A DNA stretch of 64,000 nt from contig NZ_CP024123.1 of the NCBI RefSeq assembly GCF_002736105.1, positions 1,914,001-1,978,000 of the forward strand, in the 5' to 3' direction. Made by a program: the position numbers and the translations under genes. The DNA is from Solibacillus sp. R5-41. GTDB lineage: Bacteria > Bacillota > Bacilli > Bacillales_A > Planococcaceae. Position 1 is the first letter of the stretch. Each line of letters begins with the position of its first letter. Under the pieces are notes generated by a model. That model saw only the letters and a list, made by a program, of their open reading frames with translations. It had not been told where the DNA came from and searched no databases. Positions 1 through 64,000 of this stretch are shown here, one piece after another.

Positions 1-2
1 TA

Positions 3-617
3 CTCGCATCGGTAGCGCATGCAATTATGGTTGCTCACTATCCAGAATTATCATATGAACATTCATGGGACGATGATAACTATAGTATTGTCGATGATTC
101 GGGAGGGAGAGGAACTATTACTTTCAAAGATAATTATTTTGTTGGGGCATTTCGAGATGACAATTTCCTCAGAACTGATATTCCTACAGCAATAGATTTT
201 TTTACGGGTGCACCAAAGGATGTCATTGAGTTGGCTAAGAATGAAACCTTAGAATATCTCCTTGAAGAGGATGAAAATGGCACAATCTCGCCATCTATCA
301 CGACAGCAATTTGGGGTGATAATGATACTATTACTTCAATTGATAATATTGTTAAAATAGTCCAATGTGGTGGGTATTTATTAGAGAAACAGCTTATGGA
401 TAGTGACGTTGCAATTGAAGCTTGGCAAGATTATTATGAGATGACTTCTGAACAAGTAGAATTGTTAAAGTCCGTTTATGTGAAGAAAATAAATAATCCT
501 AATGGGGAAATCACTTTGAAAAAAAGTGAGATCAAACTAATTGGAACTGAAAGTATTGAAGGTTTGAGTGAAAGTGAGACTTCGTTTGAGGAAATTAGGG
601 TGTATTGGGAGAAGTAG
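3..617 (+). CDS. Hypothetical protein, candidate orphan immunity protein (5' partial)
   Basis: The frame is open to the left edge of the window, so the true start probably lies outside it; the first internal ATG is at position 27. The visible part is acidic, soluble, about 200 residues long, and has no signal peptide or membrane segment. I do not recognise a named family. Its acidic character, its place at the head of an array of toxin/immunity cassettes, and the tract just after its stop (GACTGCTACTAT), which resembles the 3' arm of the hairpins that follow both PoNi genes, make an immunity role plausible. That role is inference from context only. Confidence 0.6.
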   Translation, partial: LASVAHAIMVAHYPELSYEHSWDDDNYSIVDDSGGRGTITFKDNYFVGAFRDDNFLRTDIPTAIDFFTGAPKDVIELAKNETLEYLLEEDENGTISPSITTAIWGDNDTITSIDNIVKIVQCGGYLLEKQLMDSDVAIEAWQDYYEMTSEQVELLKSVYVKKINNPNGEITLKKSEIKLIGTESIEGLSESETSFEEIRVYWEK

Positions 618-882
618 ACTGCTACTATGGTTACCCAATGTTGAGTGAATCTAATATTCGATCAATAATACATGTAACTCCTGCATAAAGATGTCACTAA
701 TTCAATTGTAAGTATCTCGATGCTTGAATTTTATATTCTAAATAGGGCTATTTCGTTATACCAAACAGGTTAATTGTGGTCAGACACTATCATGATTGAT
801 CTTTTTTTGTTATTGGAAATTTTCCACAACTGTAAAATGAGCTGTCAGAATAGTGGGAATGGACGCACCATTAAGGAGTCTG
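618..882. other. Intergenic stretch, no gene seen
   Basis: AT-rich sequence between the first immunity-like gene and the toxin header. Both strands carry open frames here, but they have no ribosome site and no protein-like composition. I see no convincing promoter or RNA. Confidence 0.5.
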
Positions 883-1010
883 TTTCTATCTCGCCATCCA
901 CTGGAGACGATAATGATGACTTCGAACAAGACCTCGACGTTATGGGCATGATACCTTTCGCAGAGGGGCTTAATGGCGAAGAAAGGGAAGGACAAGGGAT
1001 TTTTAGATAA
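883..1010 (+). pseudogene. Conserved cassette header: 3' end fragment of an upstream gene overlapping the toxin start
   Basis: A frame reading SISPSTGDDNDDFEQ, then GMIP, then LNGEERE runs into the beginning of the toxin gene. A second copy at 3680-3812 reads ISPSTGDDDDDFEQ, then GMIP, then LNGEERE. Several differences between the two DNA copies are third-position changes in this frame (ACT/ACA, GGC/GGT, ATA/ATT, CCT/CCC), which suggests it was once coding. The likely explanation is the tail of a gene that normally precedes this toxin family and was carried along when the cassette was copied. No start codon or upstream body is present here. Confidence 0.35.
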
Positions 1011-1953
1011 GGCAGCTAGTTTCCTTGGCAGTATCCCAAGCGTCGCGAATGTAGCAAAAAAGGCGGTCAAGACCACAACGAAAAAAGCCAAAAAAGCAGC
1101 AAGTTCAGCCAAAAAGAAAGTCAAAAAGAAGGCAAAGAAGGCGAAGAAAAAGCTAGGCAAAGTTTATACAAAAGCTCGTAAAACCGCGAACAATCTGTCC
1201 AAAAGCAAAATAGTTAAACAGGTTAAGAAAGTGGCGAAGAAGAGTGTACTGGCAACGAAAAAAGCCGCTCAAAAGACGAAGAAAGCTGTCACAAAAGCCG
1301 CTCAGAAGACGAAGAAAGCTGTCAAAAAAGCCAGTCAGAAGGTAAAAGCAGCTGTTAAAGACACGAAAAAGGTTATGAAAAAAGTGGGAGGCAAAATTGC
1401 TTACACCTATACTTCCTTTAAAGAAGGAGGATATAAGGGAGTTGCCTCGGCAGTTTTGGACTTTGTTCCGGTAATCGGCAATATAAAAGCGGGAATTGAG
1501 ATTGCCACCGGAAAAGAAATGTTTACAAATCGCAAGCTAGAAAATTGGGAACGAGGCGTAGGATTTGCGGCTGTATTTGGCGGAGGTTTAGTTAAAGGAG
1601 CTGTACGTGGCGGTAAATTTGCATCTGGCATCGTCGCTGGCAGCAAGAATACAACAAAAAATACCGAACTGGCTAAAAAGCAGATAGAGAATAAGGGTAC
1701 GGGTAATGGTAGTAAAAAAACTAATGTGGCTGACTTTGATGCGAAAACAGCTACAAATAAACAAAAGGGGAATTTTGGAGAAATACAATCATTTGATAAC
1801 CTATTAAACAATAAAAGTTTAAAAGAAGCTGGGTATGACTTAAAACCAATAGGTAGGGGTGCACCATCAAGCATAAATGATAAAATAGTAAAAGGGATTG
1901 ACGGATTATATGAAAATAAAAATCCAGATTCCAATATTAAATATGTTAGATAG
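973..1953 (+). CDS. Polymorphic toxin, lysine-rich head with pre-toxin domain and truncated PoNe-type nuclease tip
   Basis: The start ATG follows an AGAGGGG ribosome site. Residues 1-30 are the head GKDKGFLDKAASFLGSIPSV, shared with the gene at 3768. Residues 30-150 are extremely lysine/alanine-rich, histone H1-like, and include a 33-bp tandem duplication at 1264-1329. Residues ~155-215 (VLDFVPVIGNIKAGIEIATG) look like a pre-toxin TG-type linker. The tip (NFGEI...GYDLKPIGRGAPSS...GIDGLYENK) matches the start of a PD-(D/E)xK nuclease of the PoNe group, consistent with the PoNi gene that follows. Compared with the copy near 6.87 kb, about 200 nt are missing after NIKY, removing the EAKF and QMSDNW segments. 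The old C-terminus survives out of frame to 2017 (ending GEIIGEWP). The protein is probably catalytically dead. Confidence 0.75.
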   Translation: MAKKGKDKGFLDKAASFLGSIPSVANVAKKAVKTTTKKAKKAASSAKKKVKKKAKKAKKKLGKVYTKARKTANNLSKSKIVKQVKKVAKKSVLATKKAAQKTKKAVTKAAQKTKKAVKKASQKVKAAVKDTKKVMKKVGGKIAYTYTSFKEGGYKGVASAVLDFVPVIGNIKAGIEIATGKEMFTNRKLENWERGVGFAAVFGGGLVKGAVRGGKFASGIVAGSKNTTKNTELAKKQIENKGTGNGSKKTNVADFDAKTATNKQKGNFGEIQSFDNLLNNKSLKEAGYDLKPIGRGAPSSINDKIVKGIDGLYENKNPDSNIKYVR

Positions 1954-2040
1954 TAATGGGAATGTAAAAACATTTAGGTTAAATACAAAGGGTGAAATAA
2001 TAGGAGAATGGCCTTAATTGGCAAGGAGGAATTAAATATT

Positions 2041-3267
2041 ATGAGGGATCGTCTGTGTATAGAAGGAGAATGTAGGGAAGGGATAGAATATAATAAAGAT
2101 TTTATTGAAGAAAATAAAGAGGATATCAAAGGCTTAGAAGAAGATGAAAGAAATGGTATTCAACGGTACCCTAAAGATAATAAAAGTATTATAGAAGCAA
2201 GTTATTTAAGGACATTTAAATATGAGATGGAGAATATTAGAGCAAAGTATTCTTTAGGGGATGACATTAGTACAATCGAAGAAGATTATCATAATGCCAT
2301 AGATGATTTAGAGAAGACAGGGACTGGGAAAGTTGGATATATATTTATGAATTGGACAATTTCCCTAGGTATTTTACTAGAAACAGATAAAAAGAATATA
2401 GAAAGATTAAGTAAGGTAGTTGAGAAAAAGGAAATAAATGATGCAGTAATTGATTTTTTACTATGTGCTAGTGACATCGGATATACAAAAATCATCAATG
2501 AATATTATAAAGAAAATCCATATGCAAAAACAAGGGAAATTATAGATCTTGCGCAAACCGATAAGAAAGAAGCATCTAAAAGATTACAAACGTATATGGA
2601 GAAAGAATGGTTTAAAGGTCATTATGATTACGAATGGAAGAATGCACATAAAGAACCTGGATATGTAGGATATTGGAGCTTTGAAACGGCTGCACTGGCA
2701 AAGATTCTTGAGCTGGATGATACAAGCCTAGTAAATAACAATCATTATCCATATGACTTGGCGCATTACAAGAATTCAATGAAATTCAAGCCAATTTCCC
2801 TAAGTGACTACGACAATGAACAAGAGATAGAGGAGCTTGACATCATAGAAGGAATTGAAAGGAATCCTGCATTGGAAAAGGTGATTCCACCAAGATGGCA
2901 CGCATTCGTTAATGAATTGATACAAGATTATAACGAGCTGGATAATCGTAGTTTTTATGAAAAATACAAAAAAACGATTGGGTTAGGGCAAATTTGGTTC
3001 TTATTAAAGGATTATGAAGAAGAAAATGAGGGGAAAAATCTTTTAGGAAGTTTAATTGTTTTTTCAATGGTTGAAAAAGGCAGCATATTGCAATTGGATT
3101 ATAAAGATGATTTGGAAGATTACGATTCAAATATAAAAAATTATTGGAATACAGAAACGAAATTGGTTCAATTTATATTAGATAATGATCAGAATTATTA
3201 TGCTTTGGTACCAAATGAGGTGGATATTAGCGCTATTTATGAAGTTCCCCTTCAAGATGTAAATTAA
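2041..3267 (+). CDS. PoNi-type immunity protein (DUF1910/DUF1911) with C-terminal extension
   Basis: Expected to neutralise the PoNe-type DNase toxin encoded just upstream. I chose the ATG at 2041 because AAGGAGGA lies just upstream and the resulting 408 residues match the length of the second copy at 7162. Residues ~1-130 correspond to the DUF1910-like half. Residues ~150-245 hold the DUF1911 signature with YWSFE at 211-215 and YPYDL at 236-240. Residues ~265-408 form an extra domain that, from memory, is longer than typical PoNi proteins. The gene is intact although its toxin has lost its active site. From about residue 69 on it is nearly identical to the copy at 7162, while the first ~65 residues have diverged. 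Confidence 0.85.
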   Translation: MRDRLCIEGECREGIEYNKDFIEENKEDIKGLEEDERNGIQRYPKDNKSIIEASYLRTFKYEMENIRAKYSLGDDISTIEEDYHNAIDDLEKTGTGKVGYIFMNWTISLGILLETDKKNIERLSKVVEKKEINDAVIDFLLCASDIGYTKIINEYYKENPYAKTREIIDLAQTDKKEASKRLQTYMEKEWFKGHYDYEWKNAHKEPGYVGYWSFETAALAKILELDDTSLVNNNHYPYDLAHYKNSMKFKPISLSDYDNEQEIEELDIIEGIERNPALEKVIPPRWHAFVNELIQDYNELDNRSFYEKYKKTIGLGQIWFLLKDYEEENEGKNLLGSLIVFSMVEKGSILQLDYKDDLEDYDSNIKNYWNTETKLVQFILDNDQNYYALVPNEVDISAIYEVPLQDVN

Positions 3268-3283
3268 ATGAATGAAAACATGG

Positions 3284-3319
3284 TGGTAGCTGGGTAATCT
3301 GACTGCCGCTATTTTTTTA
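3284..3319 (+). terminator. Probable terminator after first PoNi gene
   Basis: GGTAGCTGG and the downstream GACTGCC arm form an imperfect hairpin with G-U pairs, followed by a run of T at 3311-3318. The equivalent hairpin after the second PoNi gene pairs better. Confidence 0.55.
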
Positions 3320-3679
3320 GGGGCTTGGTATTATATCTAAGAGTGCGGATCACCTGATAGATGATGATTCCACCAAAATGTATAAGGGCGTTTAAGAAAA
3401 ATAGAAAGGGTAATAAAAATAACCTATTATTGATGAACTTGAAATTATATTCAAGCTCATTTTTATAGTTTAGACGTTACGCAGTGTTGAATAAACCATT
3501 TGTTAATAATAGAATAGTAATACCTCTCGAAAACCCTTTATATGGAAGGTGCAATTAATATTCGGTAAATTTCACCATAATTATCAATAAATTACTTTAT
3601 TTCAGGATAGTCAAAATCGAAAGTAATGGTCAAGAATAGACCTCAACTCGCCTTATGATGTCCAAATTTACCCATTCTC
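3320..3679. other. Intergenic stretch between cassettes
   Basis: About 360 bases of AT-rich sequence. A short frame near 3341-3393 reads SADHLIDDDSTKMYKGV before a stop and could be a decayed toxin tail, but it is too short to assign. Nothing else is supported. Confidence 0.35.
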
Positions 3680-3767
3680 ATTTCGCCATCCACAGGAGAC
3701 GATGATGATGACTTCGAACAAGGTATACATATGATAGGTATGATTCCCTTGCAGGAGGTGGTGCTTA
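3680..3767 (+). repeat. Second copy of the cassette header
   Basis: This stretch closely matches 883-972, upstream of the first toxin, and runs into the shared toxin head. It keeps the frame ISPSTGDDDDDFEQ...GMIP, which is closed upstream by a TGA. It marks the left boundary of a duplicated module. Confidence 0.6.
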
Positions 3768-4160
3768 ATGGCGAAGAAAGGGAAAGGCAAAGGATTTTTA
3801 GGCAAGGCAGTTAGTTTCCTCGGCAGTATCCCAAGTGTCGCGAATGTAGCAAAGAAAGCTGTCAAATCAACAGCGAAAAAAGCGGCCAAATCCACAATGA
3901 TTGAATCAAAAGCTTCAGACTCTGCGAATTTTACCTATTCTGATAAACAAAAGCTGGGTGGTGAGGATTACTTCTCGAAAATGCTTAATAGTAAAGACTC
4001 AAGATACTCCGATTTTAGAGAGAAATTCGATGAATTAAAAGAAGAAAATCCTAGATTGGAATTTAATTTTATTAGGGTAGAAACAGATATCAAAATTACG
4101 AAAACAGGATTTGGTGTAGAGGAATTAAAAGTAAAGGATTGGAATAAACAACTTGATTAA
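3768..4160 (+). CDS. Short toxin: shared head fused to a different C-terminal tip
   Basis: The start ATG lies behind a GCAGGAGG ribosome site. Residues 1-45 (GKGKGFLGKAVSFLGSIPSV, then AKKAVKSTAKKAAKST) are the same head as the gene at 973, but nearly all of the lysine-rich region and the pre-toxin domain are missing. After residue ~45 the sequence changes to an unrelated tip of about 85 residues (YSDKQKLGGEDYFSKML...GFGVEELKVKDWNKQLD) that I do not recognise. The layout suggests an internal deletion or recombination that joined the head straight to a toxin tip, or a tip captured by recombination at the head. The next gene starts 14 nt downstream and would be the matching immunity gene. Toxicity is unproven. 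Confidence 0.65.
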   Translation: MAKKGKGKGFLGKAVSFLGSIPSVANVAKKAVKSTAKKAAKSTMIESKASDSANFTYSDKQKLGGEDYFSKMLNSKDSRYSDFREKFDELKEENPRLEFNFIRVETDIKITKTGFGVEELKVKDWNKQLD

Positions 4161-4174
4161 TTGAGGTGAATATA

Positions 4175-5152
4175 TTGTTAAATCCCAAAAAACTGCAGTT
4201 ATCATATAAACGATATTGTAAAAATTTTGTTGATGGAATAAAGTTTGAGGATGTAGAAAAAAGGTATTTAAATAGCCAGAGTAAAATTACACATATAGTA
4301 GAATTGAATGATGTTGAAAAGGATCATATTCTTTTAATAAGATTAGGTTCAATAGAATCACATAATTTTTCTAAATGGAAGAGAGATGTACTTGTAAATC
4401 ATGAGAAAAAATCAGATGAATTAAAAAAAATTATGATGGTTATTTTCCATCAGTGCATGGCACAAAGTCTTTATAAAAGTAGATATCCTAAAATGTTTGT
4501 CGAATACACTTTTAGAGACGCAATTATGACCTTGATTCATTTCACAATGTTTGGATGGGAAAAGGAAGAGGATATATTATTTAATTTTATTGTAGATCAT
4601 TTTGATAGCCGTTGGATGAATGCAAATGATTTGAACAAACATACGTGGTTTTTATTAGAGCTTTATTTGCAGTTCCGGAATAAAACCATTTTTGGAACAA
4701 ATCAAAATCTTCATAAAGCTGTGAAAGAACAATTTAAAAAAATGGATTTAGAATATGGCTTAATACCGGAAGAATTAAACGTTTATACTGAAGTATTAAA
4801 ACACTGGGAAACACCTCAGCTAGATGAAATCAAAACTTTAATTGATAAAATGTCTGTGTTTCATTCGATTTTAGCCTCAGAGCTAGGAGAGTCTATTGAA
4901 TTTGGGGACTTTGGATACGGATTTTACCCCTATGAAATTTTATTTTTACTTTTCGTAAGGAAAAAACGCAGATTACCTATTCCAGAAGAATTTGATGATT
5001 TCTTAATGAATACACCTGAAGCAAAAATGATAATTAGTGATCCCGAACCATACCCAGAATGGGATCCTCTCTTAAAACTTATAGATGGTTTTTATCGGAA
5101 GAATTATCCGGATTATATTCCGAATCGATATGGCGAACTTTTTCAAAACTAA
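4175..5152 (+). CDS. Hypothetical protein, candidate immunity partner of the tip at 3768-4160
   Basis: I prefer the TTG at 4175 (MLNPKKLQLSYK) because GAGGTG sits 6 nt upstream; an in-frame GTG at 4166 lies inside that ribosome site. The product is about 325 residues, soluble and probably mostly helical, with aromatic-rich stretches (FTMFGWEKEEDILFNFIVDHF is part of a longer helical segment) and a C-terminal run YPYEILFLLFVRKKRRLPIP. I do not recognise the family. It sits directly behind a toxin-tip gene, the standard position for an immunity gene. The gene is intact. Function is inferred from position only. Confidence 0.7.
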   Translation: MLNPKKLQLSYKRYCKNFVDGIKFEDVEKRYLNSQSKITHIVELNDVEKDHILLIRLGSIESHNFSKWKRDVLVNHEKKSDELKKIMMVIFHQCMAQSLYKSRYPKMFVEYTFRDAIMTLIHFTMFGWEKEEDILFNFIVDHFDSRWMNANDLNKHTWFLLELYLQFRNKTIFGTNQNLHKAVKEQFKKMDLEYGLIPEELNVYTEVLKHWETPQLDEIKTLIDKMSVFHSILASELGESIEFGDFGYGFYPYEILFLLFVRKKRRLPIPEEFDDFLMNTPEAKMIISDPEPYPEWDPLLKLIDGFYRKNYPDYIPNRYGELFQN

Positions 5153-5179
5153 AATAGCCTTTTATGGGAGGGAAACAAA

Positions 5180-5551
5180 ATGCAATTTCAAGAAATCGTA
5201 TCTATCATTTTTGACAAGACGGATCATTTGGAGAATGCTCTAGATGACTTAGACAAAAAAATAGACTTTCATGAATGGATATTAGAATATGGGATGTCAA
5301 CTAAGAGGTTCCTCTATCTTGATTATAAGGGGGAAGAGGACTATGAGATAGTGAATTACATCTTAGATTACGAATTCAACCATGGTATTGAACTTGCCTC
5401 ACAAGAAGAACTTGAGCAGCTTGGTGAATTTGAATATGAGTTCTTACCCGACAAGATTAGAGAGGTAAACGAAATTATTTCATCAAAAGGATATGGTTTA
5501 TTTTCTTATCCGCGAGAGGTTAACTTATTACTGCTACCTATAAACATATAA
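5180..5551 (+). CDS. Hypothetical small acidic protein, possible immunity protein
   Basis: The ATG is preceded by GGGAGGG with good spacing. The 123-residue product is acidic (many D/E, for example YKGEEDYEIVNYILDYEFNH) and has no signal peptide or membrane segment. I recognise no family. It lies 27 nt after the preceding candidate immunity gene and just before a strong terminator, so it is probably the last gene of this cassette. Small acidic cytoplasmic proteins are typical of immunity genes, but nothing in the sequence identifies a target. Confidence 0.65.
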   Translation: MQFQEIVSIIFDKTDHLENALDDLDKKIDFHEWILEYGMSTKRFLYLDYKGEEDYEIVNYILDYEFNHGIELASQEELEQLGEFEYEFLPDKIREVNEIISSKGYGLFSYPREVNLLLLPINI

Positions 5552-5597
5552 ACTTAAAGCACTTGATTTTCGATTAAAAGTAACAAGTGCTTTTTAT
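5552..5597 (+). terminator. Rho-independent terminator, duplicated at 10.1 kb
   Basis: AGCACTTG (5558-5565) pairs with CAAGTGCT (5584-5591) and a T run follows. The left flank and arm (AACTTAAAGCACTTGATT) are identical to the terminator after the endonuclease V gene at 10.1 kb. Confidence 0.85.
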
Positions 5598-5615
5598 TAT
5601 AAGACTACAAAATAG

Positions 5616-5687
5616 GAAGTTAAAAATTATATGATTGAGTTAGATAAGAAATATGGTGAGAATTTTAATCCACCAATTAAGGGGTGA
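5616..5687 (+). pseudogene. Fragment resembling a toxin C-terminus
   Basis: A short frame bounded upstream by TAG reads EVKNYMIELDKKYGEN, then FNPPIKG and a stop. It sits 25 nt before an immunity-like gene, where the end of a toxin tip is expected. It is too short for family assignment and is reported as a likely decayed toxin tail. Confidence 0.3.
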
Positions 5688-5712
5688 GAAGTTTATAGAA
5701 AGGATGTAACAA

Positions 5713-6187
5713 ATGAAACTATTTTTTATTGAACCAGAAGTTGCTGGTGGTCATGGTGAACAGACTGTTTACAGAACTGAAGAGGATATTGTAAAAGAGG
5801 ATATCAGAAAAGGTGAAATTTTTACACTATGAGTTTGAAGGATGGCTTGGAGATGACCTTTTAGAGTCAACACCAGCTTTCATAGTGTCAAGTTTACTAG
5901 AAACAGAATTACAGAAAAGTGATATTAAAGATTACAAATTAGAACCATGTTTAATTACAACATCTGATGTATTTAAAGAAATGTATCCAAATAAAGAAAT
6001 CCCTCCATTTAGCAGATTTATTCCACTTGGTAAAATTGAGGTAGAAGGAGAGCATTTCACAAATTGGTCAGGGCATCATTTCTGTTTATCATCCAAAGGC
6101 GAGTTAGTTGTAACTAAAGAAGCATTGGAGTTTTTAAAAACCGTTTCGTTAGATAATTATTATATTACTTCTTTAACACAAGCGTAA
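5713..6187 (+). pseudogene. Frameshifted immunity-like gene
   Basis: The gene starts at ATG 5713 behind AAAGGATG and reads MKLFFIEPEVAGGHGEQTVY through RKGEI, then shifts frame at the run of T near 5818-5823. Removing one T joins it to LHYEFEGWLGDDLLES and on to the end at 6187, about 158 residues in total. I recall the joined order (FFIEPEVAGG...LHYEFEGWLGDDL) from a family of immunity-like proteins found beside polymorphic toxins in several phyla, but I cannot name the family. The remaining frame alone could start from GTG at 5813. It is either a true frameshift or a homopolymer sequencing error. Confidence 0.65.
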
Positions 6188-6238
6188 TTATTAGAACCTT
6201 AGAGAAAATAAGACATTCTCTAAGGTTCTAATAATTTT
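6186..6238 (+). terminator. Strong terminator, 20-bp perfect stem
   Basis: 6186-6205 and 6217-6236 are perfect inverted repeats with an 11-nt loop, overlapping the stop codon of the preceding gene. The T run is short. Confidence 0.75.
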
Positions 6239-6499
6239 GGATAATGGGGTGTCGAATAAATCCCTTTTTACTTTGATAAGTAAGATAACTCATATGAAAT
6301 CTATAGGACATTTTAAGGATTTTACAGTACGTACAATCAATAATAAATTTTATACCCTAAATAATACTTTACTTTCTTTAAATAATCACAATATTAACAA
6401 GTAACACTTTGCATACTGTTTCTATCGTTGACAGATAAACCCTGTCCGTATTGTCTGAACAAAGATGACTGATTGTATTAGGACGTAATCTGGTCATTT

Positions 6500-7138
6500 T
6501 TGCGAAGGCGAAGGAAAAGCTCGGCAAAGTGTATACAAAAGCTCGCAAGACCGCGAACAATCTGTCCAAAAGCAAAATAGTCAAACAGGTTAAGCAAGTG
6601 GCGAAGAAGGGTGTACTTGCAACGAAGAAAGCCGCTCAAAAGACGAAGAAAGCTGTCAAAAAAGCCAGTCAGAATGTAAAAGCAGCTGTTAAAGACACGA
6701 AAAAGGTTATGACAAAAGTGGCGCGGAAAGTTGCCATCACTTACAATGCCTTTAAAGAAGGCGGTTATAAAGAAACACTTTACCACCACGTACAGCTCCT
6801 TTGACTAAACCTCCGCCAAATACAGTCGATTATATGAAAATAAAAATCCAGATTCCAATATCAAATATGCTATTGATGAAGCTAAGTTTGGCAGTTCACA
6901 ATTAAGTAAGACGCCTAACGATGGACCGCAAATGTCAGATAATTGGTTGAAAGGTACGAAATCTAAAAAAAGCCGGATATTAAAAGTTGTTAATGGAGAT
7001 GAATAATTAGCGGGAATAATCAAGAGAGCATTAAATAAAGATCAAGTAGAAAGAGTACTATCAAAGGTTGATAGTAGTGGAAATGCAAAAACATTTAGGC
7101 TAGATTCGGATGGTGACATAATAGGAGAATGGCCTTAA
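6500..7138 (+). pseudogene. Degraded second copy of the PoNe-type toxin
   Basis: This is homologous to 1141-2017. The 5' head is missing. The lysine-rich segment (YTKARKTANNLSKSKIVKQV) is present, followed by FKEGGYK, and then the pre-toxin domain is deleted. At 6779-6825 there is a short inverted piece of that deleted domain (reverse complement of about 1571-1617). The nuclease tip resumes near 6830 with RLYENKNPDSNIKYAIDEAK and continues through FGSSQLSKTPNDGPQMSDNW. It is interrupted in frame by TAA after NGDE (7003-7005), then continues with LAGIIKRALNKDQVERVLSK to GEWP. This copy preserves the EAK and QMSDNW elements of the nuclease that the first copy lacks. It cannot make an active toxin as it stands. 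Confidence 0.85.
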
Positions 7139-7161
7139 TTTAGAGGGAGGAATATCATATA

Positions 7162-8388
7162 ATGAGAGATCATCTATGTAAAGAAGAAAAATGTAGAAAA
7201 GGAATTGAGTATCATCAAAGGTTTATTGAAGAAAATAGAGAAGAAATTAAAGGTTTGGAAGAAGATACGAAAAATGGAATACAAAGATATTCTAAAGATA
7301 ATAATAGTATTATTGAAAGTACCTATCTTTCAAGTTTTATTCATCAGATAGATGATACTAGTGCAAAATATTCTTTAGGGGATGACATTAGTACAATCGA
7401 AGAAGATTATCATAATGCCATAGATAATTTAGAGCAGACAGGAAAAAAAGAAGCAGGTTATATTAATATACTGTGGACAATTTCCTTAGGCATCTTACTA
7501 GAAACAGATAAAAAGAATATCGAAAGATTAAGTAAGGTAGTTGAGAAAAAGGAAATAAATGATGCAGTAATTGATTTTTTATTATGTGCTAGTGATATCG
7601 GATATACGAAAATCACCAATGAGTATGATAAAGAAAATCCGTACGCAAAAACAAGGGAAATTATAGATCTTGCGCAAACGGATAAGAAAGAAGCATCTAA
7701 AAGGTTACAAACGTATATGGAGAAAGAATGGTTTAAAGGTCATTATGATTATGATTGGAAGAATTCACATAAAGAGCCTGGATATGTAGGATATTGGAGC
7801 TTTGAAACGGCTGCACTGGCAAAGATTCTTGAGCTGGATGATACAAGCCTAGTAAATAACAATCATTATCCATATGACTTGGCACATTATAAGCATTCAA
7901 TGAAATTAAAGCCAATTTCCCTAAGTGACTACGACAATGAACAAGGGATTGAGGAGCTTTACATAATAGAAGGAATTGAAAAGAATCCTGCATTGGAAAA
8001 GGTGATTCCACCAAGATGGCACGCATTTGTTAATGAATTGATACAAGATTATAACGAGCTGGATAATCGTAGTTTTTATGAAAAATACAAAAAAACGATT
8101 GGGTTAGGGCAAATTTGGTTCTTATTAAAGGATTATGAAGAAGAAAATGAGGGGAAAAATCTTTTAGGAAGTTTAATTGTTTTTGCGATGGTTGAAAAAG
8201 GCTGCATATTGCAATTGGATTATAAAGAAGATTTGGAAGATTACGATTCAAATATAAAAAATTATTGGAATACAGAAACGAAATTGGTTCAATTTATATT
8301 AGATAATGATCAGAATTATTATGCTTTGGTACCAATTAATGTAGATGTTAGAGTTATGTATGAAGTTATCCTTCAAGATGTGAAGTAA
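7162..8388 (+). CDS. PoNi-type immunity protein (DUF1910/DUF1911), second copy
   Basis: An ATG behind AGGGAGGAA gives 408 residues, collinear with the copy at 2041. The DUF1911 signature (YWSFETAALAKILELDD, YPYDL) and the long C-terminal extension are both present. The N-terminal ~65 residues differ clearly from the first copy (for example HQRFIEENREEIKGLEED), and a second divergent patch covers residues ~88-104, while the rest is almost identical. This is a mosaic consistent with recombination between paralogues. It lies 23 nt behind the wreck of its toxin. It is retained intact, probably as protection against kin or neighbours that still deploy a PoNe toxin. Confidence 0.85.
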   Translation: MRDHLCKEEKCRKGIEYHQRFIEENREEIKGLEEDTKNGIQRYSKDNNSIIESTYLSSFIHQIDDTSAKYSLGDDISTIEEDYHNAIDNLEQTGKKEAGYINILWTISLGILLETDKKNIERLSKVVEKKEINDAVIDFLLCASDIGYTKITNEYDKENPYAKTREIIDLAQTDKKEASKRLQTYMEKEWFKGHYDYDWKNSHKEPGYVGYWSFETAALAKILELDDTSLVNNNHYPYDLAHYKHSMKLKPISLSDYDNEQGIEELYIIEGIEKNPALEKVIPPRWHAFVNELIQDYNELDNRSFYEKYKKTIGLGQIWFLLKDYEEENEGKNLLGSLIVFAMVEKGCILQLDYKEDLEDYDSNIKNYWNTETKLVQFILDNDQNYYALVPINVDVRVMYEVILQDVK

Positions 8389-8414
8389 GTTAAATTGAAT
8401 GAATGATAAAATGG

Positions 8415-8452
8415 TGGCAGTTGGAAAATCCGACTGCTACTATTTCTTTAGT
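8415..8452 (+). terminator. Terminator after second PoNi gene
   Basis: GCAGTTGGA (8417-8425) pairs with TCCGACTGC (8429-8437), allowing one G-U pair. A T-rich tail follows. It is equivalent to the hairpin at 3284. Confidence 0.7.
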
Positions 8453-8599
8453 GGGCTCGTTTTTATAATATAAGGGTTACCATCGATAGTATTTATCGCA
8501 TGATAATATTCCCCAGTTTTTTTATATATACCTTACCATACTTATCATATAGTTTATCCAAGTGATCTGCATATTTTCCTCTTTGAAGTTTTTCAACTT

Positions 8600-8927
8600 C
8601 ATCAGTATGGTACAGTTCCAGAGCTAGTTCCGTTACTTCGTAATCGACTTGATAATATGCCAAAAGAAGTATTTGATTCTTATAGTCAGCGCAGTAAAGG
8701 TGCAGGCTCACATGCTGAAGTTTTAGCTGTAAATGAAGAGCTGAAGATGAATCCAAGTGATCGAATAGAAGATTTTACTGTAAATGTAATAAGAACAGGA
8801 ATAAGGAATTAATAAGAATAAGCCTGGTGGGGTTATGTTCAAATGTTGTCCACATTGTTCGTATTTATTAGATGGATTTGAAGTAATATCGGAGGTGTCA
8901 AAATTTGGGAGGAAAAATATTAAGTAG
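8600..8927 (+). pseudogene. YwqJ-type deaminase toxin tip, truncated and frameshifted
   Basis: The plus strand encodes VPLLRNRLDNMPKEVFDSYS followed by RSKGAGSHAEVLAVNEELKM, which carries the HAE zinc/catalytic motif (codons 8711-8719) of YwqJ-like deaminase toxins. The frame stops after VIRTGIRN, but a shift near 8805-8822 reopens it as NKPGGVMFKCCPHCSYLLDG, which supplies the CxxC zinc ligands (8847-8858), and runs to a stop at 8925. Everything N-terminal to the tip is absent. Upstream, 8493-8600 contains unrelated sequence. The fragment is a dead toxin remnant, and its YwqK-type antitoxin gene begins inside its 3' end. Confidence 0.75.
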
Positions 8928-9333
8928 AGAATACGTTATGAAAAATGGTATGATATTTGGAGAAAATTTTGGATATGGCGGGGATGATTATGATTCCTTT
9001 ATAGTGGAATATGATCAAGATAATAATGAACATCTTTTTACTGGTATAATCTATGACTGTTATGAAAATGGTAATTTAGCCAGCTATTATATGGTTAAGA
9101 GTGGGATTAAAGATGGGGAAATGGTTCAATTTTATCCGAATGGACAAGTAAAAAAAATTAAACATTTGGACAAAAATACTTTAGAAGGTAAACAAAAAGA
9201 GTTTTATGAAAATGGCGTTTTAAAATTAGTTGAATATAGAGTTTTAGGTAGATTAGTGAGCTTTAAAAAATATGATTTACAGGGCAATGTACTAGAAGAA
9301 AAGAAAGAATCAATGGAATCTGACCTAACTTAG
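8905..9333 (+). CDS. ywqK: YwqK-family antitoxin (MORN-like repeats)
   Basis: The start is TTG at 8905, 7 nt after GGAGGTG (8891-8897), so translation begins within the remnant of the deaminase gene and was probably coupled to it. The 142-residue product has MORN-like repeats (FTGIIYDCYENGNLASYYMV, then GEMVQFYPNGQVKKIKHLD, then GKQKEFYENGVLKLVEY) typical of YwqK-family antitoxins. In Bacillus subtilis YwqK neutralises the YwqJ toxin. Here the antitoxin is intact, the toxin is not, and endonuclease V follows as in the ywqJ-ywqK-nfi order. The family call rests on repeat pattern and synteny. Confidence 0.8.
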   Translation: MGGKILSREYVMKNGMIFGENFGYGGDDYDSFIVEYDQDNNEHLFTGIIYDCYENGNLASYYMVKSGIKDGEMVQFYPNGQVKKIKHLDKNTLEGKQKEFYENGVLKLVEYRVLGRLVSFKKYDLQGNVLEEKKESMESDLT

Positions 9334-9353
9334 GTTAAAAAATTGGGTGAATA

Positions 9354-10031
9354 ATGAAAAACGAAGAACTGTTTAAAAGAGAACAAGAAAAATGGATATC
9401 TAAGATTTCATTAAAAAATAATTTTGAGTTAGCAGATATTCATATGGTAGCTGGAATTGATATTGCATATTGGACAGAGGGAAAAGTAGATTATGGGGTT
9501 TGTTGTATTGTCGTAATAGATTATATTACAAAACAAATCATAGAAGAAGTAGAATATTGGGGACAAATAGATGTGCCATATATTTCAGGATATCTGGCTT
9601 TTCGGGAACTTCCTGTGGTAATGGAAGCAGCGAAAAAGCTGCAATGTAAACCGGATCTTTATATGTTTGATGGGAATGGCTATCTTCATTATAGGAATAT
9701 GGGAATCGCAACCCATGCTTCATTTTATTTAAATAAGCCTACGATAGGTGTTGCAAAAAGTTATTTGAAGATAAAAGATACGGATTTCCAAATGCCTAAA
9801 AATGAAATGGGTGATTTTACTTATATAGAGGTTGATGGAGATGTTTATGGGGCGGTGATGAGAACGAGAAAGGATGTAAAGCCCATTTTTATTTCATGCG
9901 GTAACTGGATTGATTTGGAGACTTCAATAAAAATAACTCTACATTTTGTAGAAAAAAATAGCCGATTACCAATTACGACACGTTATGCAGATTTAGCTAC
10001 TCATGAGAGTAGAAGAAAATATACTCAATAG
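9354..10031 (+). CDS. nfi: Endonuclease V
   Basis: Endonuclease V cuts DNA near deaminated bases, especially inosine. The 225-residue length fits the family. Conserved acidic residues are visible in AGIDIAYW (D36), YLAFRELP (E85) and MFDGNGYLHYR (D106), and the invariant-looking GVAKSYL follows. The gene starts 20 nt after the ywqK-like gene and ends before a terminator, so the two are probably cotranscribed. The same order (YwqJ deaminase toxin, YwqK antitoxin, endonuclease V) is known from Bacillus subtilis. A repair enzyme for deaminated bases beside a deaminase toxin suggests a second layer of self-protection, which is inference. Confidence 0.92.
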   Translation: MKNEELFKREQEKWISKISLKNNFELADIHMVAGIDIAYWTEGKVDYGVCCIVVIDYITKQIIEEVEYWGQIDVPYISGYLAFRELPVVMEAAKKLQCKPDLYMFDGNGYLHYRNMGIATHASFYLNKPTIGVAKSYLKIKDTDFQMPKNEMGDFTYIEVDGDVYGAVMRTRKDVKPIFISCGNWIDLETSIKITLHFVEKNSRLPITTRYADLATHESRRKYTQ

Positions 10032-10104
10032 ATTAATTTTAGTATCTATTTTACTATTAGTTGAGAAAATAGAGGTAGAATGAATAAAGATAGAAAATAT
10101 ATGA

Positions 10105-10150
10105 ACTTAAAGCACTTGATTGCCTATAACAGGCGACAAGTGCTTTTTCG
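10105..10150 (+). terminator. Terminator of the ywqK-nfi operon
   Basis: AGCACTTG (10111-10118) pairs with CAAGTGCT (10137-10144), followed by five T. The 5' side is identical to the terminator at 5552. Confidence 0.85.
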
Positions 10151-10303
10151 TATTTTCATATTCATAGATTGAGAAGATGATGATTATTTAGTTAGTGTAC
10201 TAAGTGTTAAATTTTATACAAGTACTAGCATCAAGGGGAAGAAAAGGCGATGGAAATAGAGGTTTCGATATTAGTATTCGCCAACCTGCTCACCTCGGAT
10301 TCA

Positions 10304-10744
10304 TTAACCTTTTTTTCGAATGTGAGAAAAAATGAAAAATCCGACAAGCAAAATCGCAAAAATCCCTAATCCTTGATAAATATATTGGGTGAATTCCTTT
10401 TTGTACGTGTATTCACCTTCTCTAATTGCTTTAATAAATTTCCCGTTCTTATCTTGAATAGCGATGGCAACCACTGTATCAATACCCTTGATAGAAAAAT
10501 ATTTCGTTCCTTTTGGATAGACATTTGAAAAATTACCACCATATGACTCCATATCTGAATATGACGTCACTTTTCCAATTTGTTTGTCAATATTAGTGAC
10601 CGCTTCCTCGCTAATCACATAAATAGAATCATCCCAAACGACAAAAGGGTATACCCAACTTGTTGCCATTGCATTATATGGGAAAAATAAACCGAATAAA
10701 ATACTTATTCCTACTGTGAAAGGTAGAAAAGTTTTAAAATTCAA
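10304..10744 (-). CDS. Small membrane-anchored extracytoplasmic protein, unknown function
   Basis: The start is TTG at 10744, 8 nt after GGGGGTG. The 146-residue product begins with a signal-like hydrophobic segment (LPFTVGISILFGLFFPYN, residues ~6-23). A ~95-residue extracytoplasmic domain follows (SWVYPFVVWDDSIYVISEE...). The C-terminus has a transmembrane helix (GLGIFAILLVGFFIFSH) and a positive tail. I do not recognise a named family. It is monocistronic and oriented against its neighbours. The topology is clear, the role is not. Confidence 0.75.
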   Translation of the reverse strand: MNFKTFLPFTVGISILFGLFFPYNAMATSWVYPFVVWDDSIYVISEEAVTNIDKQIGKVTSYSDMESYGGNFSNVYPKGTKYFSIKGIDTVVAIAIQDKNGKFIKAIREGEYTYKKEFTQYIYQGLGIFAILLVGFFIFSHIRKKG

Positions 10745-11093
10745 AATTTACACACCCCCAATATAGTTGCTATTATTTCATTCTAATAATTAGACTTTTA
10801 ATCATGATGAAGGTTACAACAAATTTCATGACCTGACTTCACAATGAAGGTTAGTTTTCGAAGTGACCGAACAAAGATATAATGCTATTTTATATGAATT
10901 CCAATAATTAGATATTAATTGACAAAACTTTGGAAATAGATATATTGTTATAAAGAATCCCGTCGAGTAGAAAATGTTACACTGTATAGAGTCCGAATGA
11001 TAGTATCACTGAATTTGAATATGGCGATGCTATTTATTTAATGCATTGTTTCAGAATAATTTAAAGCATTTTCGCTCATGATTGTATTTATTT
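10745..11093. other. Intergenic stretch
   Basis: AT-rich sequence between divergent genes. Apart from the ribosome site of the minus-strand gene and the promoter listed separately at its right end, I see nothing. Confidence 0.4.
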
Positions 11094-11122
11094 TTGATTA
11101 TTAGGAACAAATGTTCTATAAT
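11094..11122 (+). promoter_or_regulatory. SigA-type promoter with a perfect LexA (SOS) box in the spacer
   Basis: A -35-like TTGATT (11094-11099) is followed after 17 nt by TATAAT (11117-11122). The spacer ends with GAAC-AAAT-GTTC (11105-11116), which matches the Gram-positive LexA/DinR box GAAC-N4-GTTC exactly and directly abuts the -10 element. A repressor bound there should block transcription of the SAP-domain gene that starts at 11155. Confidence 0.75.
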
Positions 11123-11154
11123 CGATATAAGTATATATGGAGGTGCAGCTTAAT

Positions 11155-11733
11155 TTGAGACCAAATCTAACAAAAGATATTAGTGTCGAAAGTTTTAAAG
11201 ATTTCTATTGGTTAAAGGAAGAATTGCAGTCATTTTGTAGAGAAAATGGACTTAGTGCTACTGGATCGAAAATAGAATTATCTGATAGAATTGAAATATT
11301 TCTTCAGACAGGTGAGATAAAAAAGCCTATCAGAAAATCAAGAGTCAATAAGAAGATAGAATCACAAGTAGATTTAAGTCTTGATACCTTCATTACGGAA
11401 AACCATCGTTGTAGTCAAGATGTAAGAGTGTTTTTTAAGGCAGTTATTCCGAAATTCCATTTTTCCACCTATATCCAAAACTACTTTAAAAACAATGTAG
11501 GAAAGACTTATCGTGATGTTGTAAATGCTTGGTATGAGGAAGAAGAACGACAGAAAGACCCATCATACAAGAAAAAAATTGGACCTCAATTTGAATACAA
11601 TCAATTCATTCGTGACTTTTTTGCAGACCAGAAAAATCAATGCAAAAGTCGTGAAGAAGCGATAAAAGCCTGGAATGAAATTAAGAAACTTTCTGGAAGC
11701 AACAAATATGAATCCAGTAATTTCCCCTTATAA
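11155..11733 (+). CDS. SAP-domain (DUF6434-like) protein, probably SOS-regulated
   Basis: I chose TTG at 11155 because GGAGGTG (11139-11145) lies 9 nt upstream; the in-frame ATG at 11137 overlaps that ribosome site. Residues ~10-55 (FYWLKEELQSFCRENGLSAT, then GSKIELSDRIEIFL) form a SAP-type helix-extended-loop-helix motif, usually nucleic-acid binding. The remainder has two repeats of a pattern (F/Y)xxFIRxFF...AWxE (FSTYIQNYFKNN...VVNAWYEE and YNQFIRDFFADQ...AIKAWNEI), as I recall from DUF6434 proteins. The promoter carries a LexA box, so expression after DNA damage is predicted. The molecular role is unknown. Confidence 0.8.
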   Translation: MRPNLTKDISVESFKDFYWLKEELQSFCRENGLSATGSKIELSDRIEIFLQTGEIKKPIRKSRVNKKIESQVDLSLDTFITENHRCSQDVRVFFKAVIPKFHFSTYIQNYFKNNVGKTYRDVVNAWYEEEERQKDPSYKKKIGPQFEYNQFIRDFFADQKNQCKSREEAIKAWNEIKKLSGSNKYESSNFPL

Positions 11734-11813
11734 ACACTTTGATATTTGAATTGTATGTTCAAGTAAGCCACAATCTATACGAAAACACCTTATTTTAATA
11801 GAAGGAGAACAAA

Positions 11814-12584
11814 ATGACATTAAACAATTTTGAAGAATACGAAGATCCTATATTATATGATCAAGAAAATGAAACGTATATGCCCGAAATTCCTTTCCTA
11901 TTAAAATGGGCATTCAAAAAGCAAGGATTCATAATCGATTTAGCTTGTGGGACGGGGAGAGTTACGATTCCGTTAGCGGAAAATGGACATAGGCTTATCG
12001 GGGTTGATATACATAAAGGGATGTTAGATGAAGCCCGAAAAAAATCAGGTCAGCTTGATTTGCAAATAGAGTGGATCGAGCAAGATTGTACGAAGTTAAA
12101 TTTAAATGCCAAAAGTAATTTAATCTATTCAGTCGGTAATTCGTTTCAGCACTTCCTTACTAACGAAGCACAGGATGAGTTGCTGTCTTCTGTAAATAAT
12201 CATTTAGAAATGGGCGGGGTTTTTATTTTTGGCACTAGATTCCCAAGTGTGGAGGAATTGCTACAACCACCTACAGAAGAATATTGGAAAACGTACACTG
12301 ATCGTGAAACGCAGCATACAGTGGATGTTTTTACGATTAGTGAATACGATTCTTTAGACCAAATTCAACATTATACGACAATAAGGAAATATAAAAACCA
12401 GGATGGCAATTTAATAGACGAAAAAAGCACTAACATTCGTTTACGATACGTATTTCCAAAAGAAATGGAAAGACTTTTAAACGCTCAAGGTTTTGAAATT
12501 CTTCATTTATACAAGGATTGGAAAGAAACACCTGTAACGAATGATAGCTATGAGATGATTTATGTATGTAAAAAAATTCGGTAA
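11814..12584 (+). CDS. Class I SAM-dependent methyltransferase
   Basis: An ATG behind AGAAGGAGAA gives 256 residues. The SAM-binding motif I is IDLACGTGRVTIPLA (about 41-55), followed by the acidic residue of motif II in LIGVDIHKGML and by the motif YSVGNSFQHFL in the position of motif IV. The C-terminal part contains a beta-rich insert (DVFTISEYDSLDQIQHYTTI) typical of small-molecule methyltransferases of the Methyltransf_25 type. The substrate cannot be told from sequence. It stands alone between the SAP-domain gene and an APH-like gene. Confidence 0.88.
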   Translation: MTLNNFEEYEDPILYDQENETYMPEIPFLLKWAFKKQGFIIDLACGTGRVTIPLAENGHRLIGVDIHKGMLDEARKKSGQLDLQIEWIEQDCTKLNLNAKSNLIYSVGNSFQHFLTNEAQDELLSSVNNHLEMGGVFIFGTRFPSVEELLQPPTEEYWKTYTDRETQHTVDVFTISEYDSLDQIQHYTTIRKYKNQDGNLIDEKSTNIRLRYVFPKEMERLLNAQGFEILHLYKDWKETPVTNDSYEMIYVCKKIR

Positions 12585-12695
12585 CGTTCAGGGGAATAGG
12601 AAAAAAAACCTTAACTTAAGTTGGTTATAATTTTTAGTTGAGTGGCATTTATATACTAAATACGGAAATCTGTTAACAGAACAGCGGAGGTACTT

Positions 12696-13631
12696 ATGAT
12701 TGAGTACGTTTGTAAAGCCTTTGGGATACAGCCTGGTTCATTTAAGTATTTCCGACAGGGTGAAAGGTTACTAATAAAAGTTACATCTATAACAGGTGAG
12801 GATTATTACATAAAGGGCGAACAAACGGAGCGATCCTATACAGAAGCATGCTGTCAATTTGCACAGAAGTTACTTGAAAACGGAATACTGGTCACGAAAT
12901 ATCTTAAATCAGACGAAAAAATGTTTACAATTGTTTATAATCCGTATTTAATTACGATGGAGAAAGCGATAATTGGTGAAGAATTAACGAAAGTTAATGA
13001 TGGAATCATTGAAATACTCGGACGATTTTTGGCGAGGCAGCATCAATTTTCACTCTCCATATGTTCACCATTTCAACAAGAGACGTCATGGAGTATGTTT
13101 GGTGGTAATGCGACAGAACTTTTAGGTGACTATGATGAAAATGAAAGAAGCTTTTGGGCGTTTCGAGATGCGTTTTATGCGCATCCAAAATTCTATTTAA
13201 TAGAAGAACTTTATATGAAACATCGCAATCAATTGAATTCCGTTTGGTCGAACTTACCACAGTCTGCTGTACAAGGGGATTGCTGCTATTATAATTTTAT
13301 TAAAACGCAGGAAGGCCTTACACTACTTGATTTCAATTTGGCTGGAAATGAAGTACTGTTAAATGAGTGTATTGCTGTCGGTGTTTATCATAGCTGGCAT
13401 GTGGCATATGATGGGAGTCTTACACCGGAAGAACGGTTTGCATTATATATGAAGGCATATACGCATATTCGTCCATTAACTGAGCTTGAAAAGAATAATT
13501 TTTCTAGGTTAAAATCCATTATCAGAGCTTTTCGATATGACCGAATTGAAGCAGGTATAGCATGTAAAAAAGAAACCTTTGTCGATGAAACGTATTCGAT
13601 ATTAAATGAAGGAAATTTACAAATGTCATGA
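12696..13631 (+). CDS. APH-like phosphotransferase family protein
   Basis: An ATG behind GCGGAGG gives 311 residues with the aminoglycoside-phosphotransferase/choline-kinase-like fold. The Brenner-like motif is VQGDCCYYNFI (Q193-N200), so the catalytic Asp (D195) and Asn are kept, but the usual His of HGD is Gln. The Mg-binding motif is LLDFNLAG (D212). No clear ATP-binding glycine motif is seen in the N-lobe (FKYFRQGERLLIKVT). The substrate is unknown; small-molecule kinases of this fold act on antibiotics, sugars or amino alcohols. No resistance claim is made. Confidence 0.8.
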   Translation: MIEYVCKAFGIQPGSFKYFRQGERLLIKVTSITGEDYYIKGEQTERSYTEACCQFAQKLLENGILVTKYLKSDEKMFTIVYNPYLITMEKAIIGEELTKVNDGIIEILGRFLARQHQFSLSICSPFQQETSWSMFGGNATELLGDYDENERSFWAFRDAFYAHPKFYLIEELYMKHRNQLNSVWSNLPQSAVQGDCCYYNFIKTQEGLTLLDFNLAGNEVLLNECIAVGVYHSWHVAYDGSLTPEERFALYMKAYTHIRPLTELEKNNFSRLKSIIRAFRYDRIEAGIACKKETFVDETYSILNEGNLQMS

Positions 13632-13844
13632 AAATCAAACAAATTTGTCATGCAATTTGGAAATGTATATATTGTAGGAGAAAAGTAGTGATAATTAACC
13701 GATTAGCTAAATATCACCCCTTTTCTCTATTAATGAAGCAACCTAATAAAAAAAATAGCGTCTGTTCTTTTCTAACTGGGAGGAAACTGCTATTATGGGT
13801 ATAGTGTGACGACAGTCAGTGAATTATGAGAGTGGTGAAATTTA

Positions 13845-15356
13845 ATGGATGAACAAAAGAAAGATGGGGGACAAAACGAACAAAATGAACAACAAGAACA
13901 AATCGTAAAGCCTGCAGGGAAATTTTTACGATTAAAACCATTTGCGTTCATTATGATTATGTTCCTAACAATTTTGGTCACTGCTGGGCTAACAATTTTT
14001 GCCTTAACATTTGGAGAAAAAAAGGTTGTTGAAGTAAAAGTTCCAGTAGAACGAGCAGAATTCAAAAAGTTTTATGAAGCGTATGATAAATTAAATTCAA
14101 AATATTACGTTGAAATTGATCAGGAGAAAGTTCTATATGGTGCAATTAACGGAATGTTTGATGCGCTTGGTGATCCTTATTCGGATTATATGAATCAAGA
14201 AGAGGCAAAATCATTTAATGAAAGCTTATCTTCTAGCTTCCAGGGAATTGGCGCTGAAATTCAAGAACGTAATGGATACATTATGATTGTATCACCGATT
14301 AAAAATACGCCAGCTGAAAAAGCAGGACTTCAACCAAAAGATATGATTCTCTCGGTTGACGGGAAAAGTGTTAAAGGGTTGAGTGCGACTGAAGCAGTCC
14401 TTTTAATTCGAGGCGAAAAAGGGACGAGTGTTACACTAAAAGTTCAACGTGGTGATGCGGAGCCAATGGAAGTTGAATTAACTCGAGATGATATTCCAGT
14501 GGAAACGGTATATGGTGAGATGGACGAGGATAAAATTGCGCATATTCAAATTACTTCATTTAGTGAAGATACAGCTGAGGAGTTAGAAAAGCTGCTAAAG
14601 GAATATGAAAAGCAAGGGATGCTCGGTATTGTGCTGGATGTCCGTCAAAATCCAGGTGGCTATTTAAATGCAGCAATCGACATTTCCAATATGTTTGTAG
14701 AAGAAGGCAAGGCAATCGTTCAAATTCAAGAACGTGATATCGCGCCACAAACGGTATTTGCAGATAATCGTAAAAAATATAAATTACCAGTTACAGTATT
14801 AATAGATGAAGGTAGTGCTTCTGCTTCTGAAATTTTAGCAGCGGCATTAAGTGAATCTGCAGGTGCAAAAGTTGTCGGATTAAAATCATTCGGTAAAGGG
14901 ACAATGCAAGAAGTCCTTTATTTAGAAGACGGTGCCAATCTGAAATTTACGACAGGTAAATGGTTAACTCCAAAAGGTAACTGGATTAATGAAAAAGGCG
15001 TTAAACCGGATGTCGAAGTGAAGTACCCTGATTATGCTTCATTATCTTATATTGATCCGAAGCAACAATATCAAGTGGGTTCAGAAAATGCGGTCATTAC
15101 TTCTGCAGAACGTATGTTAGAAGTACTAGGCTATTCTCCAGGTACTGTGGATAATATCTTTGATAAAGAAACAGAACAAGCATTAAAACAATTCCAAGAA
15201 GCAAATACATTAGAAGTAAATGGTGTGTTAACTGGAGAAACAACTTACGCATTACTTGATGCGATTGGTCAAAAATTAAAAACAGATGATCCGCAAATTG
15301 TAAAAGCAAAAGAATTATTAGGTGTAACAGCTGAAGAAGGCACATCTAGTAACTAA
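13845..15356 (+). CDS. C-terminal processing peptidase, S41 family (CtpA/CtpB type)
   Basis: A serine protease acting outside the membrane. The order of parts is a Gln/Glu-rich cytoplasmic tail (1-25), one transmembrane anchor (~30-54), a PDZ domain (~125-205; GIGAEIQERNGYIMIVSPIK), the S41 catalytic domain, and a C-terminal peptidoglycan-binding domain (~420-480; AERMLEVLGYSPGTVDNIF). The Ser-Lys dyad is S326 in DEGSASASEIL and K351 in SFGKGTMQ, 25 residues apart as in CtpB. Length (503) is normal. The start is supported by GTGGTGA upstream. A terminator follows, so the gene is probably monocistronic. Confidence 0.92.
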   Translation: MDEQKKDGGQNEQNEQQEQIVKPAGKFLRLKPFAFIMIMFLTILVTAGLTIFALTFGEKKVVEVKVPVERAEFKKFYEAYDKLNSKYYVEIDQEKVLYGAINGMFDALGDPYSDYMNQEEAKSFNESLSSSFQGIGAEIQERNGYIMIVSPIKNTPAEKAGLQPKDMILSVDGKSVKGLSATEAVLLIRGEKGTSVTLKVQRGDAEPMEVELTRDDIPVETVYGEMDEDKIAHIQITSFSEDTAEELEKLLKEYEKQGMLGIVLDVRQNPGGYLNAAIDISNMFVEEGKAIVQIQERDIAPQTVFADNRKKYKLPVTVLIDEGSASASEILAAALSESAGAKVVGLKSFGKGTMQEVLYLEDGANLKFTTGKWLTPKGNWINEKGVKPDVEVKYPDYASLSYIDPKQQYQVGSENAVITSAERMLEVLGYSPGTVDNIFDKETEQALKQFQEANTLEVNGVLTGETTYALLDAIGQKLKTDDPQIVKAKELLGVTAEEGTSSN

Positions 15357-15371
15357 ATCGATTAAAAAATA

Positions 15372-15421
15372 AATGGGCTGGTACGAGATGTTTCATTACA
15401 TCTTGTAGCCAGCCTATTGTT
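15372..15421 (+). terminator. Terminator after the S41 peptidase gene
   Basis: GGGCTGGTACGAGATG pairs with CATCTTGTAGCCAGCCT around a short loop, followed by ATTGTTAT. The stem is strong and the T tract short. Confidence 0.7.
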
Positions 15422-15436
15422 ATAGGAAGTGATTGG

Positions 15437-16342
15437 ATGAAGGACGTATATTTATTTAGTGGATTTTTAGGAAGTGGCAAAACGTCGATGTTAACGGACG
15501 TTATTCGACAGCTAAAGGAAAAGGGGTTAAAACCTGCTGTCATTATGAATGAACTCGGTAAATTGCCTTTTGACTCCCAAGCCGTTGAGGAAGATGTGCC
15601 CTTAAAAGAAATGCTTGAAGGATGTATTTGTTGTACTGGTTCTGAGAAGACAGAAGCACAAATACAGTCATTACTCCACGATCAGGAATTTGATGTACTC
15701 ATTATTGAAACAACCGGCGCAGCGCATCCAGTAGAGGCGTTAGATGCTGTGTACTCGCCGATATTTGCTGAGCAGCTGAATATTAAAGGAATTATTACCG
15801 TTGCTGATAGTAAATTATGGCTAGATCGCGCCAGTTTAACACCTCAAATCCGTTCATTATTTATGGAACAAATTCGCCATGCCCATTTATTATTAGCGAA
15901 TAAAATGGATTTACTAACTGAATCTGAGCAAGGTCAAGTCGTACTGGAACTGCAAGGGTTAAATCCGAATGCGTTTATTTTACAAACGACAAATGGACGA
16001 GTGCCACTTCAATTATTACAAAAGATGCAATCAACAGCACGTATTTCGAAAGATGAAATTGTTTCCGCGCGCATTGGGAAAAGTTTTAATTTGGGCTCTC
16101 GACTTATTGAATTCCAGGTTAGCTTTACACAGGAACAGTTTGAGGACTGGGTACGAACGCTGCCAGACACGGTTTACCGGATGAAAGGGTATGTGCCGAT
16201 CGACGGGGTGAAAAACCCAATGCTATTTCAATATGCATACGGAATGGTGCAATGGCTGCCAGAATTCATAAAGATGCCAGCAAAATTAGTGATTATCGGG
16301 GAGAATATTGAAAATTTACACGTTATTGGAGAGGGCAAATAA
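15437..16342 (+). CDS. CobW/COG0523-family G3E GTPase, metal-handling
   Basis: A P-loop GTPase thought to insert or sequester metal ions. The Walker A is GFLGSGKTS (residues 9-17). The metal-binding CxCC motif (C63-I-C65-C66) lies in EGCICCTGSE. The Walker B/switch region is VLIIETTGAAHP, and the guanine motif is NKMD in LLANKMDLL. The C-terminal CobW_C domain is short. Length (301) is typical. No zinc-responsive operator was found by eye upstream, so the metal is not determined. It sits between two terminators and is probably transcribed alone. Confidence 0.88.
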   Translation: MKDVYLFSGFLGSGKTSMLTDVIRQLKEKGLKPAVIMNELGKLPFDSQAVEEDVPLKEMLEGCICCTGSEKTEAQIQSLLHDQEFDVLIIETTGAAHPVEALDAVYSPIFAEQLNIKGIITVADSKLWLDRASLTPQIRSLFMEQIRHAHLLLANKMDLLTESEQGQVVLELQGLNPNAFILQTTNGRVPLQLLQKMQSTARISKDEIVSARIGKSFNLGSRLIEFQVSFTQEQFEDWVRTLPDTVYRMKGYVPIDGVKNPMLFQYAYGMVQWLPEFIKMPAKLVIIGENIENLHVIGEGK

Positions 16343-16420
16343 TCCGTCAACCCCTTTTGAAATGTAATAATCTCTTACATTGGGAAATTTTATAGTGAAA
16401 ATGAATAAGGAAATACTATA

Positions 16421-16481
16421 AAAAAGGCTTATAGATTGGTAGATGGCGTCATTACCAATTTATAGGCCTTTTTTTTTTCAA
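16421..16481 (+). terminator. Strong terminator after the CobW-type gene
   Basis: AAAAAGGC.TATAGATTGGTA pairs with TACCAATTTATAGGCC and a run of ten T follows. Confidence 0.85.
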
Positions 16482-16521
16482 ATTGTATTTTACGATAGGA
16501 GCATGAAAGGAGGCGTACGAA

Positions 16522-17520
16522 ATGAAAAAACAAGTAATGACATTTTGTGCAGTAATACTTTTAGCAACGCAAGCACCAGTTGCCAATGCAGAGGGGGCTA
16601 CTCAGAAATCCCCAGAGATTCCGAAGCGAGGATACAACTATCAATTAGCAAAATACAATCCATATGAAATGGTGCAATTAAAATATAAAGAAATGATGGG
16701 CTCAGAAGATTCGTCAAAGAATACATTTTCTTGCTACGGTTTGAAAATACCGTTCCCAATAGTAAATTGGGGTCAAATTGTAAAACCGGGTGAGAAACCA
16801 AATTGGAAGCCAGTAGAGAAGCCGGTTGAAAAGCCAGTAGAAAAACCAGTGGAGAAGCCGGTTGAAAAGCCAGTAGAAAAACCAGTGGAGAAGCCGGTTG
16901 AAAAGCCAGTAGAAAAACCAGTGGAGAAGCCGGTTGAAAAGCCAGTAGAAAAACCAGTGGAGAAGCCTATTGAAAAGCCAATAGAAAAACCAGTGGAGAA
17001 GCCTATTGAAAAGCCAGTAGAAAAACCAGTGGAGAAACCGATTGAAAAGCCAGTAGAAAAACCAATTGAAAAACCAGAAGACAAACCAGTTGTAAAACCA
17101 GGTGAACCAGAAGATGATAAGCAAGAACAGGGTTCATCAACGATTGATACAATCGAAGCAAAAGTTGTTGAATTAACAAATGTCGAACGTTCGAAACAAG
17201 GATTAAAGGCACTTCAAATCGATCGCCCATTAATGGCGTCAGCGCGTGAAAAATCACAGGATATGAAAATTAAAAACTATTTTTCACACACATCTCCGAC
17301 ATGGGGAAGTCCATTTGATCAAATGAAAAAGCTAGGTATTTCATACAAATCTGCAGGTGAGAATATTGCTAAAGGTCAACAAACTGCAGAAAAAGTAGTA
17401 GAAGCATGGATGAATTCAGCAGGTCACCGTGCCAATATTTTAAATGGTGACTATACGCATATTGGTGTGGGCTATGTAAAAGAAGGCAATATTTGGACAC
17501 AACAATTTATAAAAAAATAA
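16522..17520 (+). CDS. Secreted CAP-domain (SCP/PR1, YkwD-like) protein with (V/I)EKP repeat linker
   Basis: A strong ribosome site (AAAGGAGG) precedes the ATG. Residues 1-24 form a signal peptide ending near ANAE. Residues 98-185 are 22 consecutive four-residue (V/I)EKP units, an extended charged linker likely to span the cell wall. Residues ~210-332 are a CAP domain: [28 protein letters not shown]-like helix, [17 protein letters not shown] (His), AGENIAKGQ and [20 protein letters not shown] (His). Function is unknown in most bacteria. No LPXTG anchor is seen. Confidence 0.9.
16813..17076 (+). repeat. Coding tandem repeat, 22 x 12 bp with a 36-bp higher-order period
   Basis: Twelve-base units encoding VEKP or IEKP are arranged in triplets (GTTGAAAAGCCA, GTAGAAAAACCA, GTGGAGAAGCCG). 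The left two thirds are nearly uniform while the last eight units mix GTx and ATT/ATA codons. This is a site likely to vary in copy number. Confidence 0.95.
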
Positions 17521-17529
17521 GCAAACATA

Positions 17530-17566
17530 CGACAACCTACTTCGAATTAGAAGTGGGTTGTGTTTG
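17530..17566 (+). terminator. Terminator after the CAP-domain gene
   Basis: ACAACCTACTTC (17532-17543) and GAAGTGGGTTGT (17550-17561) pair with one G-U and are followed by a GTTTGGTTTT tail. Confidence 0.75.
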
Positions 17567-17811
17567 GTTTTAAAGGGGCAAATAGCCTAGAGATATGCAA
17601 ACTATTTATCGAAATTCAAGCTACATAATGACAGTATGTGCTTACAAGTTACGAGATATTGTCGATTTTTCTTGCGTAGGGATTTTTTTGAACGTTATAA
17701 TTGTGCTACAATGTTGGAATAGACGAGTGTTTATGAATCTTGCTAATTCAAACTCGCTTGATAACTTTTTGATTCCAGAGCAAGTTGATTGAAATGAAGG
17801 GGGAGGCAACT

Positions 17812-17898
17812 ATGGCTACTGAGCAAAGCTTCCAACCAGCAAATAAAATCAACCGTGGATTATTGAGAAGAATCCAACTATATATATTGAACATATGA
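17812..17898 (+). CDS. Possible small ORF or gene remnant, 28 residues
   Basis: ATG behind a very good GGGGGAGG site encodes MATEQSFQPANKINRGLLRR, then IQLYILNI. The following 280 bases contain no intact gene, but another frame reads VFAPYVPMQAYQVHTF near 17992-18066 before a stop, so this may be the first part of a decayed gene. I do not recognise it. Confidence 0.25.
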   Translation: MATEQSFQPANKINRGLLRRIQLYILNI

Positions 17899-18184
17899 AA
17901 ACTGCTTAATATTGAAATGAAAATCTAAATAAGAATCCGTCGCCTTGTTGCAAAAGCATACAGATGAGTCTTACAGATTTATGCTAATATTGTCTTTGCG
18001 CCTTATGTACCAATGCAAGCATATCAAGTACACACTTTTTTAGAATCTATATTAGAAAGTTTAAAGTAGCAGGAGGATTTCTCTAGTTCAACTTATATAC
18101 TTAATTAAAAAGAAGAAATGGCATGGATTTACAAAACGTTGCATAAAATTATACAAGAGAATTGACTGTGTTAGGAGTAAACGT
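17899..18184. other. Probable decayed coding sequence
   Basis: Short protein-like stretches (RIRRLVAKAYR; YANIVFAPYVPMQAYQVH, then LESILESLK) lie in frames broken by stops. No intact gene is present. The last bases carry the ribosome site of the murG-like gene. Confidence 0.3.
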
Positions 18185-19261
18185 ATGAAAGAAAAAACAA
18201 TAATATTAACAGGTGGGGGAACGGCTGGTCACGTATCTTTAAATGAAGCGATTATTCCATCGCTTTTTGAAGCGGGTTATAACGTTCACTATATTGGCTC
18301 ACATGATGGCATCGAAAAAGAATTAATTGGGAATGCGTTTCCCAAGTTACCTTACCATAGCATTTCTAGTGGAAAATTACGCCGCTACTTTTCAATGAAA
18401 AACTTTAGCGACCCATTCCGTGTATTAGCGGGGGTTGTGCAAGCATTTACGATCATAAAAAAAATAAAGCCTTCTATTATTTTTTCTAAGGGTGGATTCG
18501 TTTCTGTCCCGGTTGTGATGGCAGCTAAACTTGCGAATGTGCCGGTTGTAGTACATGAATCCGATGTAACGCCTGGATTAGCCAATAAATTAGCTTTGCC
18601 GTTTGCTTCACATATTTTTACCGTTTTTAAAGAGACGATGAAGCATCTACCAAATGACAAAGCGACGTGTACAGGGTCCATTATCCGTCAGCAATTATTT
18701 GATGGTGATAAAGCGCGAGGCTTGTCTTATTGTGGTTTCACAGAAGAGAAAAAAGTGTTGTTAGTGATGGGGGGGAGTTTAGGTTCTGTCGTCATTAACG
18801 ATGCGCTACGTGAAAATCTTGATGAATTATTAGAAGATTATCAAATTATCCACCTATGCGGGAAAGGGAATTTGGATGATGGTTTGACGTCACGAGCAGG
18901 GTATAAACAATTTGACTATGTGACAACAGAATTACCGGACTTACTTTATGCTTCCGATTATATCGTATCAAGAGCAGGATCAAATTCTATTTTCGAGTTT
19001 TTAGCTCTCCATAAACCGATGTTGTTAATTCCATTATCTGCTGCAAAAAGTAGAGGGGATCAAATTTTAAATGCGCGGTTATTTAAAAAACAAGGATTTG
19101 CGGAAGTTTTGGATGAAGAATCTATATCAAAATCATCATTTTTACGTGCCATCAAAAACTTAGAAGCACATGCCGATGAAATACAGGATCAAATGCTTGA
19201 TGTAGAACATCCAAAAACGCCAGCAGAAATGGTGTCGTTAATTACACAGTATGAGATCTAA
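18185..19261 (+). CDS. murG: MurG-type UDP-GlcNAc:lipid I N-acetylglucosaminyltransferase
   Basis: Transfers GlcNAc to lipid I to make lipid II at the inner face of the membrane. The glycine-rich N-terminal motif TGGGTAGHVS (residues 9-18) and the segments FSKGGFVSVPV, VHESDVTPGLANKL (family motif with HE), VMGGSLGS, and the UDP-GlcNAc site around YASDYIVSRAGSNSIFEFLA are all present. Length 358 is normal. TAGGAG precedes the ATG. The gene stands alone with its own terminator rather than in a division/cell-wall cluster, as for the extra MurG copies in some Bacillales, so a second murG elsewhere is possible. Confidence 0.9.
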   Translation: MKEKTIILTGGGTAGHVSLNEAIIPSLFEAGYNVHYIGSHDGIEKELIGNAFPKLPYHSISSGKLRRYFSMKNFSDPFRVLAGVVQAFTIIKKIKPSIIFSKGGFVSVPVVMAAKLANVPVVVHESDVTPGLANKLALPFASHIFTVFKETMKHLPNDKATCTGSIIRQQLFDGDKARGLSYCGFTEEKKVLLVMGGSLGSVVINDALRENLDELLEDYQIIHLCGKGNLDDGLTSRAGYKQFDYVTTELPDLLYASDYIVSRAGSNSIFEFLALHKPMLLIPLSAAKSRGDQILNARLFKKQGFAEVLDEESISKSSFLRAIKNLEAHADEIQDQMLDVEHPKTPAEMVSLITQYEI

Positions 19262-19283
19262 TCAATGCTGAATTCTTAATAAC

Positions 19284-19332
19284 GTAAAAAATGGCATTTT
19301 GACTTTTTCGTCTGAATGCCATTTTTGCGTTT
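19284..19332 (+). terminator. Terminator after the murG-like gene
   Basis: AAAAAATGGCATT pairs with AATGCCATTTTTGCG around GACTTTTTCGTCTG; T-rich tail. Confidence 0.7.
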
Positions 19333-19356
19333 ATAAAATATAGGGGGGAAATTCAC

Positions 19357-19393
19357 CTTTAAAAACCACCTATATTGAAAATAGGTGGCTTGG
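19357..19393 (-). terminator. Terminator of the GNAT gene
   Basis: On the minus strand GCCACCTATTTTC and its partner AATATAGGTGGT form a stem followed by a T run. Confidence 0.75.
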
Positions 19394-19397
19394 GATT

Positions 19398-19946
19398 TCA
19401 CATAGCTTGCTCTTCTTCATCATTAAGCGTATGCGCAGTTGTGATATAGAATAAATCTTTTGGTATTTTAAATAGATGAAATTTTGTTTCACCTAGATTA
19501 ATCTGTTCGAAAAGGACTGGATTCGATTGTTCCGCATCTACGACATAAGGTAATTTTAATGCGGCAGCTTTTGAGCGTTCATTTTCATTGCGAATTCGCA
19601 AAAAAACCGTGTTGAAGTCATACTCAAAAAAGAGTTCGTTTAAAAAGGCTAATTTCGCTTTCTGATTATAGCCTAATCCTTGGTAAGGCTGACCAATCCA
19701 TGTACCTAAAAATCCAGCGTCATCTTGAATATCAAAAATACTAATTGTGCCAATCGGAATACCCCACTCATCAATAATCGTTCTAGAAATGGCTTTTCCG
19801 TTAATTTCTTCTTCCATTAATTGTTTAGTCATAAATAGATATTCTTCAGCGGAAGTTGCTTTTTGTCGAACATAAGGAAATACAGTAGGATGTTTTATTA
19901 GTTCATATAATTCTGCAGTCTCGTATAGTTCTCTTTGTTTTAACAT
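19398..19946 (-). CDS. GNAT-family N-acetyltransferase
   Basis: An ATG behind AAAAGGAGG gives 182 residues. The acetyl-CoA binding pyrophosphate loop appears as GQPYQGLGYNQKAKLAFL (consensus Q/RxxGxG/A), preceded by the beta strand SRTIIDEWGIPIGTISIFD. The C-terminal strands (FNTVFLRIRNENERSKAAALK, here given as a landmark) fit the RimJ/RimL-like subgroup (Acetyltransf_3) that acts on protein N-termini or small molecules. The extra C-terminal ~40 residues (FHLFKIPKDLFYITTAHTL) are not part of the core domain. The substrate is unknown. Confidence 0.85.
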   Translation of the reverse strand: MLKQRELYETAELYELIKHPTVFPYVRQKATSAEEYLFMTKQLMEEEINGKAISRTIIDEWGIPIGTISIFDIQDDAGFLGTWIGQPYQGLGYNQKAKLAFLNELFFEYDFNTVFLRIRNENERSKAAALKLPYVVDAEQSNPVLFEQINLGETKFHLFKIPKDLFYITTAHTLNDEEEQAM

Positions 19947-20905
19947 GTGAAACGCCTCCTTTTAAGGAAAATGGTAGAGCCTGTTGAAAGTGTTAGAAAC
20001 ACAAATTTTTCTGAAATAGAAAAACCTTTTTAATAGATAAGGAAATACTCATATTGGAAAATCCACTTTAGGCATAGCAGTCACTTATATCTGTTTGACC
20101 GGAGTGGTGTCTTTCTAATCACAAGGCAGTAGTCATTTCGAACTTGATCCAATCTAAAAGAAATAGACGTTAAACTATGGTTTTAGCTTCCGTTGTTGCA
20201 ATCTATACTTGGCTTAGAAAAACAATATCGAAATAAGGTTAATACTGTTATTTTATAATAAAATAATCTCTCTTAGCAAGTGGATTTCTCGAAAAAACAA
20301 TTATTTCCTTGAAATCGATATTTTATTCAGAATAATCATAATACTACGAAATTTGGAGGATTAGGAAATACTTTTTATTTATACGAATCATTATATGAAC
20401 AAGAGTTAGAATGGGTTCTTTAATAGTTATTGTTGGCAAAAAATACATTGGAAATACGGTACATTATGAAAAATTTTCAACATCTATAAATAAGAGTAAA
20501 TTTATTTCTTGTGTGGTATAATAACCAAATTTTACCGACATGTTTCCGAGTGCAAAATATTTGTGCCAACGTATGAACGTGGTGTAGGCTTTATTAAAGT
20601 ATGTGTTACAATAATGAACCTTACAACACTTATTATTATAAAACGACATCGGTATAGAAAAGAAAGTTTTCATATAAAATGCGGGATGCATTAAACAAAG
20701 TGCTGTATATATTTTTATGTAACTTATCTTTATTTGTGATGTTACGATAATGGGTTTTTACATTATAAAAATTTTAGATGGAAAAATTCGGATTTTATGT
20801 TGTGAAATGTTCGGTGAAACAGTACAATATGTAAAATGGAATAATATAGGTGAATTAAAATTAGGTAATTCGGTGGGTTGAAGTACGGAGTTAGGAGGGA
20901 TAAAA
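19947..20905. other. Long intergenic region, 959 bases, no gene seen
   Basis: AT-rich. Small frames around 20464-20694 on both strands lack ribosome sites and protein-like composition. No tRNA, riboswitch or CRISPR-like pattern was seen. The right end holds the GGAGGG ribosome site of the GGDEF gene. It may contain a decayed gene or an unannotated RNA. Confidence 0.4.
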
Positions 20906-22954
20906 GTGGCTAGTATTGACTATACATTTGAACAATTAAATATCCTATTTGAAAATAGTCGCGATGCGGTATTTTACATGGAAAAAATAGAAGACGATTA
21001 CAAGTATATCTATTTAAATAATGCTGCGCTAAAACTGATAGAAAAGAATCCAATTGGAAAAACGGTTTGTCAGTCAACACCTCCTCATTTATCCAAAAAT
21101 ATACTTCATTATTACAATCTGTCATTTGAAAAGCATGAACAGGTTGATTTTGAAGATTTTACATATACTAAATCTGAGATTCGAAAGCAAAATACTTCTG
21201 CTGTTCCTATTACGAGGGGAGATAAACAGTTTGTCCTTGCGACAACAAAAGAAGTTCCTTTTAATCGTGATATGGAAGACAAATATTTATTTATGCGCTC
21301 CGTCTTTTTTAAATCGTTTTTATCCACTGTTTTAATCTCGACAGATTTACAATTGCTTGAAGCGAATCCGAAATTTGTTGAGGATTTTAATATTCAATTA
21401 GACGAGGTACACAAGAAAAATTTCTTCGATTTACCGTTTATTGATGAAAAAAGTGCGCCCTTATTAAAAAAATATTTAAAACAAGCTCAAAACGGTGCCA
21501 ATATTACGTCCAAAATGCTCTATTTTATAGATAAAGATAAAGTCCGAAGATGTTTTACGGCGACTTTTTCATCGTTAACAAGTAATGATAAAGTCATTGC
21601 CGTATTCGTTATTTTGCAAGAAATTACACAATTCATTAAACAGGGAGAAGAGTTAAAAACGACATCGCATGGGTTTGAAACATTTAAAGAGGCTATTAAT
21701 TCTGCTGCAGATGTTATTTTTGCAGATACAGAGGGTAGAATAGTGGACGTGAATGATCGGGTAATTCAAAATACCGGGTATACGCGTGAAGAACTGTTTG
21801 GTAAACCGCATTCTATTTTCAATTCTGGTATTCACTCGGATGATTATTTTAAAGATTTATGGACGACTGTGAACACTGGCGGGGTTTGGCGGAATGAAGT
21901 ATGTAATCGCAAGAAAAATGGCGATACGTATTGGGTAGATTCCACTATTATCCCTATGTTAAATGAGTTTGGGCAAATCCATCAATTTTTAACGATTCAA
22001 TTTAATATTTCTGCAAAAAAGAAATTGATGTCCGAGCTTTATCAAGTTGAACAAACTTTCCGAGCAATTACAGAAAATACGAATGATTTTATCGTTGTGA
22101 CGGATCAAGCTGGTAAAATTAAATATGCTTCTCCTTCCTATATTCGAAAATTAGGTTACTTAGAAAATGAACTCATTGGCAAGCCTTACGAACAGCTGTT
22201 GGGTGAGGAGAGTTTAAAAAAATGGCGTAATATTATTTCGCAAACGTACCCTAATAATAATGTAGAAAATAAAATGGAATTACTGCTCCAATCAAAAAAA
22301 TCGGAAAAAATTTGGACGGAAGGGAACTATACGATTACGATTGATTTTTCTCAAAATGAAATTTCAGAAATTATTATGGTTTCTCGTGAAATTACTGAAC
22401 GGAAAGAATTAGAAAACAAGCTTAGGTTTATGGCCTATCATGACAGTCTGACGCAATTGCCAAACCGCCGTTTATTAAATAAAGAATTTTTCCCTATTTT
22501 AGAGAAAGCGAATGCCAATTTTAATTCGGTTGCCTTTTTTTATATTGATGGAGACAATTTCAAACAAGTGAATGATGATTTTGGCCATGATATCGGGGAT
22601 GAGTTTTTAAGGGAATTTGGCCAAGCCCTCGTCCGCAGTGTCAAAAGTGAGGACTTAGTTGTACGCTTAGGTGGCGATGAATTTTTAATCGTCGTTACAG
22701 AATTATCTCGCAATGAAAATATCCGAATAAGGGAATTAGAAAAATATATTAATAATATTCGTGAAACATTAAAAATTGGTTTTGAAGTTCGAAATCATAA
22801 ATTTTCTCCAACATCTTCTATTGGCATTTCATGGTATCCAGAGCATGGAGACAGTTTAGATGAGTTAGTTGATTTAGCCGATCGCGCTTTATATAAAGCT
22901 AAACAAGTGCGTAAAAATAATTATGAAATTTGTGATATCATTTCGAATGCTTAG
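20906..22954 (+). CDS. Diguanylate cyclase with tandem PAS domains (PAS-PAS-PAS-PAS-GGDEF)
   Basis: GTG start behind TTAGGAGGG. The 682-residue protein has no transmembrane segment. Residues ~5-110 and ~130-245 look like divergent PAS folds. Residues ~258-375 (GFETFKEAINSAADVIFADT, NTGYTREELFGKPHSIFNSG, WRNEVCNRKKNGDTYWVDS) and ~385-505 are clear PAS/PAC domains. The GGDEF domain spans ~515-675 with an intact GGDEF motif at 589-593, so it should make cyclic-di-GMP. The inhibitory RxxD site is replaced by KSED, suggesting weak product inhibition. No EAL domain. A terminator follows directly. Confidence 0.92.
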   Translation: MASIDYTFEQLNILFENSRDAVFYMEKIEDDYKYIYLNNAALKLIEKNPIGKTVCQSTPPHLSKNILHYYNLSFEKHEQVDFEDFTYTKSEIRKQNTSAVPITRGDKQFVLATTKEVPFNRDMEDKYLFMRSVFFKSFLSTVLISTDLQLLEANPKFVEDFNIQLDEVHKKNFFDLPFIDEKSAPLLKKYLKQAQNGANITSKMLYFIDKDKVRRCFTATFSSLTSNDKVIAVFVILQEITQFIKQGEELKTTSHGFETFKEAINSAADVIFADTEGRIVDVNDRVIQNTGYTREELFGKPHSIFNSGIHSDDYFKDLWTTVNTGGVWRNEVCNRKKNGDTYWVDSTIIPMLNEFGQIHQFLTIQFNISAKKKLMSELYQVEQTFRAITENTNDFIVVTDQAGKIKYASPSYIRKLGYLENELIGKPYEQLLGEESLKKWRNIISQTYPNNNVENKMELLLQSKKSEKIWTEGNYTITIDFSQNEISEIIMVSREITERKELENKLRFMAYHDSLTQLPNRRLLNKEFFPILEKANANFNSVAFFYIDGDNFKQVNDDFGHDIGDEFLREFGQALVRSVKSEDLVVRLGGDEFLIVVTELSRNENIRIRELEKYINNIRETLKIGFEVRNHKFSPTSSIGISWYPEHGDSLDELVDLADRALYKAKQVRKNNYEICDIISNA

Positions 22955-22992
22955 ATTTGAGAAAAACAATCGACCTCATAAACTTTATATAG

Positions 22993-23040
22993 AAAGGCTT
23001 GTAGTACATTATTATGTGCACAAGCCTTTTTTCTTTCATC
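22993..23040 (+). terminator. Terminator after the GGDEF gene
   Basis: AAAGGCTTGTAG (22993-) pairs with CACAAGCCTTT (about 23019-23029), followed by six T. Confidence 0.8.
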
Positions 23041-23088
23041 AGCAGACATCTCTCACCTTAATAAGTAGTGAAAAGAATTCGCTCTTGA

Positions 23089-23116
23089 CGCAATTATGCC
23101 GAGGCGTAATTGATGT
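23089..23116. repeat. Partial copy of an intergenic palindromic repeat
   Basis: GCAATTATGCCGAGGCGTAATTGAT matches one end of the elements at 31.1, 38.1 and 49.0 kb (ATCAATTACGCCTCGGC on the other strand). The rest of the element is missing here. Confidence 0.6.
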
Positions 23117-23202
23117 AAGAAGTAAATCCATGTTACCAAAACAGTACTCATGTTAAAATAAATGGACTAAGTCACAAATTAACGATGTAGTGAGGTAATG
23201 AG

Positions 23203-23874
23203 ATGAAGCAAAAAATACTCGTAGTAGAAGATGAAAAAAATATTGCACGATTTCTAGAGCTAGAATTAAAGCATGAGCAATTTGAAGTGACGCTCGCATA
23301 TGATGGCAGAGCGGGGCTGGAATTGGCCACAACTGAACCATTTGATTGTATTTTATTAGATGTAATGTTGCCAGAGCTGAACGGCATTGAAGTGTGTCGT
23401 AGAGTTCGCAAGCAAAGTGACGTACCAATTCTATTGTTGACTGCACGAGATGCAGTGATGGACCGCGTCGCAGGGTTAGATGCAGGTGCGGATGATTATA
23501 TTGTGAAACCATTTGCCATTGAAGAATTACTTGCTAGAGTTCGGTCCATTTTGAGACGCGTTGGGCAAGTGAAATTGAGTGAACAGCTACAAGTCCGTGC
23601 GTTAATTATCGATACAGAGGCGTATGAGGTAATTTTTGAAGGGCATAAGCTTGAATTAACTCGGACAGAATATGATTTACTTAAACTTTTAGTGGAAAAT
23701 TTAAACCGAGTTTGTACGAGGGAGCTTATTTTAGAAGCGGTTTGGGGGTTTGATAATGAAGTGGAAACAAATGTAGTGGATGTTTATATCCGACATCTTC
23801 GTTCGAAACTGCAAACAACGGAGGCGCCCTATATTGAAACTGTGCGAGGCGTAGGATATGTGGTGAGAGGATGA
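23203..23874 (+). CDS. OmpR/PhoB-family response regulator (ArlR/YkoG-like)
   Basis: Residues 1-115 are a receiver domain: acidic pocket in VVEDEKN, phospho-acceptor D53 in ILLDVMLPELNG, and the conserved Lys in YIVKPF. Residues ~130-223 are a winged-helix DNA-binding domain (LTRTEYDLLKLLVEN, VDVYIRHLRSKL, IETVRGVGYVVRG). The sequence IARFLELELKHE...FAIEELLARVRSILRR strongly resembles ArlR of staphylococci and YkoG of Bacillus. Its stop overlaps the start of the kinase gene by 4 nt (ATGA), so translation is coupled. Target genes are not visible. Confidence 0.92.
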   Translation: MKQKILVVEDEKNIARFLELELKHEQFEVTLAYDGRAGLELATTEPFDCILLDVMLPELNGIEVCRRVRKQSDVPILLLTARDAVMDRVAGLDAGADDYIVKPFAIEELLARVRSILRRVGQVKLSEQLQVRALIIDTEAYEVIFEGHKLELTRTEYDLLKLLVENLNRVCTRELILEAVWGFDNEVETNVVDVYIRHLRSKLQTTEAPYIETVRGVGYVVRG

Positions 23875-25271
23875 AAAAGCTCCAACAAATGATCTTAAAT
23901 TTATCTTTGAAAGCGAAATGGACATTAACAGTAGGGGCCACTATTTTTATAAGCTATGCCATTATTTCAATCGTTTTATTTATTGCCCTCCAAACATGGC
24001 TTTTGCATAACGAAGAAAAAAATGCGATGCGTACAGTAGACGACATTACAAGCTTTTTTGAGTCGCAGGGTAGTGCTGTTACAATACAGCAATTACAAAA
24101 TAATACCGCCCTTATGAAAGCCATTTTAAATCAAGAGCAGACAGTTCGAATTTTTAATTATGATGGTGTTGAAATTATTCGGATTAATGATGTAATGCCT
24201 GCAGTTGCCTTACCACAAATGACCGAGGACTATTTTTCTTCCATTATAAAACAGCAAGAGGTCGAGGGGACTGACGCATTTGTTGTTCATAAAATCGTTC
24301 AGATTGGTCCATTTCAAGGGATTATGCAATTGATTCATCCATTAACAACATTCCACTCTATGTTAAATTATATTTTGACGACAATTGTCATAGTTGGACT
24401 GGGGGCACTCTTATTTTCTGTTTCAATTAGTTATTATTTGGCCAACATTTTAATTAAGCCAATTGTCCAGTTACGGGATGCGATGATTCATGTGCGAAAA
24501 AGGGGATTTACAGCGCAGCCCCAATTTAATTATAAGGCAGATGATGAAATTGGCGATTTGTTAACGATGTATCGGTCGATGATGAATGAACTTGAAATAT
24601 CGTTTACGAAACAGCAGCAGTTTGTCGCGGATGCGTCCCATGAACTGCGTACGCCGATTCAAGTAATCGAAGGACATCTTTCATTAATTAAAAGGTGGGG
24701 GAAGGATGATCCTGAAGTTTTAGCCGAGGCATTGGATACATCACTTGAAGAAATTGTGCGTATGAAAAAAATGATCGAGGAATTATTACATTTAGCAAGA
24801 AGAGAAGAAGTAGATGAAAACGCGGTTACTGATGTGGAACTTGTGTTGGAAAATGTGGAACAGGAATTACTGCTACTGTATCCGTATGTACAATTTAAAC
24901 GTGATGTTATAGGACAGAAAAAACTTGCTTCTATTACAGAACAAGCAGCAGGTCAAATTTTTAGAAATATTATGAGTAATGGCATTCGGTATAATGATAA
25001 GGAGCAAAAAATACAACTATCTATTCATTATACTGAGCTAGCTATTATGGTCACAATACGAGATAATGGGATAGGTATTTCAGAAAAGCATTTGCCTTTT
25101 ATTTTTGATCGTTTTTACCGAGTCGATGAAGCACGCTCAAATCACATCGGTGGGACGGGTTTAGGATTAAGTATCTCAAAAATGCTCGCTGAAAAATACC
25201 GAATCGAGATCGATGTAAAAAGTTCTGTAAATAATGGGACCTCATTTATACTTAAATTCCCTTTAAAGTAG
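23871..25271 (+). CDS. Sensor histidine kinase (ArlS/YkoH-like)
   Basis: 466 residues. Two transmembrane helices (~18-45 and ~160-190) flank an extracytoplasmic domain of about 115 residues. HAMP follows (~190-245), then the dimerisation domain with H257 in DASHELRTPIQ, and the ATPase domain with N box (FRNIMSNGIRYND), G1 (RDNGIGIS), F box (FDRFYRVDEARS) and G2 (GTGLGLSI). It overlaps the regulator gene by ATGA. The domain order matches ArlS. The stimulus is unknown. No terminator is obvious before the sucA promoter region. Confidence 0.92.
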   Translation: MKKLQQMILNLSLKAKWTLTVGATIFISYAIISIVLFIALQTWLLHNEEKNAMRTVDDITSFFESQGSAVTIQQLQNNTALMKAILNQEQTVRIFNYDGVEIIRINDVMPAVALPQMTEDYFSSIIKQQEVEGTDAFVVHKIVQIGPFQGIMQLIHPLTTFHSMLNYILTTIVIVGLGALLFSVSISYYLANILIKPIVQLRDAMIHVRKRGFTAQPQFNYKADDEIGDLLTMYRSMMNELEISFTKQQQFVADASHELRTPIQVIEGHLSLIKRWGKDDPEVLAEALDTSLEEIVRMKKMIEELLHLARREEVDENAVTDVELVLENVEQELLLLYPYVQFKRDVIGQKKLASITEQAAGQIFRNIMSNGIRYNDKEQKIQLSIHYTELAIMVTIRDNGIGISEKHLPFIFDRFYRVDEARSNHIGGTGLGLSISKMLAEKYRIEIDVKSSVNNGTSFILKFPLK

Positions 25272-25503
25272 ACGATTTCTAGCGTTTCTAATTTAAATTT
25301 CAATAGTTCACGAAAAAATATGCTTAATTTGCTAAAAAGAGTTGTATTTTCTGTGAAGAGTAGTAAGATTGAGATGGAAAAAATGTTCTTCTATATTTCT
25401 TATCGCGATTGAATAAAATGAATAGAAGAATGGTAAAATGTTATTTGATTTATTTTGGTTAATTATTGGAACAACCAATAGGCAAAATTTGGAGGTTATT
25501 TTC

Positions 25504-28308
25504 ATGTCGAACAATGTATTACCTGCAGGTTCCGTTTGGTCAGCGTTTTCTGGTCCTAACTTAGGTTATGTGATGGAACAGTATGACCTATACTTGCAAT
25601 CTCCTGAAGAGGTAGAACTACAATTAGTAGAATTATTCCAAGCATATGGTGCACCTGTATTTTCTGATGGTGCAACTGTTGTTACAGGGGACACAACAGG
25701 CACTGGTGATTACACGAAAGTTTTAGCTGCAGTAAAATTAGCAGCAGCAATTCGTGAATATGGTCATTTAGCTGCGGATTTATATCCATTAAAAAATCGT
25801 ACTTTAGAGACTAATCGAATTAAAGAAAGCGTATTCAATTTAACTGATGCAGATTTAGTGGCTATACCAGCAACAGTATTTTTCAAAAATGTTCCAGCGG
25901 GTATCGCGAACGGGAAAGATGCGATTGCTTATTTAAAAGCCATTTATACAGATAAAGTAGGCGTAGAATATTCACATTTACAAAATGATGTGGAGCGTGA
26001 GTGGATACAATCTAAAATTGAATCAGGCGTATTCAAAAATGCTTTATCATCAGATGAGAAAAAAGCAGTTTTAGAGCGATTAACACGCGTTGAAAACTTT
26101 GAGAAATTTATCCATAAAACATTTGTTGGTCAAAAACGTTTCTCTGGTGAAGGTTTAGATACACAAATTATTTTATTAGATGAAATTTTAAAAGGCTCAG
26201 AAAACAACGGCGTGAAAAACGCGCGTATTGGTATGGCTCACCGTGGCCGTTTAAATGTATTAACACATATTTTAAACAAACCATATGACATGATGTTCTC
26301 TGACTTTGCTCACGTTTCAAACGAATTATTTATGCCTGAAGACGGCAAACTTGAAATTACAAAAGGTTGGACGGGCGACGTAAAATATCACATGGGTGCA
26401 TCGTATATGCGCGCAACTGGCATGAACGTTAAACTTGCTTACAATCCATCACACTTAGAAGTAGGGAACCCAGTTGTATTAGGTGCGGCTCGTGCTGTTC
26501 AGGACGATACAACTGCTCCAGGTACGGCTAAGCATGACGCGTCAAAAGCAGTAGGTATTTTACTTCATGGTGACGCGGCGTTTGCTGGTCAAGGTATCGT
26601 AACAGAAGGCTTTAACTTCTCTCAAACAGAAGGCTTCTCTACGGGCGGTACGGTTCACATTATTTCGAACAACATGATTGGTTTCACAACGGAATTATAT
26701 GATTCACGTTCATCTGTTTATTCATCAGATCCTGCAAAAGGTTATGATATTCCAGTTATCCATGTGAATGCAGATAGCCCAGAGACGGTTGCACAAGTAG
26801 GTCGTTTCATCGCGGAATACCGTGCGAAATTCGGAAAAGACATCGTAATTGACTTAATTGGTTACCGCCGTTATGGTCACAACGAAACGGATGATCCGAC
26901 AGTAACAAACCCAGAAACGTATAAGTTAGTTGCAAAACATGAACCTATTCGTGCGCTATATGGTGCTGAGTTAGCGGCTACAAACGTTGTAACAGCTGAA
27001 CAAGTGAAAGAGCTTGATACAACGATTTACGCAGAAATGCAAGCAGCGTACGATCACGTGAAATCAATGGCAGAAAAAGATGAGCATATTGCAATCGAAA
27101 TGCCAGAAGAATTAAAGGTAGAATTCCCAGAAGTCGACACAACAGTTGATTTTGATCGTTTAAACAAAGTAAATGAAGATTTATTAGTGTTTGAAGGTGG
27201 ATTCCAACCACAAAACAAACTAGGTAAAATTTTAGAAAAACGTCGTGAAGCATTTGCAACGAATAAAATCGATTGGGGTCATGCGGAAACATTAGCTTAT
27301 GCGACAATTACGCAAGACGCTACACCAGTTCGTTTTACAGGTCAAGATGCACAACGCGGTACGTTCTCTCAACGTCACTTAGTTCTTCATGACAAAAATA
27401 ATGGTAATGAATATACGCCATTACACCACATAGATGGCGTGAAAGCGTCATTCACAGTTTGCAACTCACCACTTACTGAAGCTGGTGTAGTTGGCTATGA
27501 ATATGGGTATAACTTAGAAAATGAGAATGTATTATCGATTTGGGAAGCACAATTCGGTGACTTCGCAAACATGGCACAAGTAATGTTCGATAACTTCATT
27601 TCAAGTGCACGCGCTAAATGGGGTCAAAAATCAGGCTTTGTTATCCTTTTACCACATGGTTATGAAGGTCAAGGTCCTGAGCACTCATCTAGTCGTATGG
27701 AACGTTTCTTACAATTATCAGCTGAAAACAACTGGTTCGTAGCAAACTGTTCAAATGCAGGCAACTACTATCACTTATTACGTCGCCAAGCTGGTCTTTT
27801 AGGCACAGAAGGTGTACGTCCATTAGTAGTCGTTTCTCCTAAATCTTTATTACGTCACCCATTAGCAGCAGCTAGTGCGGAACAACTTGCAACTGGTCGC
27901 TTCCAAGAAGTGATTGAGCAAGAAGGCTTAGGCAAAAACGTAGCAGCAGTAGAAAAAGTAGTACTTGGTACGGGTAAAGTGATGATTGACTTAGCTGAAC
28001 GTGTGAAAGATGGCGAAGGTTTCGACCACTTACACATCGTACGTGTTGAGCAAATTTATCCATTCCCGAAACAACAAGTGGCGGATATTATTGCACGCTT
28101 CCCGAATGTGAAAGAAATCGTTTGGGTACAAGAAGAGCCGAAAAACCAAGGTTCTTGGATGTATGTACTTGAAACACTTTACGATATGGCTGATGGTAAA
28201 AAAGTTAGCTATGTAGGACGTCCTGCAATGAGCTCGACTTCTGAAGGAGACGGCGATTCTCATAAAGCTGCTCAAACTAAATTAATTACAGAAGCATTAG
28301 AAAAATAA
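25504..28308 (+). CDS. sucA: 2-oxoglutarate dehydrogenase E1 component
   Basis: Thiamine-diphosphate-dependent decarboxylase of the TCA cycle; passes the succinyl group to the lipoyl arm of SucB. I chose ATG 25504 because TTGGAGG lies just upstream; the open frame further left has no ribosome site. The 934-residue product shows the E1o landmarks ARIGMAHRGRLNVL, LAYNPSHLEVGNPVVLGAAR, HGDAAFAGQGIV, the ThDP motif region (GYRRYGHNETDDP), and the transketolase half (GVVGYEYGYN, LLPHGYEGQGPEHSSSRMER). Length is typical of Bacillales OdhA. sucB follows after 87 nt. Confidence 0.97.
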   Translation: MSNNVLPAGSVWSAFSGPNLGYVMEQYDLYLQSPEEVELQLVELFQAYGAPVFSDGATVVTGDTTGTGDYTKVLAAVKLAAAIREYGHLAADLYPLKNRTLETNRIKESVFNLTDADLVAIPATVFFKNVPAGIANGKDAIAYLKAIYTDKVGVEYSHLQNDVEREWIQSKIESGVFKNALSSDEKKAVLERLTRVENFEKFIHKTFVGQKRFSGEGLDTQIILLDEILKGSENNGVKNARIGMAHRGRLNVLTHILNKPYDMMFSDFAHVSNELFMPEDGKLEITKGWTGDVKYHMGASYMRATGMNVKLAYNPSHLEVGNPVVLGAARAVQDDTTAPGTAKHDASKAVGILLHGDAAFAGQGIVTEGFNFSQTEGFSTGGTVHIISNNMIGFTTELYDSRSSVYSSDPAKGYDIPVIHVNADSPETVAQVGRFIAEYRAKFGKDIVIDLIGYRRYGHNETDDPTVTNPETYKLVAKHEPIRALYGAELAATNVVTAEQVKELDTTIYAEMQAAYDHVKSMAEKDEHIAIEMPEELKVEFPEVDTTVDFDRLNKVNEDLLVFEGGFQPQNKLGKILEKRREAFATNKIDWGHAETLAYATITQDATPVRFTGQDAQRGTFSQRHLVLHDKNNGNEYTPLHHIDGVKASFTVCNSPLTEAGVVGYEYGYNLENENVLSIWEAQFGDFANMAQVMFDNFISSARAKWGQKSGFVILLPHGYEGQGPEHSSSRMERFLQLSAENNWFVANCSNAGNYYHLLRRQAGLLGTEGVRPLVVVSPKSLLRHPLAAASAEQLATGRFQEVIEQEGLGKNVAAVEKVVLGTGKVMIDLAERVKDGEGFDHLHIVRVEQIYPFPKQQVADIIARFPNVKEIVWVQEEPKNQGSWMYVLETLYDMADGKKVSYVGRPAMSSTSEGDGDSHKAAQTKLITEALEK

Positions 28309-28323
28309 TCGAATCATGAATTT

Positions 28324-28352
28324 AAAAAGGCTGCTTGTATAGCAAGTAGCCT
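28324..28352 (+). promoter_or_regulatory. Hairpin between sucA and sucB
   Basis: AGGCTGCTTG pairs with CAAGTAGCCT around TATAG. There is no T run, so it is more likely an mRNA-processing or stability hairpin than a full terminator. Confidence 0.5.
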
Positions 28353-28395
28353 ACCTATACAAATTTGTATAGTGTAATTAAAGGAGGATATTAAA

Positions 28396-29646
28396 GTGGC
28401 TGAAATTAAAGTCCCTGAATTAGCAGAATCAATTACTGAAGGTACAATTGCTCAGTGGGTGAAAAAAGTTGGAGATCGCGTAGAAAAAGGCGAATTCATC
28501 GTAGAATTAGAAACAGATAAAGTAAACGCTGAAATCATTTCTGAAGAAGCGGGTGTATTAACTCAAATTTTAGCTCCAGAAGGCGATACAGTTCTTGTAG
28601 GTCAAGTAATCGCAGTAGTTGAAGCTGGTGAAGGCGCAGCACCTGCACCTGTAGCACCAGTTCAAGAAGCGGCACCAGCACAAGCGGCTCCAGCTGCTCC
28701 AGTTGCAGCACCAGCAGCTCCGGCTCCAATCGTGGAAGAGTCTACTGATCGTGTGATTGCATCTCCAGCAGCACGTAAATTAGCTCGTGAAAAAGGAATT
28801 GACTTAGCGGCAATTTCTCCAGTAGATCCACAAGGCCGTGTTCGCGTACAAGACGTTGCAGCTCATGGTACAGCACCAGTAGCTCAAGCGGCAGTTGCAG
28901 CAGTAGCAGCAAATGGCCCAATGGTATTCACTCCAGCAGGCGATTCTGATCGTGTAACGGTTGAGAAAATGTCTCGTCGTCGTCAAACAATTGCAAAACG
29001 TTTATTAGAAGTTAAACAATCAACTGCAATGTTAACAACATTTAACGAAATCGACATGACAAACATCATGGCATTACGTAAACGTAAACAAGAGCAATTC
29101 GTAAAAAATAATGACATCAAATTAGGTTTCATGTCGTTCTTTACGAAAGCTGTTGTTGCAGCACTTAAAAAATATCCTTACGTTAACGCACAAATTAGCG
29201 GTGACGAAATTCACTTAAACAACTTCTTTGATATCGGTGTTGCCGTATCTACAGAAGAAGGTTTAGTCGTACCTGTAGTACGTGATGCAAACAGCAAGAA
29301 CTTCGCAGAGATCGAAAGAAATATTGCTGAATTAGCTGGTAAAGCACGCGACAAAAAATTAGGCTTAAACGACATGGCTGGTGGTTCGTTTACAATCACT
29401 AACGGTGGTGTATTCGGTTCATTAATGTCTACACCAATCATGAACGGTACACAAGCTGGTATTTTAGGCATGCACTCAATCGTAAACCGTCCAGTAGCGA
29501 TTAACGGTGAAGTTCAAATCCGTCCAATGATGTACGTGGCATTATCTTATGACCACCGTATTATCGATGGGAAAGATTCTGTTGGTTTCTTAAAAACAGT
29601 TAAGGAAATGATCGAAAATCCAGAAGATTTATTATTAAATTCTTAA
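28396..29646 (+). CDS. sucB: 2-oxoglutarate dehydrogenase E2, dihydrolipoamide succinyltransferase
   Basis: GTG start behind AAAGGAGG. Residues 1-76 form the lipoyl domain with the lipoylated Lys at K42 in [10 protein letters not shown]. An Ala/Pro-rich flexible linker follows (~80-118). The E1/E3-binding domain is at ~122-160 ([19 protein letters not shown]). A second Ala-rich linker leads to the catalytic domain (~185-416), which carries [13 protein letters not shown] with the catalytic His H387. Length 416 is normal. It forms the core of the complex with SucA; E3 is not in this window. Confidence 0.97.
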
Positions 29647-29655
29647 TTATTTATT

Positions 29656-29704
29656 AAAAAAAGCGAGCGCACCTCTATATGAGGTATGTGCTCGTTTTTT
29701 TGTC
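29656..29704 (+). terminator. Terminator of the sucAB operon
   Basis: CGAGCGCACCTC pairs with GAGGTATGTGCTCG around TATAT, followed by eight T. Confidence 0.9.
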
Positions 29705-29729
29705 CGTGCAAATATCTGAAAAATGCATG

Positions 29730-29759
29730 TTGACAGAAAATATAGATTTATAGTATTAT
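29730..29759 (+). promoter_or_regulatory. Promoter for the lysine-riboswitch transcript
   Basis: TTGACA (29730-29735) and TATTAT (29754-29759) with an 18-nt spacer, about 45 nt before the aptamer. Confidence 0.6.
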
Positions 29760-29799
29760 TTATTCATTCATTAAATAATTTAATAATAACCTCACATTC

Positions 29800-29985
29800 T
29801 TGTGGGGTAGAGGCGCGGTATTTATTAGTTTTTCATGGAGCTTAGAGCATGCATCGAGATGAAAAAGAAGGATCTACCGCCGAAGTTTAAGAAGAGCTCT
29901 ATCTTTTTATGCTGGGTCTGCAGTGAATAATTGCAGGACTGTCTCGGTTATCCTCGCGGTAATCGAGTTGAGCTATCTCAATATG
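29800..29985 (+). ncRNA. Lysine riboswitch (L box) aptamer
   Basis: Conserved L-box elements appear in order: GTAGAGGCGCGG, GGAGCTTAGAGCA, GAAAAAGAAGGATCTACCG, CGCCGAAGTTTAAG, GCTGGGTCTGCAGTGAATAA, TTGCAGGACTGTC and the closing GAGCTATCTC. The order and spacing match the Bacillus lysC leader as I know it. A terminator follows at 30018 and competes with an alternative fold, so lysine should switch off transcription of the amino-acid transporter downstream. Confidence 0.9.
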
Positions 29986-30017
29986 GGATTGTAGGGGATT
30001 TGAGCTATTTTTTATTT

Positions 30018-30053
30018 AGCGACCTAAAATCTTCTTTTAGGTCGTTTTTTTAT
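30018..30053 (+). terminator. Riboswitch-controlled terminator
   Basis: GCGACCTAAAA pairs with TTTTAGGTCG around TCTTC and seven T follow. It lies between the lysine aptamer and the transporter start and is the likely expression platform. Confidence 0.9.
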
Positions 30054-30144
30054 GGTTAAAAACATTATCTTAATCTTCTTTGATTGAAGTAGGTTTTCCT
30101 GTTAGTAAAATAGCTCAAAAATAAGTAAATAGGAGAGAATGAAT

Positions 30145-30990
30145 ATGAAAAAGAATTTAGTATTAGTTTTAACATTAATGGCGATGATGCTTGTATTAGC
30201 AGCGTGTGGATCAGACAAGGAAGAAGGAACTACTGAATCAGAGGGATCTACATCAAAAAAGGTGTTAAAAGTTGGAATGGAAGCAGGCTATGCACCATTT
30301 AACTGGTCACAAAGCAATGATTCATTTGGCGCGGTAGCCATTTCAGGTTCAAAGGAATTTGCAGCAGGATACGATGTTGAATTCGCAAAACGTATTGCTG
30401 AAGGTTTGAATATGGAATTACAAATTGTAAAAACTGACTGGGATGGCTTAGTCCCATCATTACAATCAGGTGCGATCGATTTAGTTATTGCGGGAATGTC
30501 ACCAACAGATAAACGAAAAGAATCAATTGATTTTACTGAAAACTACTATACAAGTGATTATGTTATCGTTGTGAAAGCAGATGGACCTTATGCAAGTGCA
30601 AAATCAATTAATGACTTTGCAGGTGCAAAAGTGACAGGGCAACAAGCAACAACACATTATGATGTTATCGACCAAATGGACGGTGTGAAGAAAGAAGTAG
30701 CAGCTACAGACTTCGGTGCAATGCGTGTTCAATTAACTTCAGGTGCGATTGATGCATACGTTTCAGAGCGTCCAGAAGGGATTTCTGCTGAACTAGCAAT
30801 GAAAAACATTAAATACATCGTACCAGAACCAAACTTCGAAGCGGATCCTTCAACAACTGCCGTTGCAGTAGGATTAAAAAAGGGTTCAAATTTAGCGGAA
30901 CAAATCAACAAAGTTTTAGCTGAAATTCCAGAAGAAGAGCGTCAAAAATTAATGGAAGACGCCATTGCAAATCAACCAGCAGCACAATAA
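30145..30990 (+). CDS. Lysine/basic amino-acid ABC transporter, substrate-binding lipoprotein
   Basis: ATG at 30145 is 7 nt from AGGAGAG; the in-frame ATG at 30139 is too close to that site. Residues 1-20 are a lipoprotein signal peptide with lipobox LVLAAC (lipidated C21). The mature protein is a family 3 solute-binding protein (VLKVGMEAGYAPFNW; GYDVEFAKRIAEGLNMEL; DWDGLVPSLQSGAIDLVIAG; ending PEEERQKLMEDAI). The lysine riboswitch upstream predicts lysine as substrate. It forms an operon with the permease and ATPase genes, although a terminator and a repeat element lie between it and the permease gene. Confidence 0.93.
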   Translation: MKKNLVLVLTLMAMMLVLAACGSDKEEGTTESEGSTSKKVLKVGMEAGYAPFNWSQSNDSFGAVAISGSKEFAAGYDVEFAKRIAEGLNMELQIVKTDWDGLVPSLQSGAIDLVIAGMSPTDKRKESIDFTENYYTSDYVIVVKADGPYASAKSINDFAGAKVTGQQATTHYDVIDQMDGVKKEVAATDFGAMRVQLTSGAIDAYVSERPEGISAELAMKNIKYIVPEPNFEADPSTTAVAVGLKKGSNLAEQINKVLAEIPEEERQKLMEDAIANQPAAQ

Positions 30991-31003
30991 GAGGTTGCGA
31001 ATA

Positions 31004-31043
31004 GAAAGGTTGTCTTGCCGGCAAACGGAAGGCAACCTTTTTC
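31004..31043 (+). terminator. Terminator-like hairpin after the binding-protein gene
   Basis: AAAGGTTGTCTTGCC pairs with GGAAGGCAACCTTTTT. It probably reduces readthrough so that the binding protein is made in excess over permease and ATPase. Confidence 0.75.
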
Positions 31044-31091
31044 GATTAGTAATATTTTTTATTAGAAAGCTGCTTTCCGTGTAATACATTT

Positions 31092-31246
31092 ACATCAATT
31101 ACACATTGGCGTAATTGCGTCCAGATTTTGAATTGTGCTTAGGCCTGCACGATGCAGGTCAGTTAGCCGTTGTCGCATGGATGCGACGATGTTAGGCTAA
31201 CATCCTAATTTTAAATCCCTTCAAAATCTGTGACATCCGCCGGAGG
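31092..31246. repeat. Intergenic palindromic repeat, full copy
   Basis: Ends are ATCAATTAC...GGCGTAATTGCGTCCAGATTTT and CAAAATCTGTGACATCCGCCGGAGG. The interior has two hairpins (CCTGCACGATGCAGG at 31144-31158; GTCGCATGGATGCGAC at 31172-31187) and a TTAGCC/GGCTAA pair. Its relatives are at 23.1, 38.1 and 49.0 kb. It sits inside the transporter operon. Confidence 0.75.
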
Positions 31247-31293
31247 ATATATATGTATGAGTAATGACATCAAAGATATTGGAGGAGAGCAAA

Positions 31294-32040
31294 ATGGCAT
31301 TTTTAGATTCAGTTTGGACGTTGTTCATAACTAACTGGGAAGTATTTTTACGTGGTGCATATACAGCGCTCATCCTAGCAGTTATCGGGACAATTTTCGG
31401 TGTCCTTATTGGTTTTTTCATTGGAATTATGCATACGATTCCACAACGTAAAAAATCAGCAAAAACGTATTTACTAAAACTCGTTAATTTCATTTTAACA
31501 GCCTATGTTGAAATATTCCGAGGAACACCAATGATGGTACAGGCAATGGTTGTCTTTTATGGTTTATTCTATTTAGGAATTGATATCGATCGTTTTTTAG
31601 CAGCAAGCATTGTAATTAGTTTAAATACTGGTGCGTATATGTCGGAATACGTGCGTGGTGGGATTGTATCAGTTGATAAAGGTCAATTTGAAGCAGCGCA
31701 AGCCATTGGTATGAATCATTTACAAACAATGATCCATGTTGTATTACCTCAAGTCGCACGCAATATTTTACCAGCAACAGGGAACCAACTTGTTATGAAT
31801 ATTAAAGATTCATCCGTGCTGAGCGTTATTTCAGTAGTGGAGCTATTCTTTACAGCCAACTCTGTAGCAGGAAGTAATTATAAATATATTGAAGCCTTCT
31901 TCATTGCGTCTGTACTGTACTTTATAATGACCTTCACAGTGACGCGCTTCTTATTACAATTTGAAAAGAAAATGGACGGGCCAGAATCCTTTAAAGTGGA
32001 GTTAATTACGGGAAACAAATTAGAAAAGGAAGGTGAATAA
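31294..32040 (+). CDS. Amino-acid ABC transporter permease
   Basis: ATG at 31294 follows GGAGGAGAG; the open frame upstream is part of the repeat element. The 248-residue inner-membrane protein has about five transmembrane helices and the HisM/GlnP-type features [18 protein letters not shown] and the EAA loop [20 protein letters not shown], which docks the ATPase. It terminates GEE-type charged tail (NKLEKEGE). Its stop overlaps a GTG of the ATPase frame and is 5 nt from the ATG chosen there. By operon context and the upstream riboswitch it probably imports lysine. Confidence 0.93.
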
Positions 32041-32044
32041 TACA

Positions 32045-32779
32045 ATGACAGCAGTGATTGAGATTCAACATTTAAATAAAAAATTCGGTGATCATGAAGT
32101 TTTAAAAGATGTCAATTTCCAAGTGAACAAAGGAGAAGTTGTCACGCTAATCGGTTCTTCAGGATCGGGTAAATCAACGCTACTCCGTTGTATTAACTTA
32201 CTTGAAATGCCAACAGCTGGTGAAATTATTTATAATAATAAAACGATATTAGCGGAAAATCATAACATTGAAAAATACCGCACCCATCTTGGAATGGTAT
32301 TCCAATCATTCAACTTATTTAATAATTTAAATGTGCTTGGTAACTGTGTTGTCGGCCAACAAAAGGTATTAAAGCGCTCAAAAGAACAAGCAGAAGCAAA
32401 TGCGTTGAAATACCTAGAGCTAGTCGGGATGAGTGCGTATAAAAACGCAAAGCCACGTCAATTATCAGGGGGGCAAAAGCAGCGTGTTGCGATTGCTCGT
32501 GCACTTGCGATGGATCCAGATGTCATGCTCTTTGATGAGCCGACGTCGGCATTAGACCCAGAAATGGTGGGAGAAGTATTAAAAGTCATGCGTATGCTAG
32601 CAAGCCAAGGAAATACAATGCTTATTGTGACGCATGAAATGGAATTTGCGAAAGAAGTTTCAGACCGCATTGTTTTTATGGACAAAGGGGTGATCGTAGA
32701 AGAGGGCCACCCAAGTGAGGTATTAGTAAACCCTAAAAATGACCGAACGAAAGAGTTTTTAAAACGCACATTAAAATAA
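32045..32779 (+). CDS. Amino-acid ABC transporter ATP-binding protein
   Basis: I chose ATG 32045, preceded by GGAAGGTG; an upstream GTG at 32033 overlaps the permease stop and is possible. 244 residues. Walker [10 protein letters not shown] (about 36-44), Q loop [12 protein letters not shown], signature [15 protein letters not shown], Walker [15 protein letters not shown] and switch His in IVTHEMEFA place it in the GlnQ/HisP polar amino-acid group. It energises the permease above. A terminator-like hairpin follows at 32808. Confidence 0.95.
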
Positions 32780-32807
32780 TATTCAGCACGCTTGTTCCTT
32801 CTAGACA

Positions 32808-32848
32808 TAAAAAAAGAGCTTGCAAAATGTTGCAAGCTTATTTTCTAG
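32808..32848. terminator. Terminator hairpin, possibly serving both strands
   Basis: GAGCTTGCAAAATGTTGCAAGCTTATTTTC forms a stem AGCTTGCAA/TTGCAAGCT preceded by an A run and followed by T-rich sequence. Confidence 0.65.
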
Positions 32849-32933
32849 AGTTCCACTCAGAAACGATAAAAAATATAATAGCAAAAGCAATAGCGATTGC
32901 AAAAAACCACATTGGAACACTACCAAATGTCAT
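32838..32933 (-). CDS. Small single-pass membrane protein, 31 residues
   Basis: On the minus strand an ATG 5 nt from GAGGTGG encodes MTFGSVPMWFFAIAIAFAII, then FFIVSEWNSRK. Almost all of it is one hydrophobic helix with a charged C-terminus. Good ribosome site, clean stop and typical composition of a small membrane protein support it, though no family is recognised. The stop overlaps the terminator hairpin. Confidence 0.6.
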   Translation of the reverse strand: MTFGSVPMWFFAIAIAFAIIFFIVSEWNSRK

Positions 32934-33017
32934 GAAGGCCACCTCTTAATAATAGTGTAACATGTTCATAAGGGACATTCAAACGAGCATTTGCATAATG
33001 TGTAGCTTTATTCAGTA

Positions 33018-33115
33018 GGGTGGTCTCAACACCCGAAGATTGTTAGCTTTCACGGGTAGGTATACCTTGAAAGGTATAAAGTCCGTTCATACTGGAGAAA
33101 ATTTGGGTTCCTTTG
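33018..33115. ncRNA. Possible structured RNA or leader upstream of the DUF6501 gene
   Basis: The stretch contains GGTGGTCTCAACACCC and AGGTATACCTTGAAAGGTATA, both able to fold as hairpins, and is less AT-rich than its flanks. I cannot match it to a known riboswitch or RNA family. Treat as a candidate only. Confidence 0.2.
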
Positions 33116-33190
33116 TATAGGTACTATCATCTTAGGGGAAAATCGTATAAAATAGATATTATACAAGTTATTTAAAAGTGAGGTAAACAA

Positions 33191-33388
33191 ATGTTACATT
33201 TAAAATGGAAAGATGCGCCAACGATTCGTACCGTGAAATGTGTGCACACAAACGCAGCTAAGTATTTAGTTTCAAATGTTTTAACAGTTGGAAAAGAATA
33301 CGAAGTGAAAAATGAAACGGAAGAGTTCATTTTTGTTATCGACAATACAGGCCAAATTGGTGGCTACTACAAAGAGTATTTCGCTTAA
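33191..33388 (+). CDS. DUF6501-family small protein
   Basis: ATG behind GTGAGG gives 65 residues with a compact beta-rich pattern: MLHLKWKDAPTIRTVKCVHT, then VGKEYEVKNETEEFIFVI, then GGYYKEYFA. This matches, as I recall, a widespread small Bacillales protein annotated DUF6501. No signal peptide or membrane segment. Function is unknown. It is monocistronic and ends at a bidirectional terminator shared with the convergent yaaN gene. Confidence 0.8.
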   Translation: MLHLKWKDAPTIRTVKCVHTNAAKYLVSNVLTVGKEYEVKNETEEFIFVIDNTGQIGGYYKEYFA

Positions 33389-33410
33389 TAGCCTACTTAA
33401 TGAAATTAGA

Positions 33411-33472
33411 AAAACAGCTCATCTTCTTGAAGTATTTTCACTTCACGAAGACGAGCTGTTTTTTATTTTTGC
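33411..33472. terminator. Bidirectional terminator between DUF6501 gene and yaaN
   Basis: AAAACAGCTC.TCTTC and GAAGACGAGCTGTTTT pair with an inner stem TGAAGTA...CACTTCA. A run on one side and T run on the other allow both directions. Confidence 0.85.
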
Positions 33473-34575
33473 TCAATAATAATATGTTCGATTTCATGAC
33501 GCTTTTCATTGCTCGTCACTTGCACGCGCAACGTATCTTCTATATCTTGTAGCAATCTTAATTGTGTTTGCTTGAAACGATCTATATCCTCATGATTCAC
33601 AGCAAGTCGTTTGCTACTCTTAGATGTTGACTCGAGCATTTTCCCGTTTTTACGTAAAAGCTCCTCTGATGCATCCATTAAGCGCTGTTGAGACTGCATG
33701 GCACGTCTTTGGTTATTCATGCTAAGGAGCATCGCAATTTGTGATTGCCAAAGCGGGATAGTATTCATAATCGAACTTTGAATTTTCTCAATTAGTAGCT
33801 GGTTCGTTTGTTGAATTAATCGAATTTGCGGTGCGTATTGGATTGCTACCTCACGTGATATTTCTAAATCATACATCCGTCGATCAAGCCACTCAATTTG
33901 CATTTGCAGGTCGTTCAATTCATTTTGTTTAAAGGGATCCGTATTTTCCAACAAAGCTTGCTGAATCGTAGGCAAAATAACTTCTTGAAGATGCTGTTTT
34001 TTTATTTCTAGTGAAGCAATAAAAACATTAACTTCTTGGAAATATTCTTCATTGACAGCATATAACTCATTTAAAAACTGATAGTCCGCCAATAACCCAT
34101 TTTGCGTATGTGATAATTGGATGCTGAGTCGATCAATCCGTTTACTTAGCTTGTTGTAATGGGTCATAATTTCTTGAATCGACTGTTTAGGACGATTAAA
34201 AATGCGGGCAAAAAATCCTTTTTCCTCTTCCACTAATGCATCAGGATCGATTTCTTCTAGATGTTGCATCAAATCAGACAGCACTTCACCAACTCTCGAA
34301 ACATCTTTTCGCTGGATATAATTAAGCATTTGTGAGGTGAATTTTTTTAGTGCTTCTTGTGCCGGTAAACCGAATACTAGAATTTGTTCATATTGATGGA
34401 TTGGTAAATCTGCTGCTAAATGTACAGCCCGTTGTTTGGAAATTGTACTAAGCGACGTAAAAAGCGGTGTTGTTGCATTGTTGGCAACATTCACCGCAAA
34501 TTGTTCTCGTGATGCTTGAATATCGACACTTCCACTAGATGTGAAAGCATCGAAAGGGTTTATTTCTGTTCCCAT
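33463..34575 (-). CDS. yaaN: TelA/YaaN-family toxic-anion resistance protein
   Basis: A 370-residue soluble, strongly helical protein. Landmarks of the family are NPFDAF near the N-terminus, GLPAQEALKKFTSQMLNYIQ, NRPKQSIQEIMTHYNKLSKR, EIKKQHLQEVILPTIQQALLE, IQWLDRRMYDLEISREVAIQ-like central helices, and IPLWQSQIAMLLSMNNQRRA. It follows the xpaC gene after 3 nt, as in the Bacillus xpaC-yaaN pair. Linked in other bacteria to resistance to tellurite and cell-envelope agents; the biochemical role is not settled. Start ATG is directly behind the GGTGAGTAA end of xpaC. Confidence 0.9.
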   Translation of the reverse strand: MGTEINPFDAFTSSGSVDIQASREQFAVNVANNATTPLFTSLSTISKQRAVHLAADLPIHQYEQILVFGLPAQEALKKFTSQMLNYIQRKDVSRVGEVLSDLMQHLEEIDPDALVEEEKGFFARIFNRPKQSIQEIMTHYNKLSKRIDRLSIQLSHTQNGLLADYQFLNELYAVNEEYFQEVNVFIASLEIKKQHLQEVILPTIQQALLENTDPFKQNELNDLQMQIEWLDRRMYDLEISREVAIQYAPQIRLIQQTNQLLIEKIQSSIMNTIPLWQSQIAMLLSMNNQRRAMQSQQRLMDASEELLRKNGKMLESTSKSSKRLAVNHEDIDRFKQTQLRLLQDIEDTLRVQVTSNEKRHEIEHIIIEQK

Positions 34576-34578
34576 GAT

Positions 34579-35226
34579 TTACTCACCGCCGACTTTTAAT
34601 CGTTCTTTGCGTTTTTCATTGGACATTTTTGCGAAATCAAGCTCTATTTTTAAATTTTCAATATCCGAAGCTAACGCATTTTTTAAATCTTCTTCCATTG
34701 TAACGTGGAGATCTTTTAACGTTTTTCGTGTATCTTCTAGCGCTAAATGAATCTCATTACCAGTCACTTGTTCTTTCGTTAACAATGTATATTTATCAGA
34801 TAATTGAACAGCAGACGGAAGATGGGCATAGAAGAAATCCTCTACGGCATAAAATTTTTGTGGATTTGTCTGAACAATATTGATAATACGTTTTGATAGT
34901 TTCGACATTTCATTAATTTGTTTAAAAGAACGAATGGATCTTACACGAACAATTTGTTGTGTTAAAGATTGTGTATGAGCCTTCGCTTGTTTAAGCTGCG
35001 CGTCGATTAATTGATATTCCGATTTGGATAGACCAATTTTCTTGCGCTGATTCGCATTTTGCACGGCGAATGTGATTTTATTGGATAAATAATAGGCACC
35101 CATTGCAAGCGGTAGTGACAAAATCATAGCAATTCCTGAAATGTTTACTACCGATACGATGAATGCTGTAGAACCTGCTAGTACATTAATGAAATGGCGT
35201 GTTAAATAATTGATAGGACCAAGCAT
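34579..35226 (-). CDS. xpaC: XpaC family protein
   Basis: A 215-residue membrane protein with two N-terminal transmembrane helices (FINVLAGSTAFIVSVVNISG and AMILSLPLAMGAYYLSN) and a long cytoplasmic helical domain rich in coiled-coil heptads (QANQRKKIGLSKSEYQLIDAQ-type, then VQLSDKYTLLTK, LALEDTRKTLKDLHVTMEED). The order xpaC-yaaN and the helical architecture fit XpaC, a protein first described for hydrolysis of X-phos; that activity is doubtful. RBS AAAGGAGG precedes the ATG. Confidence 0.85.
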   Translation of the reverse strand: MLGPINYLTRHFINVLAGSTAFIVSVVNISGIAMILSLPLAMGAYYLSNKITFAVQNANQRKKIGLSKSEYQLIDAQLKQAKAHTQSLTQQIVRVRSIRSFKQINEMSKLSKRIINIVQTNPQKFYAVEDFFYAHLPSAVQLSDKYTLLTKEQVTGNEIHLALEDTRKTLKDLHVTMEEDLKNALASDIENLKIELDFAKMSNEKRKERLKVGGE

Positions 35227-35343
35227 TATTCGTACCTCCTTTACTCGATACTATTTCTACGTTTGTGCGTCAAATAAGTTTCATTTTGCCTACCCTTATA
35301 CTACATTTTTTTCGAGTTAGTAGAAAGTAAAATGAATTGAATT

Positions 35344-35604
35344 TTATACGATATTAATGGTTAGTGATTTAAAATGCTTCAATGTTTGATTGACTGCAAT
35401 TTTAATTTCCGAAAATTCCGCGCTGTCTAACATAATTTTAACGAATTCATTGATTGCCGCTCTTTTGCCTTCTACTTGAATGAGCCACTGTTCGCTATTT
35501 ACGTTAATTGTGCCTTTTAACGACAGCTCTAAAGCCTTTGTATGAACATAGTGGTAGGGGACCTGGATTGGTGTGTAGATGCAAATGATTGCGTGTACCT
35601 TCAT
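35344..35604 (-). CDS. Hypothetical protein, possibly acylphosphatase-like fold
   Basis: ATG behind AAAGGAGACG gives 86 residues. The pattern of short strands and two helices (KVHAIICIYTPIQ; ALELSLKGTINVNSEQWLIQVEG; INEFVKIMLDSAEFSEIKIAV) recalls the acylphosphatase/ACT-like ferredoxin fold, but the catalytic Arg-Asn arrangement of acylphosphatases is not obvious. Monocistronic between the chemoreceptor and xpaC. I do not assign a function. Confidence 0.65.
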   Translation of the reverse strand: MKVHAIICIYTPIQVPYHYVHTKALELSLKGTINVNSEQWLIQVEGKRAAINEFVKIMLDSAEFSEIKIAVNQTLKHFKSLTINIV

Positions 35605-35639
35605 CGTTCGTCTCCTTTTTTTGTATAAGCGACCTACTT

Positions 35640-35677
35640 AAAAAGAAAAGCAAAACGTTTAATTGTTTTGCTTCCCA
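35640..35677 (-). terminator. Terminator region between chemoreceptor and upstream gene
   Basis: On the minus strand GAAGCAAAAC pairs with GTTTTGCTTTT around AATTAAAC, then T-rich. It lies directly after the chemoreceptor stop. Confidence 0.75.
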
Positions 35678-35680
35678 CGA

Positions 35681-37408
35681 TTATTGCATAATGCGTTCTT
35701 TATTAATAACCTCGATTAAGTCATTTATATAGCTAATTACTTTTCGTGATGCTGCCTCAATTTCAAGTAAGTGTGTTTCTGCATTCATTGTATTCCCAGC
35801 GTTAAATTGCTCAACGGCCGATTTTGCAGAACTATGCACTTGCATATGATAACGGTCCAATTGTTTATAAGAATCATGCTTGCTAAATCGAGCAATCGTC
35901 TTATCGGATGTATACCATTTCCCTAGACGGCAATCGAAGTGAGAGGATACGTCATTTGGTGATAACTTTTCTAAACCAAGGAACATATTGTACACACGCC
36001 ATTTCCATAAGATATGATCCGCTTTTGATAGCTGAAGTAAAGAAATACTTGAAAGTTGAACATTATTATTCGCTGTGATTTCATTTCTAAAGCGTGTAAT
36101 TTCCAAGCCTAGTTTATGAATATCTCGTGATGTATCATTCCCAAATGCACGTATATCTTCTTGTAAGTTTGAAATTTGAACCATTCGTACAGAAATTTCA
36201 TCAATAGATGCCGCTTGTTCCTCTGATGCGGCAGCCGTTATTGTCACATCTGTATTAATACTTTCGATAATATCAACGATGGAATTTAATAAAGGTAATG
36301 ATTCCTTTGCTTCGTCTGTTGCTTCACGAATGATCGTCGTTGTTTCTGTAATCGAGGAAGCGACATTATTTGAATAGCTTTTTAACGATTGAACATTAGT
36401 TGAAACTTCGCCAAGAGCTGATACTGTATTTTCTGCTAATTTTCGAACTTCCTGTGCGACAACGGCAAATCCTTTTCCATGCTCACCAGCACGTGCCGCC
36501 TCAATTGATGCATTTAACGCAAGTAAATTCGTTTGATCGGCAATTTGATTGATTAATGTAACAACACTTTCAATGTCATTCACATGCTTTTGTAGTTCCT
36601 TAAAACTATGAACGATTTCTGTGAAAGTTTCTTCTGTTGTAAAGATTTCAGTTAATGCATGTTCAATGGATTGCTTTCCTTTCACCGCATTTTCAACCGA
36701 TTCGTTTGTTTTTTCTGCAATAGCAGATGAAGAACGAGCAATTTCAGCGATAGAAGCCGCGAGTTCCTGAGAAGCTGCCGTAGAGCTTGCAATATCATCG
36801 GATTGTGTATCTAAGCTTTGGATTAAATCTTTCATATACATAATATTGGCATTCGCATCGGTTAAAGTAGAAAGTTCTTCAATGACATTTTCAATTAAAC
36901 GCTCTGTCATTACTTCTACTAATAATTCCTGGTCAATATTTACAGCCGCAGATAAAGATTTCATATAATTGAAAGCGACATGTGGCTTTAATGCAAAATG
37001 ATGTAAAATTAATGTTGTGACATAGAATGAGAATTGGTTAAATACGACAATAAGTTTACCTGGCTCAAAATGATTTTCACGTAATAAATTGAAAAAATGA
37101 AGGGACTGATCTGCATAATCATCATTGCGCTCACATAAAAAGAATTGCTTTAAATACCGTTCAATTTGTGCTTCTGAAATAGGATTTTGTCCATTAGGGG
37201 CTATTTCTTTTAGATATGTATTAAAAATGACATTCATTGTAGGTGTTAATGTTTGAATACGCTCATATATTTTCACAAGATTCTCTTGGTCACGCTGTTT
37301 GAAATTATTGAAAGTCAGTGTTTGTAAAAAGCGCGCGGATGCATTAATATCAGTCCCTCTTTCGAAAAGATCTTGTAATTCTGCTTTCGGTTTAAATTTA
37401 GAAAACAT
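35681..37408 (-). CDS. Globin-coupled methyl-accepting chemotaxis protein with C-terminal CZB domain
   Basis: I chose ATG at 37408 ([11 protein letters not shown]), 9 nt from GGGGGA; the frame runs further upstream without a ribosome site. Residues ~15-180 resemble a HemAT-type sensor globin, with candidate proximal His H113 in [17 protein letters not shown]. No transmembrane helix is seen, so it is cytoplasmic. Residues ~200-450 are an MCP signalling domain with the hairpin tip [20 protein letters not shown] and [16 protein letters not shown]. The C-terminus (~470-570) has the chemoreceptor zinc-binding pattern [32 protein letters not shown]. Likely senses oxygen plus zinc or oxidants; combination inferred. 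Confidence 0.85.
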
Positions 37409-37525
37409 GAAATAGTTCCCCCATAAATTATGCATTTTTCCATAGTTTATCATAGGGAAGTTAGCAATAATAGACATAACTATGCGAAAAGTTTAAAATG
37501 ATAGGGAATTGGAAAGGAAATGAAT

Positions 37526-37816
37526 ATGTATAAAATTATTTATATAAAAGCGGATTATGAGCCATGGTGGCAATTTGATGGGTGGGAAGAGCATATTGTT
37601 TCAACACATATATTTGAATGTGAGCAACAATTTAAACATAGCTTTACCGAACTCATCAGTAATTTTCGTGAAAAGTATGAAAATGAAGCGTGTAAGCATG
37701 ACCGCTACTTCGCCTTTTGGTCAGAAGATGAAAGTGAATTTTGCGAGGCGTGTGATGAAGATGCACAAATTTATCATGGAATTATTATTCATTCACCGGA
37801 GGCCATTTCCAAATAA
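37526..37816 (+). CDS. DUF1033 family protein
   Basis: ATG at 37526 is 8 nt from GGAAAGG; an in-frame ATG at 37520 is too close. The 96-residue product starts MYKIIYIKADYEPWWQFDGW, the characteristic opening of DUF1033 proteins, and carries Cys pairs (NEACKHDRY; EFCEACDEDAQ) that might bind metal. Soluble, acidic. Function unknown; the family is common in Bacillales and lactic-acid bacteria. It is divergent from the chemoreceptor. Confidence 0.85.
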   Translation: MYKIIYIKADYEPWWQFDGWEEHIVSTHIFECEQQFKHSFTELISNFREKYENEACKHDRYFAFWSEDESEFCEACDEDAQIYHGIIIHSPEAISK

Positions 37817-37923
37817 ACAGAGTCGAGTAAATATTTCCATTATTTTGACGATTAGGATTGACATATATTGTGAGGATTCGTATACTAAGCTTAACAATTA
37901 AATCGCTCTACTCGAAACAATGG

Positions 37924-37982
37924 ATTCACATATTATAAAGGTGATCGATGCTAGTTTTCGGTACTTTTTATAATATGTGAAT
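37924..37982 (+). terminator. Long AT-rich hairpin, probable terminator
   Basis: ATTCACATATTATAAA (37924-37939) and TTTATAATATGTGAAT (37967-37982) are perfect 16-nt inverted repeats followed by four T. Confidence 0.65.
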
Positions 37983-38049
37983 TTTTAACTTGCTTCAGCA
38001 GAAGTTCTCTACTTCTATAAGTGGGTAATGAATGCCGAATATGCCTTTA

Positions 38050-38176
38050 TATCATTGGGGGTTCAATCCCCGGCTGAATCAAGTTAAAGCCCCCGGCGGA
38101 TGACACAGATTTTTAGAGGAGTTTTCAAGCAATCTTGAAAAAAATCTGGACAAAAGTTAGCCGAGGCGTAATTGAT
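38050..38176. repeat. Intergenic palindromic repeat, copy with T-arm-like palindrome
   Basis: CGGCGGATGACACAGATTTTT (in two parts, 38094-38114) and the partner AAAAATCTGGACAAAAGTTAG plus CCGAGGCGTAATTGAT (38139-38176) match the ends of the 31.1 and 49.0 kb elements. Just before it, GGGGTTCAATCCCC (38057-38071) looks like a tRNA T-arm but no tRNA surrounds it. Confidence 0.7.
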
Positions 38177-38226
38177 TTGAAAGACTTTTTTAATTGTTTA
38201 CTTTTAATTTTTGGAGGTTTTTTCTA

Positions 38227-38427
38227 ATGAAACAAGGTACAGTAAAATGGTTTAACTCAGAAAAAGGTTTTGGTTTCATCGAAGTAGAAGGAGAAAACGA
38301 CGTATTCGTACACTTCTCATCTATTCAAGGTGACGGCTTTAAAACACTAGACGAAGGTCAAAAAGTAGAATTCGAAGTTGTGGACGGCAACCGTGGTCCA
38401 CAAGCAGCGAACTTAACTAAAATTTAA
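38227..38427 (+). CDS. CspA-family cold-shock protein
   Basis: ATG at 38227 follows TTGGAGG; the upstream in-frame start lies in the leader. The 66-residue product is a single cold-shock OB fold with RNP1 KGFGFIEV and RNP2 VFVHFSSI, preceded by [11 protein letters not shown]. It binds single-stranded nucleic acid and acts as an RNA chaperone. Long T-rich leader and the hairpin terminator at 38459 are typical of csp transcripts. Confidence 0.96.
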
Positions 38428-38455
38428 CTTCTTTCAAAAGAAATCATTCGATTTT

Positions 38456-38505
38456 ATTGCGATACGATGAATGCAAAATCATTCATCGTATCGCTTTTTC
38501 TTTTT
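38456..38505 (+). terminator. Terminator of the cold-shock gene
   Basis: GCGATACGATGAATG pairs with CATTCATCGTATCGC around CAAAAT, followed by TTTTTCTTTTTTT. Confidence 0.95.
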
Positions 38506-38663
38506 TTGTAATAGCATTTTAAATGAATATTAACCAATATTTCGTAAAATCTACTAAAAATACATAAATATTGCATATCAACTGGAATTATTTGTATCGT
38601 TAATAGTATAATAACCGATGTAAGAGATATTAAAAATATTTATGATTTTTGGGGGCAAATAAG

Positions 38664-40019
38664 ATGAGAAAAATGAAGAAACATGTGTTAGCCACAGCAT
38701 TAGGGACTACGTTAATCTTTACTTCCGTAGTACCAGCAATTCAAGCAGAGCAAGCTGTGCCAGACATAAGTCCATGGGCTGTTGAAACACTCCATGAAGG
38801 GGAAAAGTATGGAATTTTCCCAATGGAATGGTATTATGACGGGTTTCGCTCGACGATTACAGAGGAGCGCTTAAATAGCTTACTCACATTAACGGAAAAA
38901 AAGATTGCAGAATTAAATTTACCGAAAAACAAAAAGTTTAAGCCTGCTGTTGTAAAAGGGAATACTACACGTGGAGATATTATTAATCGCTTATATAATA
39001 TTAGTGCGCAATATGATGTCAATGCGAGCAATGACCCAGTCGCTTATTTACAAGCGCTCCAAGTATTACAAGGTGGAGAAAAGGGCTTAATGCTCGATCA
39101 AAAAGCGACAACACAACAAGCGGCTTTATTTGCCAGTCGTTTAATTAAAAATACGTATGCACAATATGAAAAAGGTGCAAAAGGTCTTGCGTGGATTGTG
39201 GAAGATGAGGATACGAAAATTTATTTATTAGGTTCAATTCATGTAGGTGTTCCTGATTTGTACCCAATGCATCCTCGATTAACAGATGCATTTAATGAGT
39301 CTCAAGGACTTTTTGTAGAAGCGAATCTGTTGGATCCTAAAGGCGCAGAATATTATTCTGAAAAAGCAATGTTTACAGATGGGAAAACGATTCAAGATGC
39401 TATAAGTGAAGAAACGTATCAGAAACTAGAAAAAGTGGCGCAGGAATTTGAGATACCAATGGACGAACTTAAGTATCAAAAACCATGGTTAATTTCAAAT
39501 TCATTAGCACTTTTGACGGAGGATGATACATTTGGATTATCATCTCAAGAAATGGCGATGCATGGAATTGATATGCAGTTTTTATTAAGTGCGATGCTAC
39601 AACAAAAACCGATTTACGAACTTGAAGGCATGCAAGCGCAAGTTAATATGTTTGATTCAATATCAGCAGAAGCACAGGAGCAGACTTTATCGGATGTGCT
39701 GGATGGTCTAATAAATCCTTCTAAAGAAAAAATGGGTGAAAGCAATGCATTATTGAAAGAATGGTTTACGAGCTGGAAAACAGGCGATGCGGAACGCTTT
39801 GCAAAAAGCTTTAACGCAACGACAGGCGATCAATCAGAGTTTAATGCGATGCTATTTGGTAAGCGCGATGAAGACATGGCCCAAAAAATTGCAACAGTTT
39901 TAGAAGAGGATGAGGGAACTTATTTCTTAGTAGTAGGGGCAGGTCACTTCTTAGTGGACAAAAATATTCGCTACCACTTAGAGAAAGATGGCTATAAAGT
40001 TGTGCCGTTTTATCAATAA
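38664..40019 (+). CDS. Secreted TraB/GumN family protein
   Basis: ATG at 38664 is 7 nt from GGGGGC. Residues 1-27 form a signal peptide ending near IQAEQA. The next ~130 residues (DISPWAVETLHEGEKYGIFP...TTRGDIINRLYNISAQYDV) resemble degenerate S-layer-homology repeats. From ~175 the TraB/GumN domain starts (KGLAWIVEDEDTKIYLLGSI then HVG, GLFVEANLLD, and the C-terminal YFLVVGAGHFLVDKN with the second conserved His-containing motif). Related to metalloprotease-like Tiki/TraB folds; substrate unknown. It is followed by a bidirectional terminator. Confidence 0.88.
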   Translation: MRKMKKHVLATALGTTLIFTSVVPAIQAEQAVPDISPWAVETLHEGEKYGIFPMEWYYDGFRSTITEERLNSLLTLTEKKIAELNLPKNKKFKPAVVKGNTTRGDIINRLYNISAQYDVNASNDPVAYLQALQVLQGGEKGLMLDQKATTQQAALFASRLIKNTYAQYEKGAKGLAWIVEDEDTKIYLLGSIHVGVPDLYPMHPRLTDAFNESQGLFVEANLLDPKGAEYYSEKAMFTDGKTIQDAISEETYQKLEKVAQEFEIPMDELKYQKPWLISNSLALLTEDDTFGLSSQEMAMHGIDMQFLLSAMLQQKPIYELEGMQAQVNMFDSISAEAQEQTLSDVLDGLINPSKEKMGESNALLKEWFTSWKTGDAERFAKSFNATTGDQSEFNAMLFGKRDEDMAQKIATVLEEDEGTYFLVVGAGHFLVDKNIRYHLEKDGYKVVPFYQ

Positions 40020-40035
40020 GGACTGAGCTTTACGA

Positions 40036-40086
40036 AAAAAAAGGTTGTACTGTAAGGGGATTACTTACAGCACAACCTTTTTTTAT
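40036..40086. terminator. Bidirectional terminator between TraB/GumN gene and lipoprotein gene
   Basis: AAGGTTGT.CTGTAAG pairs with CTTACAGCACAACCTT, flanked by runs of A and T. Confidence 0.9.
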
Positions 40087-40757
40087 TGAAATTCAATGGC
40101 TGAAAGTTTAGATGAAATAATATCCGTTGTTCCATCCTCATTCAAAATTTCGAATTCAGTGGCTACTAAGCCAATTCCTGCTACAAAAAAGTTTCGCGTT
40201 GTTTGATTATCTTCTTTTTTCATCGTGACAATGACGTGCTCAAAAGCTTTATACGGTGTTTCATAGGGCATGTTCATTTTTTCAATTGTCCAATTATCAA
40301 ATTTCTGACCAACTTCTAATGGCGTACCGATTAATGTTGAAATAGATGGGAGGCCTTTCAATTGTTCAGCGGTTAATGGCGTATTTTCACTTTCAACTTC
40401 TTTTATTAAAGTAATACCATGCTCACCTATACGATAATAGCGCGTCATGATGGAGCCACCGTTGTCCACGACTTGTCGCACTAAATTTTTTGATAGCCAG
40501 TTTGTTTTCACCTGATAGCTGGCATATTCGTTCCCATAGCCTTCAAACTTAACGATGGATAGATCTTCATACATAAATAATTGCATTTGAATCGCATCTT
40601 CAAACGAACTACTATATTCTGAGGCAACATCCATAGACGTAAATGCGGTATCCGTACCCGTATTCATTTTTGCATGTTCATTATTAGTTGAAAGATTTTC
40701 AGTTTGCGTGCAACCTGTTAAAAGTAAAACGAGTAAAAAATAATATCTTTTTCTCAT
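40083..40757 (-). CDS. Putative lipoprotein, unknown function
   Basis: ATG at 40757 (MRKRYYFLLVLLLTGC) gives a classical short lipoprotein signal with lipobox LLLTGC; a TTG two codons upstream is an alternative. The mature ~205 residues are beta-rich (SIVKFEGYGNEYASYQVKTN; TLIGTPLEVGQKFDNWTIEK; FFVAGIGLVATEFEILNEDG). The last motif is typical of secreted proteins with a repeated ~60-residue fold. I do not recognise a named domain. Monocistronic, convergent with the TraB/GumN gene. Confidence 0.8.
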   Translation of the reverse strand: MRKRYYFLLVLLLTGCTQTENLSTNNEHAKMNTGTDTAFTSMDVASEYSSSFEDAIQMQLFMYEDLSIVKFEGYGNEYASYQVKTNWLSKNLVRQVVDNGGSIMTRYYRIGEHGITLIKEVESENTPLTAEQLKGLPSISTLIGTPLEVGQKFDNWTIEKMNMPYETPYKAFEHVIVTMKKEDNQTTRNFFVAGIGLVATEFEILNEDGTTDIISSKLSAIEFQ

Positions 40758-40939
40758 CACCAATCACTCACTTTCAAGTTTCAATTCCCCGTAATTTATA
40801 ATATATGAGCGGATGTATAGGTAATATTCCACGAATTGAGAAAGTTGAACCATAAACTGTGAGAGATTAGTGAGAGTAAGTGGATAAGGTTTGGTAGTTT
40901 GTCCGAAGAAAAAGCAAAATTCAATATATATTCGGTTTT

Positions 40940-41203
40940 CTACTTTTCACAAGCAATCCCATCTTTATCACGATCTTTAGATGCGTTTACTTTGTATAAT
41001 TCAGCTGAAACAGTTGGTGCAAATTTTGTTTTGCCGCCTTTATTTGTAACTTTATTGTCTTTTGCAATGCCACCTTTATAATCTTTGTTTAAGTCTGTGC
41101 AATTTGCATATTTTTTTGCAGCTGCCTCTGTTGAGATAGGGGCAGCAAGAGTACCTCCAATAAGTAGAGCGCTTGTAATAAATGTCATTGCTAGCTTTTT
41201 CAT
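40940..41203 (-). CDS. Secreted excalibur calcium-binding domain protein
   Basis: ATG behind AAGGAGATG gives 87 residues. Residues 1-28 are a signal peptide ending near STEAAA. The rest is one excalibur domain: ANCTDLNKDYKGGIAKDN and KDRDKDGIACEK at the C-terminus, with DxDxDG calcium loop and two Cys that probably form a disulfide. Such domains often accompany secreted nucleases such as YncB, but here it stands alone. Function unknown. Confidence 0.9.
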   Translation of the reverse strand: MKKLAMTFITSALLIGGTLAAPISTEAAAKKYANCTDLNKDYKGGIAKDNKVTNKGGKTKFAPTVSAELYKVNASKDRDKDGIACEK

Positions 41204-41361
41204 AAATACATCTCCTTATGATAATAGTGAGTTTGATAGTGTGTAAATTTATATACACAAATAATACATATAACATAAATGTATAAATTTTACAATAAAA
41301 TTACGTTGAAAGGGCATGTCCAGGTATAGATTCTATTGTTAAGATGTCATTAAAAGTTTTT

Positions 41362-41420
41362 TCCAAATAAAAAATCCCCCAAATTCTTCCCAAATAAGTA
41401 GGGGAGAACTGGGGGATATG
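41362..41420 (-). terminator. Terminator of the ABC-F gene
   Basis: On the minus strand TCCCCCAGTTCTCCCC pairs with GGGAAGAATTTGGGGGA, then TTTTTTATT. Confidence 0.85.
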
Positions 41421-41484
41421 GTAAAATTAAAGGTTCGTCACTATTCAAAACGTTAATAAATCAACACTTTGCAAGTTGTACGGA

Positions 41485-43089
41485 TTATTTAATCTTTTCT
41501 TTATCTTTCCACTCAAGGAATTCATCATACGTTAATTGCTTATCAAGGATTGAACCGTCTTCACGGATTTCAATTACGCGATTTGCAATTGTTTGGATGA
41601 ATTGGTGGTCATGAGATGTGAATAACATAGCACCTTTGAAGCGGATTAAACCTTCATTTAGCGCTTGAATTGACTCAAGGTCTAAGTGGTTTGTTGGTTC
41701 ATCTAGTAATAATACGTTGGCATTGTTTAACATCATTTTCGATAACATACAACGTACTTTTTCTCCCCCAGAAAGAACGCCAGGAGATTTTTTAACTTCT
41801 TCACCAGAGAATAACATACGACCTAGGAAGCCACGTAAGAAGCTTTCTGTTTCGTCTTCTGGTGAGTAAGGACGTAACCATTCAACTAGTGATCTTTCAG
41901 CGCCGCCGAAATATTGGTCATGATCCATTTCGAAATAGCTTTGAGATGTCGTAACACCCCATTTGAATGTACCCGCATCTGCTTCTTTGCGTTCCATTAA
42001 AATGTCCATTAACGCAGATTTCGCAATAGGGCTACCTAATAAAATGATTTTGTCCTCTTTGTTCATGTTGAAGCGAATGTCTTTGAATACATTTTGTCCC
42101 TCATGAGAAGCTGTTAAACCATCTACTGTTAACACATCATTCCCGATTTCACGACCAATTTGGAAGTTGATGAATGGATATTTACGGCTTGATGGCTTGA
42201 TGTCATCTAACTCGATTTTATCCAACATTTTTTTACGAGAAGTTGCTTGGCTTGATTTAGAAGCGTTCGCAGAGAAACGGGCAACGAATGCTTGCAACTC
42301 TTTAATTTTCTCTTCTTTTTTCTTGTTTTGATCCGCAGCCATTTTTTGTGCAAGCTGTGAAGATTCATACCAGAAATCATAGTTACCCACATAAACTTGG
42401 ATTTTCCCGAAGTCTAAGTCAGCGATATGAGTACATACTTTGTTTAAGAAGTGACGGTCATGTGAAACAACGATTACTGTGTTTTCGAAGTTCATTAAGA
42501 ATTCTTCCAACCATTTAATTGCTTTAATGTCTAAGTGGTTGGTAGGCTCATCTAGAAGTAAAACGTCTGGTTTGCCGAATAATGCTTGTGCAAGTAATAC
42601 TTTCACTTTGTCCGAACCTTCAAGGTCAGCCATCATCATGTAATGTAGCTCATCGCCAATACCTAAACCGCCAAGTAATGTTGCGGCTTCAGATTCTGCT
42701 TCCCAACCGTTTAAGTCTGCGAATTCGCCTTCAAGCTCAGCAGCACGCATACCATCTTCATCAGAAAATTCCTCTTTCGCATAGATAGCGTCTTTTTCTG
42801 CTTTTACTTCCCATAAACGTTTGTTACCCATAACAACTGTATCTAATACGTTAAACTCATCGTATTCGAAGTGGTTTTGTTTTAGGACAGATAAACGCTC
42901 ATCTTTACCCATTGATACGTGACCTTCTTGCGCCTCGATATCACCAGATAAAATTTTAATAAATGTTGATTTACCAGCACCGTTTGCACCGATTAGGCCG
43001 TAACAGTTTCCTGGTGTGAATTTAATATTTACATCGTCAAATAATTTACGGTCGCCATAGCGAAGACCTACACCTGATACTTGAATCAT
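41485..43089 (-). CDS. ABC-F family ATPase (YkpA/YbiT type)
   Basis: Soluble tandem-ATPase protein acting on ribosomes. 534 residues. First domain: Walker A IGANGAGKST (34-42), signature LEGSDKVKVLLAQAL, Walker B VLLLDEPTNHLD. The linker (~240-300, KKKEEKIKELQAFVARFSAN) is the P-site tRNA-interaction motif. Second domain: signature LSGGEKVRCMLSKMM and Walker B VLLLDEPTNHLDLES are intact, but its Walker A reads LLGSPIAKSAL, one residue shorter than GxxxxxK(S/T) and without the usual Asn. Short insert and sequence fit the YkpA/YbiT subfamily. RBS CAAGGAGG. Monocistronic. Confidence 0.92.
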   Translation of the reverse strand: MIQVSGVGLRYGDRKLFDDVNIKFTPGNCYGLIGANGAGKSTFIKILSGDIEAQEGHVSMGKDERLSVLKQNHFEYDEFNVLDTVVMGNKRLWEVKAEKDAIYAKEEFSDEDGMRAAELEGEFADLNGWEAESEAATLLGGLGIGDELHYMMMADLEGSDKVKVLLAQALFGKPDVLLLDEPTNHLDIKAIKWLEEFLMNFENTVIVVSHDRHFLNKVCTHIADLDFGKIQVYVGNYDFWYESSQLAQKMAADQNKKKEEKIKELQAFVARFSANASKSSQATSRKKMLDKIELDDIKPSSRKYPFINFQIGREIGNDVLTVDGLTASHEGQNVFKDIRFNMNKEDKIILLGSPIAKSALMDILMERKEADAGTFKWGVTTSQSYFEMDHDQYFGGAERSLVEWLRPYSPEDETESFLRGFLGRMLFSGEEVKKSPGVLSGGEKVRCMLSKMMLNNANVLLLDEPTNHLDLESIQALNEGLIRFKGAMLFTSHDHQFIQTIANRVIEIREDGSILDKQLTYDEFLEWKDKEKIK

Positions 43090-43360
43090 GCAAGTACCTC
43101 CTTGAGATTTTGATTATTATTTTGTGGTTTGTTAATGAATAAAATCTTTTTACACAATGCTTTTAATTATACCACATAGGGTGAGTAAAATTAAGTATAA
43201 AGATGAAATCATATAAAAGGAAAGTTAATAAGTATGTAAATGTAATAAATTTTCCCTGATTATTACTTTGTTAATATTGGTGAGGTATGTAAGTTGAGCA
43301 GAGAAACCATTTACTTTGATGGTTTAAATTGAAGTATGGAGCTGATTGAAGAAGAAAAAT
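43090..43360. other. Intergenic, promoter region of the ABC-F gene
   Basis: AT-rich sequence with no gene on either strand; presumably holds the minus-strand promoter of the ABC-F gene. Confidence 0.4.
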
Positions 43361-43412
43361 AAAAGGACTTGCCTATATGAAAATACATCATACACGCCAG
43401 TCCTATTTTTTT
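43361..43412 (-). terminator. Terminator of the peptidase E-like gene
   Basis: On the minus strand AGGACTGGC and GGCAAGTCCT flank a loop and are followed by TTTTATTTTT. Confidence 0.7.
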
Positions 43413-43431
43413 AAACAAAAACACAGATAGA

Positions 43432-44130
43432 TTAATAAGAACCTAAAAATACTGTTTGAAGTTCTGACTCTATAACTTCCTGTTCGAAAGAAACGCTATA
43501 CGCCTTAGCATTAGGCCTTGAGCTAACTATTTTACTAATTTCGTGTTCCTTGTAATGAATAGCAACCCCATCATCTGTCGCAATCCCTGATTGTATTTTT
43601 TTTGATTCAATCAGATTGTGATATGCAGGTTTTCTCTCTAGCTCACTATCGTAATGCGGACAATTACTTCCTTTTAGGAAACCTAGACATTGTATTGGTT
43701 CAAGTCCATCTCCAAATGAATCAGTAACGCCTTCTTCAAACCAACAAATGGAGCCTGCACTCAACCCAGCTAAAATAACACCTTGATTCCAGGCTTTTCT
43801 TAAAATATCATCTAAACCCCATTCTTTCCACAATGCTAAAAGATTTTTAGTATTTCCACCACCTACATAAATAATGTCTTTCTCTAAAATAAAACTTTCA
43901 AGATCCCTGGTTGGAGGATTAAATAATGAAAGATGAGATGGAGTACAATTTAGTTGATTAAAAAAATTATAAAACTTTGATATGTAATTATCAGAATCTC
44001 CGCTTGCAGTAGGGATAAAGCAAATTTGAGGCTTAGATTTCTTAACTTGTTTCAATATATATAAATCTAACAATGGATTATCTGGTTCCATTGAAAACCC
44101 TCCACCACCAAGCGCGATTATTTGTCTCAT
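43432..44130 (-). CDS. Peptidase E-like protein (S51 family, class I glutamine-amidotransferase-like)
   Basis: 232 residues. The nucleophile elbow is GLSAGSICW with the Ser in place of the amidotransferase Cys, as in S51 peptidases. Other landmarks are MRQIIALGGGGFSMEPD at the N-terminus, ICFIPTASGDSDNYI, DIIYVGGGNTKNLLALWKEW, and ATDDGVAIHY near the C-terminus. In this family the enzyme cleaves Asp-Xaa dipeptides or related substrates in the cytoplasm. ATG behind AAAGGAG. Monocistronic. Confidence 0.9.
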   Translation of the reverse strand: MRQIIALGGGGFSMEPDNPLLDLYILKQVKKSKPQICFIPTASGDSDNYISKFYNFFNQLNCTPSHLSLFNPPTRDLESFILEKDIIYVGGGNTKNLLALWKEWGLDDILRKAWNQGVILAGLSAGSICWFEEGVTDSFGDGLEPIQCLGFLKGSNCPHYDSELERKPAYHNLIESKKIQSGIATDDGVAIHYKEHEISKIVSSRPNAKAYSVSFEQEVIESELQTVFLGSY

Positions 44131-44435
44131 TATATGTACTCCTTTCAGAAAAAAATATTAAGTAATAAGTTTTACAATTAATATAAATAATCCCTTGTTT
44201 AATGAACCTGCACTGTTAACTAAATGACAGAATAATAAATCGTTTGATAAAGTGTACCATATTTCCAAATGTTGGTGAAGAGGTGACAAGCTTGCTGAGT
44301 AAACGAAGTAATCTAGATCCATTCTATATTACATTTTGCCATGGCCAAATCGAAAGTTTCAAACTACGTTTAATGATTCTTCAATTTGTATTTAGCAAGT
44401 AAAATAGCTAATGGGGAATAATTGGAGGGGATATA
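44131..44435. other. Intergenic stretch
   Basis: No gene or clear element is seen apart from the GGAGGGG ribosome site at its right end that belongs to the small ORF at 44436. Confidence 0.4.
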
Positions 44436-44510
44436 ATGAAAAGTAAGAATTCAAACAAAAGGCTAATAGATTCGTTTTTTTGTGTGGCATTACTTTATAT
44501 TGAGGTGTAG
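44436..44510 (+). CDS. Small ORF, 24 residues, followed by a terminator
   Basis: ATG 5 nt from GGAGGGG encodes MKSKNSNKRLIDSFFCVALL, then YIEV. A positive N-terminus and a hydrophobic second half resemble a signal or membrane peptide. The stop lies at the base of a strong hairpin with a T-rich tail. The combination of near-ideal ribosome site and own terminator is hard to explain by chance, but conservation cannot be judged here. Confidence 0.4.
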   Translation: MKSKNSNKRLIDSFFCVALLYIEV

Positions 44511-44541
44511 AAAAACTACTCGTTTTCTACACCTGTTTTAT
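44501..44541 (+). terminator. Hairpin terminator after the small ORF
   Basis: AGGTGTAGAAAA (44503-44514) and TTTTCTACACCT (44523-44534) pair perfectly, followed by GTTTTATTA. The minus-strand ABC genes end 40 nt away and may share the stem. Confidence 0.8.
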
Positions 44542-44580
44542 TATTGAGACTTATTAGACGGCCATATTGTTTATTCGACC

Positions 44581-45489
44581 TTAATCATTCATAAATATAT
44601 CTTCTAGGGAAGGACGATTAGTTTGAATATCAAGTATATCCGTATCAACCTTACAGAAGGAATGTACGATTCTAGCAATATCCGATTCATCTCGTATCTC
44701 AGCGGTAAAATGTTGATTATCCCAGTATTTTACTGTAGTCCAAGCTTCGATTTCGTCGCGTGCATGACGATACAAGGTATCATTTTTTGGTATTAACTTG
44801 ATAGTTGTTTCAATAGTTGTTTGAAATTGCTGTTGCAATTGTTCGATGGTTCCTAAACCTGAAATGATACCTTTTTTCATAATAGCAATACGGTTGCATA
44901 GCTTTTCAACTTCATTTAGATTATGAGATGTCATAAAAATAGTCTTATTTTGACTTGCTAATGTACGAATGAATTTTTGCATCTCTAAGGCAGATTCTGG
45001 GTCCATTCCAGAAGTAGGTTCATCAAGGAAAATTAAATCCGGATTTCCAATGACAGCTTGTGCTACTCCTAGCTTTTTTTTCATTCCAAAAGAGAATTTT
45101 TTTGTTTGGACATGAATAGCGTCCTTTAATCCAACCTGCTCTAATAGATCCATACATTGTTGTCGTGTAACTTTGTGTTTTTGTATGCTTGCAAAAAATT
45201 GAAGATGCTCAAGAGCTGTATCGTTTGCATAAAATTCTGTGTAGTCTGGAAGAACACCTACTTTGTGTTTGACACGATCGAGTTGATTATTTGCTACACC
45301 TAATATTCGAAATTGCCCACTAGTTGGAAGAACAATCCCTGTAAGCATATTGATGAAAGTTGTTTTTCCTGCACCATTTCTGCCTAAAAAGCCAAAGATT
45401 TCTCCTTCTTGTACTTGTAGATTAATGCCACGTACAACTAAATTTTTGTGATAGGATTTTTTTAAATCCATTGTTTCAATAACAGACAT
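44581..45489 (-). CDS. ABC-2 type transporter, ATP-binding protein
   Basis: 302 residues. Walker A GRNGAGKTT (about 35-43), Q loop region GVLPDYTEFYANDTALEHLQ, signature FSFGMKKKLGVAQAV (LSGGQ replaced by FSFGM as in many exporters), Walker B LIFLDEPTSGMDPE and switch His MTSHNLNE. A C-terminal extension of ~80 residues is typical of drug or peptide exporters of the CcmA/BcrA type. It is the second gene after the permease, overlapping it by TAATG. Substrate unknown; regulation by the adjacent two-component system is likely. Confidence 0.92.
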   Translation of the reverse strand: MSVIETMDLKKSYHKNLVVRGINLQVQEGEIFGFLGRNGAGKTTFINMLTGIVLPTSGQFRILGVANNQLDRVKHKVGVLPDYTEFYANDTALEHLQFFASIQKHKVTRQQCMDLLEQVGLKDAIHVQTKKFSFGMKKKLGVAQAVIGNPDLIFLDEPTSGMDPESALEMQKFIRTLASQNKTIFMTSHNLNEVEKLCNRIAIMKKGIISGLGTIEQLQQQFQTTIETTIKLIPKNDTLYRHARDEIEAWTTVKYWDNQHFTAEIRDESDIARIVHSFCKVDTDILDIQTNRPSLEDIFMND

Positions 45490-46175
45490 TATAAATCCCT
45501 CCTATGAAGACTGAGTATCGAAAAAACTACCATAATTGCTGCAAACAGCAGAACAATAAGCCATCCCCATGTCCCACCTTCGATCATGTAATGATATGGA
45601 GTAATAAATTTTATGACTTTTAACCATAATTTTTCTGAGAAAAGGCTCCATAAACCGAAAGTAGGAATTGCAATACTTATCAGTAATCCTGCAAACATAG
45701 ACATCGATCTCTTAGGAATGAGACAAGACATTAGCACACATAAAGCCACAATGTACGCTAGCATAACAAATAAGCTACCGAACGTTTTGAAATAGAACTG
45801 GTGCGAAAAGAATGCGATGATACTAAATGATGCTAGTAAGCAAACAAACCAGAATGAAAAAATCCCTAATAACTTGCCTAAAATAATAGATGGTCTAGAT
45901 GTTTTTGTTACCAGGAATCGAATTGTCCTGCTTTCCGTTTCTCGATTAATTGTGTCGTGAAATAAAGAAAAGATAAATAAAAAGCCCATTATATATATTA
46001 GAAATACCAGTCCACTTACGTATCCAGTTTCTGCAAATTCAATACCAGTAATGAGACTGCTTTTTGAGACAAAATCAGATAGGTAATATGAAACGGCAAT
46101 AAAAATTCCAATCGTAATGAGTGAAAAGACACTGCGAAATGATTGAATAAACTCCTTTTTCCAAATAGCAACCAT
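45489..46175 (-). CDS. ABC-2 type transporter permease
   Basis: 228 residues with six predicted transmembrane helices (for example SLITIGIFIAVSYYLSDFV, GLVFLIYIMGFLFIFSLF, LAYIVALCVLMSCLI, WGWLIVLLFAAIMVVFSIL). The cytoplasmic sequence TINRETESRTIRFLVTKTSR is the hallmark of ABC-2 permeases (NosY/YhfP-like). RBS CGGAGGAACA precedes the ATG. First gene of a two-gene operon divergent from the response-regulator gene. Confidence 0.9.
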   Translation of the reverse strand: MVAIWKKEFIQSFRSVFSLITIGIFIAVSYYLSDFVSKSSLITGIEFAETGYVSGLVFLIYIMGFLFIFSLFHDTINRETESRTIRFLVTKTSRPSIILGKLLGIFSFWFVCLLASFSIIAFFSHQFYFKTFGSLFVMLAYIVALCVLMSCLIPKRSMSMFAGLLISIAIPTFGLWSLFSEKLWLKVIKFITPYHYMIEGGTWGWLIVLLFAAIMVVFSILSLHRRDL

Positions 46176-46232
46176 AGTTGTTCCTCCGTAGTAGTAAATT
46201 TTTTTAAACTTCTTTTAGAGTATATATGGTGG

Positions 46233-46268
46233 GTTTAACGTAAGCCGAAACGGGACATTACGTTTAAA
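46233..46268. promoter_or_regulatory. Candidate operator between the ABC operon and the two-component system
   Basis: GTTTAACGTAA (46233-46243) and TTACGTTTAAA (46258-46268) form an imperfect dyad with a 14-nt centre, in the 225-nt divergent intergenic region. A likely binding site for the response regulator at 46401. Confidence 0.4.
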
Positions 46269-46400
46269 TAAACTATTATTAAAGTCGTTTATGTTCTGTT
46301 TATTTTCAATGTAGTTGGGACAAAAATATCGATGTTATTCATTCGACATAATAACATGTTAAAATTAATTCCATGATAGACGGGAAAGGACAGATTTAGT

Positions 46401-47129
46401 ATGAATTTACATGAAGTTACCATTTTACTGGTTGATGATGAACCAGCCATTCTGGATATGTTACAGATGGTATTAAATAAAGAAGGTTTTAGACAAATTG
46501 ATAGTGCAAGTACTGCACAAGAAGCGTTAATGGCATGCGAAAGGAAACGATACGACATGATTCTTTTGGATGTTATGCTGCCAGATAAGAGTGGCTTTGA
46601 CATATGCCCATTTATTAGAGAGACGACAGATGCCCCGATTTTATTTATAACAGCTAAAAATTCAGATCTCGAAAAATTAACGGGCTTTGCAATGGGAGGT
46701 GATGATTACATTACAAAACCTTTTAACCCATTAGAAGTAGTAGCGAGAATGAAAGCACAACTACGCCGTGTTAAATTATATGACGATGAAAGAACACAGA
46801 ACATATTTTTAAATTCATTTGTTTATGATTTTGGACGATTTCAAGTTAATGAGCGCGCAGGGGAATTAACAGTTGCGGGACATGTAGTTTCCTGTCCAGC
46901 TCAAGTGTATCAATTACTGTTATTTTTTTGTAAGCATCCAAATCAAATATTTACAAAAAGTCAGTTATATGAAGCTGTCTGGGGTGATCATAGCTTTGGT
47001 GATGATAATACGGTTACAGTCCACATTGGCCGTATTCGGGAGAGGATTGAAAAAGACCCAAAGACCCCTCAGTTTTTGTTAACTATAAGAGGACTTGGAT
47101 ATAAATTAATCCAAAAAGAGGTTATGTAA
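46401..47129 (+). CDS. OmpR-family response regulator
   Basis: 242 residues. Receiver domain with acidic pocket VDDEPA, phospho-acceptor D57 in MILLDVMLPDKSG, and YITKPF. The C-terminal winged helix (~145-240) has CPAQVYQLLLFFCKHPNQIF, TVTVHIGRIRERIEKD and LLTIRGLGYKLI. It overlaps the kinase by TAATG and is divergent from an ABC-2 exporter, the usual arrangement of a regulator controlling a detoxification transporter. RBS GGGAAAGGA. Confidence 0.92.
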   Translation: MNLHEVTILLVDDEPAILDMLQMVLNKEGFRQIDSASTAQEALMACERKRYDMILLDVMLPDKSGFDICPFIRETTDAPILFITAKNSDLEKLTGFAMGGDDYITKPFNPLEVVARMKAQLRRVKLYDDERTQNIFLNSFVYDFGRFQVNERAGELTVAGHVVSCPAQVYQLLLFFCKHPNQIFTKSQLYEAVWGDHSFGDDNTVTVHIGRIRERIEKDPKTPQFLLTIRGLGYKLIQKEVM

Positions 47130-48856
47130 TGAACCGAATTAGTCGTCGACTTACCTTTACTTTTATCTCGCAAATTGTTTTTGTATTGGTGGCTTTAGCA
47201 ATTGGCACAATTTTTTTTTTAGTGTATGTTGGTATGCAATTAGAAAGTGAACCCGAATTACAGCAATTATCGAGTAGCAGCAATAGTACACTAAGGCAAA
47301 CATTTTCGATAGAGAATGGCAAGGTGTTATTAGATTCAAACAAAATTTCTGAGTTAGAAAAAAGGGGAGAATGGTTACAAATAGTAGATACACACGGGAA
47401 AGTGTTGGCATCTTCCAAACTTCCATCGGATGTTCCTTCGCAATATACACCTGGCCAATTGGTAGCTTTTTGGCAGCAAAGCATTCCTTTTCCTTACGAG
47501 CTCACTATTAGTCAGGAGGAGAAAAGTGGACATACTTATTTTGTTTTAGTTGGTCAAAAACATGATGCGAGACAGCTTGCAGAAAAACTAGCATTAGAAT
47601 GGGATGGCTATCAATTTTCTCAGCGAGGAGAACAGCTATTGAAAGAAGCAAATGGAGCATTACAAATTTATTCATCAAGTGGGGAAGTAATCCAAAAGTT
47701 TGGTAAAGTAAAAAAGCCTAAGGAGACACTCATTCTTGATGATTTACTCGGTGATGAGGCTGATAATCTTAGAAATAATGGTGGTCAATATGTATATTAT
47801 GATGCTGAGAAACAGCAGACATGGGTTGTTGAGTTTGCGTCAGGAGCTGTGATGATGGCAGAAGATGGTGATAAGACATCATACTATATTGGGAAAGCAC
47901 TTCTTATATATGGAGTAGCCCTTATTTTATTCATAGTAGCCACAGCATTTTGGTATGGCAAACGATTTGGGCAACCATTTCTTTATATTGTTAGTTTAAT
48001 ACAAACGTTGGCGGATGGTAAATATCACGAACAAGATGCTAACAAAAATGGTATTACACTAAATCGTCGTGGAAAAATGAAGCGTTCCTATCATTTATTT
48101 AGAGAAATTAATAATTCTCTGAATGATTTAAAACAGAAACTAGAGCAAAACGAAACGCTTCGTAAACAAATTGAACAAACTCGCGAAGAATGGATTGTTG
48201 GTGTCTCTCATGATCTAAAAACACCGTTATCTTCTATAAATGGCTATGCACATGTCCTTGAATCAGCACCTTACAATTGGTCACAAGAAGAATTTCAACG
48301 TATAGGAAAAACAATACGAGAGAAATCAACATTTATGTCTGACTTAATTGATGATTTAAGTTTAACGTATCGCCTGAAAAACAATGCATTACCCATGAAT
48401 CGACAAATCCAAGAAGTGAACGAAATCATTCGAAGGGCCGTTATACATTTTATTAATGATCCTCAATTTACGACTTACGATATTTCTTTTTATGCTTCTG
48501 AAGAGCCGATATTGTACCTACTCGATATGAAATGGTTTACCCGTATAATTGATAATATGATTTCTAATGCTATTAAGCATAATCCACCCAGAACGAAAAT
48601 TGATATTATTGTTCAAAAAGAAAGCGATAATCTCTTCACAGTTCGTATAAATGATAGTGGTAATGGGATGGATCAATCAACTTTAGATAAGTTATTTGAA
48701 CGATACTATCGAGGAACTAACTCAGAGGAAAATACAAGTGGTTCAGGTTTAGGTATGAGCATAGCTAAACAGCTAACAATAGCCCATGGTGGGGAAATAT
48801 TCGCATATAGCAAATCAGGAAGGGGAACTACGATTGTATTAAATTTCTACTCCTGA
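47129..48856 (+). CDS. Sensor histidine kinase
   Basis: 575 residues. N-terminal transmembrane helix (~12-33), a large extracytoplasmic domain of ~220 residues, a second helix (~258-280; LIYGVALILFIVATAFWYG), then a HAMP-like linker, the dimerisation domain with H361 in VGVSHDLKTPLSS, and the ATPase domain (N box DNMISNAIKHNP, G1 NDSGNGMD, G2 GSGLGMSIAKQL). The stimulus is unknown. It is the downstream partner of the regulator at 46401; no terminator is obvious before the repeat at 49.0 kb. Confidence 0.92.
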   Translation: MNRISRRLTFTFISQIVFVLVALAIGTIFFLVYVGMQLESEPELQQLSSSSNSTLRQTFSIENGKVLLDSNKISELEKRGEWLQIVDTHGKVLASSKLPSDVPSQYTPGQLVAFWQQSIPFPYELTISQEEKSGHTYFVLVGQKHDARQLAEKLALEWDGYQFSQRGEQLLKEANGALQIYSSSGEVIQKFGKVKKPKETLILDDLLGDEADNLRNNGGQYVYYDAEKQQTWVVEFASGAVMMAEDGDKTSYYIGKALLIYGVALILFIVATAFWYGKRFGQPFLYIVSLIQTLADGKYHEQDANKNGITLNRRGKMKRSYHLFREINNSLNDLKQKLEQNETLRKQIEQTREEWIVGVSHDLKTPLSSINGYAHVLESAPYNWSQEEFQRIGKTIREKSTFMSDLIDDLSLTYRLKNNALPMNRQIQEVNEIIRRAVIHFINDPQFTTYDISFYASEEPILYLLDMKWFTRIIDNMISNAIKHNPPRTKIDIIVQKESDNLFTVRINDSGNGMDQSTLDKLFERYYRGTNSEENTSGSGLGMSIAKQLTIAHGGEIFAYSKSGRGTTIVLNFYS

Positions 48857-49020
48857 TTGGAGCTCGATAGTTTTTTCGGGAGGCTTTATGATGAGTGCCA
48901 ATATTCCATTATTGGTGTCATTTTCGACGTGATAGGAAATCATTTGATGATAAAAATCGACATCGTTCTGCTGTTTACTGTGATGTCCATTACGATTTTT
49001 ATCATGCAAAAAGTGAAGAA
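48839..49020 (-). pseudogene. Possible 3' gene fragment cut by the repeat element
   Basis: The minus-strand frame ending at 48839 reads LHDKNRNGHHSKQQNDVDFY, then HQMISYHVENDTNNGILALI, then IKPPEKTIELQSGVEI. It looks like genuine protein, but upstream it runs straight into the palindromic repeat at 49.03 kb and has no ribosome site. It overlaps the 3' end of the kinase gene by 18 nt. Likely a truncated gene; family not recognised. Confidence 0.3.
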
Positions 49021-49028
49021 GTAAGTAT

Positions 49029-49152
49029 AAATCAATTACGCCTCGGCTAGCTTTTGTCCAGATTTTTATTTTGAACACGCTCGTAAAACTCATCTAAAAA
49101 TCTGCGACATTCGCCAGAGATATTAACTTGCTTCTTCTGAAGCAAGTTAATG
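49029..49152. repeat. Intergenic palindromic repeat, copy near 49 kb
   Basis: ATCAATTACGCCTCGGCTAG plus CTTTTGTCCAGATTTTT (49031-49067) and AAAAATCTGCGACATTCGCC (49096-49115) match the ends of the copies at 31.1 and 38.1 kb. A hairpin TTAACTTGCTTC/GAAGCAAGTTAA closes it at 49123-49150. The interior is shorter than in the 31.1 kb copy. Confidence 0.75.
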
Positions 49153-49222
49153 TAGTGGATTTATGTTTACTTATTAAATGAGATTTAGTTTACATAATAC
49201 TTTTATTGTAAAGGAAAATGAA

Positions 49223-50419
49223 ATGAAAAAATTACTATTGCTTTGCGTAATGGTCTTACTATCGGCCTGCTCAGAGCCAGAAGAAAATAAATCGGTTGCA
49301 CAGATACTTCCGAGTAAGGAAAAGGAAACACCCCCAACTTATAATTCACAAGTGGAAATTTACACACTAAATGGGGTAACAACGGGTTTTGTCATTGCTG
49401 AGGAGGAACGAAGTAAGTGGATTTTAACGAATGCAAGTAACGTATCCAATCATCCGAATGTGCTTATTCATGAGGAGTTGATGCTTTTTGGAGAGGTGCA
49501 AGGAATCGATGTGCAGCACAATATGGCCATCATTCATATGCGAAATAGCCATGATTTCAATGTGATGAAGCTAGTAGATACGCCAGTTGTTGGAGGAATA
49601 AATGCTGATACGAATGAAATGCAGTATTTTACAACGGTTGCAGCGGATGGTGAACCTATTCAAGCTCCAAAAGATATAATTGAAATTTTATTAAAAGAAA
49701 CAATGGATAAACCAATAAAATGGCAAGAGCGTTTTAAGAAAAATGCCCAGCTGCAAACAGCAGAAATCGAAAGTTCAAAAAATTCGATTACAAATTTATA
49801 CGATAAAAATATATTCACCTATAATCCAGATCAGTTGAAAAATTTTGCGATGACATTCATTACACAATTGAATGCTGGAATTGAAGCACATAATTTAACG
49901 AGTCTAGAACCTTTTGTTGCGTCAGATGATGTTTTAATAAACCTAGAATATGTAAAGAAGCCGATTAAAAAATTTAAAGTAAAAGAGGCTAAGAAAGAAG
50001 GGGTTTATTATTTCGTCAATGGGATTGATGAAGAAAAAAATGAAGTGCGCCTTACGATTATTAAGCAGCAACAGCAATTTCAAGTGATCGGTACGAATTT
50101 AATAGAAAAATCGAAAATAGAGGACGAAAAAACACCTGTTATTACGCTGCAAAAAGAGGCCATTGAAGAACAGCGACCGGCTTTGCACCTGTTTTTACAG
50201 AAGCATTTACCCGCGATTAAATTAAAATCCCCCTCGGATCAAACGGTATTTTATTTGAAGCATCAAGATAAAAAAATAAGTGTAAATATTGAAGGGGAAG
50301 AGGGGACAAAAGAGCCTTTCTATTGTGAGGAGCTTGTCGCAAATGACGCACAAAAAAAGGTTCAAATAATAGGATGTACGGGTGGAAAACAGGATCAATA
50401 TGTATGGGATTATGAGTAA
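49223..50419 (+). CDS. Lipoprotein with degenerate trypsin-like domain
   Basis: ATG at 49223 follows AAAGGAAAATG; upstream open frame lacks a signal. Residues 1-18 are a lipoprotein signal with lipobox LLSACS. The next ~120 residues follow the HtrA/trypsin pattern (TTGFVIAEEERSKWILTNAS; LFGEVQGIDVQHNMAIIHM), but where active proteases have TNNHV, DxAV and GDSGG this protein has TNASNV, NMAI and no GDS, so it should be inactive. The C-terminal half contains an NTF2-like segment (MTFITQLNAGIEAHNLTSLE) as in TcaA-type proteins. Envelope role likely; exact function unknown. Confidence 0.75.
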   Translation: MKKLLLLCVMVLLSACSEPEENKSVAQILPSKEKETPPTYNSQVEIYTLNGVTTGFVIAEEERSKWILTNASNVSNHPNVLIHEELMLFGEVQGIDVQHNMAIIHMRNSHDFNVMKLVDTPVVGGINADTNEMQYFTTVAADGEPIQAPKDIIEILLKETMDKPIKWQERFKKNAQLQTAEIESSKNSITNLYDKNIFTYNPDQLKNFAMTFITQLNAGIEAHNLTSLEPFVASDDVLINLEYVKKPIKKFKVKEAKKEGVYYFVNGIDEEKNEVRLTIIKQQQQFQVIGTNLIEKSKIEDEKTPVITLQKEAIEEQRPALHLFLQKHLPAIKLKSPSDQTVFYLKHQDKKISVNIEGEEGTKEPFYCEELVANDAQKKVQIIGCTGGKQDQYVWDYE

Positions 50420-50444
50420 AACGGTTTTTTCGTAGAATAGGCCA

Positions 50445-50500
50445 GGAAAACAGGACTTTTAAGTATCGGTCATACTTAAAAGTCCTGTTTTTATTTCTTT
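50445..50500. terminator. Bidirectional terminator after the lipoprotein gene
   Basis: AAAACAGGACTTTTAAGTAT and ATACTTAAAAGTCCTGTTTT are perfect 20-nt inverted repeats with a 5-nt loop. Confidence 0.95.
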
Positions 50501-50504
50501 ATTT

Positions 50505-50837
50505 TTAACTGAATAATAAGTTTACTTTATCTGCATCATCCAACTGTTTTTGTATGAATGTTTTTAATTCATCTTCACTTTGCAACCCGCTAAAATCTTC
50601 TCCATACCAATTTTGCAAATCTTCTTTTGTTATTTTGTATTGCTGGTTACCGAAAATAAATGTTATCCAGTCTACATTTTGAACTAAAGCAAATAAATAT
50701 GTGGAGTTATAAATAGCAGTTTTTTTATAATTTTGTTCCGACTCTAACCAATCATAATTCAAAATAATGCCATAAGGTTTCTCTCTAGTTTGCAGTTCAA
50801 ACCCAATGGTGCAGGATGGTGGGTTTGTGCAGCGATT
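50505..50837 (-). pseudogene. DUF4825-like C-terminal fragment
   Basis: The frame is open from 50837 and reads NPPSCTIGFELQTREKPYGI, then ILNYDWLESEQNYKKTAIYN, then LFALVQNVDWITFIFGNQQY, ending at 50505. The pattern FELQTxEKPYGIxLNYD...NStxLFALVxNVDxIxFxFGNQ matches, as I recall, the DUF4825 domain of secreted Bacillales proteins. There is no signal peptide, ATG or ribosome site; the N-terminal third is missing. A TTG at 50762 could give an 85-residue product. Most likely a decayed gene. Confidence 0.55.
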
Positions 50838-51184
50838 TTATTTCCTTGTAACCACAAAGCGAAACGAGTAAGTCTACGTCCGAAGATATATTTCACAACA
50901 CGCGTCCCATTTTTTCCTATTTTCGGATATGTAAATGATATTCAGCTGAAATTTCGCTATAAAACGTAGGGATTTTATAATTGGATCCTAATTATAAATG
51001 AAAATGAATCGGCTATATAATATATTGAATAATTGGATTGCATATTATACGACACTATTTAGTAAAAAATTAAAACCTTTTTAGCCATCAAGAAAAAAGG
51101 GATTTACCAAATAAGTGTGTAATAAACAAGTAAAGCGAACATTATTTTTAAAAAAATTTACTCATTCATCTAAGGAGAGAAACA
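50838..51184. other. Intergenic stretch
   Basis: No further DUF4825-like sequence or other gene is visible upstream of the fragment. The right end has AAGGAGAG, the ribosome site of the HMG-CoA lyase gene. Confidence 0.4.
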
Positions 51185-52039
51185 ATGTATTTTCCAAAGC
51201 AAATTGAACTCATCGAAGTCGGTCCACGTGACGGGCTACAAAATGAACCGACTTTTGTAGCGACAGAAAAAAAACAAATACTTGTAAAACTATTAGCAAC
51301 AACAGGGGTAAAACGAATTGAAACAGCTTCATTTGTTCATCCAAAGGCAGTACCACAAATGGCGGATGCAGCGGAAATGGCGCGTTTTAGTTTAGGACAA
51401 GGACTGTCTTTTCTAACATTAACACCAAATCAAAAAGCACTTGAACTGGCCATTCAAAATAACGTGACACAAATTGCAGTTTTTGTAGGTGCCTCGGAAA
51501 CGTTCAATCAAAAAAATATTCGACGAACGATTGATGAATCTTTAGTTGAATGCGCGGAAATGTTTGCTCGGGCAAAAGAGGAGAAATTATTTATTCGAGG
51601 TTATGTGTCCATGTGCTTTAGCTGCCCGTATGAAGGGGCGATTGCGTATGAACAGGTTGAAAAAGTTGTACGTTATTTTGTCCAGCATGGGGTAGATGAA
51701 ATTTCGATAGGTGATACAAATGGGCAAGCCAATCCAAAAATTGTTTATGAGCGTTTTAAGAAATTAACAGAAGATTTTCCACAGACTGTTTTCGTCGGGC
51801 ATTTTCATGATACAAATGGATTAGCCCTAGCAAATATTTTAGCTGCCATGCAAGCTGGGATTGAAAAATTTGATACGTCGATCGGCGGTTTAGGAGGTTG
51901 TCCATTTTCACCAGGAGCAACAGGCAATGTCGCAACAGAAAAAGTGGTTTCGATGCTGCATCAAATGGGCATTGAAACGGGTATAGATGAACAATGCTTA
52001 GGGCAAGCAAGTGCATATGTTCAAACAATGTTTCTATAG
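51185..52039 (+). CDS. mvaB: Hydroxymethylglutaryl-CoA lyase
   Basis: Cleaves HMG-CoA to acetoacetate and acetyl-CoA, the last step of leucine degradation. 284 residues, HMGL/TIM-barrel family. Landmarks: EVGPRDGLQNE (catalytic Arg-Asp), ETASFVHPKAVPQMADA, CFSCPYEG, SIGDTNGQA, VGHFHDTNGLALANI (metal-binding His-x-His) and GLGGCPFSPGATGNVATE with the active-site Cys. Complete and of normal length. Unlike the usual leucine-degradation cluster (yngJ-yngE), it stands alone here, with a perfect dyad just after its stop. Confidence 0.95.
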   Translation: MYFPKQIELIEVGPRDGLQNEPTFVATEKKQILVKLLATTGVKRIETASFVHPKAVPQMADAAEMARFSLGQGLSFLTLTPNQKALELAIQNNVTQIAVFVGASETFNQKNIRRTIDESLVECAEMFARAKEEKLFIRGYVSMCFSCPYEGAIAYEQVEKVVRYFVQHGVDEISIGDTNGQANPKIVYERFKKLTEDFPQTVFVGHFHDTNGLALANILAAMQAGIEKFDTSIGGLGGCPFSPGATGNVATEKVVSMLHQMGIETGIDEQCLGQASAYVQTMFL

Positions 52040-52059
52040 CTAAAAAAGCATAAATAAAC

Positions 52060-52094
52060 ATTTAGTTTACATAATCATGTTATGTAAACTAAAT
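52060..52094. promoter_or_regulatory. Perfect 15-nt dyad between mvaB and recQ
   Basis: ATTTAGTTTACATAA (52060-52074) and TTATGTAAACTAAAT (52080-52094) flank TCATG. It has no T run, so it could be an operator for recQ or a weak terminator. The left half also occurs at 49182-49198 (GATTTAGTTTACATAAT) upstream of the lipoprotein gene. Confidence 0.5.
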
Positions 52095-52158
52095 TAGTTC
52101 GTATCCTATTGAAAAACATAGTATAATAAAAAGTACTATGTTTTTTACTGGAGGTATT

Positions 52159-53925
52159 ATGTTAAATCTTGCATTGCAACAATTGAAAACGTATTTTGGC
52201 TATGATGCATTTCGTCCAGGACAATCCAATGTGATCGAAAATGTTTTAAATCGCAATGACACGCTGGTGATTATGCCAACAGGTGGCGGGAAATCACTTT
52301 GTTATCAAATTCCAGCACTTTGTTTGGATGGGACTACAATCGTTATTTCACCACTTATTTCACTGATGAAAGACCAGGTGGATATGCTTGTGTCCAGTGG
52401 AATTGAGGCGGCGTTTATTAATAGCTCATTAAGCTTTGAGGAAGTACAAAATGTGATGTACCGCGTGAGAAGTGGGCAAATTAAGCTGTTATACATAGCG
52501 CCAGAGCGTTTAGAAAATGAACGATTTTGCCAGGAACTTGCTCAAATTCAAGTGCCAATCCTTGCGATTGACGAGGCACATTGTATTTCGCAATGGGGAC
52601 ATGATTTCCGTCCGAGCTACCGAACAATTCAAAAACTACTTACTTTGTGGGAAAATAAGCCGACAATCCTTGCGTTAACTGCAACAGCTACAAAGGAAGT
52701 TGGCCAAGATATTCGTGAATTATTAAGCATTGAACAGCAGAGCACATTTATTACCGGCTTCGAACGCGATAATTTAAAGTTTTCGGTATTGCTTGGCGAA
52801 AATAAAGAATCATTTATTAAAAGTTTCATTAAAAATAACGCGAATGAAGCAGGAATTATTTATGCCTCAACACGTAAATCAGTCGAGGCGGTCTATGAGC
52901 TGCTGGCAAGAGCTGGGGTGAAGGTCGCTAAATATCATGGTGGGATGGCTGAAGAGGACCGAACATATGAGCAAAACCGCTTCTTAAATGATGAAGTGCA
53001 AATTATGATTGCGACAAACGCTTTTGGAATGGGGATTAATAAGACGAATGTGCGCTTTGTCCTTCATTACAATATGCCGCGCAATATCGAAAGCTATTAT
53101 CAGGAAGCGGGGCGGGCAGGACGTGACGGGCTACCGAGTGAATGTATTTTACTGTATGCGTCAGCGGATGAGCAAACACAGCGTTTTTTAATAGACCAAG
53201 CACAGGATCGATCGAGAATTCCAATGGAGCTCACTAAGCTGCATAAAATGATTGACTATTGTCATACAGAGCAATGCTCACAGCGCTATATTGTAGACTA
53301 TTTTGATGATGAGCAAAGTCATTCGGACTGTGGTCGTTGTGCGAATTGCTTGGATGAACGCCCAAAGCAGGATGTCACTGAGGATGCACAAAAAGTTTTG
53401 TCCTGTATCGTGCGCATGGGACAAAAATTTGGTAAGCAAATAACAGCCTCTGTATTGGCAGGCTCTCGAAGTAAAAAGGTATTAGAGTTTAGCTTTGAAA
53501 AGTTGCCGACGTATGGAATTTTACGACATATGAATGCTAAGGAAATTGCCAGCTTTATTGAGTTTTTAATCGCTGAAAAGCTCATTCAAGTGAGTAATGG
53601 GCAATTTCCAATCTTGTATATTTCCGATGAGGGGAAAACGGTGTTAATGGGTAAGCAACAGGTGCTGCGCAAGGCAATGTTGCCAATTAAAACGGTCTTT
53701 GAGGAAAATGATCCGCTATTTGAAGTGTTACGAAAAATTCGTAAGGAAATTGCCGATCAAGAAAAGGTGCCACCATTCGTTGTCTTTTCAGATAAATCAC
53801 TAAAGGATATGTGTGTACGTCGTCCGAAAACGAGCACACAATTTTTAGAAGTAAGCGGTGTTGGCGAAAGTAAGTTAGAGAAATACGGAAAAACATTTGT
53901 TGACGCGATTAAAGCGTATGAATAG
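52159..53925 (+). CDS. recQ: ATP-dependent DNA helicase RecQ
   Basis: ATG at 52159 lies 3 nt after GGAGGT; an upstream in-frame ATG at 52138 is less likely. 588 residues. Helicase motif I MPTGGGKSLCYQ (40-51), motif II IDEAHCISQWGHDFRP with the RecQ aromatic loop, motif III ALTATAT, motif VI YYQEAGRAGRDG, the zinc-binding CysX residues (CSQRY...CGRCANCLDE), RQC and a C-terminal HRDC domain (~510-588, LFEVLRKIRKEIADQEKVPP). Complete, with its own terminator. Functions in recombination and replication-fork repair. Confidence 0.96.
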   Translation: MLNLALQQLKTYFGYDAFRPGQSNVIENVLNRNDTLVIMPTGGGKSLCYQIPALCLDGTTIVISPLISLMKDQVDMLVSSGIEAAFINSSLSFEEVQNVMYRVRSGQIKLLYIAPERLENERFCQELAQIQVPILAIDEAHCISQWGHDFRPSYRTIQKLLTLWENKPTILALTATATKEVGQDIRELLSIEQQSTFITGFERDNLKFSVLLGENKESFIKSFIKNNANEAGIIYASTRKSVEAVYELLARAGVKVAKYHGGMAEEDRTYEQNRFLNDEVQIMIATNAFGMGINKTNVRFVLHYNMPRNIESYYQEAGRAGRDGLPSECILLYASADEQTQRFLIDQAQDRSRIPMELTKLHKMIDYCHTEQCSQRYIVDYFDDEQSHSDCGRCANCLDERPKQDVTEDAQKVLSCIVRMGQKFGKQITASVLAGSRSKKVLEFSFEKLPTYGILRHMNAKEIASFIEFLIAEKLIQVSNGQFPILYISDEGKTVLMGKQQVLRKAMLPIKTVFEENDPLFEVLRKIRKEIADQEKVPPFVVFSDKSLKDMCVRRPKTSTQFLEVSGVGESKLEKYGKTFVDAIKAYE

Positions 53926-53935
53926 AGGATAAATA

Positions 53936-53985
53936 AAAGCGCACGAACGTCGATGTAGCATCGGGACGTTCGTGCGCGTTTATTT
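53936..53985 (+). terminator. Terminator of recQ
   Basis: GCGCACGAACGTC and GGACGTTCGTGCGC flank an inner GATG/CATC stem, then TTTATTTTTT. Confidence 0.92.
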
Positions 53986-54004
53986 TTTAGCCATGGACTA
54001 AATT

Positions 54005-54030
54005 TATCCGGGGTTCAATCCCCGGATAAA
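54005..54030. repeat. Perfect palindrome resembling an isolated tRNA T-arm
   Basis: TTATCCGGGG and CCCCGGATAA flank TTCAAT. The GGGGTTCAATCCCC core also occurs at 38057-38071. No acceptor or anticodon stem surrounds either copy, so this is not a tRNA gene. It may act as the terminator of the DinB-like gene or be a relic of a tRNA 3' end. Confidence 0.5.
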
Positions 54031-54067
54031 AAAAGGTGAATTTCAAATGAAGTACTGATTTTACAAG

Positions 54068-54622
54068 TCAATTATTATGTATTCCATAATATTTTTTGCA
54101 CAATAAAAAATGCTGTTTTTCATGTATACCTAGTAAATCAATACATTGTATTAAATTTGGATAATGAGCTATTGGATCCGGGTAACGTATATGTCCAGCT
54201 ACGTTATCGTTAATATTAGAAAGCATTTTTTCTAAATACCTAGTTTCAATATCTAGCTCGTTAACTAACCATTTAAATGAAATTTTCTCTTTAATATCTT
54301 TTGGAGGCACGATAACAAATGGTGCTTTCATAGGTTTGTTGTGTTTTTCTTTATATTCAGTGTATATATCTTCACTATGAAATTTGTATGACTTTCCTCT
54401 TCTTATTGTAGCAATGGGCATAGCAATCGGTAAAAACGGTTTGTTTAACTGTCTAAATAGTCTAACCATTAAGTATAAATGGTAATATGTTTCTCCAAAA
54501 GACCACTTGTCTTCAAGTGGACGTTCCCATTCTTTATTATTATAATTTTTTAGCTCATTAGCAAATTCTTCTCGCTGCTCATAAATCACGTTGAAATATT
54601 TTTTCATGTACCTACTTTTCAT
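54068..54622 (-). CDS. DinB/DfsB-like four-helix protein
   Basis: 184 residues, ATG directly behind GGAGGAGACG. The fold is a four-helix bundle with metal-ligand-like His at FGETYYHLYLM and at GIHEKQHFLLCKKYYG, matching the three-His DinB/YfiT superfamily pattern. These proteins include thiol-dependent transferases and enzymes of unknown activity; nothing here indicates which. Monocistronic. A second in-frame ATG at 54607 is possible. Confidence 0.8.
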   Translation of the reverse strand: MKSRYMKKYFNVIYEQREEFANELKNYNNKEWERPLEDKWSFGETYYHLYLMVRLFRQLNKPFLPIAMPIATIRRGKSYKFHSEDIYTEYKEKHNKPMKAPFVIVPPKDIKEKISFKWLVNELDIETRYLEKMLSNINDNVAGHIRYPDPIAHYPNLIQCIDLLGIHEKQHFLLCKKYYGIHNN

Positions 54623-54755
54623 AACGTCTCCTCCGAAAATAATCTAAAGTTTTTTTTATCTGAATTTAGAGTATAACACAGTGATGTTACATAATTTACC
54701 TATTCAGAATGCATATTACCAAACTTTAAATTAGTGCAACGTTAGAAAAGTTTAC

Positions 54756-55271
54756 TTATTTCCAGTGGTCCGTAATAAATTCATCACGGCCCGACTTTGC
54801 TCGATCTTCTTTATAATGAGCTTCTTCTTTTTTATAATAGTCTTGGTGATATGCTTCTGCTGGCCAAAACGTTTTAGCTACTGTAATTTCCGTAACAATC
54901 GGCTTTTTAAAACGGCCACTTGATGCGAGTTGTGCTTTCGATTGCTGCGCCATCTTTTCTTGTTTTTCGTTATGTGTGTAAATGCCCGTTTTATACGATT
55001 CGCCGCGGTCTTGGAATTGACCACCTGCATCTGTTGGGTCAATTTGCATCCAGTAAATTTCAAGTAATTGCTCGTAGCTAAACTTTTCTTCGTCAAAAAT
55101 TATTTCAACAACCTCCACATGACCAGAATCACCGCGCTTAACGTCTTCATATGTAGGATTTTCAAGATGGCCACCCATATAACCACTTGTCACTTTTTGA
55201 ATTCCTTCCCATTGATCAAACGGCTTGACCATACACCAAAAACAGCCTCCCGCAAATGTTGCTTTTTCCAT
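54756..55271 (-). CDS. msrA: Peptide methionine sulfoxide reductase MsrA
   Basis: Reduces the S epimer of methionine sulfoxide. ATG at 55271, behind GGAGGGG. 171 residues with the catalytic motif [10 protein letters not shown] (nucleophile C10), [18 protein letters not shown]-type substrate loop, [31 protein letters not shown]. No second resolving Cys at the C-terminus is seen, so recycling may differ from two-Cys forms. There is no fused MsrB. Monocistronic. Confidence 0.95.
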
Positions 55272-55473
55272 TTCATACCCCTCCAATTATGTATCCTTTT
55301 TTCATATTTAATAAGTATATAAATATGTTGAATTCTAACATGGAAAGAAAATTCAATCAAATTTCCTTTACTTAGTATACAATTGTAATAAATAGGTGAA
55401 TGGTATAATAAAAAAAGAATTAAGATATTTTTTATTAAGTTCTATTGATTTACCTAAAAAGGGGTGTTATGAA

Positions 55474-56418
55474 ATGGAAGAAAATACGCGCCAAACGCGC
55501 AACCAAAAAAAGAAAAAGCTTCGTAAAGGTCGTTTCATTATTACCATACTCCTATTAGCTGTTATAGCTACTAGTATTTATGTGTATGCGCAATATAAAA
55601 GTGGTTTAGAAATGGCCAGTGATACGAAAATACCTGTGGAGGACTTTCAACCAGACGAATTTAAGGAGCGCGTTGAAACGTATCTCATTATTGGCGTAGA
55701 TGCACGGGGGACAGAAAAATCTCGTTCAGATACAATGATGTTGCTAGCGTGGAATCATGACACGAATGATATGAAGCTCGTTTCATTTATGCGTGATATT
55801 TATGCGGATATACCTGGATACCAATCATATAAGCTCAATACCGCCTATTATTTAGGGGGCGTACCTTTACTCAAGGCGACATTAAATGAAATGTTTGACC
55901 TCCCAGTTCATCACTATGCCTTAATTGATTTTAAAAGTTTTGAAACATTAATTGATATTTTGGCGCCAAACGGAATTGAAATGGATGTCGAAAAAAATAT
56001 GGGCGGCGAGATTGATGTTGAGCTTAAAAAAGGGCTACAACAGTTAAATGGTAAGGAATTATTAGGTTATGCACGATTTCGTTCGGATGCAGAAGGCGAT
56101 TTTGGTCGTGTAAATCGTCAACAAAAAGTGATTGAAGCATTAAAAGACGAAATGCTTTCTCCAACGAATGTGAAAAATTTCCCGAAACTTGTCGGGGCAG
56201 CGCAAGGATATATTACAACCGATTTAACGAGCACTGATCAATTGTCGACGATTTTTAAAGCAATAGCAGGGAACGGCGAATTAGCTATTGAAAAAATGAC
56301 GATTCCAGCAGAGGGGATGTATAAATTTGCGAATTATCGTCATGCGGGATCCGTACTCGAAATTGATGTCGAAAAAAATAAACAATTGCTTCATGATTTT
56401 TTACAATTGCAGGAGTGA
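55474..56418 (+). CDS. LytR-CpsA-Psr family phosphotransferase
   Basis: ATG at 55474 is 9 nt from AAAAAGGGG. 314 residues: a basic cytoplasmic tail (RQTRNQKKKKLRKG), one transmembrane helix (~22-45), and an extracytoplasmic LCP domain. Motifs: IIGVDARGTEKSRSDTMMLL, the Arg/Asp-rich VSFMRDIYADIP, YKLNTAYYLGG, YALIDFKSFETLIDIL, LLGYARFRSDAEGDFGRVNR. Such enzymes attach wall teichoic acid or other anionic polymers from undecaprenyl-diphosphate to peptidoglycan. Complete, followed after 75 nt by an AI-2E-type gene. Confidence 0.93.
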   Translation: MEENTRQTRNQKKKKLRKGRFIITILLLAVIATSIYVYAQYKSGLEMASDTKIPVEDFQPDEFKERVETYLIIGVDARGTEKSRSDTMMLLAWNHDTNDMKLVSFMRDIYADIPGYQSYKLNTAYYLGGVPLLKATLNEMFDLPVHHYALIDFKSFETLIDILAPNGIEMDVEKNMGGEIDVELKKGLQQLNGKELLGYARFRSDAEGDFGRVNRQQKVIEALKDEMLSPTNVKNFPKLVGAAQGYITTDLTSTDQLSTIFKAIAGNGELAIEKMTIPAEGMYKFANYRHAGSVLEIDVEKNKQLLHDFLQLQE

Positions 56419-56493
56419 GCATAGTACCTTTCTACAAAATCCATGATAAGATAAAGGAAATATGAAAATTTGGTAATATGTTGGGGTGGTATT

Positions 56494-57726
56494 TTGGGAA
56501 ACGACTATGAGAGAAATGAAAATAAGCGTCCATCACAAGAAAAATCGACGTTTTTCTCCACAAGCTTCATCCGATTTTTAGGTGGGAAAAATTTATTATT
56601 TTTCCTATTGATTACGCTGTTATTAGGTGTCATCATCTTTGTTTACGATAAAATCTCTTTTATTTTTGTACCGCTTCAAGTCCTGTTTAAAGTCATTATC
56701 TTACCAGGTGTATTAGGCGTTATTTTATATTATTTATTACGCCCACCTTTGAAATTACTTGTTCGATGGAAGGTGCCGCGCGCATTAGGCATACTCATTT
56801 TATATATTTTAGTAGCTGGCTTTATCACATTACTTGCGCTACTCGTATTTCCGTTTTTACGTGACCAATTCACGAGTTTAGTACAGGAATTCCCAGTTTA
56901 CTTTATGTCTGCTGCCGAGAGCGTTGTGTCATTTTTAAATAATTCTCGCATTAATGAATATTTCCAAACCGTTAACTTTAACTATGATGAATTTTTAACG
57001 GATTTCCAAGATGACCTTGTTATTACTGTAAAAGATACAATGGCCAATATTGCGAGCGGTGTTGCATCAGGGATTACGGGATTTCTTTCCGCCGTTACGG
57101 GGATTTTGTTATCACTTGTAATCGTGCCATTTATTACGTTTTATTTATTATACGAAGGCGAAAAGTTGCCGAAATTTATTTTGAAGATTTTCCCTCCACG
57201 TATGCGTGACGGGATCGGCGAAGTTTTCCATGATATGGACAAGCAAATTAGCTCGTATATTCAAGGTCAAATTTTAGTGTCCTTTTGTATCGGTGTGATG
57301 ATGACCATTGGCTTCCAAATTATTGGTCTTGAATACGCACTACTTTTAGGGTTCCTGGCGATGATTACGAGTGTTGTTCCGTACTTAGGGCCTGCAATTG
57401 CGGCTACACCAGCAGCAATTATTGCAATTGTGAATCCGGGATACATGATTGTCAAATTAGCTGTTGTTTGGACAATCGTTCAGTTAATTGAAGGAAAGTT
57501 TATTTCACCTCAAATTATGGGTAAATCGTTAAGTATCCATCCAATTACGATTATATTTGTTTTGTTAACAGCAGGTTCGTTATTCGGTGTACCAGGGGTT
57601 ATTTTAGGACTTCCAGGATATGCCTTATTAAAAGTTTTGATTACACATGCATATCGATTATTTAAAAAACGTTATAACGAATTCCAAACAGACGAAGCGA
57701 ATTTGTATGAGAAAAAAGCAAATTGA
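56494..57726 (+). CDS. AI-2E family transporter (YtvI/PerM-type) membrane protein
   Basis: I favour TTG at 56494, behind GGGGTGGT; the frame extends 24 nt upstream without a better site. ~410 residues with 7-8 transmembrane helices (LLFFLLITLLLGVIIFVYDK; ALGILILYILVAGFITLLAL; VTGILLSLVIVPFITFYLLY) and the family motif near VPYLGPAIAATPAAIIAI. The C-terminal helices end at LEGKFISPQIMGKSLSIHP. The family includes Na+/H+ and AI-2 exporters; the substrate here is not determined. It shares a terminator with the convergent aminotransferase gene. Confidence 0.88.
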   Translation: MGNDYERNENKRPSQEKSTFFSTSFIRFLGGKNLLFFLLITLLLGVIIFVYDKISFIFVPLQVLFKVIILPGVLGVILYYLLRPPLKLLVRWKVPRALGILILYILVAGFITLLALLVFPFLRDQFTSLVQEFPVYFMSAAESVVSFLNNSRINEYFQTVNFNYDEFLTDFQDDLVITVKDTMANIASGVASGITGFLSAVTGILLSLVIVPFITFYLLYEGEKLPKFILKIFPPRMRDGIGEVFHDMDKQISSYIQGQILVSFCIGVMMTIGFQIIGLEYALLLGFLAMITSVVPYLGPAIAATPAAIIAIVNPGYMIVKLAVVWTIVQLIEGKFISPQIMGKSLSIHPITIIFVLLTAGSLFGVPGVILGLPGYALLKVLITHAYRLFKKRYNEFQTDEANLYEKKAN

Positions 57727-57731
57727 TTTTA

Positions 57732-57778
57732 ATAAAAAAACGACAATTGATATCGAAATCAATTGTCGTTTTTTCAAT
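57732..57778. terminator. Bidirectional terminator between AI-2E-type and aminotransferase genes
   Basis: AAAAAAACGACAATTGAT pairs with ATCAATTGTCGTTTTTT around ATCGAA. Confidence 0.93.
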
Positions 57779-57785
57779 AGAACGC

Positions 57786-58949
57786 TTAATCTGTTAATGT
57801 TTTTAACCGATTCACCGCTTTTTGAAGTTGTTCTACAGGCTGAACTAAAGCTAGTCGCACAAATCCCTCTCCTGCTGTACCAAAAGCTGTACCAGGTACC
57901 ATGATAACACCTGTTTTTTCAATGGCTTTAAAGGCAAAATCAACACTGTTTAAGTTGCTCGGATATTTTGCCCAAACGAACATGCCGCCATCACTTGGAG
58001 CGACTTCCCAGCCAATGGATGTTAAGCCTTCCATTAATGTTTTGTGGCGGTCGGAAAAGGTTTTACGGAGATTAGCAGTTACTTCTTCCGAATTATCTAA
58101 CGCAAGGGCTGCCACTTGTTGGATCGGCTCGAAAATACCAAAGTCTAAATTTGATTTTAATTGCTTCATAATGGTGATCATTTCAGCATTTCCAACAATA
58201 TAGGCAATCCGCGTTCCAGCTAAGCTAAAACTTTTGGAAAGCGAGTTTATTTCAAGTCCTACTTCCATTGCACCAGGTGTCGCTAAAAAGCTAATAGGTG
58301 CATCTCCTTTAAAGTAAAACTCTGAATAGGCTGCGTCATGCAACACAATGATGTTATACTTTTTAGCAAATGCAACAACTTCCTCGAAATATTGGATGGT
58401 AGGCATTGCAGGAACGGGATTCCCAGGTAAATTTAAAATAAGTAGTTTTGCTTTTTGAGCGATTTCTTCAGGCACGGCTTGTAAATCAGGTAAATAATTG
58501 TTTTCTTTCGTTAATGGCATATAGTACGGCTCCGCACCGGCTAAATGAATACCAGCATCATAGGCAACATAAGCAGGATTTGTTGTTAAGACGATATCAC
58601 CTGGATCGCAAAATGCGACAGGTAAGTGTACTAACCCTTCTTGTGACCCTATTGTTTGGACAACTTCAGTAGCTGGATGGAGCTTCACATGGTTGATTCG
58701 TTCATAATAGCGACATACGGCTTCGTTAAACATTTGAATACCTGTTAAAGTATAACCATAAGAAGAAGAAAGGGCAGACAATTCTGACATTTTATGGCGT
58801 AATTTTTCTGATGGTGCAATATCGGGGCTACCTAAGCTTAAATCGATTAGTTCCATACCCTTTTGTTGCTGTAGAATTGCGTGATTTTTTAAGTCTCCAA
58901 AAATGGCGGGTGCAAATAAAGTCATTTTGTTGGACGGTTGGATCTTCAT
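57786..58949 (-). CDS. PLP-dependent aminotransferase, class I/II
   Basis: ATG at 58949 (MKIQPSNKMTL) follows GGAGTG. 387 residues, fold type I. PLP-lysine motif SLSKSFSLAGTRIAY with the Schiff-base Lys; other landmarks GSPDIAPSEKLRHKMSELS, PNPAY-like TTNPAYVAYD, NLPGNPVPA, HDAAYSEFYF and FVWAKYP. The sequence resembles the DapL/YugH-type subgroup used in lysine or aromatic/alanine metabolism, but the substrate cannot be fixed. Monocistronic, convergent with its neighbour. Confidence 0.88.
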   Translation of the reverse strand: MKIQPSNKMTLFAPAIFGDLKNHAILQQQKGMELIDLSLGSPDIAPSEKLRHKMSELSALSSSYGYTLTGIQMFNEAVCRYYERINHVKLHPATEVVQTIGSQEGLVHLPVAFCDPGDIVLTTNPAYVAYDAGIHLAGAEPYYMPLTKENNYLPDLQAVPEEIAQKAKLLILNLPGNPVPAMPTIQYFEEVVAFAKKYNIIVLHDAAYSEFYFKGDAPISFLATPGAMEVGLEINSLSKSFSLAGTRIAYIVGNAEMITIMKQLKSNLDFGIFEPIQQVAALALDNSEEVTANLRKTFSDRHKTLMEGLTSIGWEVAPSDGGMFVWAKYPSNLNSVDFAFKAIEKTGVIMVPGTAFGTAGEGFVRLALVQPVEQLQKAVNRLKTLTD

Positions 58950-59105
58950 ATGTATCACTCCTCGTTAACTTTTAAAATGTAAGCCCCATTTTAGCATACT
59001 CATCGCTTATAATGGAAAGTAAATCAGAAATCAGAATTATTGTAACTTTAATCAGCAGTCGTCGCATAAATTTACCGAATTATAATTGATAAAAAGGAGA
59101 AAATG

Positions 59106-59921
59106 ATGGATATTTATTCTTTAAGTGGTCCAAGTGGAACGGGAAAAAGTACGAGTGCACTGCAATTTGCACATGATCATCAAATTCAAGCCATTATTGA
59201 TGATGGTTTATTAATTGTGAATGGTGAAAAAGTGGCAGGTACTTCTGCAAAATTCGAAAAACATGTTGTTACAGCTGTTCGCCGCGCCATTTTTGATGAG
59301 GAGTGGCATCAAGCCGAGGTGATTCAAGCACTACGCAATGTGCAAATCCAATCCATCCTCATTATCGGAACTTCTGATAAGATGACGAAGAGAATCGCTA
59401 AACGCTTGGAACTCGGTGATATTCAGCACTATTTTTATGTAGAGGATGTCCGTTCAACGAAGGAAATTCAAATGGCACGCTTTGTTCGTGAAATCCAGGG
59501 AAAACATGTCATGCCAGTTCCGTATAAGCAAGTGGAACAAAATTTCTTCAAACGGCTCGTGCAAAAAGGGAAAGAAATATTTTCACCGAATCGAGAAAAG
59601 TTAGGGGAAACGACGATTGTGCGGCCGGATTTTCATCATCAAACAATAACGATTTCCCATGCGGTTTATACGGATATTATCAAGCATGTCGTAGCAAATA
59701 ATCCGTATGTGACTCGTCTGAATCATTTACATTTCTCTATAGCATCTGTTCCAACGATGCGAATGGATGTATCCACTTTAGCACCGGTCAATTATTATGT
59801 GCCTGACATCTTAAAGCAATTGCAACGAGAAATTGCGCAAAGCTTTTTATTTCATTTTCAGGTGGAGCCAGAGGATATTCATATTACATTATCGAATACC
59901 GAGTCGAAAAAATCGCATTAA
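59106..59921 (+). CDS. P-loop NTPase with C-terminal Asp23/Gls24-like domain
   Basis: ATG at 59106 is 5 nt from AAGGAG; the ATG at 59103 is too close. 271 residues. The Walker A is LSGPSGTGKST (about 6-16). A Walker-B-like IIDDGLLIVNGEKVAG and DVRSTKEIQMARFVREIQG follow. The C-terminal ~90 residues (ISHAVYTDIIKHVVANNPYV then TRLNHLHFSI...NYYVPDILKQLQREIAQSFL, VEPEDIHITLSN) have the strand-helix pattern of Asp23/Gls24 proteins. The fusion of an ATP-binding domain with an Asp23-like domain is seen in some Bacillales; its role is unknown. Confidence 0.75.
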   Translation: MDIYSLSGPSGTGKSTSALQFAHDHQIQAIIDDGLLIVNGEKVAGTSAKFEKHVVTAVRRAIFDEEWHQAEVIQALRNVQIQSILIIGTSDKMTKRIAKRLELGDIQHYFYVEDVRSTKEIQMARFVREIQGKHVMPVPYKQVEQNFFKRLVQKGKEIFSPNREKLGETTIVRPDFHHQTITISHAVYTDIIKHVVANNPYVTRLNHLHFSIASVPTMRMDVSTLAPVNYYVPDILKQLQREIAQSFLFHFQVEPEDIHITLSNTESKKSH

Positions 59922-59933
59922 GGGCGGGGGATG

Positions 59934-59976
59934 TAGTAAGTCCACCATCATTTCAACTGATGATGGATTTACTATG
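59934..59976 (+). terminator. Hairpin after the P-loop NTPase gene
   Basis: TAGTAAGTCCACCATCA pairs with TGATGATGGATTTACTA (one G-U) around TTTCAAC. The T tract is weak. Confidence 0.6.
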
Positions 59977-59984
59977 AGTGTTTT

Positions 59985-60247
59985 ATTTATAAAAAATATC
60001 TGTGATAAGAAAGACCAGTTTATTCTTATTCACTCAATCTTAATTTTTCATAACCCTTCACAGATAACGAAGGACATCGTGCACATTCCATTTACTAGTA
60101 GGGAATACTGAATTATTAGTAGTATATCTCTCAGTATATTCAATAATCTCAAATGATTTTATTATTAACAACTCACAAACAAATTCATCATAAGTGAACG
60201 TTGTGATGGCGGTGTTTCATATGTATAGTCCGTTGGAGGTGAAACTT
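59985..60247. other. Intergenic stretch
   Basis: No supported gene. A frame starting near 59974 lacks a ribosome site. The right end holds TTGGAGGTGAAAC, the ribosome site of the membrane protein gene. Confidence 0.35.
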
Positions 60248-60703
60248 ATGAAAAAAGAACGCGTTTTTTCACAAAGCATGTTTTTTGGATTAATTCTTTC
60301 GGGTATTGTATCTTCTGCTCTTCTTTTTTTATCTAGGTTTTTTGCGGGAGGCGTAATGAATTTCAGAGAAGATATTTGGATGTACATAATATTCGCACCT
60401 GCTTTCGCTATTGGGTTTGGCGTGTTGGGCTTATATCTTTACAACCATCCAAATCGAAGCAACCAACAAATGTGGGAAATCACTGCAATAAGCGTCATTG
60501 CTATGGCAATGTTTAGTGGAACTGTTGGTATGGCTATTAGCGAGGTCATTTCTCATGGCTTCGAAGGTGCAAATCTTTTCGGGCAGATTCTTTGGGGTTT
60601 CATGTGTGCATTATTCTCATTACCTATTACCATACCATTAGGTAAGCTAATAGTTGAAGTTTTGGCGGAATTCGTTGGAAGTATGAAAATAAGGATGTTG
60701 TGA
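60248..60703 (+). CDS. Four-helix integral membrane protein, unknown function
   Basis: ATG at 60248, directly behind GGAGGTGAAACTT. 151 residues. Four hydrophobic segments: SMFFGLILSGIVSSALLFLS (12-31), YIIFAPAFAIGFGVLGLYLY, ITAISVIAMAMFSGTVGMAI, and GQILWGFMCALFSLPITIPL. Short loops, basic termini. I recognise no family. A 39-codon ORF starts 6 nt after its stop and may be cotranscribed. Confidence 0.75.
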   Translation: MKKERVFSQSMFFGLILSGIVSSALLFLSRFFAGGVMNFREDIWMYIIFAPAFAIGFGVLGLYLYNHPNRSNQQMWEITAISVIAMAMFSGTVGMAISEVISHGFEGANLFGQILWGFMCALFSLPITIPLGKLIVEVLAEFVGSMKIRML

Positions 60704-60709
60704 AAGAGA

Positions 60710-60829
60710 TTGATTGTACAAAGAATAATAGAAGGAATAAAAGGTATTAGAGCAGGGGATGCGCTAAAATTAAATGATTATGAAATGATAAAAGAATGGA
60801 ATTCGAAACAAGAGCAAACTCCAAACTGA
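60710..60829 (+). CDS. Small ORF, 39 residues
   Basis: TTG at 60710 reads MIVQRIIEGIKGIRAGDALK, then LNDYEMIKEWNSKQEQTPN and a stop at 60829, followed by a hairpin terminator. Its composition is protein-like, but the ribosome site is weak and the frame could be the end of a decayed gene. Confidence 0.4.
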   Translation: MIVQRIIEGIKGIRAGDALKLNDYEMIKEWNSKQEQTPN

Positions 60830-60852
60830 ATGATGGTAGTTTGCTCTTGATT
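60804..60852 (+). terminator. Terminator after the small ORF
   Basis: AGAGCAAACT pairs with AGTTTGCTCTT around CCAAACTGAATGATGGT. Confidence 0.75.
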
Positions 60853-60879
60853 TAATTCGTAAATATCTGATTGGCATTT

Positions 60880-61674
60880 TTATAATTTCCGTGAGAATAG
60901 CGGCTGGCGTTTTTCCACGAATGCGCGAACACCTTCTGTGAAATCAGTTGGAGAGACGAATGGTGTGGAACCTTCCCAAAGCGCAGGTGTTGAATCGACA
61001 CATTCCTTCACAGAGCGTTTTACCGCCAATAAGGAATCCGGTGACATACCTGCTACCAGCTTACCCATGCGGATTGCGAAACGATTTAAATCCTTTTCTG
61101 CGACTAAATAGTTGAGCATACCCGCTTTAAACGCTTCTTCGGCTTTGTACATACGGCCTGTAAAGACGAAATCTTTCGTTGCAGATGGACCGACTAAATC
61201 AACTAAGCGCTTCGCAAATTTATTATTTAACGTAATGCCTAATTTCCCAACTGGAATGCCCATTTTTGTTTTTTCAGAGCCAATGCGAATATCACAAGCA
61301 AGCGCGAGTTCAAGCCCCGCACCCATTGCTGGTCCATTAATAACACCAATGACTGGAATCGGTAAATTTTCGATAATAGAAATGGTTTTCTCCATATGGA
61401 TGAATGCTTCTTCGGCTTTTTCAAGTGAAATAGAATTAAATTCTTTAATATCAGAGCCCGCTGTAAAATTTTCTCCTGAACCGCGTAAAAGTAATACTTT
61501 ATTTTTAGGATTTTCTAATGTGCGTAGGGCAATTTTCGCTAATTGATCCCACATATTTGCCGTTAATGCATTTTTTAATTGGGGACGATGGATGGTAATG
61601 ATGGCTAATCCAGCCGTTTCTTGATAAATGATTTTTGCGTCTTCCGCCTCAAGCCTTGTGGTACGTACTTGCAT
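60880..61674 (-). CDS. Enoyl-CoA hydratase/isomerase family protein
   Basis: 264 residues. Crotonase fold with the oxyanion-hole segments GENFTAGSDIKEF (where catalytic hydratases often have GxDI) and NGPAMGAGLELALACDIRI. The general-base Glu positions are not obviously both Glu: GKLGITLNN replaces the usual G(x)PE, so hydratase activity may be altered. The C-terminus (AFVEKRQPLFSRKL) is typical. ATG behind AGGAGGAAATA. Likely acts on an acyl-CoA intermediate; substrate unknown. Monocistronic. Confidence 0.88.
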   Translation of the reverse strand: MQVRTTRLEAEDAKIIYQETAGLAIITIHRPQLKNALTANMWDQLAKIALRTLENPKNKVLLLRGSGENFTAGSDIKEFNSISLEKAEEAFIHMEKTISIIENLPIPVIGVINGPAMGAGLELALACDIRIGSEKTKMGIPVGKLGITLNNKFAKRLVDLVGPSATKDFVFTGRMYKAEEAFKAGMLNYLVAEKDLNRFAIRMGKLVAGMSPDSLLAVKRSVKECVDSTPALWEGSTPFVSPTDFTEGVRAFVEKRQPLFSRKL

Positions 61675-61847
61675 AACCTTATTTCCTCCTAAACCTTTAT
61701 TGCGACTATTATAGCCTATCTCCTATGGTTTAACATGGCATATAGAACTTTCAAGTAAAATGACGTAATATACAGAATGTTTAGGTAGATACTCTTTCGA
61801 AAGTAGGTGCTTTCCGTGTTACAATAGTAAAAAAAGGGGGAATGACC

Positions 61848-62723
61848 ATGGAGCAAATTATGCCATACGTAAAGGCATTTGAGGCATATTTACGTTCAGT
61901 CAATAAGTCTCCCTACACGGTAAAACAATATACGTTAGATGCAAAGCAATTTGCCGAAATTGTTGCAGTGCAAACAACCATTGAAGATGCGCTACAAATG
62001 TATGAGGAAACGATTACAAAGCAGTATCATTCGGTTAATTCAATCAATCGAAAATATGCGTCAACACGTCATTTTTTAAGCTTTTTACAACTAAGAGATG
62101 TCATAAAAAATTACTCGCCGAAATACCTTCAGCCGTTAAATAAAGAACAGGCTGTAATCAAAACATTAGAACAGCATCAAGCAAAAAAAGCGCTGGCCGT
62201 ATGGTTTCAAAAGTATGAGCAGGCAAAAACAGATGAAGATGCGTGGCTTGCATTACGCAATGCGACCATCGTAGCAGTCATTGCGGAACTTGGGATTAAA
62301 TCCGCGGAAGTTGTTCGAATGGAGTGGAAACATTTTCATGAAGCTTCCCAGCAATGGACGGTCATTGCGGCGAAAAAGTCTCGGAAATTACCGCTCTCCA
62401 ACGCGCTAATGAAGCAGCTTTTATATTATCAAGAAGAAACGCTCAAATGGATGCCGATTGCTAGTGAAGTGTCCGTCGTTTGGCTAGGACTTGGTAATAA
62501 AAAAGGGCAATCCATCACGGTCAAAACGGTTGAACGTATCTTTTTTACGATTTCACAACAGGTTAGTTTTAAAGTTACTACGACCAATTTGCGATACCGC
62601 GCCATGCAAAATGAGCTTGCCGATTTTAATAAACTAACTGAGTTATATGAACAATTTGGCTATGCACGAAAAGGTGTTTTTACAGAACGACAGCAGCGCA
62701 TGACAAAACAAGTAAAAGAATGA
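61848..62723 (+). CDS. Tyrosine-recombinase-like protein lacking the catalytic residues
   Basis: ATG at 61848 is 7 nt from GGGGG; another in-frame ATG at 61842. 291 residues. N-terminal SAM-like core-binding domain (FEAYLRSVNKSPYTVKQYTL, NRKYASTRHFLSFL). The catalytic-domain pattern is recognisable (LGIKSAEVVRMEW, AAKKSRKLPLSNALM, TTNLRYRAMQNELAD), but Arg I is Lys (K151), the first His is Thr (T246), the GH box is GY (Y272) and no Tyr nucleophile occurs near residue 281 (Arg). Arg II (R249) is kept. It cannot act as a normal recombinase; perhaps a DNA-binding regulator of XerC/D origin. Confidence 0.8.
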   Translation: MEQIMPYVKAFEAYLRSVNKSPYTVKQYTLDAKQFAEIVAVQTTIEDALQMYEETITKQYHSVNSINRKYASTRHFLSFLQLRDVIKNYSPKYLQPLNKEQAVIKTLEQHQAKKALAVWFQKYEQAKTDEDAWLALRNATIVAVIAELGIKSAEVVRMEWKHFHEASQQWTVIAAKKSRKLPLSNALMKQLLYYQEETLKWMPIASEVSVVWLGLGNKKGQSITVKTVERIFFTISQQVSFKVTTTNLRYRAMQNELADFNKLTELYEQFGYARKGVFTERQQRMTKQVKE

Positions 62724-62822
62724 TCTTGCTTATTGTAAACTACTAATTAGTGCGAGTGTATAATGATGGAAGATTCACAATATGATACAATAATTAAATA
62801 AAAGTAAAAGGGGGAAATTCAA

Positions 62823-63218
62823 ATGGCTATTTCATTAATGGAAGCTTATATTATCGAAACATTAAAGGTGCATCCTTATACATATAAGGAAGTAGTCGGG
62901 TATTTACAGCATGGGGATTTGGAAATTTTTTCGAAAGACTATGATTATGATTTTACGTTATTGCAAAAACTATATACTACGGATGAGACCGAGTTTAAAG
63001 CCGCTTACACAGAGCGTTATACGGTAAAGTACGTAACAATCAATGGGTTAATAGGACTTTTACGCATGAGATTTGGCATTGTGGATGGTTTTACTAAGCA
63101 TGAAACAAGTGTATCTGGCATAGAAGTGAACGCAGAAGTAGAGGAAGCGATTCGCTTTATGCTCTCGTCCAATTGGAATGTCACTCGTGAAGGGAATACC
63201 ATTACGATTTCAGCATAG
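62823..63218 (+). CDS. Hypothetical protein, 131 residues
   Basis: ATG behind AAAAGGGGGAAATTC. A soluble acidic protein with helical N-terminus (MEAYIIETLKVHPYTYKEVV) and a C-terminal part (IEVNAEVEEAIRFMLSSNWN, VTREGNTITISA). I do not recognise the family. It starts 100 nt after the recombinase-like gene and lies 9 nt before a 45-residue membrane protein gene, so these two may form an operon. Confidence 0.7.
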   Translation: MAISLMEAYIIETLKVHPYTYKEVVGYLQHGDLEIFSKDYDYDFTLLQKLYTTDETEFKAAYTERYTVKYVTINGLIGLLRMRFGIVDGFTKHETSVSGIEVNAEVEEAIRFMLSSNWNVTREGNTITISA

Positions 63219-63227
63219 GAGATGTCA

Positions 63228-63365
63228 ATGAATTTACTAATATTGTTGATTGTCGCTATAGTAATTATTCCGTTGTTTTTTAAGGTTTTAGGCAAGCTTT
63301 TTAAATGGGTGATCATTGCCATTATTCTCTATTATCTTTATACAAATTTTATAGCGGTCGGTTAA
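63228..63365 (+). CDS. Small membrane protein, 45 residues
   Basis: ATG at 63228 is preceded by TAGGAGATGTCA. The product is MNLLILLIVAIVIIPLFFKV, then LGKLFKWVIIAIILYYLYTN, then FIAVG: two hydrophobic helices with a short basic turn. The good ribosome site and tight spacing to the upstream gene support it. No family is recognised. Confidence 0.65.
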   Translation: MNLLILLIVAIVIIPLFFKVLGKLFKWVIIAIILYYLYTNFIAVG

Positions 63366-63396
63366 CGAGTCAATGGGAAGGAAGAAGGTGTTTTTA

Positions 63397-64000
63397 GTGT
63401 TTGCTAAAATACAAGAGCAAGATTCTATTGAAACGTACATTGAATCACCAGAGAAGTTAAAAAAGCTCTATAAACGTGTGCTTTTCGTTGTTAGTCTGTC
63501 ACAAATTTTTGGTGGTGCAGGGCTCGCTGCGGGTGTTACGGTCGGTGCATTATTAGCCCAACAAATGCTTGGGACGGATGCTTATGCTGGGCTACCTGTT
63601 GCTTTATTGACTTTAGGTTCAGCATGCGCGGCTTTTCTCGTTGGGAAACTGTCACAAAATCGTGGGCGCCGTATCGGACTTTCGACCGGATTTATCGTAG
63701 GTGGTCTTGGTGCGATTGGTGTAGTCATCGCGGCAATGATGAATAGTGTGCTGTTACTTTTTGTCTCGCTATTATTTTATGGTGCGGGGACGGCGACGAA
63801 TTTACAAGCCCGTTATGCAGGGACAGATTTAGCTAATACGAAACAAAGAGCAACGGCCATTAGTACGACGATGATGATGACGACATTTGGTGCAGTTGCT
63901 GGTCCGAATTTAGTCGGCGTAATGGGGGATTTTGCGACATTCGTTGGTATCCCTTCACTTGCTGGTCCGTTCATTTTATCGGCAGCAGCCTTTATTTTAG
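63397..64000 (+). CDS. Major facilitator superfamily transporter (3' partial)
   Basis: I favour GTG at 63397 behind GGAAGGAAGAAGG; an in-frame ATG at 63373 is possible. The first ~200 residues are visible and the frame is open at the window edge. After a short tail (EQDSIETYIESPEKLKKLYK) come six hydrophobic segments (LFVVSLSQIFGGAGLAAGVT; ALLTLGSACAAFLVGK; GFIVGGLGAIGVVIAAMMNS; LFVSLLFYGAGTATNLQARY; ISTTMMMTTFGAVAGPNLVG). The loop GKLSQNRGRRIGLS between helices 2 and 3 fits the MFS motif A (GxLaDrxGrr). Substrate unknown. Confidence 0.88.
   Translation, partial: MFAKIQEQDSIETYIESPEKLKKLYKRVLFVVSLSQIFGGAGLAAGVTVGALLAQQMLGTDAYAGLPVALLTLGSACAAFLVGKLSQNRGRRIGLSTGFIVGGLGAIGVVIAAMMNSVLLLFVSLLFYGAGTATNLQARYAGTDLANTKQRATAISTTMMMTTFGAVAGPNLVGVMGDFATFVGIPSLAGPFILSAAAFIL

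Follow-up and report, generated by a model that had tools for sequence, protein, structure and literature searches.

Introduction

The closest described counterpart of the regulatory arrangement reported here is the LexA (DinR) regulon of Bacillus subtilis, whose operator, the SOS box or Cheo box, is given as GAACN4GTTC in two papers (PMC4234289, PMC2248561). In that regulon, as at the present locus, the operator lies over a promoter of the sigma-A type, and the host studied here also has recA, lexA and Y-family polymerase genes with such boxes. SOS regulons have been described as sets of resident repair, polymerase and checkpoint genes together with prophage functions. To our knowledge, the gene that concerns us, which encodes a protein with a SAP domain and a DUF6434 domain, is not part of the B. 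subtilis LexA (DinR) regulon.

The tIS, such as tISCpe8 and MTnSag1/tISSag10, are presented in PMC5704250 as IS1595-family insertion sequences with passenger genes. An IS1595-type transposase, inverted repeats and a passenger gene are common to the tIS and to the elements described below. The passenger differs, being a lincomycin resistance determinant on tISCpe8 (judging from a title cited there) and the SOS-box SAP-DUF6434 gene here; moreover, where examined, the SAP copies are transposase-less or accompanied by a decayed transposase. According to PMC3913671, mobile insertion cassettes such as MIC231 of Bacillus cereus and mic-qnrD have cargo between inverted repeats, no transposase gene and a target duplication. 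Two of our loci (L003 and L009, the latter with a transposase remnant of 34 residues) fit this description, but the ends are those of IS231 in the known cassettes and of IS1595 type here, and the cargo here has its own LexA-type box. IS1595 elements with passengers (PMC5704250), transposase-less insertion cassettes (PMC3913671) and the SOS box are all of known kinds.

The protein itself belongs to families described in Pfam, SAP_new25 (PF18953) and DUF6434 (PF20026), and both domains lie far above the Pfam cut-offs here. Pfam's DUF6434 entry gives no function, whereas the close, Bacillales-type homologues, and not the five distant ones, have an SOS box. Among the matches listed from the open-access literature we found neither a SAP-domain LexA/SOS gene in Bacillus nor DUF6434, and none of them, by its title and the start of its abstract, treats the SAP-DUF6434 gene.

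In the work presented here we describe this gene and its relatives. Taken as a whole, the observations make it probable that it is a LexA-repressed SOS gene, that it originated as a passenger of an IS1595-family element and that its SAP/DUF6434 product is a DNA-binding protein of the damage response.

Results

Promoter, box and gene

The features discussed are listed below. Positions are those of the window, that is, the whole 64-kb stretch of DNA that was analysed.

11063-11095, plus strand: expected place of the left inverted repeat, which is unrecognisable (1210 of 2000 shuffles as good)
11094-11099, plus strand: -35 hexamer TTGATT (sequence, promoter scan)
11105-11116, no strand assigned: LexA/SOS box GAACAAATGTTC, filling the promoter spacer (sequence; perfect box in 40 of 80 homologous loci)
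11117-11122, plus strand: -10 hexamer TATAAT, touching the box (sequence; TATAAT after the box in 23 of 40 perfect-box loci)
11137-11733, plus strand: mechanical open reading frame from ATG 11137, 198 aa (ORF finder)
11139-11145, plus strand: ribosome-binding site GGAGGTG (sequence; an aligned GGAGG-like run is kept in homologues)
11155-11733, plus strand: SAP-DUF6434 gene with a probable TTG start, 192 aa, predicted pI 9.1 (ORF list, homologue starts)
11188-11340, plus strand: SAP domain, PF18953 SAP_new25 with E 4.4e-25 and PF02037 SAP with E 1.5e-5 (Pfam)
11371-11538, plus strand: DUF6434, PF20026 with E 9.2e-14, holding the first helical unit with YIQNYF (Pfam, repeat analysis)
11578-11688, plus strand: second helical unit with FIRDFF, related to the first (models, repeat analysis)
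11765-11790, minus strand: right inverted repeat of an IS1595-family element, on the transposase-start side (match to the IS-end consensus; outermost bases approximate)

A first-pass annotation, made from the letters of the window, had described the box as directly abutting the TATAAT element with a -35 element at 17 nt, and direct reading of the sequence finds this description exact. The TTGATT/TATAAT pair is also recovered in a promoter scan with 10 of 12 hexamer matches; the scan gave 5 promoter-like sites in the region against 5.4 in shuffles. ATG 11137, with which the mechanical reading frame begins, overlaps the ribosome-binding site. Homologues begin at the codon equivalent to TTG 11155 and the conserved proteins start with (M/L)RP; for these reasons TTG 11155 is probably the true start. 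Further upstream, the window also includes a PoNi gene (7162-8388; PF08928/PF08929), of the kind that protects against PoNe-type polymorphic toxins, and an Endonuclease V gene (9354-10031).

Conservation of the SOS box

The box taken alone is not significant, since it occurs at chance level in both the window and the genome. GAACAAATGTTC is the sole perfect GAACN4GTTC in the 64-kb window, for which chance alone predicts 0.58; at least one turned up in 44 of 100 shuffles of the window. The 4.28-Mb genome has 18 perfect sites and 27 sites of a reversed control pattern, and significance drawn from the window or genome alone was rejected on these figures. A degenerate 14-base consensus with two mismatches was uninformative (63 matches, 72.6 expected).

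It is conservation upstream of homologues that raises the box above chance. The homologous loci analysed are the best 80 of 113, and a perfect box lies within 160 bases upstream of the gene in 40 of these 80. Allowing one mismatch raises the number to 56 and leaves 24 without a box; chance would give 0.041 boxes of this looser kind per 160 bases. Perfect boxes number 40 in the 12,800 upstream bases and 4 in the 649,723 other bases of the same loci, where their rate is 508-fold lower. TATAAT follows directly, as in the window copy, in 23 of the 40 loci with a perfect box. An alignment of 81 upstream sequences, made without selection for the box, shows the two half-sites at G78 A91 A93 C74 and G80 T95 T95 C81 percent. 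The adjacent -10 also stands out, and the bases around and between the half-sites are mostly at 38-67 percent, with one middle T at 79 percent. At least one of the one-mismatch boxes is out of position (L029, at -102). Because related loci share descent of their upstream regions, part of this conservation is not selection.

Within the genus, the eight copies other than that of the window comprise three with a perfect box (L113, L117, L118), three with one mismatch (L112, L116, L119) and two with none (L114, L115); two of these, L114 and L117, seem to duplicate L058 and L081, already counted among the 80 loci, and are not independent of them. Five distant homologues (L105, L106, L107, L109, L110), located on plasmids or a phage scaffold and coming from Sinorhizobium, Streptomyces, Arthrobacter, Vagococcus and a gut phage scaffold, have no box with one mismatch or fewer within 400 bases upstream. 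The homologue on a Niallia plasmid (L108) has a perfect box. The alphaproteobacterial LexA pattern is GTTCN7GTTC, and a scan of L105-L110 for it in either orientation found it in one of the six, the Sinorhizobium locus L105, at -379 and inside the upstream gene. This homologue (L105 4007-4582, on a Sinorhizobium medicae plasmid; 38 percent, without a GAACN4GTTC box) is flanked on one side by a gene for an amino acid adenylation-domain protein and on the other by one for an AMP-binding protein. Two loci, L037 (filed as a cyanobacterium, at a contig end) and L046 (filed as Roseburia), may represent contamination or be mislabelled; no conclusion depends on either.

Probable LexA control

The host genome encodes LexA and RecA. 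In the same genome a Y-family polymerase gene has a perfect box, CGAACAATTGTTCT, about 45 bases upstream, and boxes with one mismatch are found upstream of lexA (four) and recA (one). The conserved box of the SAP-DUF6434 gene, together with these like boxes, lends support to the first-pass prediction that the gene would belong to the SOS regulon. Lack of conservation of the box, which that annotation had named among the grounds for refutation, is not what the homologous loci show. The box overlaps the promoter and fills its spacer, as a LexA operator should, and LexA control of the gene is well supported in silico. Elsewhere in this genome, DUF6731 and DJ-1/PfpI genes (L094 519-1415, L095 799-1431) have a perfect GAACN4GTTC box 70-86 bases upstream and are possible extra SOS genes.

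The encoded protein

The 192-aa protein has a computed mass of 22.9 kDa and is basic, with a pI of 9.1. It scores 87.5 bits with SAP_new25 (PF18953; gathering score 26.3), 51.7 bits with DUF6434 (PF20026; 26.8) and 24.9 bits with PF02037 SAP (cut-off 23.9). Pfam therefore confirms the SAP domain named in the initial reading, and the two FIRxFF-type repeats noticed at the same time are real: they are the YIQNYF and FIRDFF of two related helical units, whose pairwise score of 56 was matched by none of 2000 shuffles and whose profile-profile comparison gave a probability of 93.7 and E 1.9e-7. NCBIfam returned no match to the protein, and a profile search of PDB sequences returned weak matches alone, none better than E 0.26; among them were several SAP domains as well as DNA polymerase beta. 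Membership of anti-phage or phage families was examined with PADLOC and PHROGs and set aside, the matches being unconvincing (best E 0.045 and 0.051).

Alignments of 62 rows (A2) and 46 rows (A3) served for the structural work. The whole-protein model (62-row alignment) is nearly all helical, with a mean pLDDT of 80.7 and a pTM of 0.47, and a separate model of the C-terminal half is more confident (pLDDT 87.8). For the N-terminal part, the best structural matches are SAP domains, that of 3'hExo (4l8r_E; Z 5.7, rmsd 1.4, 44 aligned) and 2do1 (Z 4.9); these matches are weak, with Z values below 8 and no Foldseek E better than 0.42. The model's agreement with solved SAP domains and a PF02037 score above the cut-off point to the helix-extended loop-helix fold of such domains. 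The C-terminal (DUF6434) model compared with the PDB gave nothing above chance (best Foldseek E 1.9, best Z 3.5), and this missing match is not evidence of a new fold. Judged from its domain content, the protein most likely binds DNA.

IS1595-type ends in relatives and in the window

The transposon context was absent from the first-pass annotation and is added here. TTAGGCTGTTTTCGTAAACTTTGTTG or a near-copy is found upstream of several close relatives of the gene and an inverted copy is found downstream in some. In two cases the inverted repeats are accompanied by perfect 8-bp duplications: L009, 940 bp in total, with TTTCATTA, and L003, 816 bp in total, with AATGGAAA. The target-site duplication of the IS1595 family is 8 bp, and a perfect one would occur by chance at about 3e-5 each for a set boundary. 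Both ends were found in 4 of 81 sequences, these two and L033 and L050, whose target duplications are imperfect (about 5/8 and about 7/8, respectively, judged by eye). Repeats that none of 500 shuffles matched are present on the left in 8 of the 81 sequences, on the right in 6 and on both sides in 4; the other 77 are without two recognisable repeats. The left count is partly circular, since some of these loci contributed to the left-end consensus.

Remnants of an IS1595 transposase lie just 3' of the SAP gene and antisense to it in five of 80 loci (L004, L005, L006, L009, L012); that of L012 is interrupted, its frame lying in two or more pieces. L039 was rejected as a sixth case, its transposase match being on the sense strand with 37.5 percent identity over 80 residues, a different arrangement. 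The same ends bound IS1595 elements without a SAP gene, L149 and L140, whose PF12762 transposases (316 and 274 aa) have an open frame. They also form the two ends of a unit of about 1.75 kb (L129/L145; G336:C218) in which a 113-aa passenger, apparently lipoprotein-like by its N-terminus, is followed by an antisense PF12762 transposase. From the antisense remnants behind the SAP gene and the passenger-transposase order of this unit, we infer an ancestral order of repeat, SAP gene, antisense transposase and repeat.

Ends of the same IS1595 type surround other genes, including a 123-aa membrane-type frame (L141) and a 194-aa cysteine-rich frame (L142), and a pair of them is present in L143; they may move diverse cargo. 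A 31-base inverted-repeat query against plasmids (E up to 10) returned 77 records, including Priestia, Paenibacillus, Cytobacillus and Pontibacillus; the Acinetobacter and Borrelia records among them are probably chance matches. At L053 (7332-7451) an IS1595-like end directly adjoins a GC-rich repeat-like sequence, which we take to be a common Bacillus repeat, and the two may together be a miniature derivative of the same transposon. Oceanobacillus manasiensis has two oppositely oriented copies of the SAP-DUF6434 gene (L004, L009) in one genome; some 21 kb separates them, and each has a perfect box.

The window copy retains a right end. TGTTTTCGTATAGATTGTGGCTT, on the minus strand at 11765-11787, shares 22 of its 23 aligned bases with the IS-end consensus and scores 21, a value reached by 0 of 2000 dinucleotide shuffles (largest 14); the ends of L126 and L145 contain exactly the same 23 bases. 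The left inverted repeat is unrecognisable and no IS1595 transposase was found in the window's own genome, which suggests that this copy is old and immobile. Carriage on a transposon is directly visible in a minority of copies and is presumed for the rest, that of the window included.

Distribution, gene tree and selection

Of 250 genomes from the order, 58 have the gene (fragments counted), representing 10 of 19 genera; within the genus it occurs in 9 of 16 genomes, its own included. Among 299 genomes drawn evenly from the phylum, DUF6434 occurs in one, the window's own, and so thin a sample evidently misses the gene. There is no conserved neighbour, the commonest neighbour family being found in 9 of 80 loci. 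A transposon-like cassette, as seen in several relatives, would explain this scatter across soil bacteria of the Bacillus group. Prophage origin is unsupported: no relatives were found in viral contigs and a phage collection gave two distant matches (45 and 28 percent identity).

The window copy is 60-80 percent identical to copies within the genus and up to 82-84 percent identical to those of other genera. The gene tree has 83 rows, comprising the window copy, 78 of the 80 loci (L076 and L082, where the frame as begun ran into a stop, were left out) and four of the eight genus loci; it is midpoint-rooted, its bootstrap had not settled, and 41 of its 80 inner branches are drawn open. Genus copies fall on opposite sides of the midpoint root and the window copy is closest to other genera. 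One of the genus copies pairs with a Solibacillus palustris record, which makes Solibacillus the probable genus. Boxes are found on both sides of the root, so that an ancestral box with later losses would be the simplest reading, on a tree whose inner branches are weak. The median dN/dS is 0.13 (maximum 0.42) for 596 pairs limited to 0.1<dS<1.5, indicating purifying selection.

Discussion

These observations suggest the following course of events. LexA bound to GAACAAATGTTC would cover the promoter spacer and the edge of the -10 and block RNA polymerase. DNA damage would activate RecA, LexA would then be cleaved and leave the box, and the gene would be expressed. The basic protein, with its N-terminal SAP domain and two helix-loop-helix DUF6434 units, would accumulate and bind DNA in the SOS response. 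The gene would have spread as a passenger of an IS1595-family transposon ordered as inverted repeat, LexA box with SAP gene, antisense transposase and inverted repeat. Later, most hosts would have kept the gene, often with its box, while transposase and repeats decayed. Purifying selection combined with loss of the transposase speaks for a protein that benefits the host and not the element alone. Its domains and its box indicate that it is most likely a damage-induced DNA-binding protein, which might protect ends, help repair or arrest the cell. More tentatively, and with somewhat less than even confidence, we suggest that by binding DNA during SOS it helps its carrier to survive or process damaged DNA, in a repair or tolerance role.

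Two features of this account, the operator and the mobile origin, have alternatives. The palindrome could be recognised by a different repressor, or simply reflect a conserved strong promoter, the gene then not being induced by SOS. As the box abuts the -10, with TATAAT behind it in 23 of 40 loci, promoter conservation could keep part of it, and one of its four middle bases is itself conserved (T, 79 percent). However, the GAAC half, which is not part of the -10, shows 74-93 percent conservation where the surrounding spacer and most middle bases reach 38-67 percent, the same genome has a perfect box at its Y-family polymerase gene and one-mismatch boxes at recA and lexA, and GAACN4GTTC is the published Bacillus SOS box (PMC4234289, PMC2248561). 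We consider this explanation very unlikely. That we are dealing with an ordinary, vertically inherited Bacillales gene which lies near IS1595 ends by coincidence seems hardly credible in view of the perfect 8-bp duplications around two copies, the transposase remnants in five loci, the absence of synteny and the placement of genus copies on opposite sides of the midpoint root, with the window copy nearest other genera (inner branches weak), even if the 77 of 81 sequences without two recognisable repeats would accord with it.

Other alternatives concern what the protein does. It might be an SOS-induced checkpoint, toxin or anti-phage effector, in the manner of YneA or abortive systems, instead of a repair or tolerance factor. 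We find this doubtful for a protein whose SAP domain is a nucleic-acid-binding one, which has no conserved partner gene alongside and whose PADLOC and PHROGs matches are unconvincing, while recognising that a small, solitary, patchily distributed and seemingly SOS-controlled gene with homologues on plasmids is the kind that could encode such an effector. It might also serve the transposon, binding its ends or acting on the transposase and so coupling transposition to SOS; its situation inside IS1595-bounded units or beside transposase remnants in some relatives, its predicted DNA binding and its probable SOS control all agree with such a role. Nevertheless, the frame and box persist without transposase and repeats, including in the window's own genome, which is without an IS1595 transposase, selection is still purifying, and some elements that share the ends and have an open transposase frame contain no SAP gene, all of which makes service to the transposon unlikely. 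A broader possibility, which we regard as speculative, is that an IS1595 element brings its own LexA-controlled helper as a portable damage module, either protecting the host or coupling movement to SOS, and that this module is domesticated once the transposase has decayed.

The reading that we retain, a LexA-repressed SOS gene of IS1595-family passenger origin, combines known kinds of component in what looks like a new way: among the matches listed from the open-access literature no LexA-controlled passenger on IS1595 ends was found, and the passenger status of the SOS-box SAP gene appears to be described here for the first time. The gene appears to carry its own LexA operator between genomes as transposon cargo and, since the operator travels with it, each arrival would enlarge the SOS regulon of the host without further evolution. 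It offers a direct approach to the role of DUF6434 and to the question of why damage control should be worth its place on an insertion sequence.
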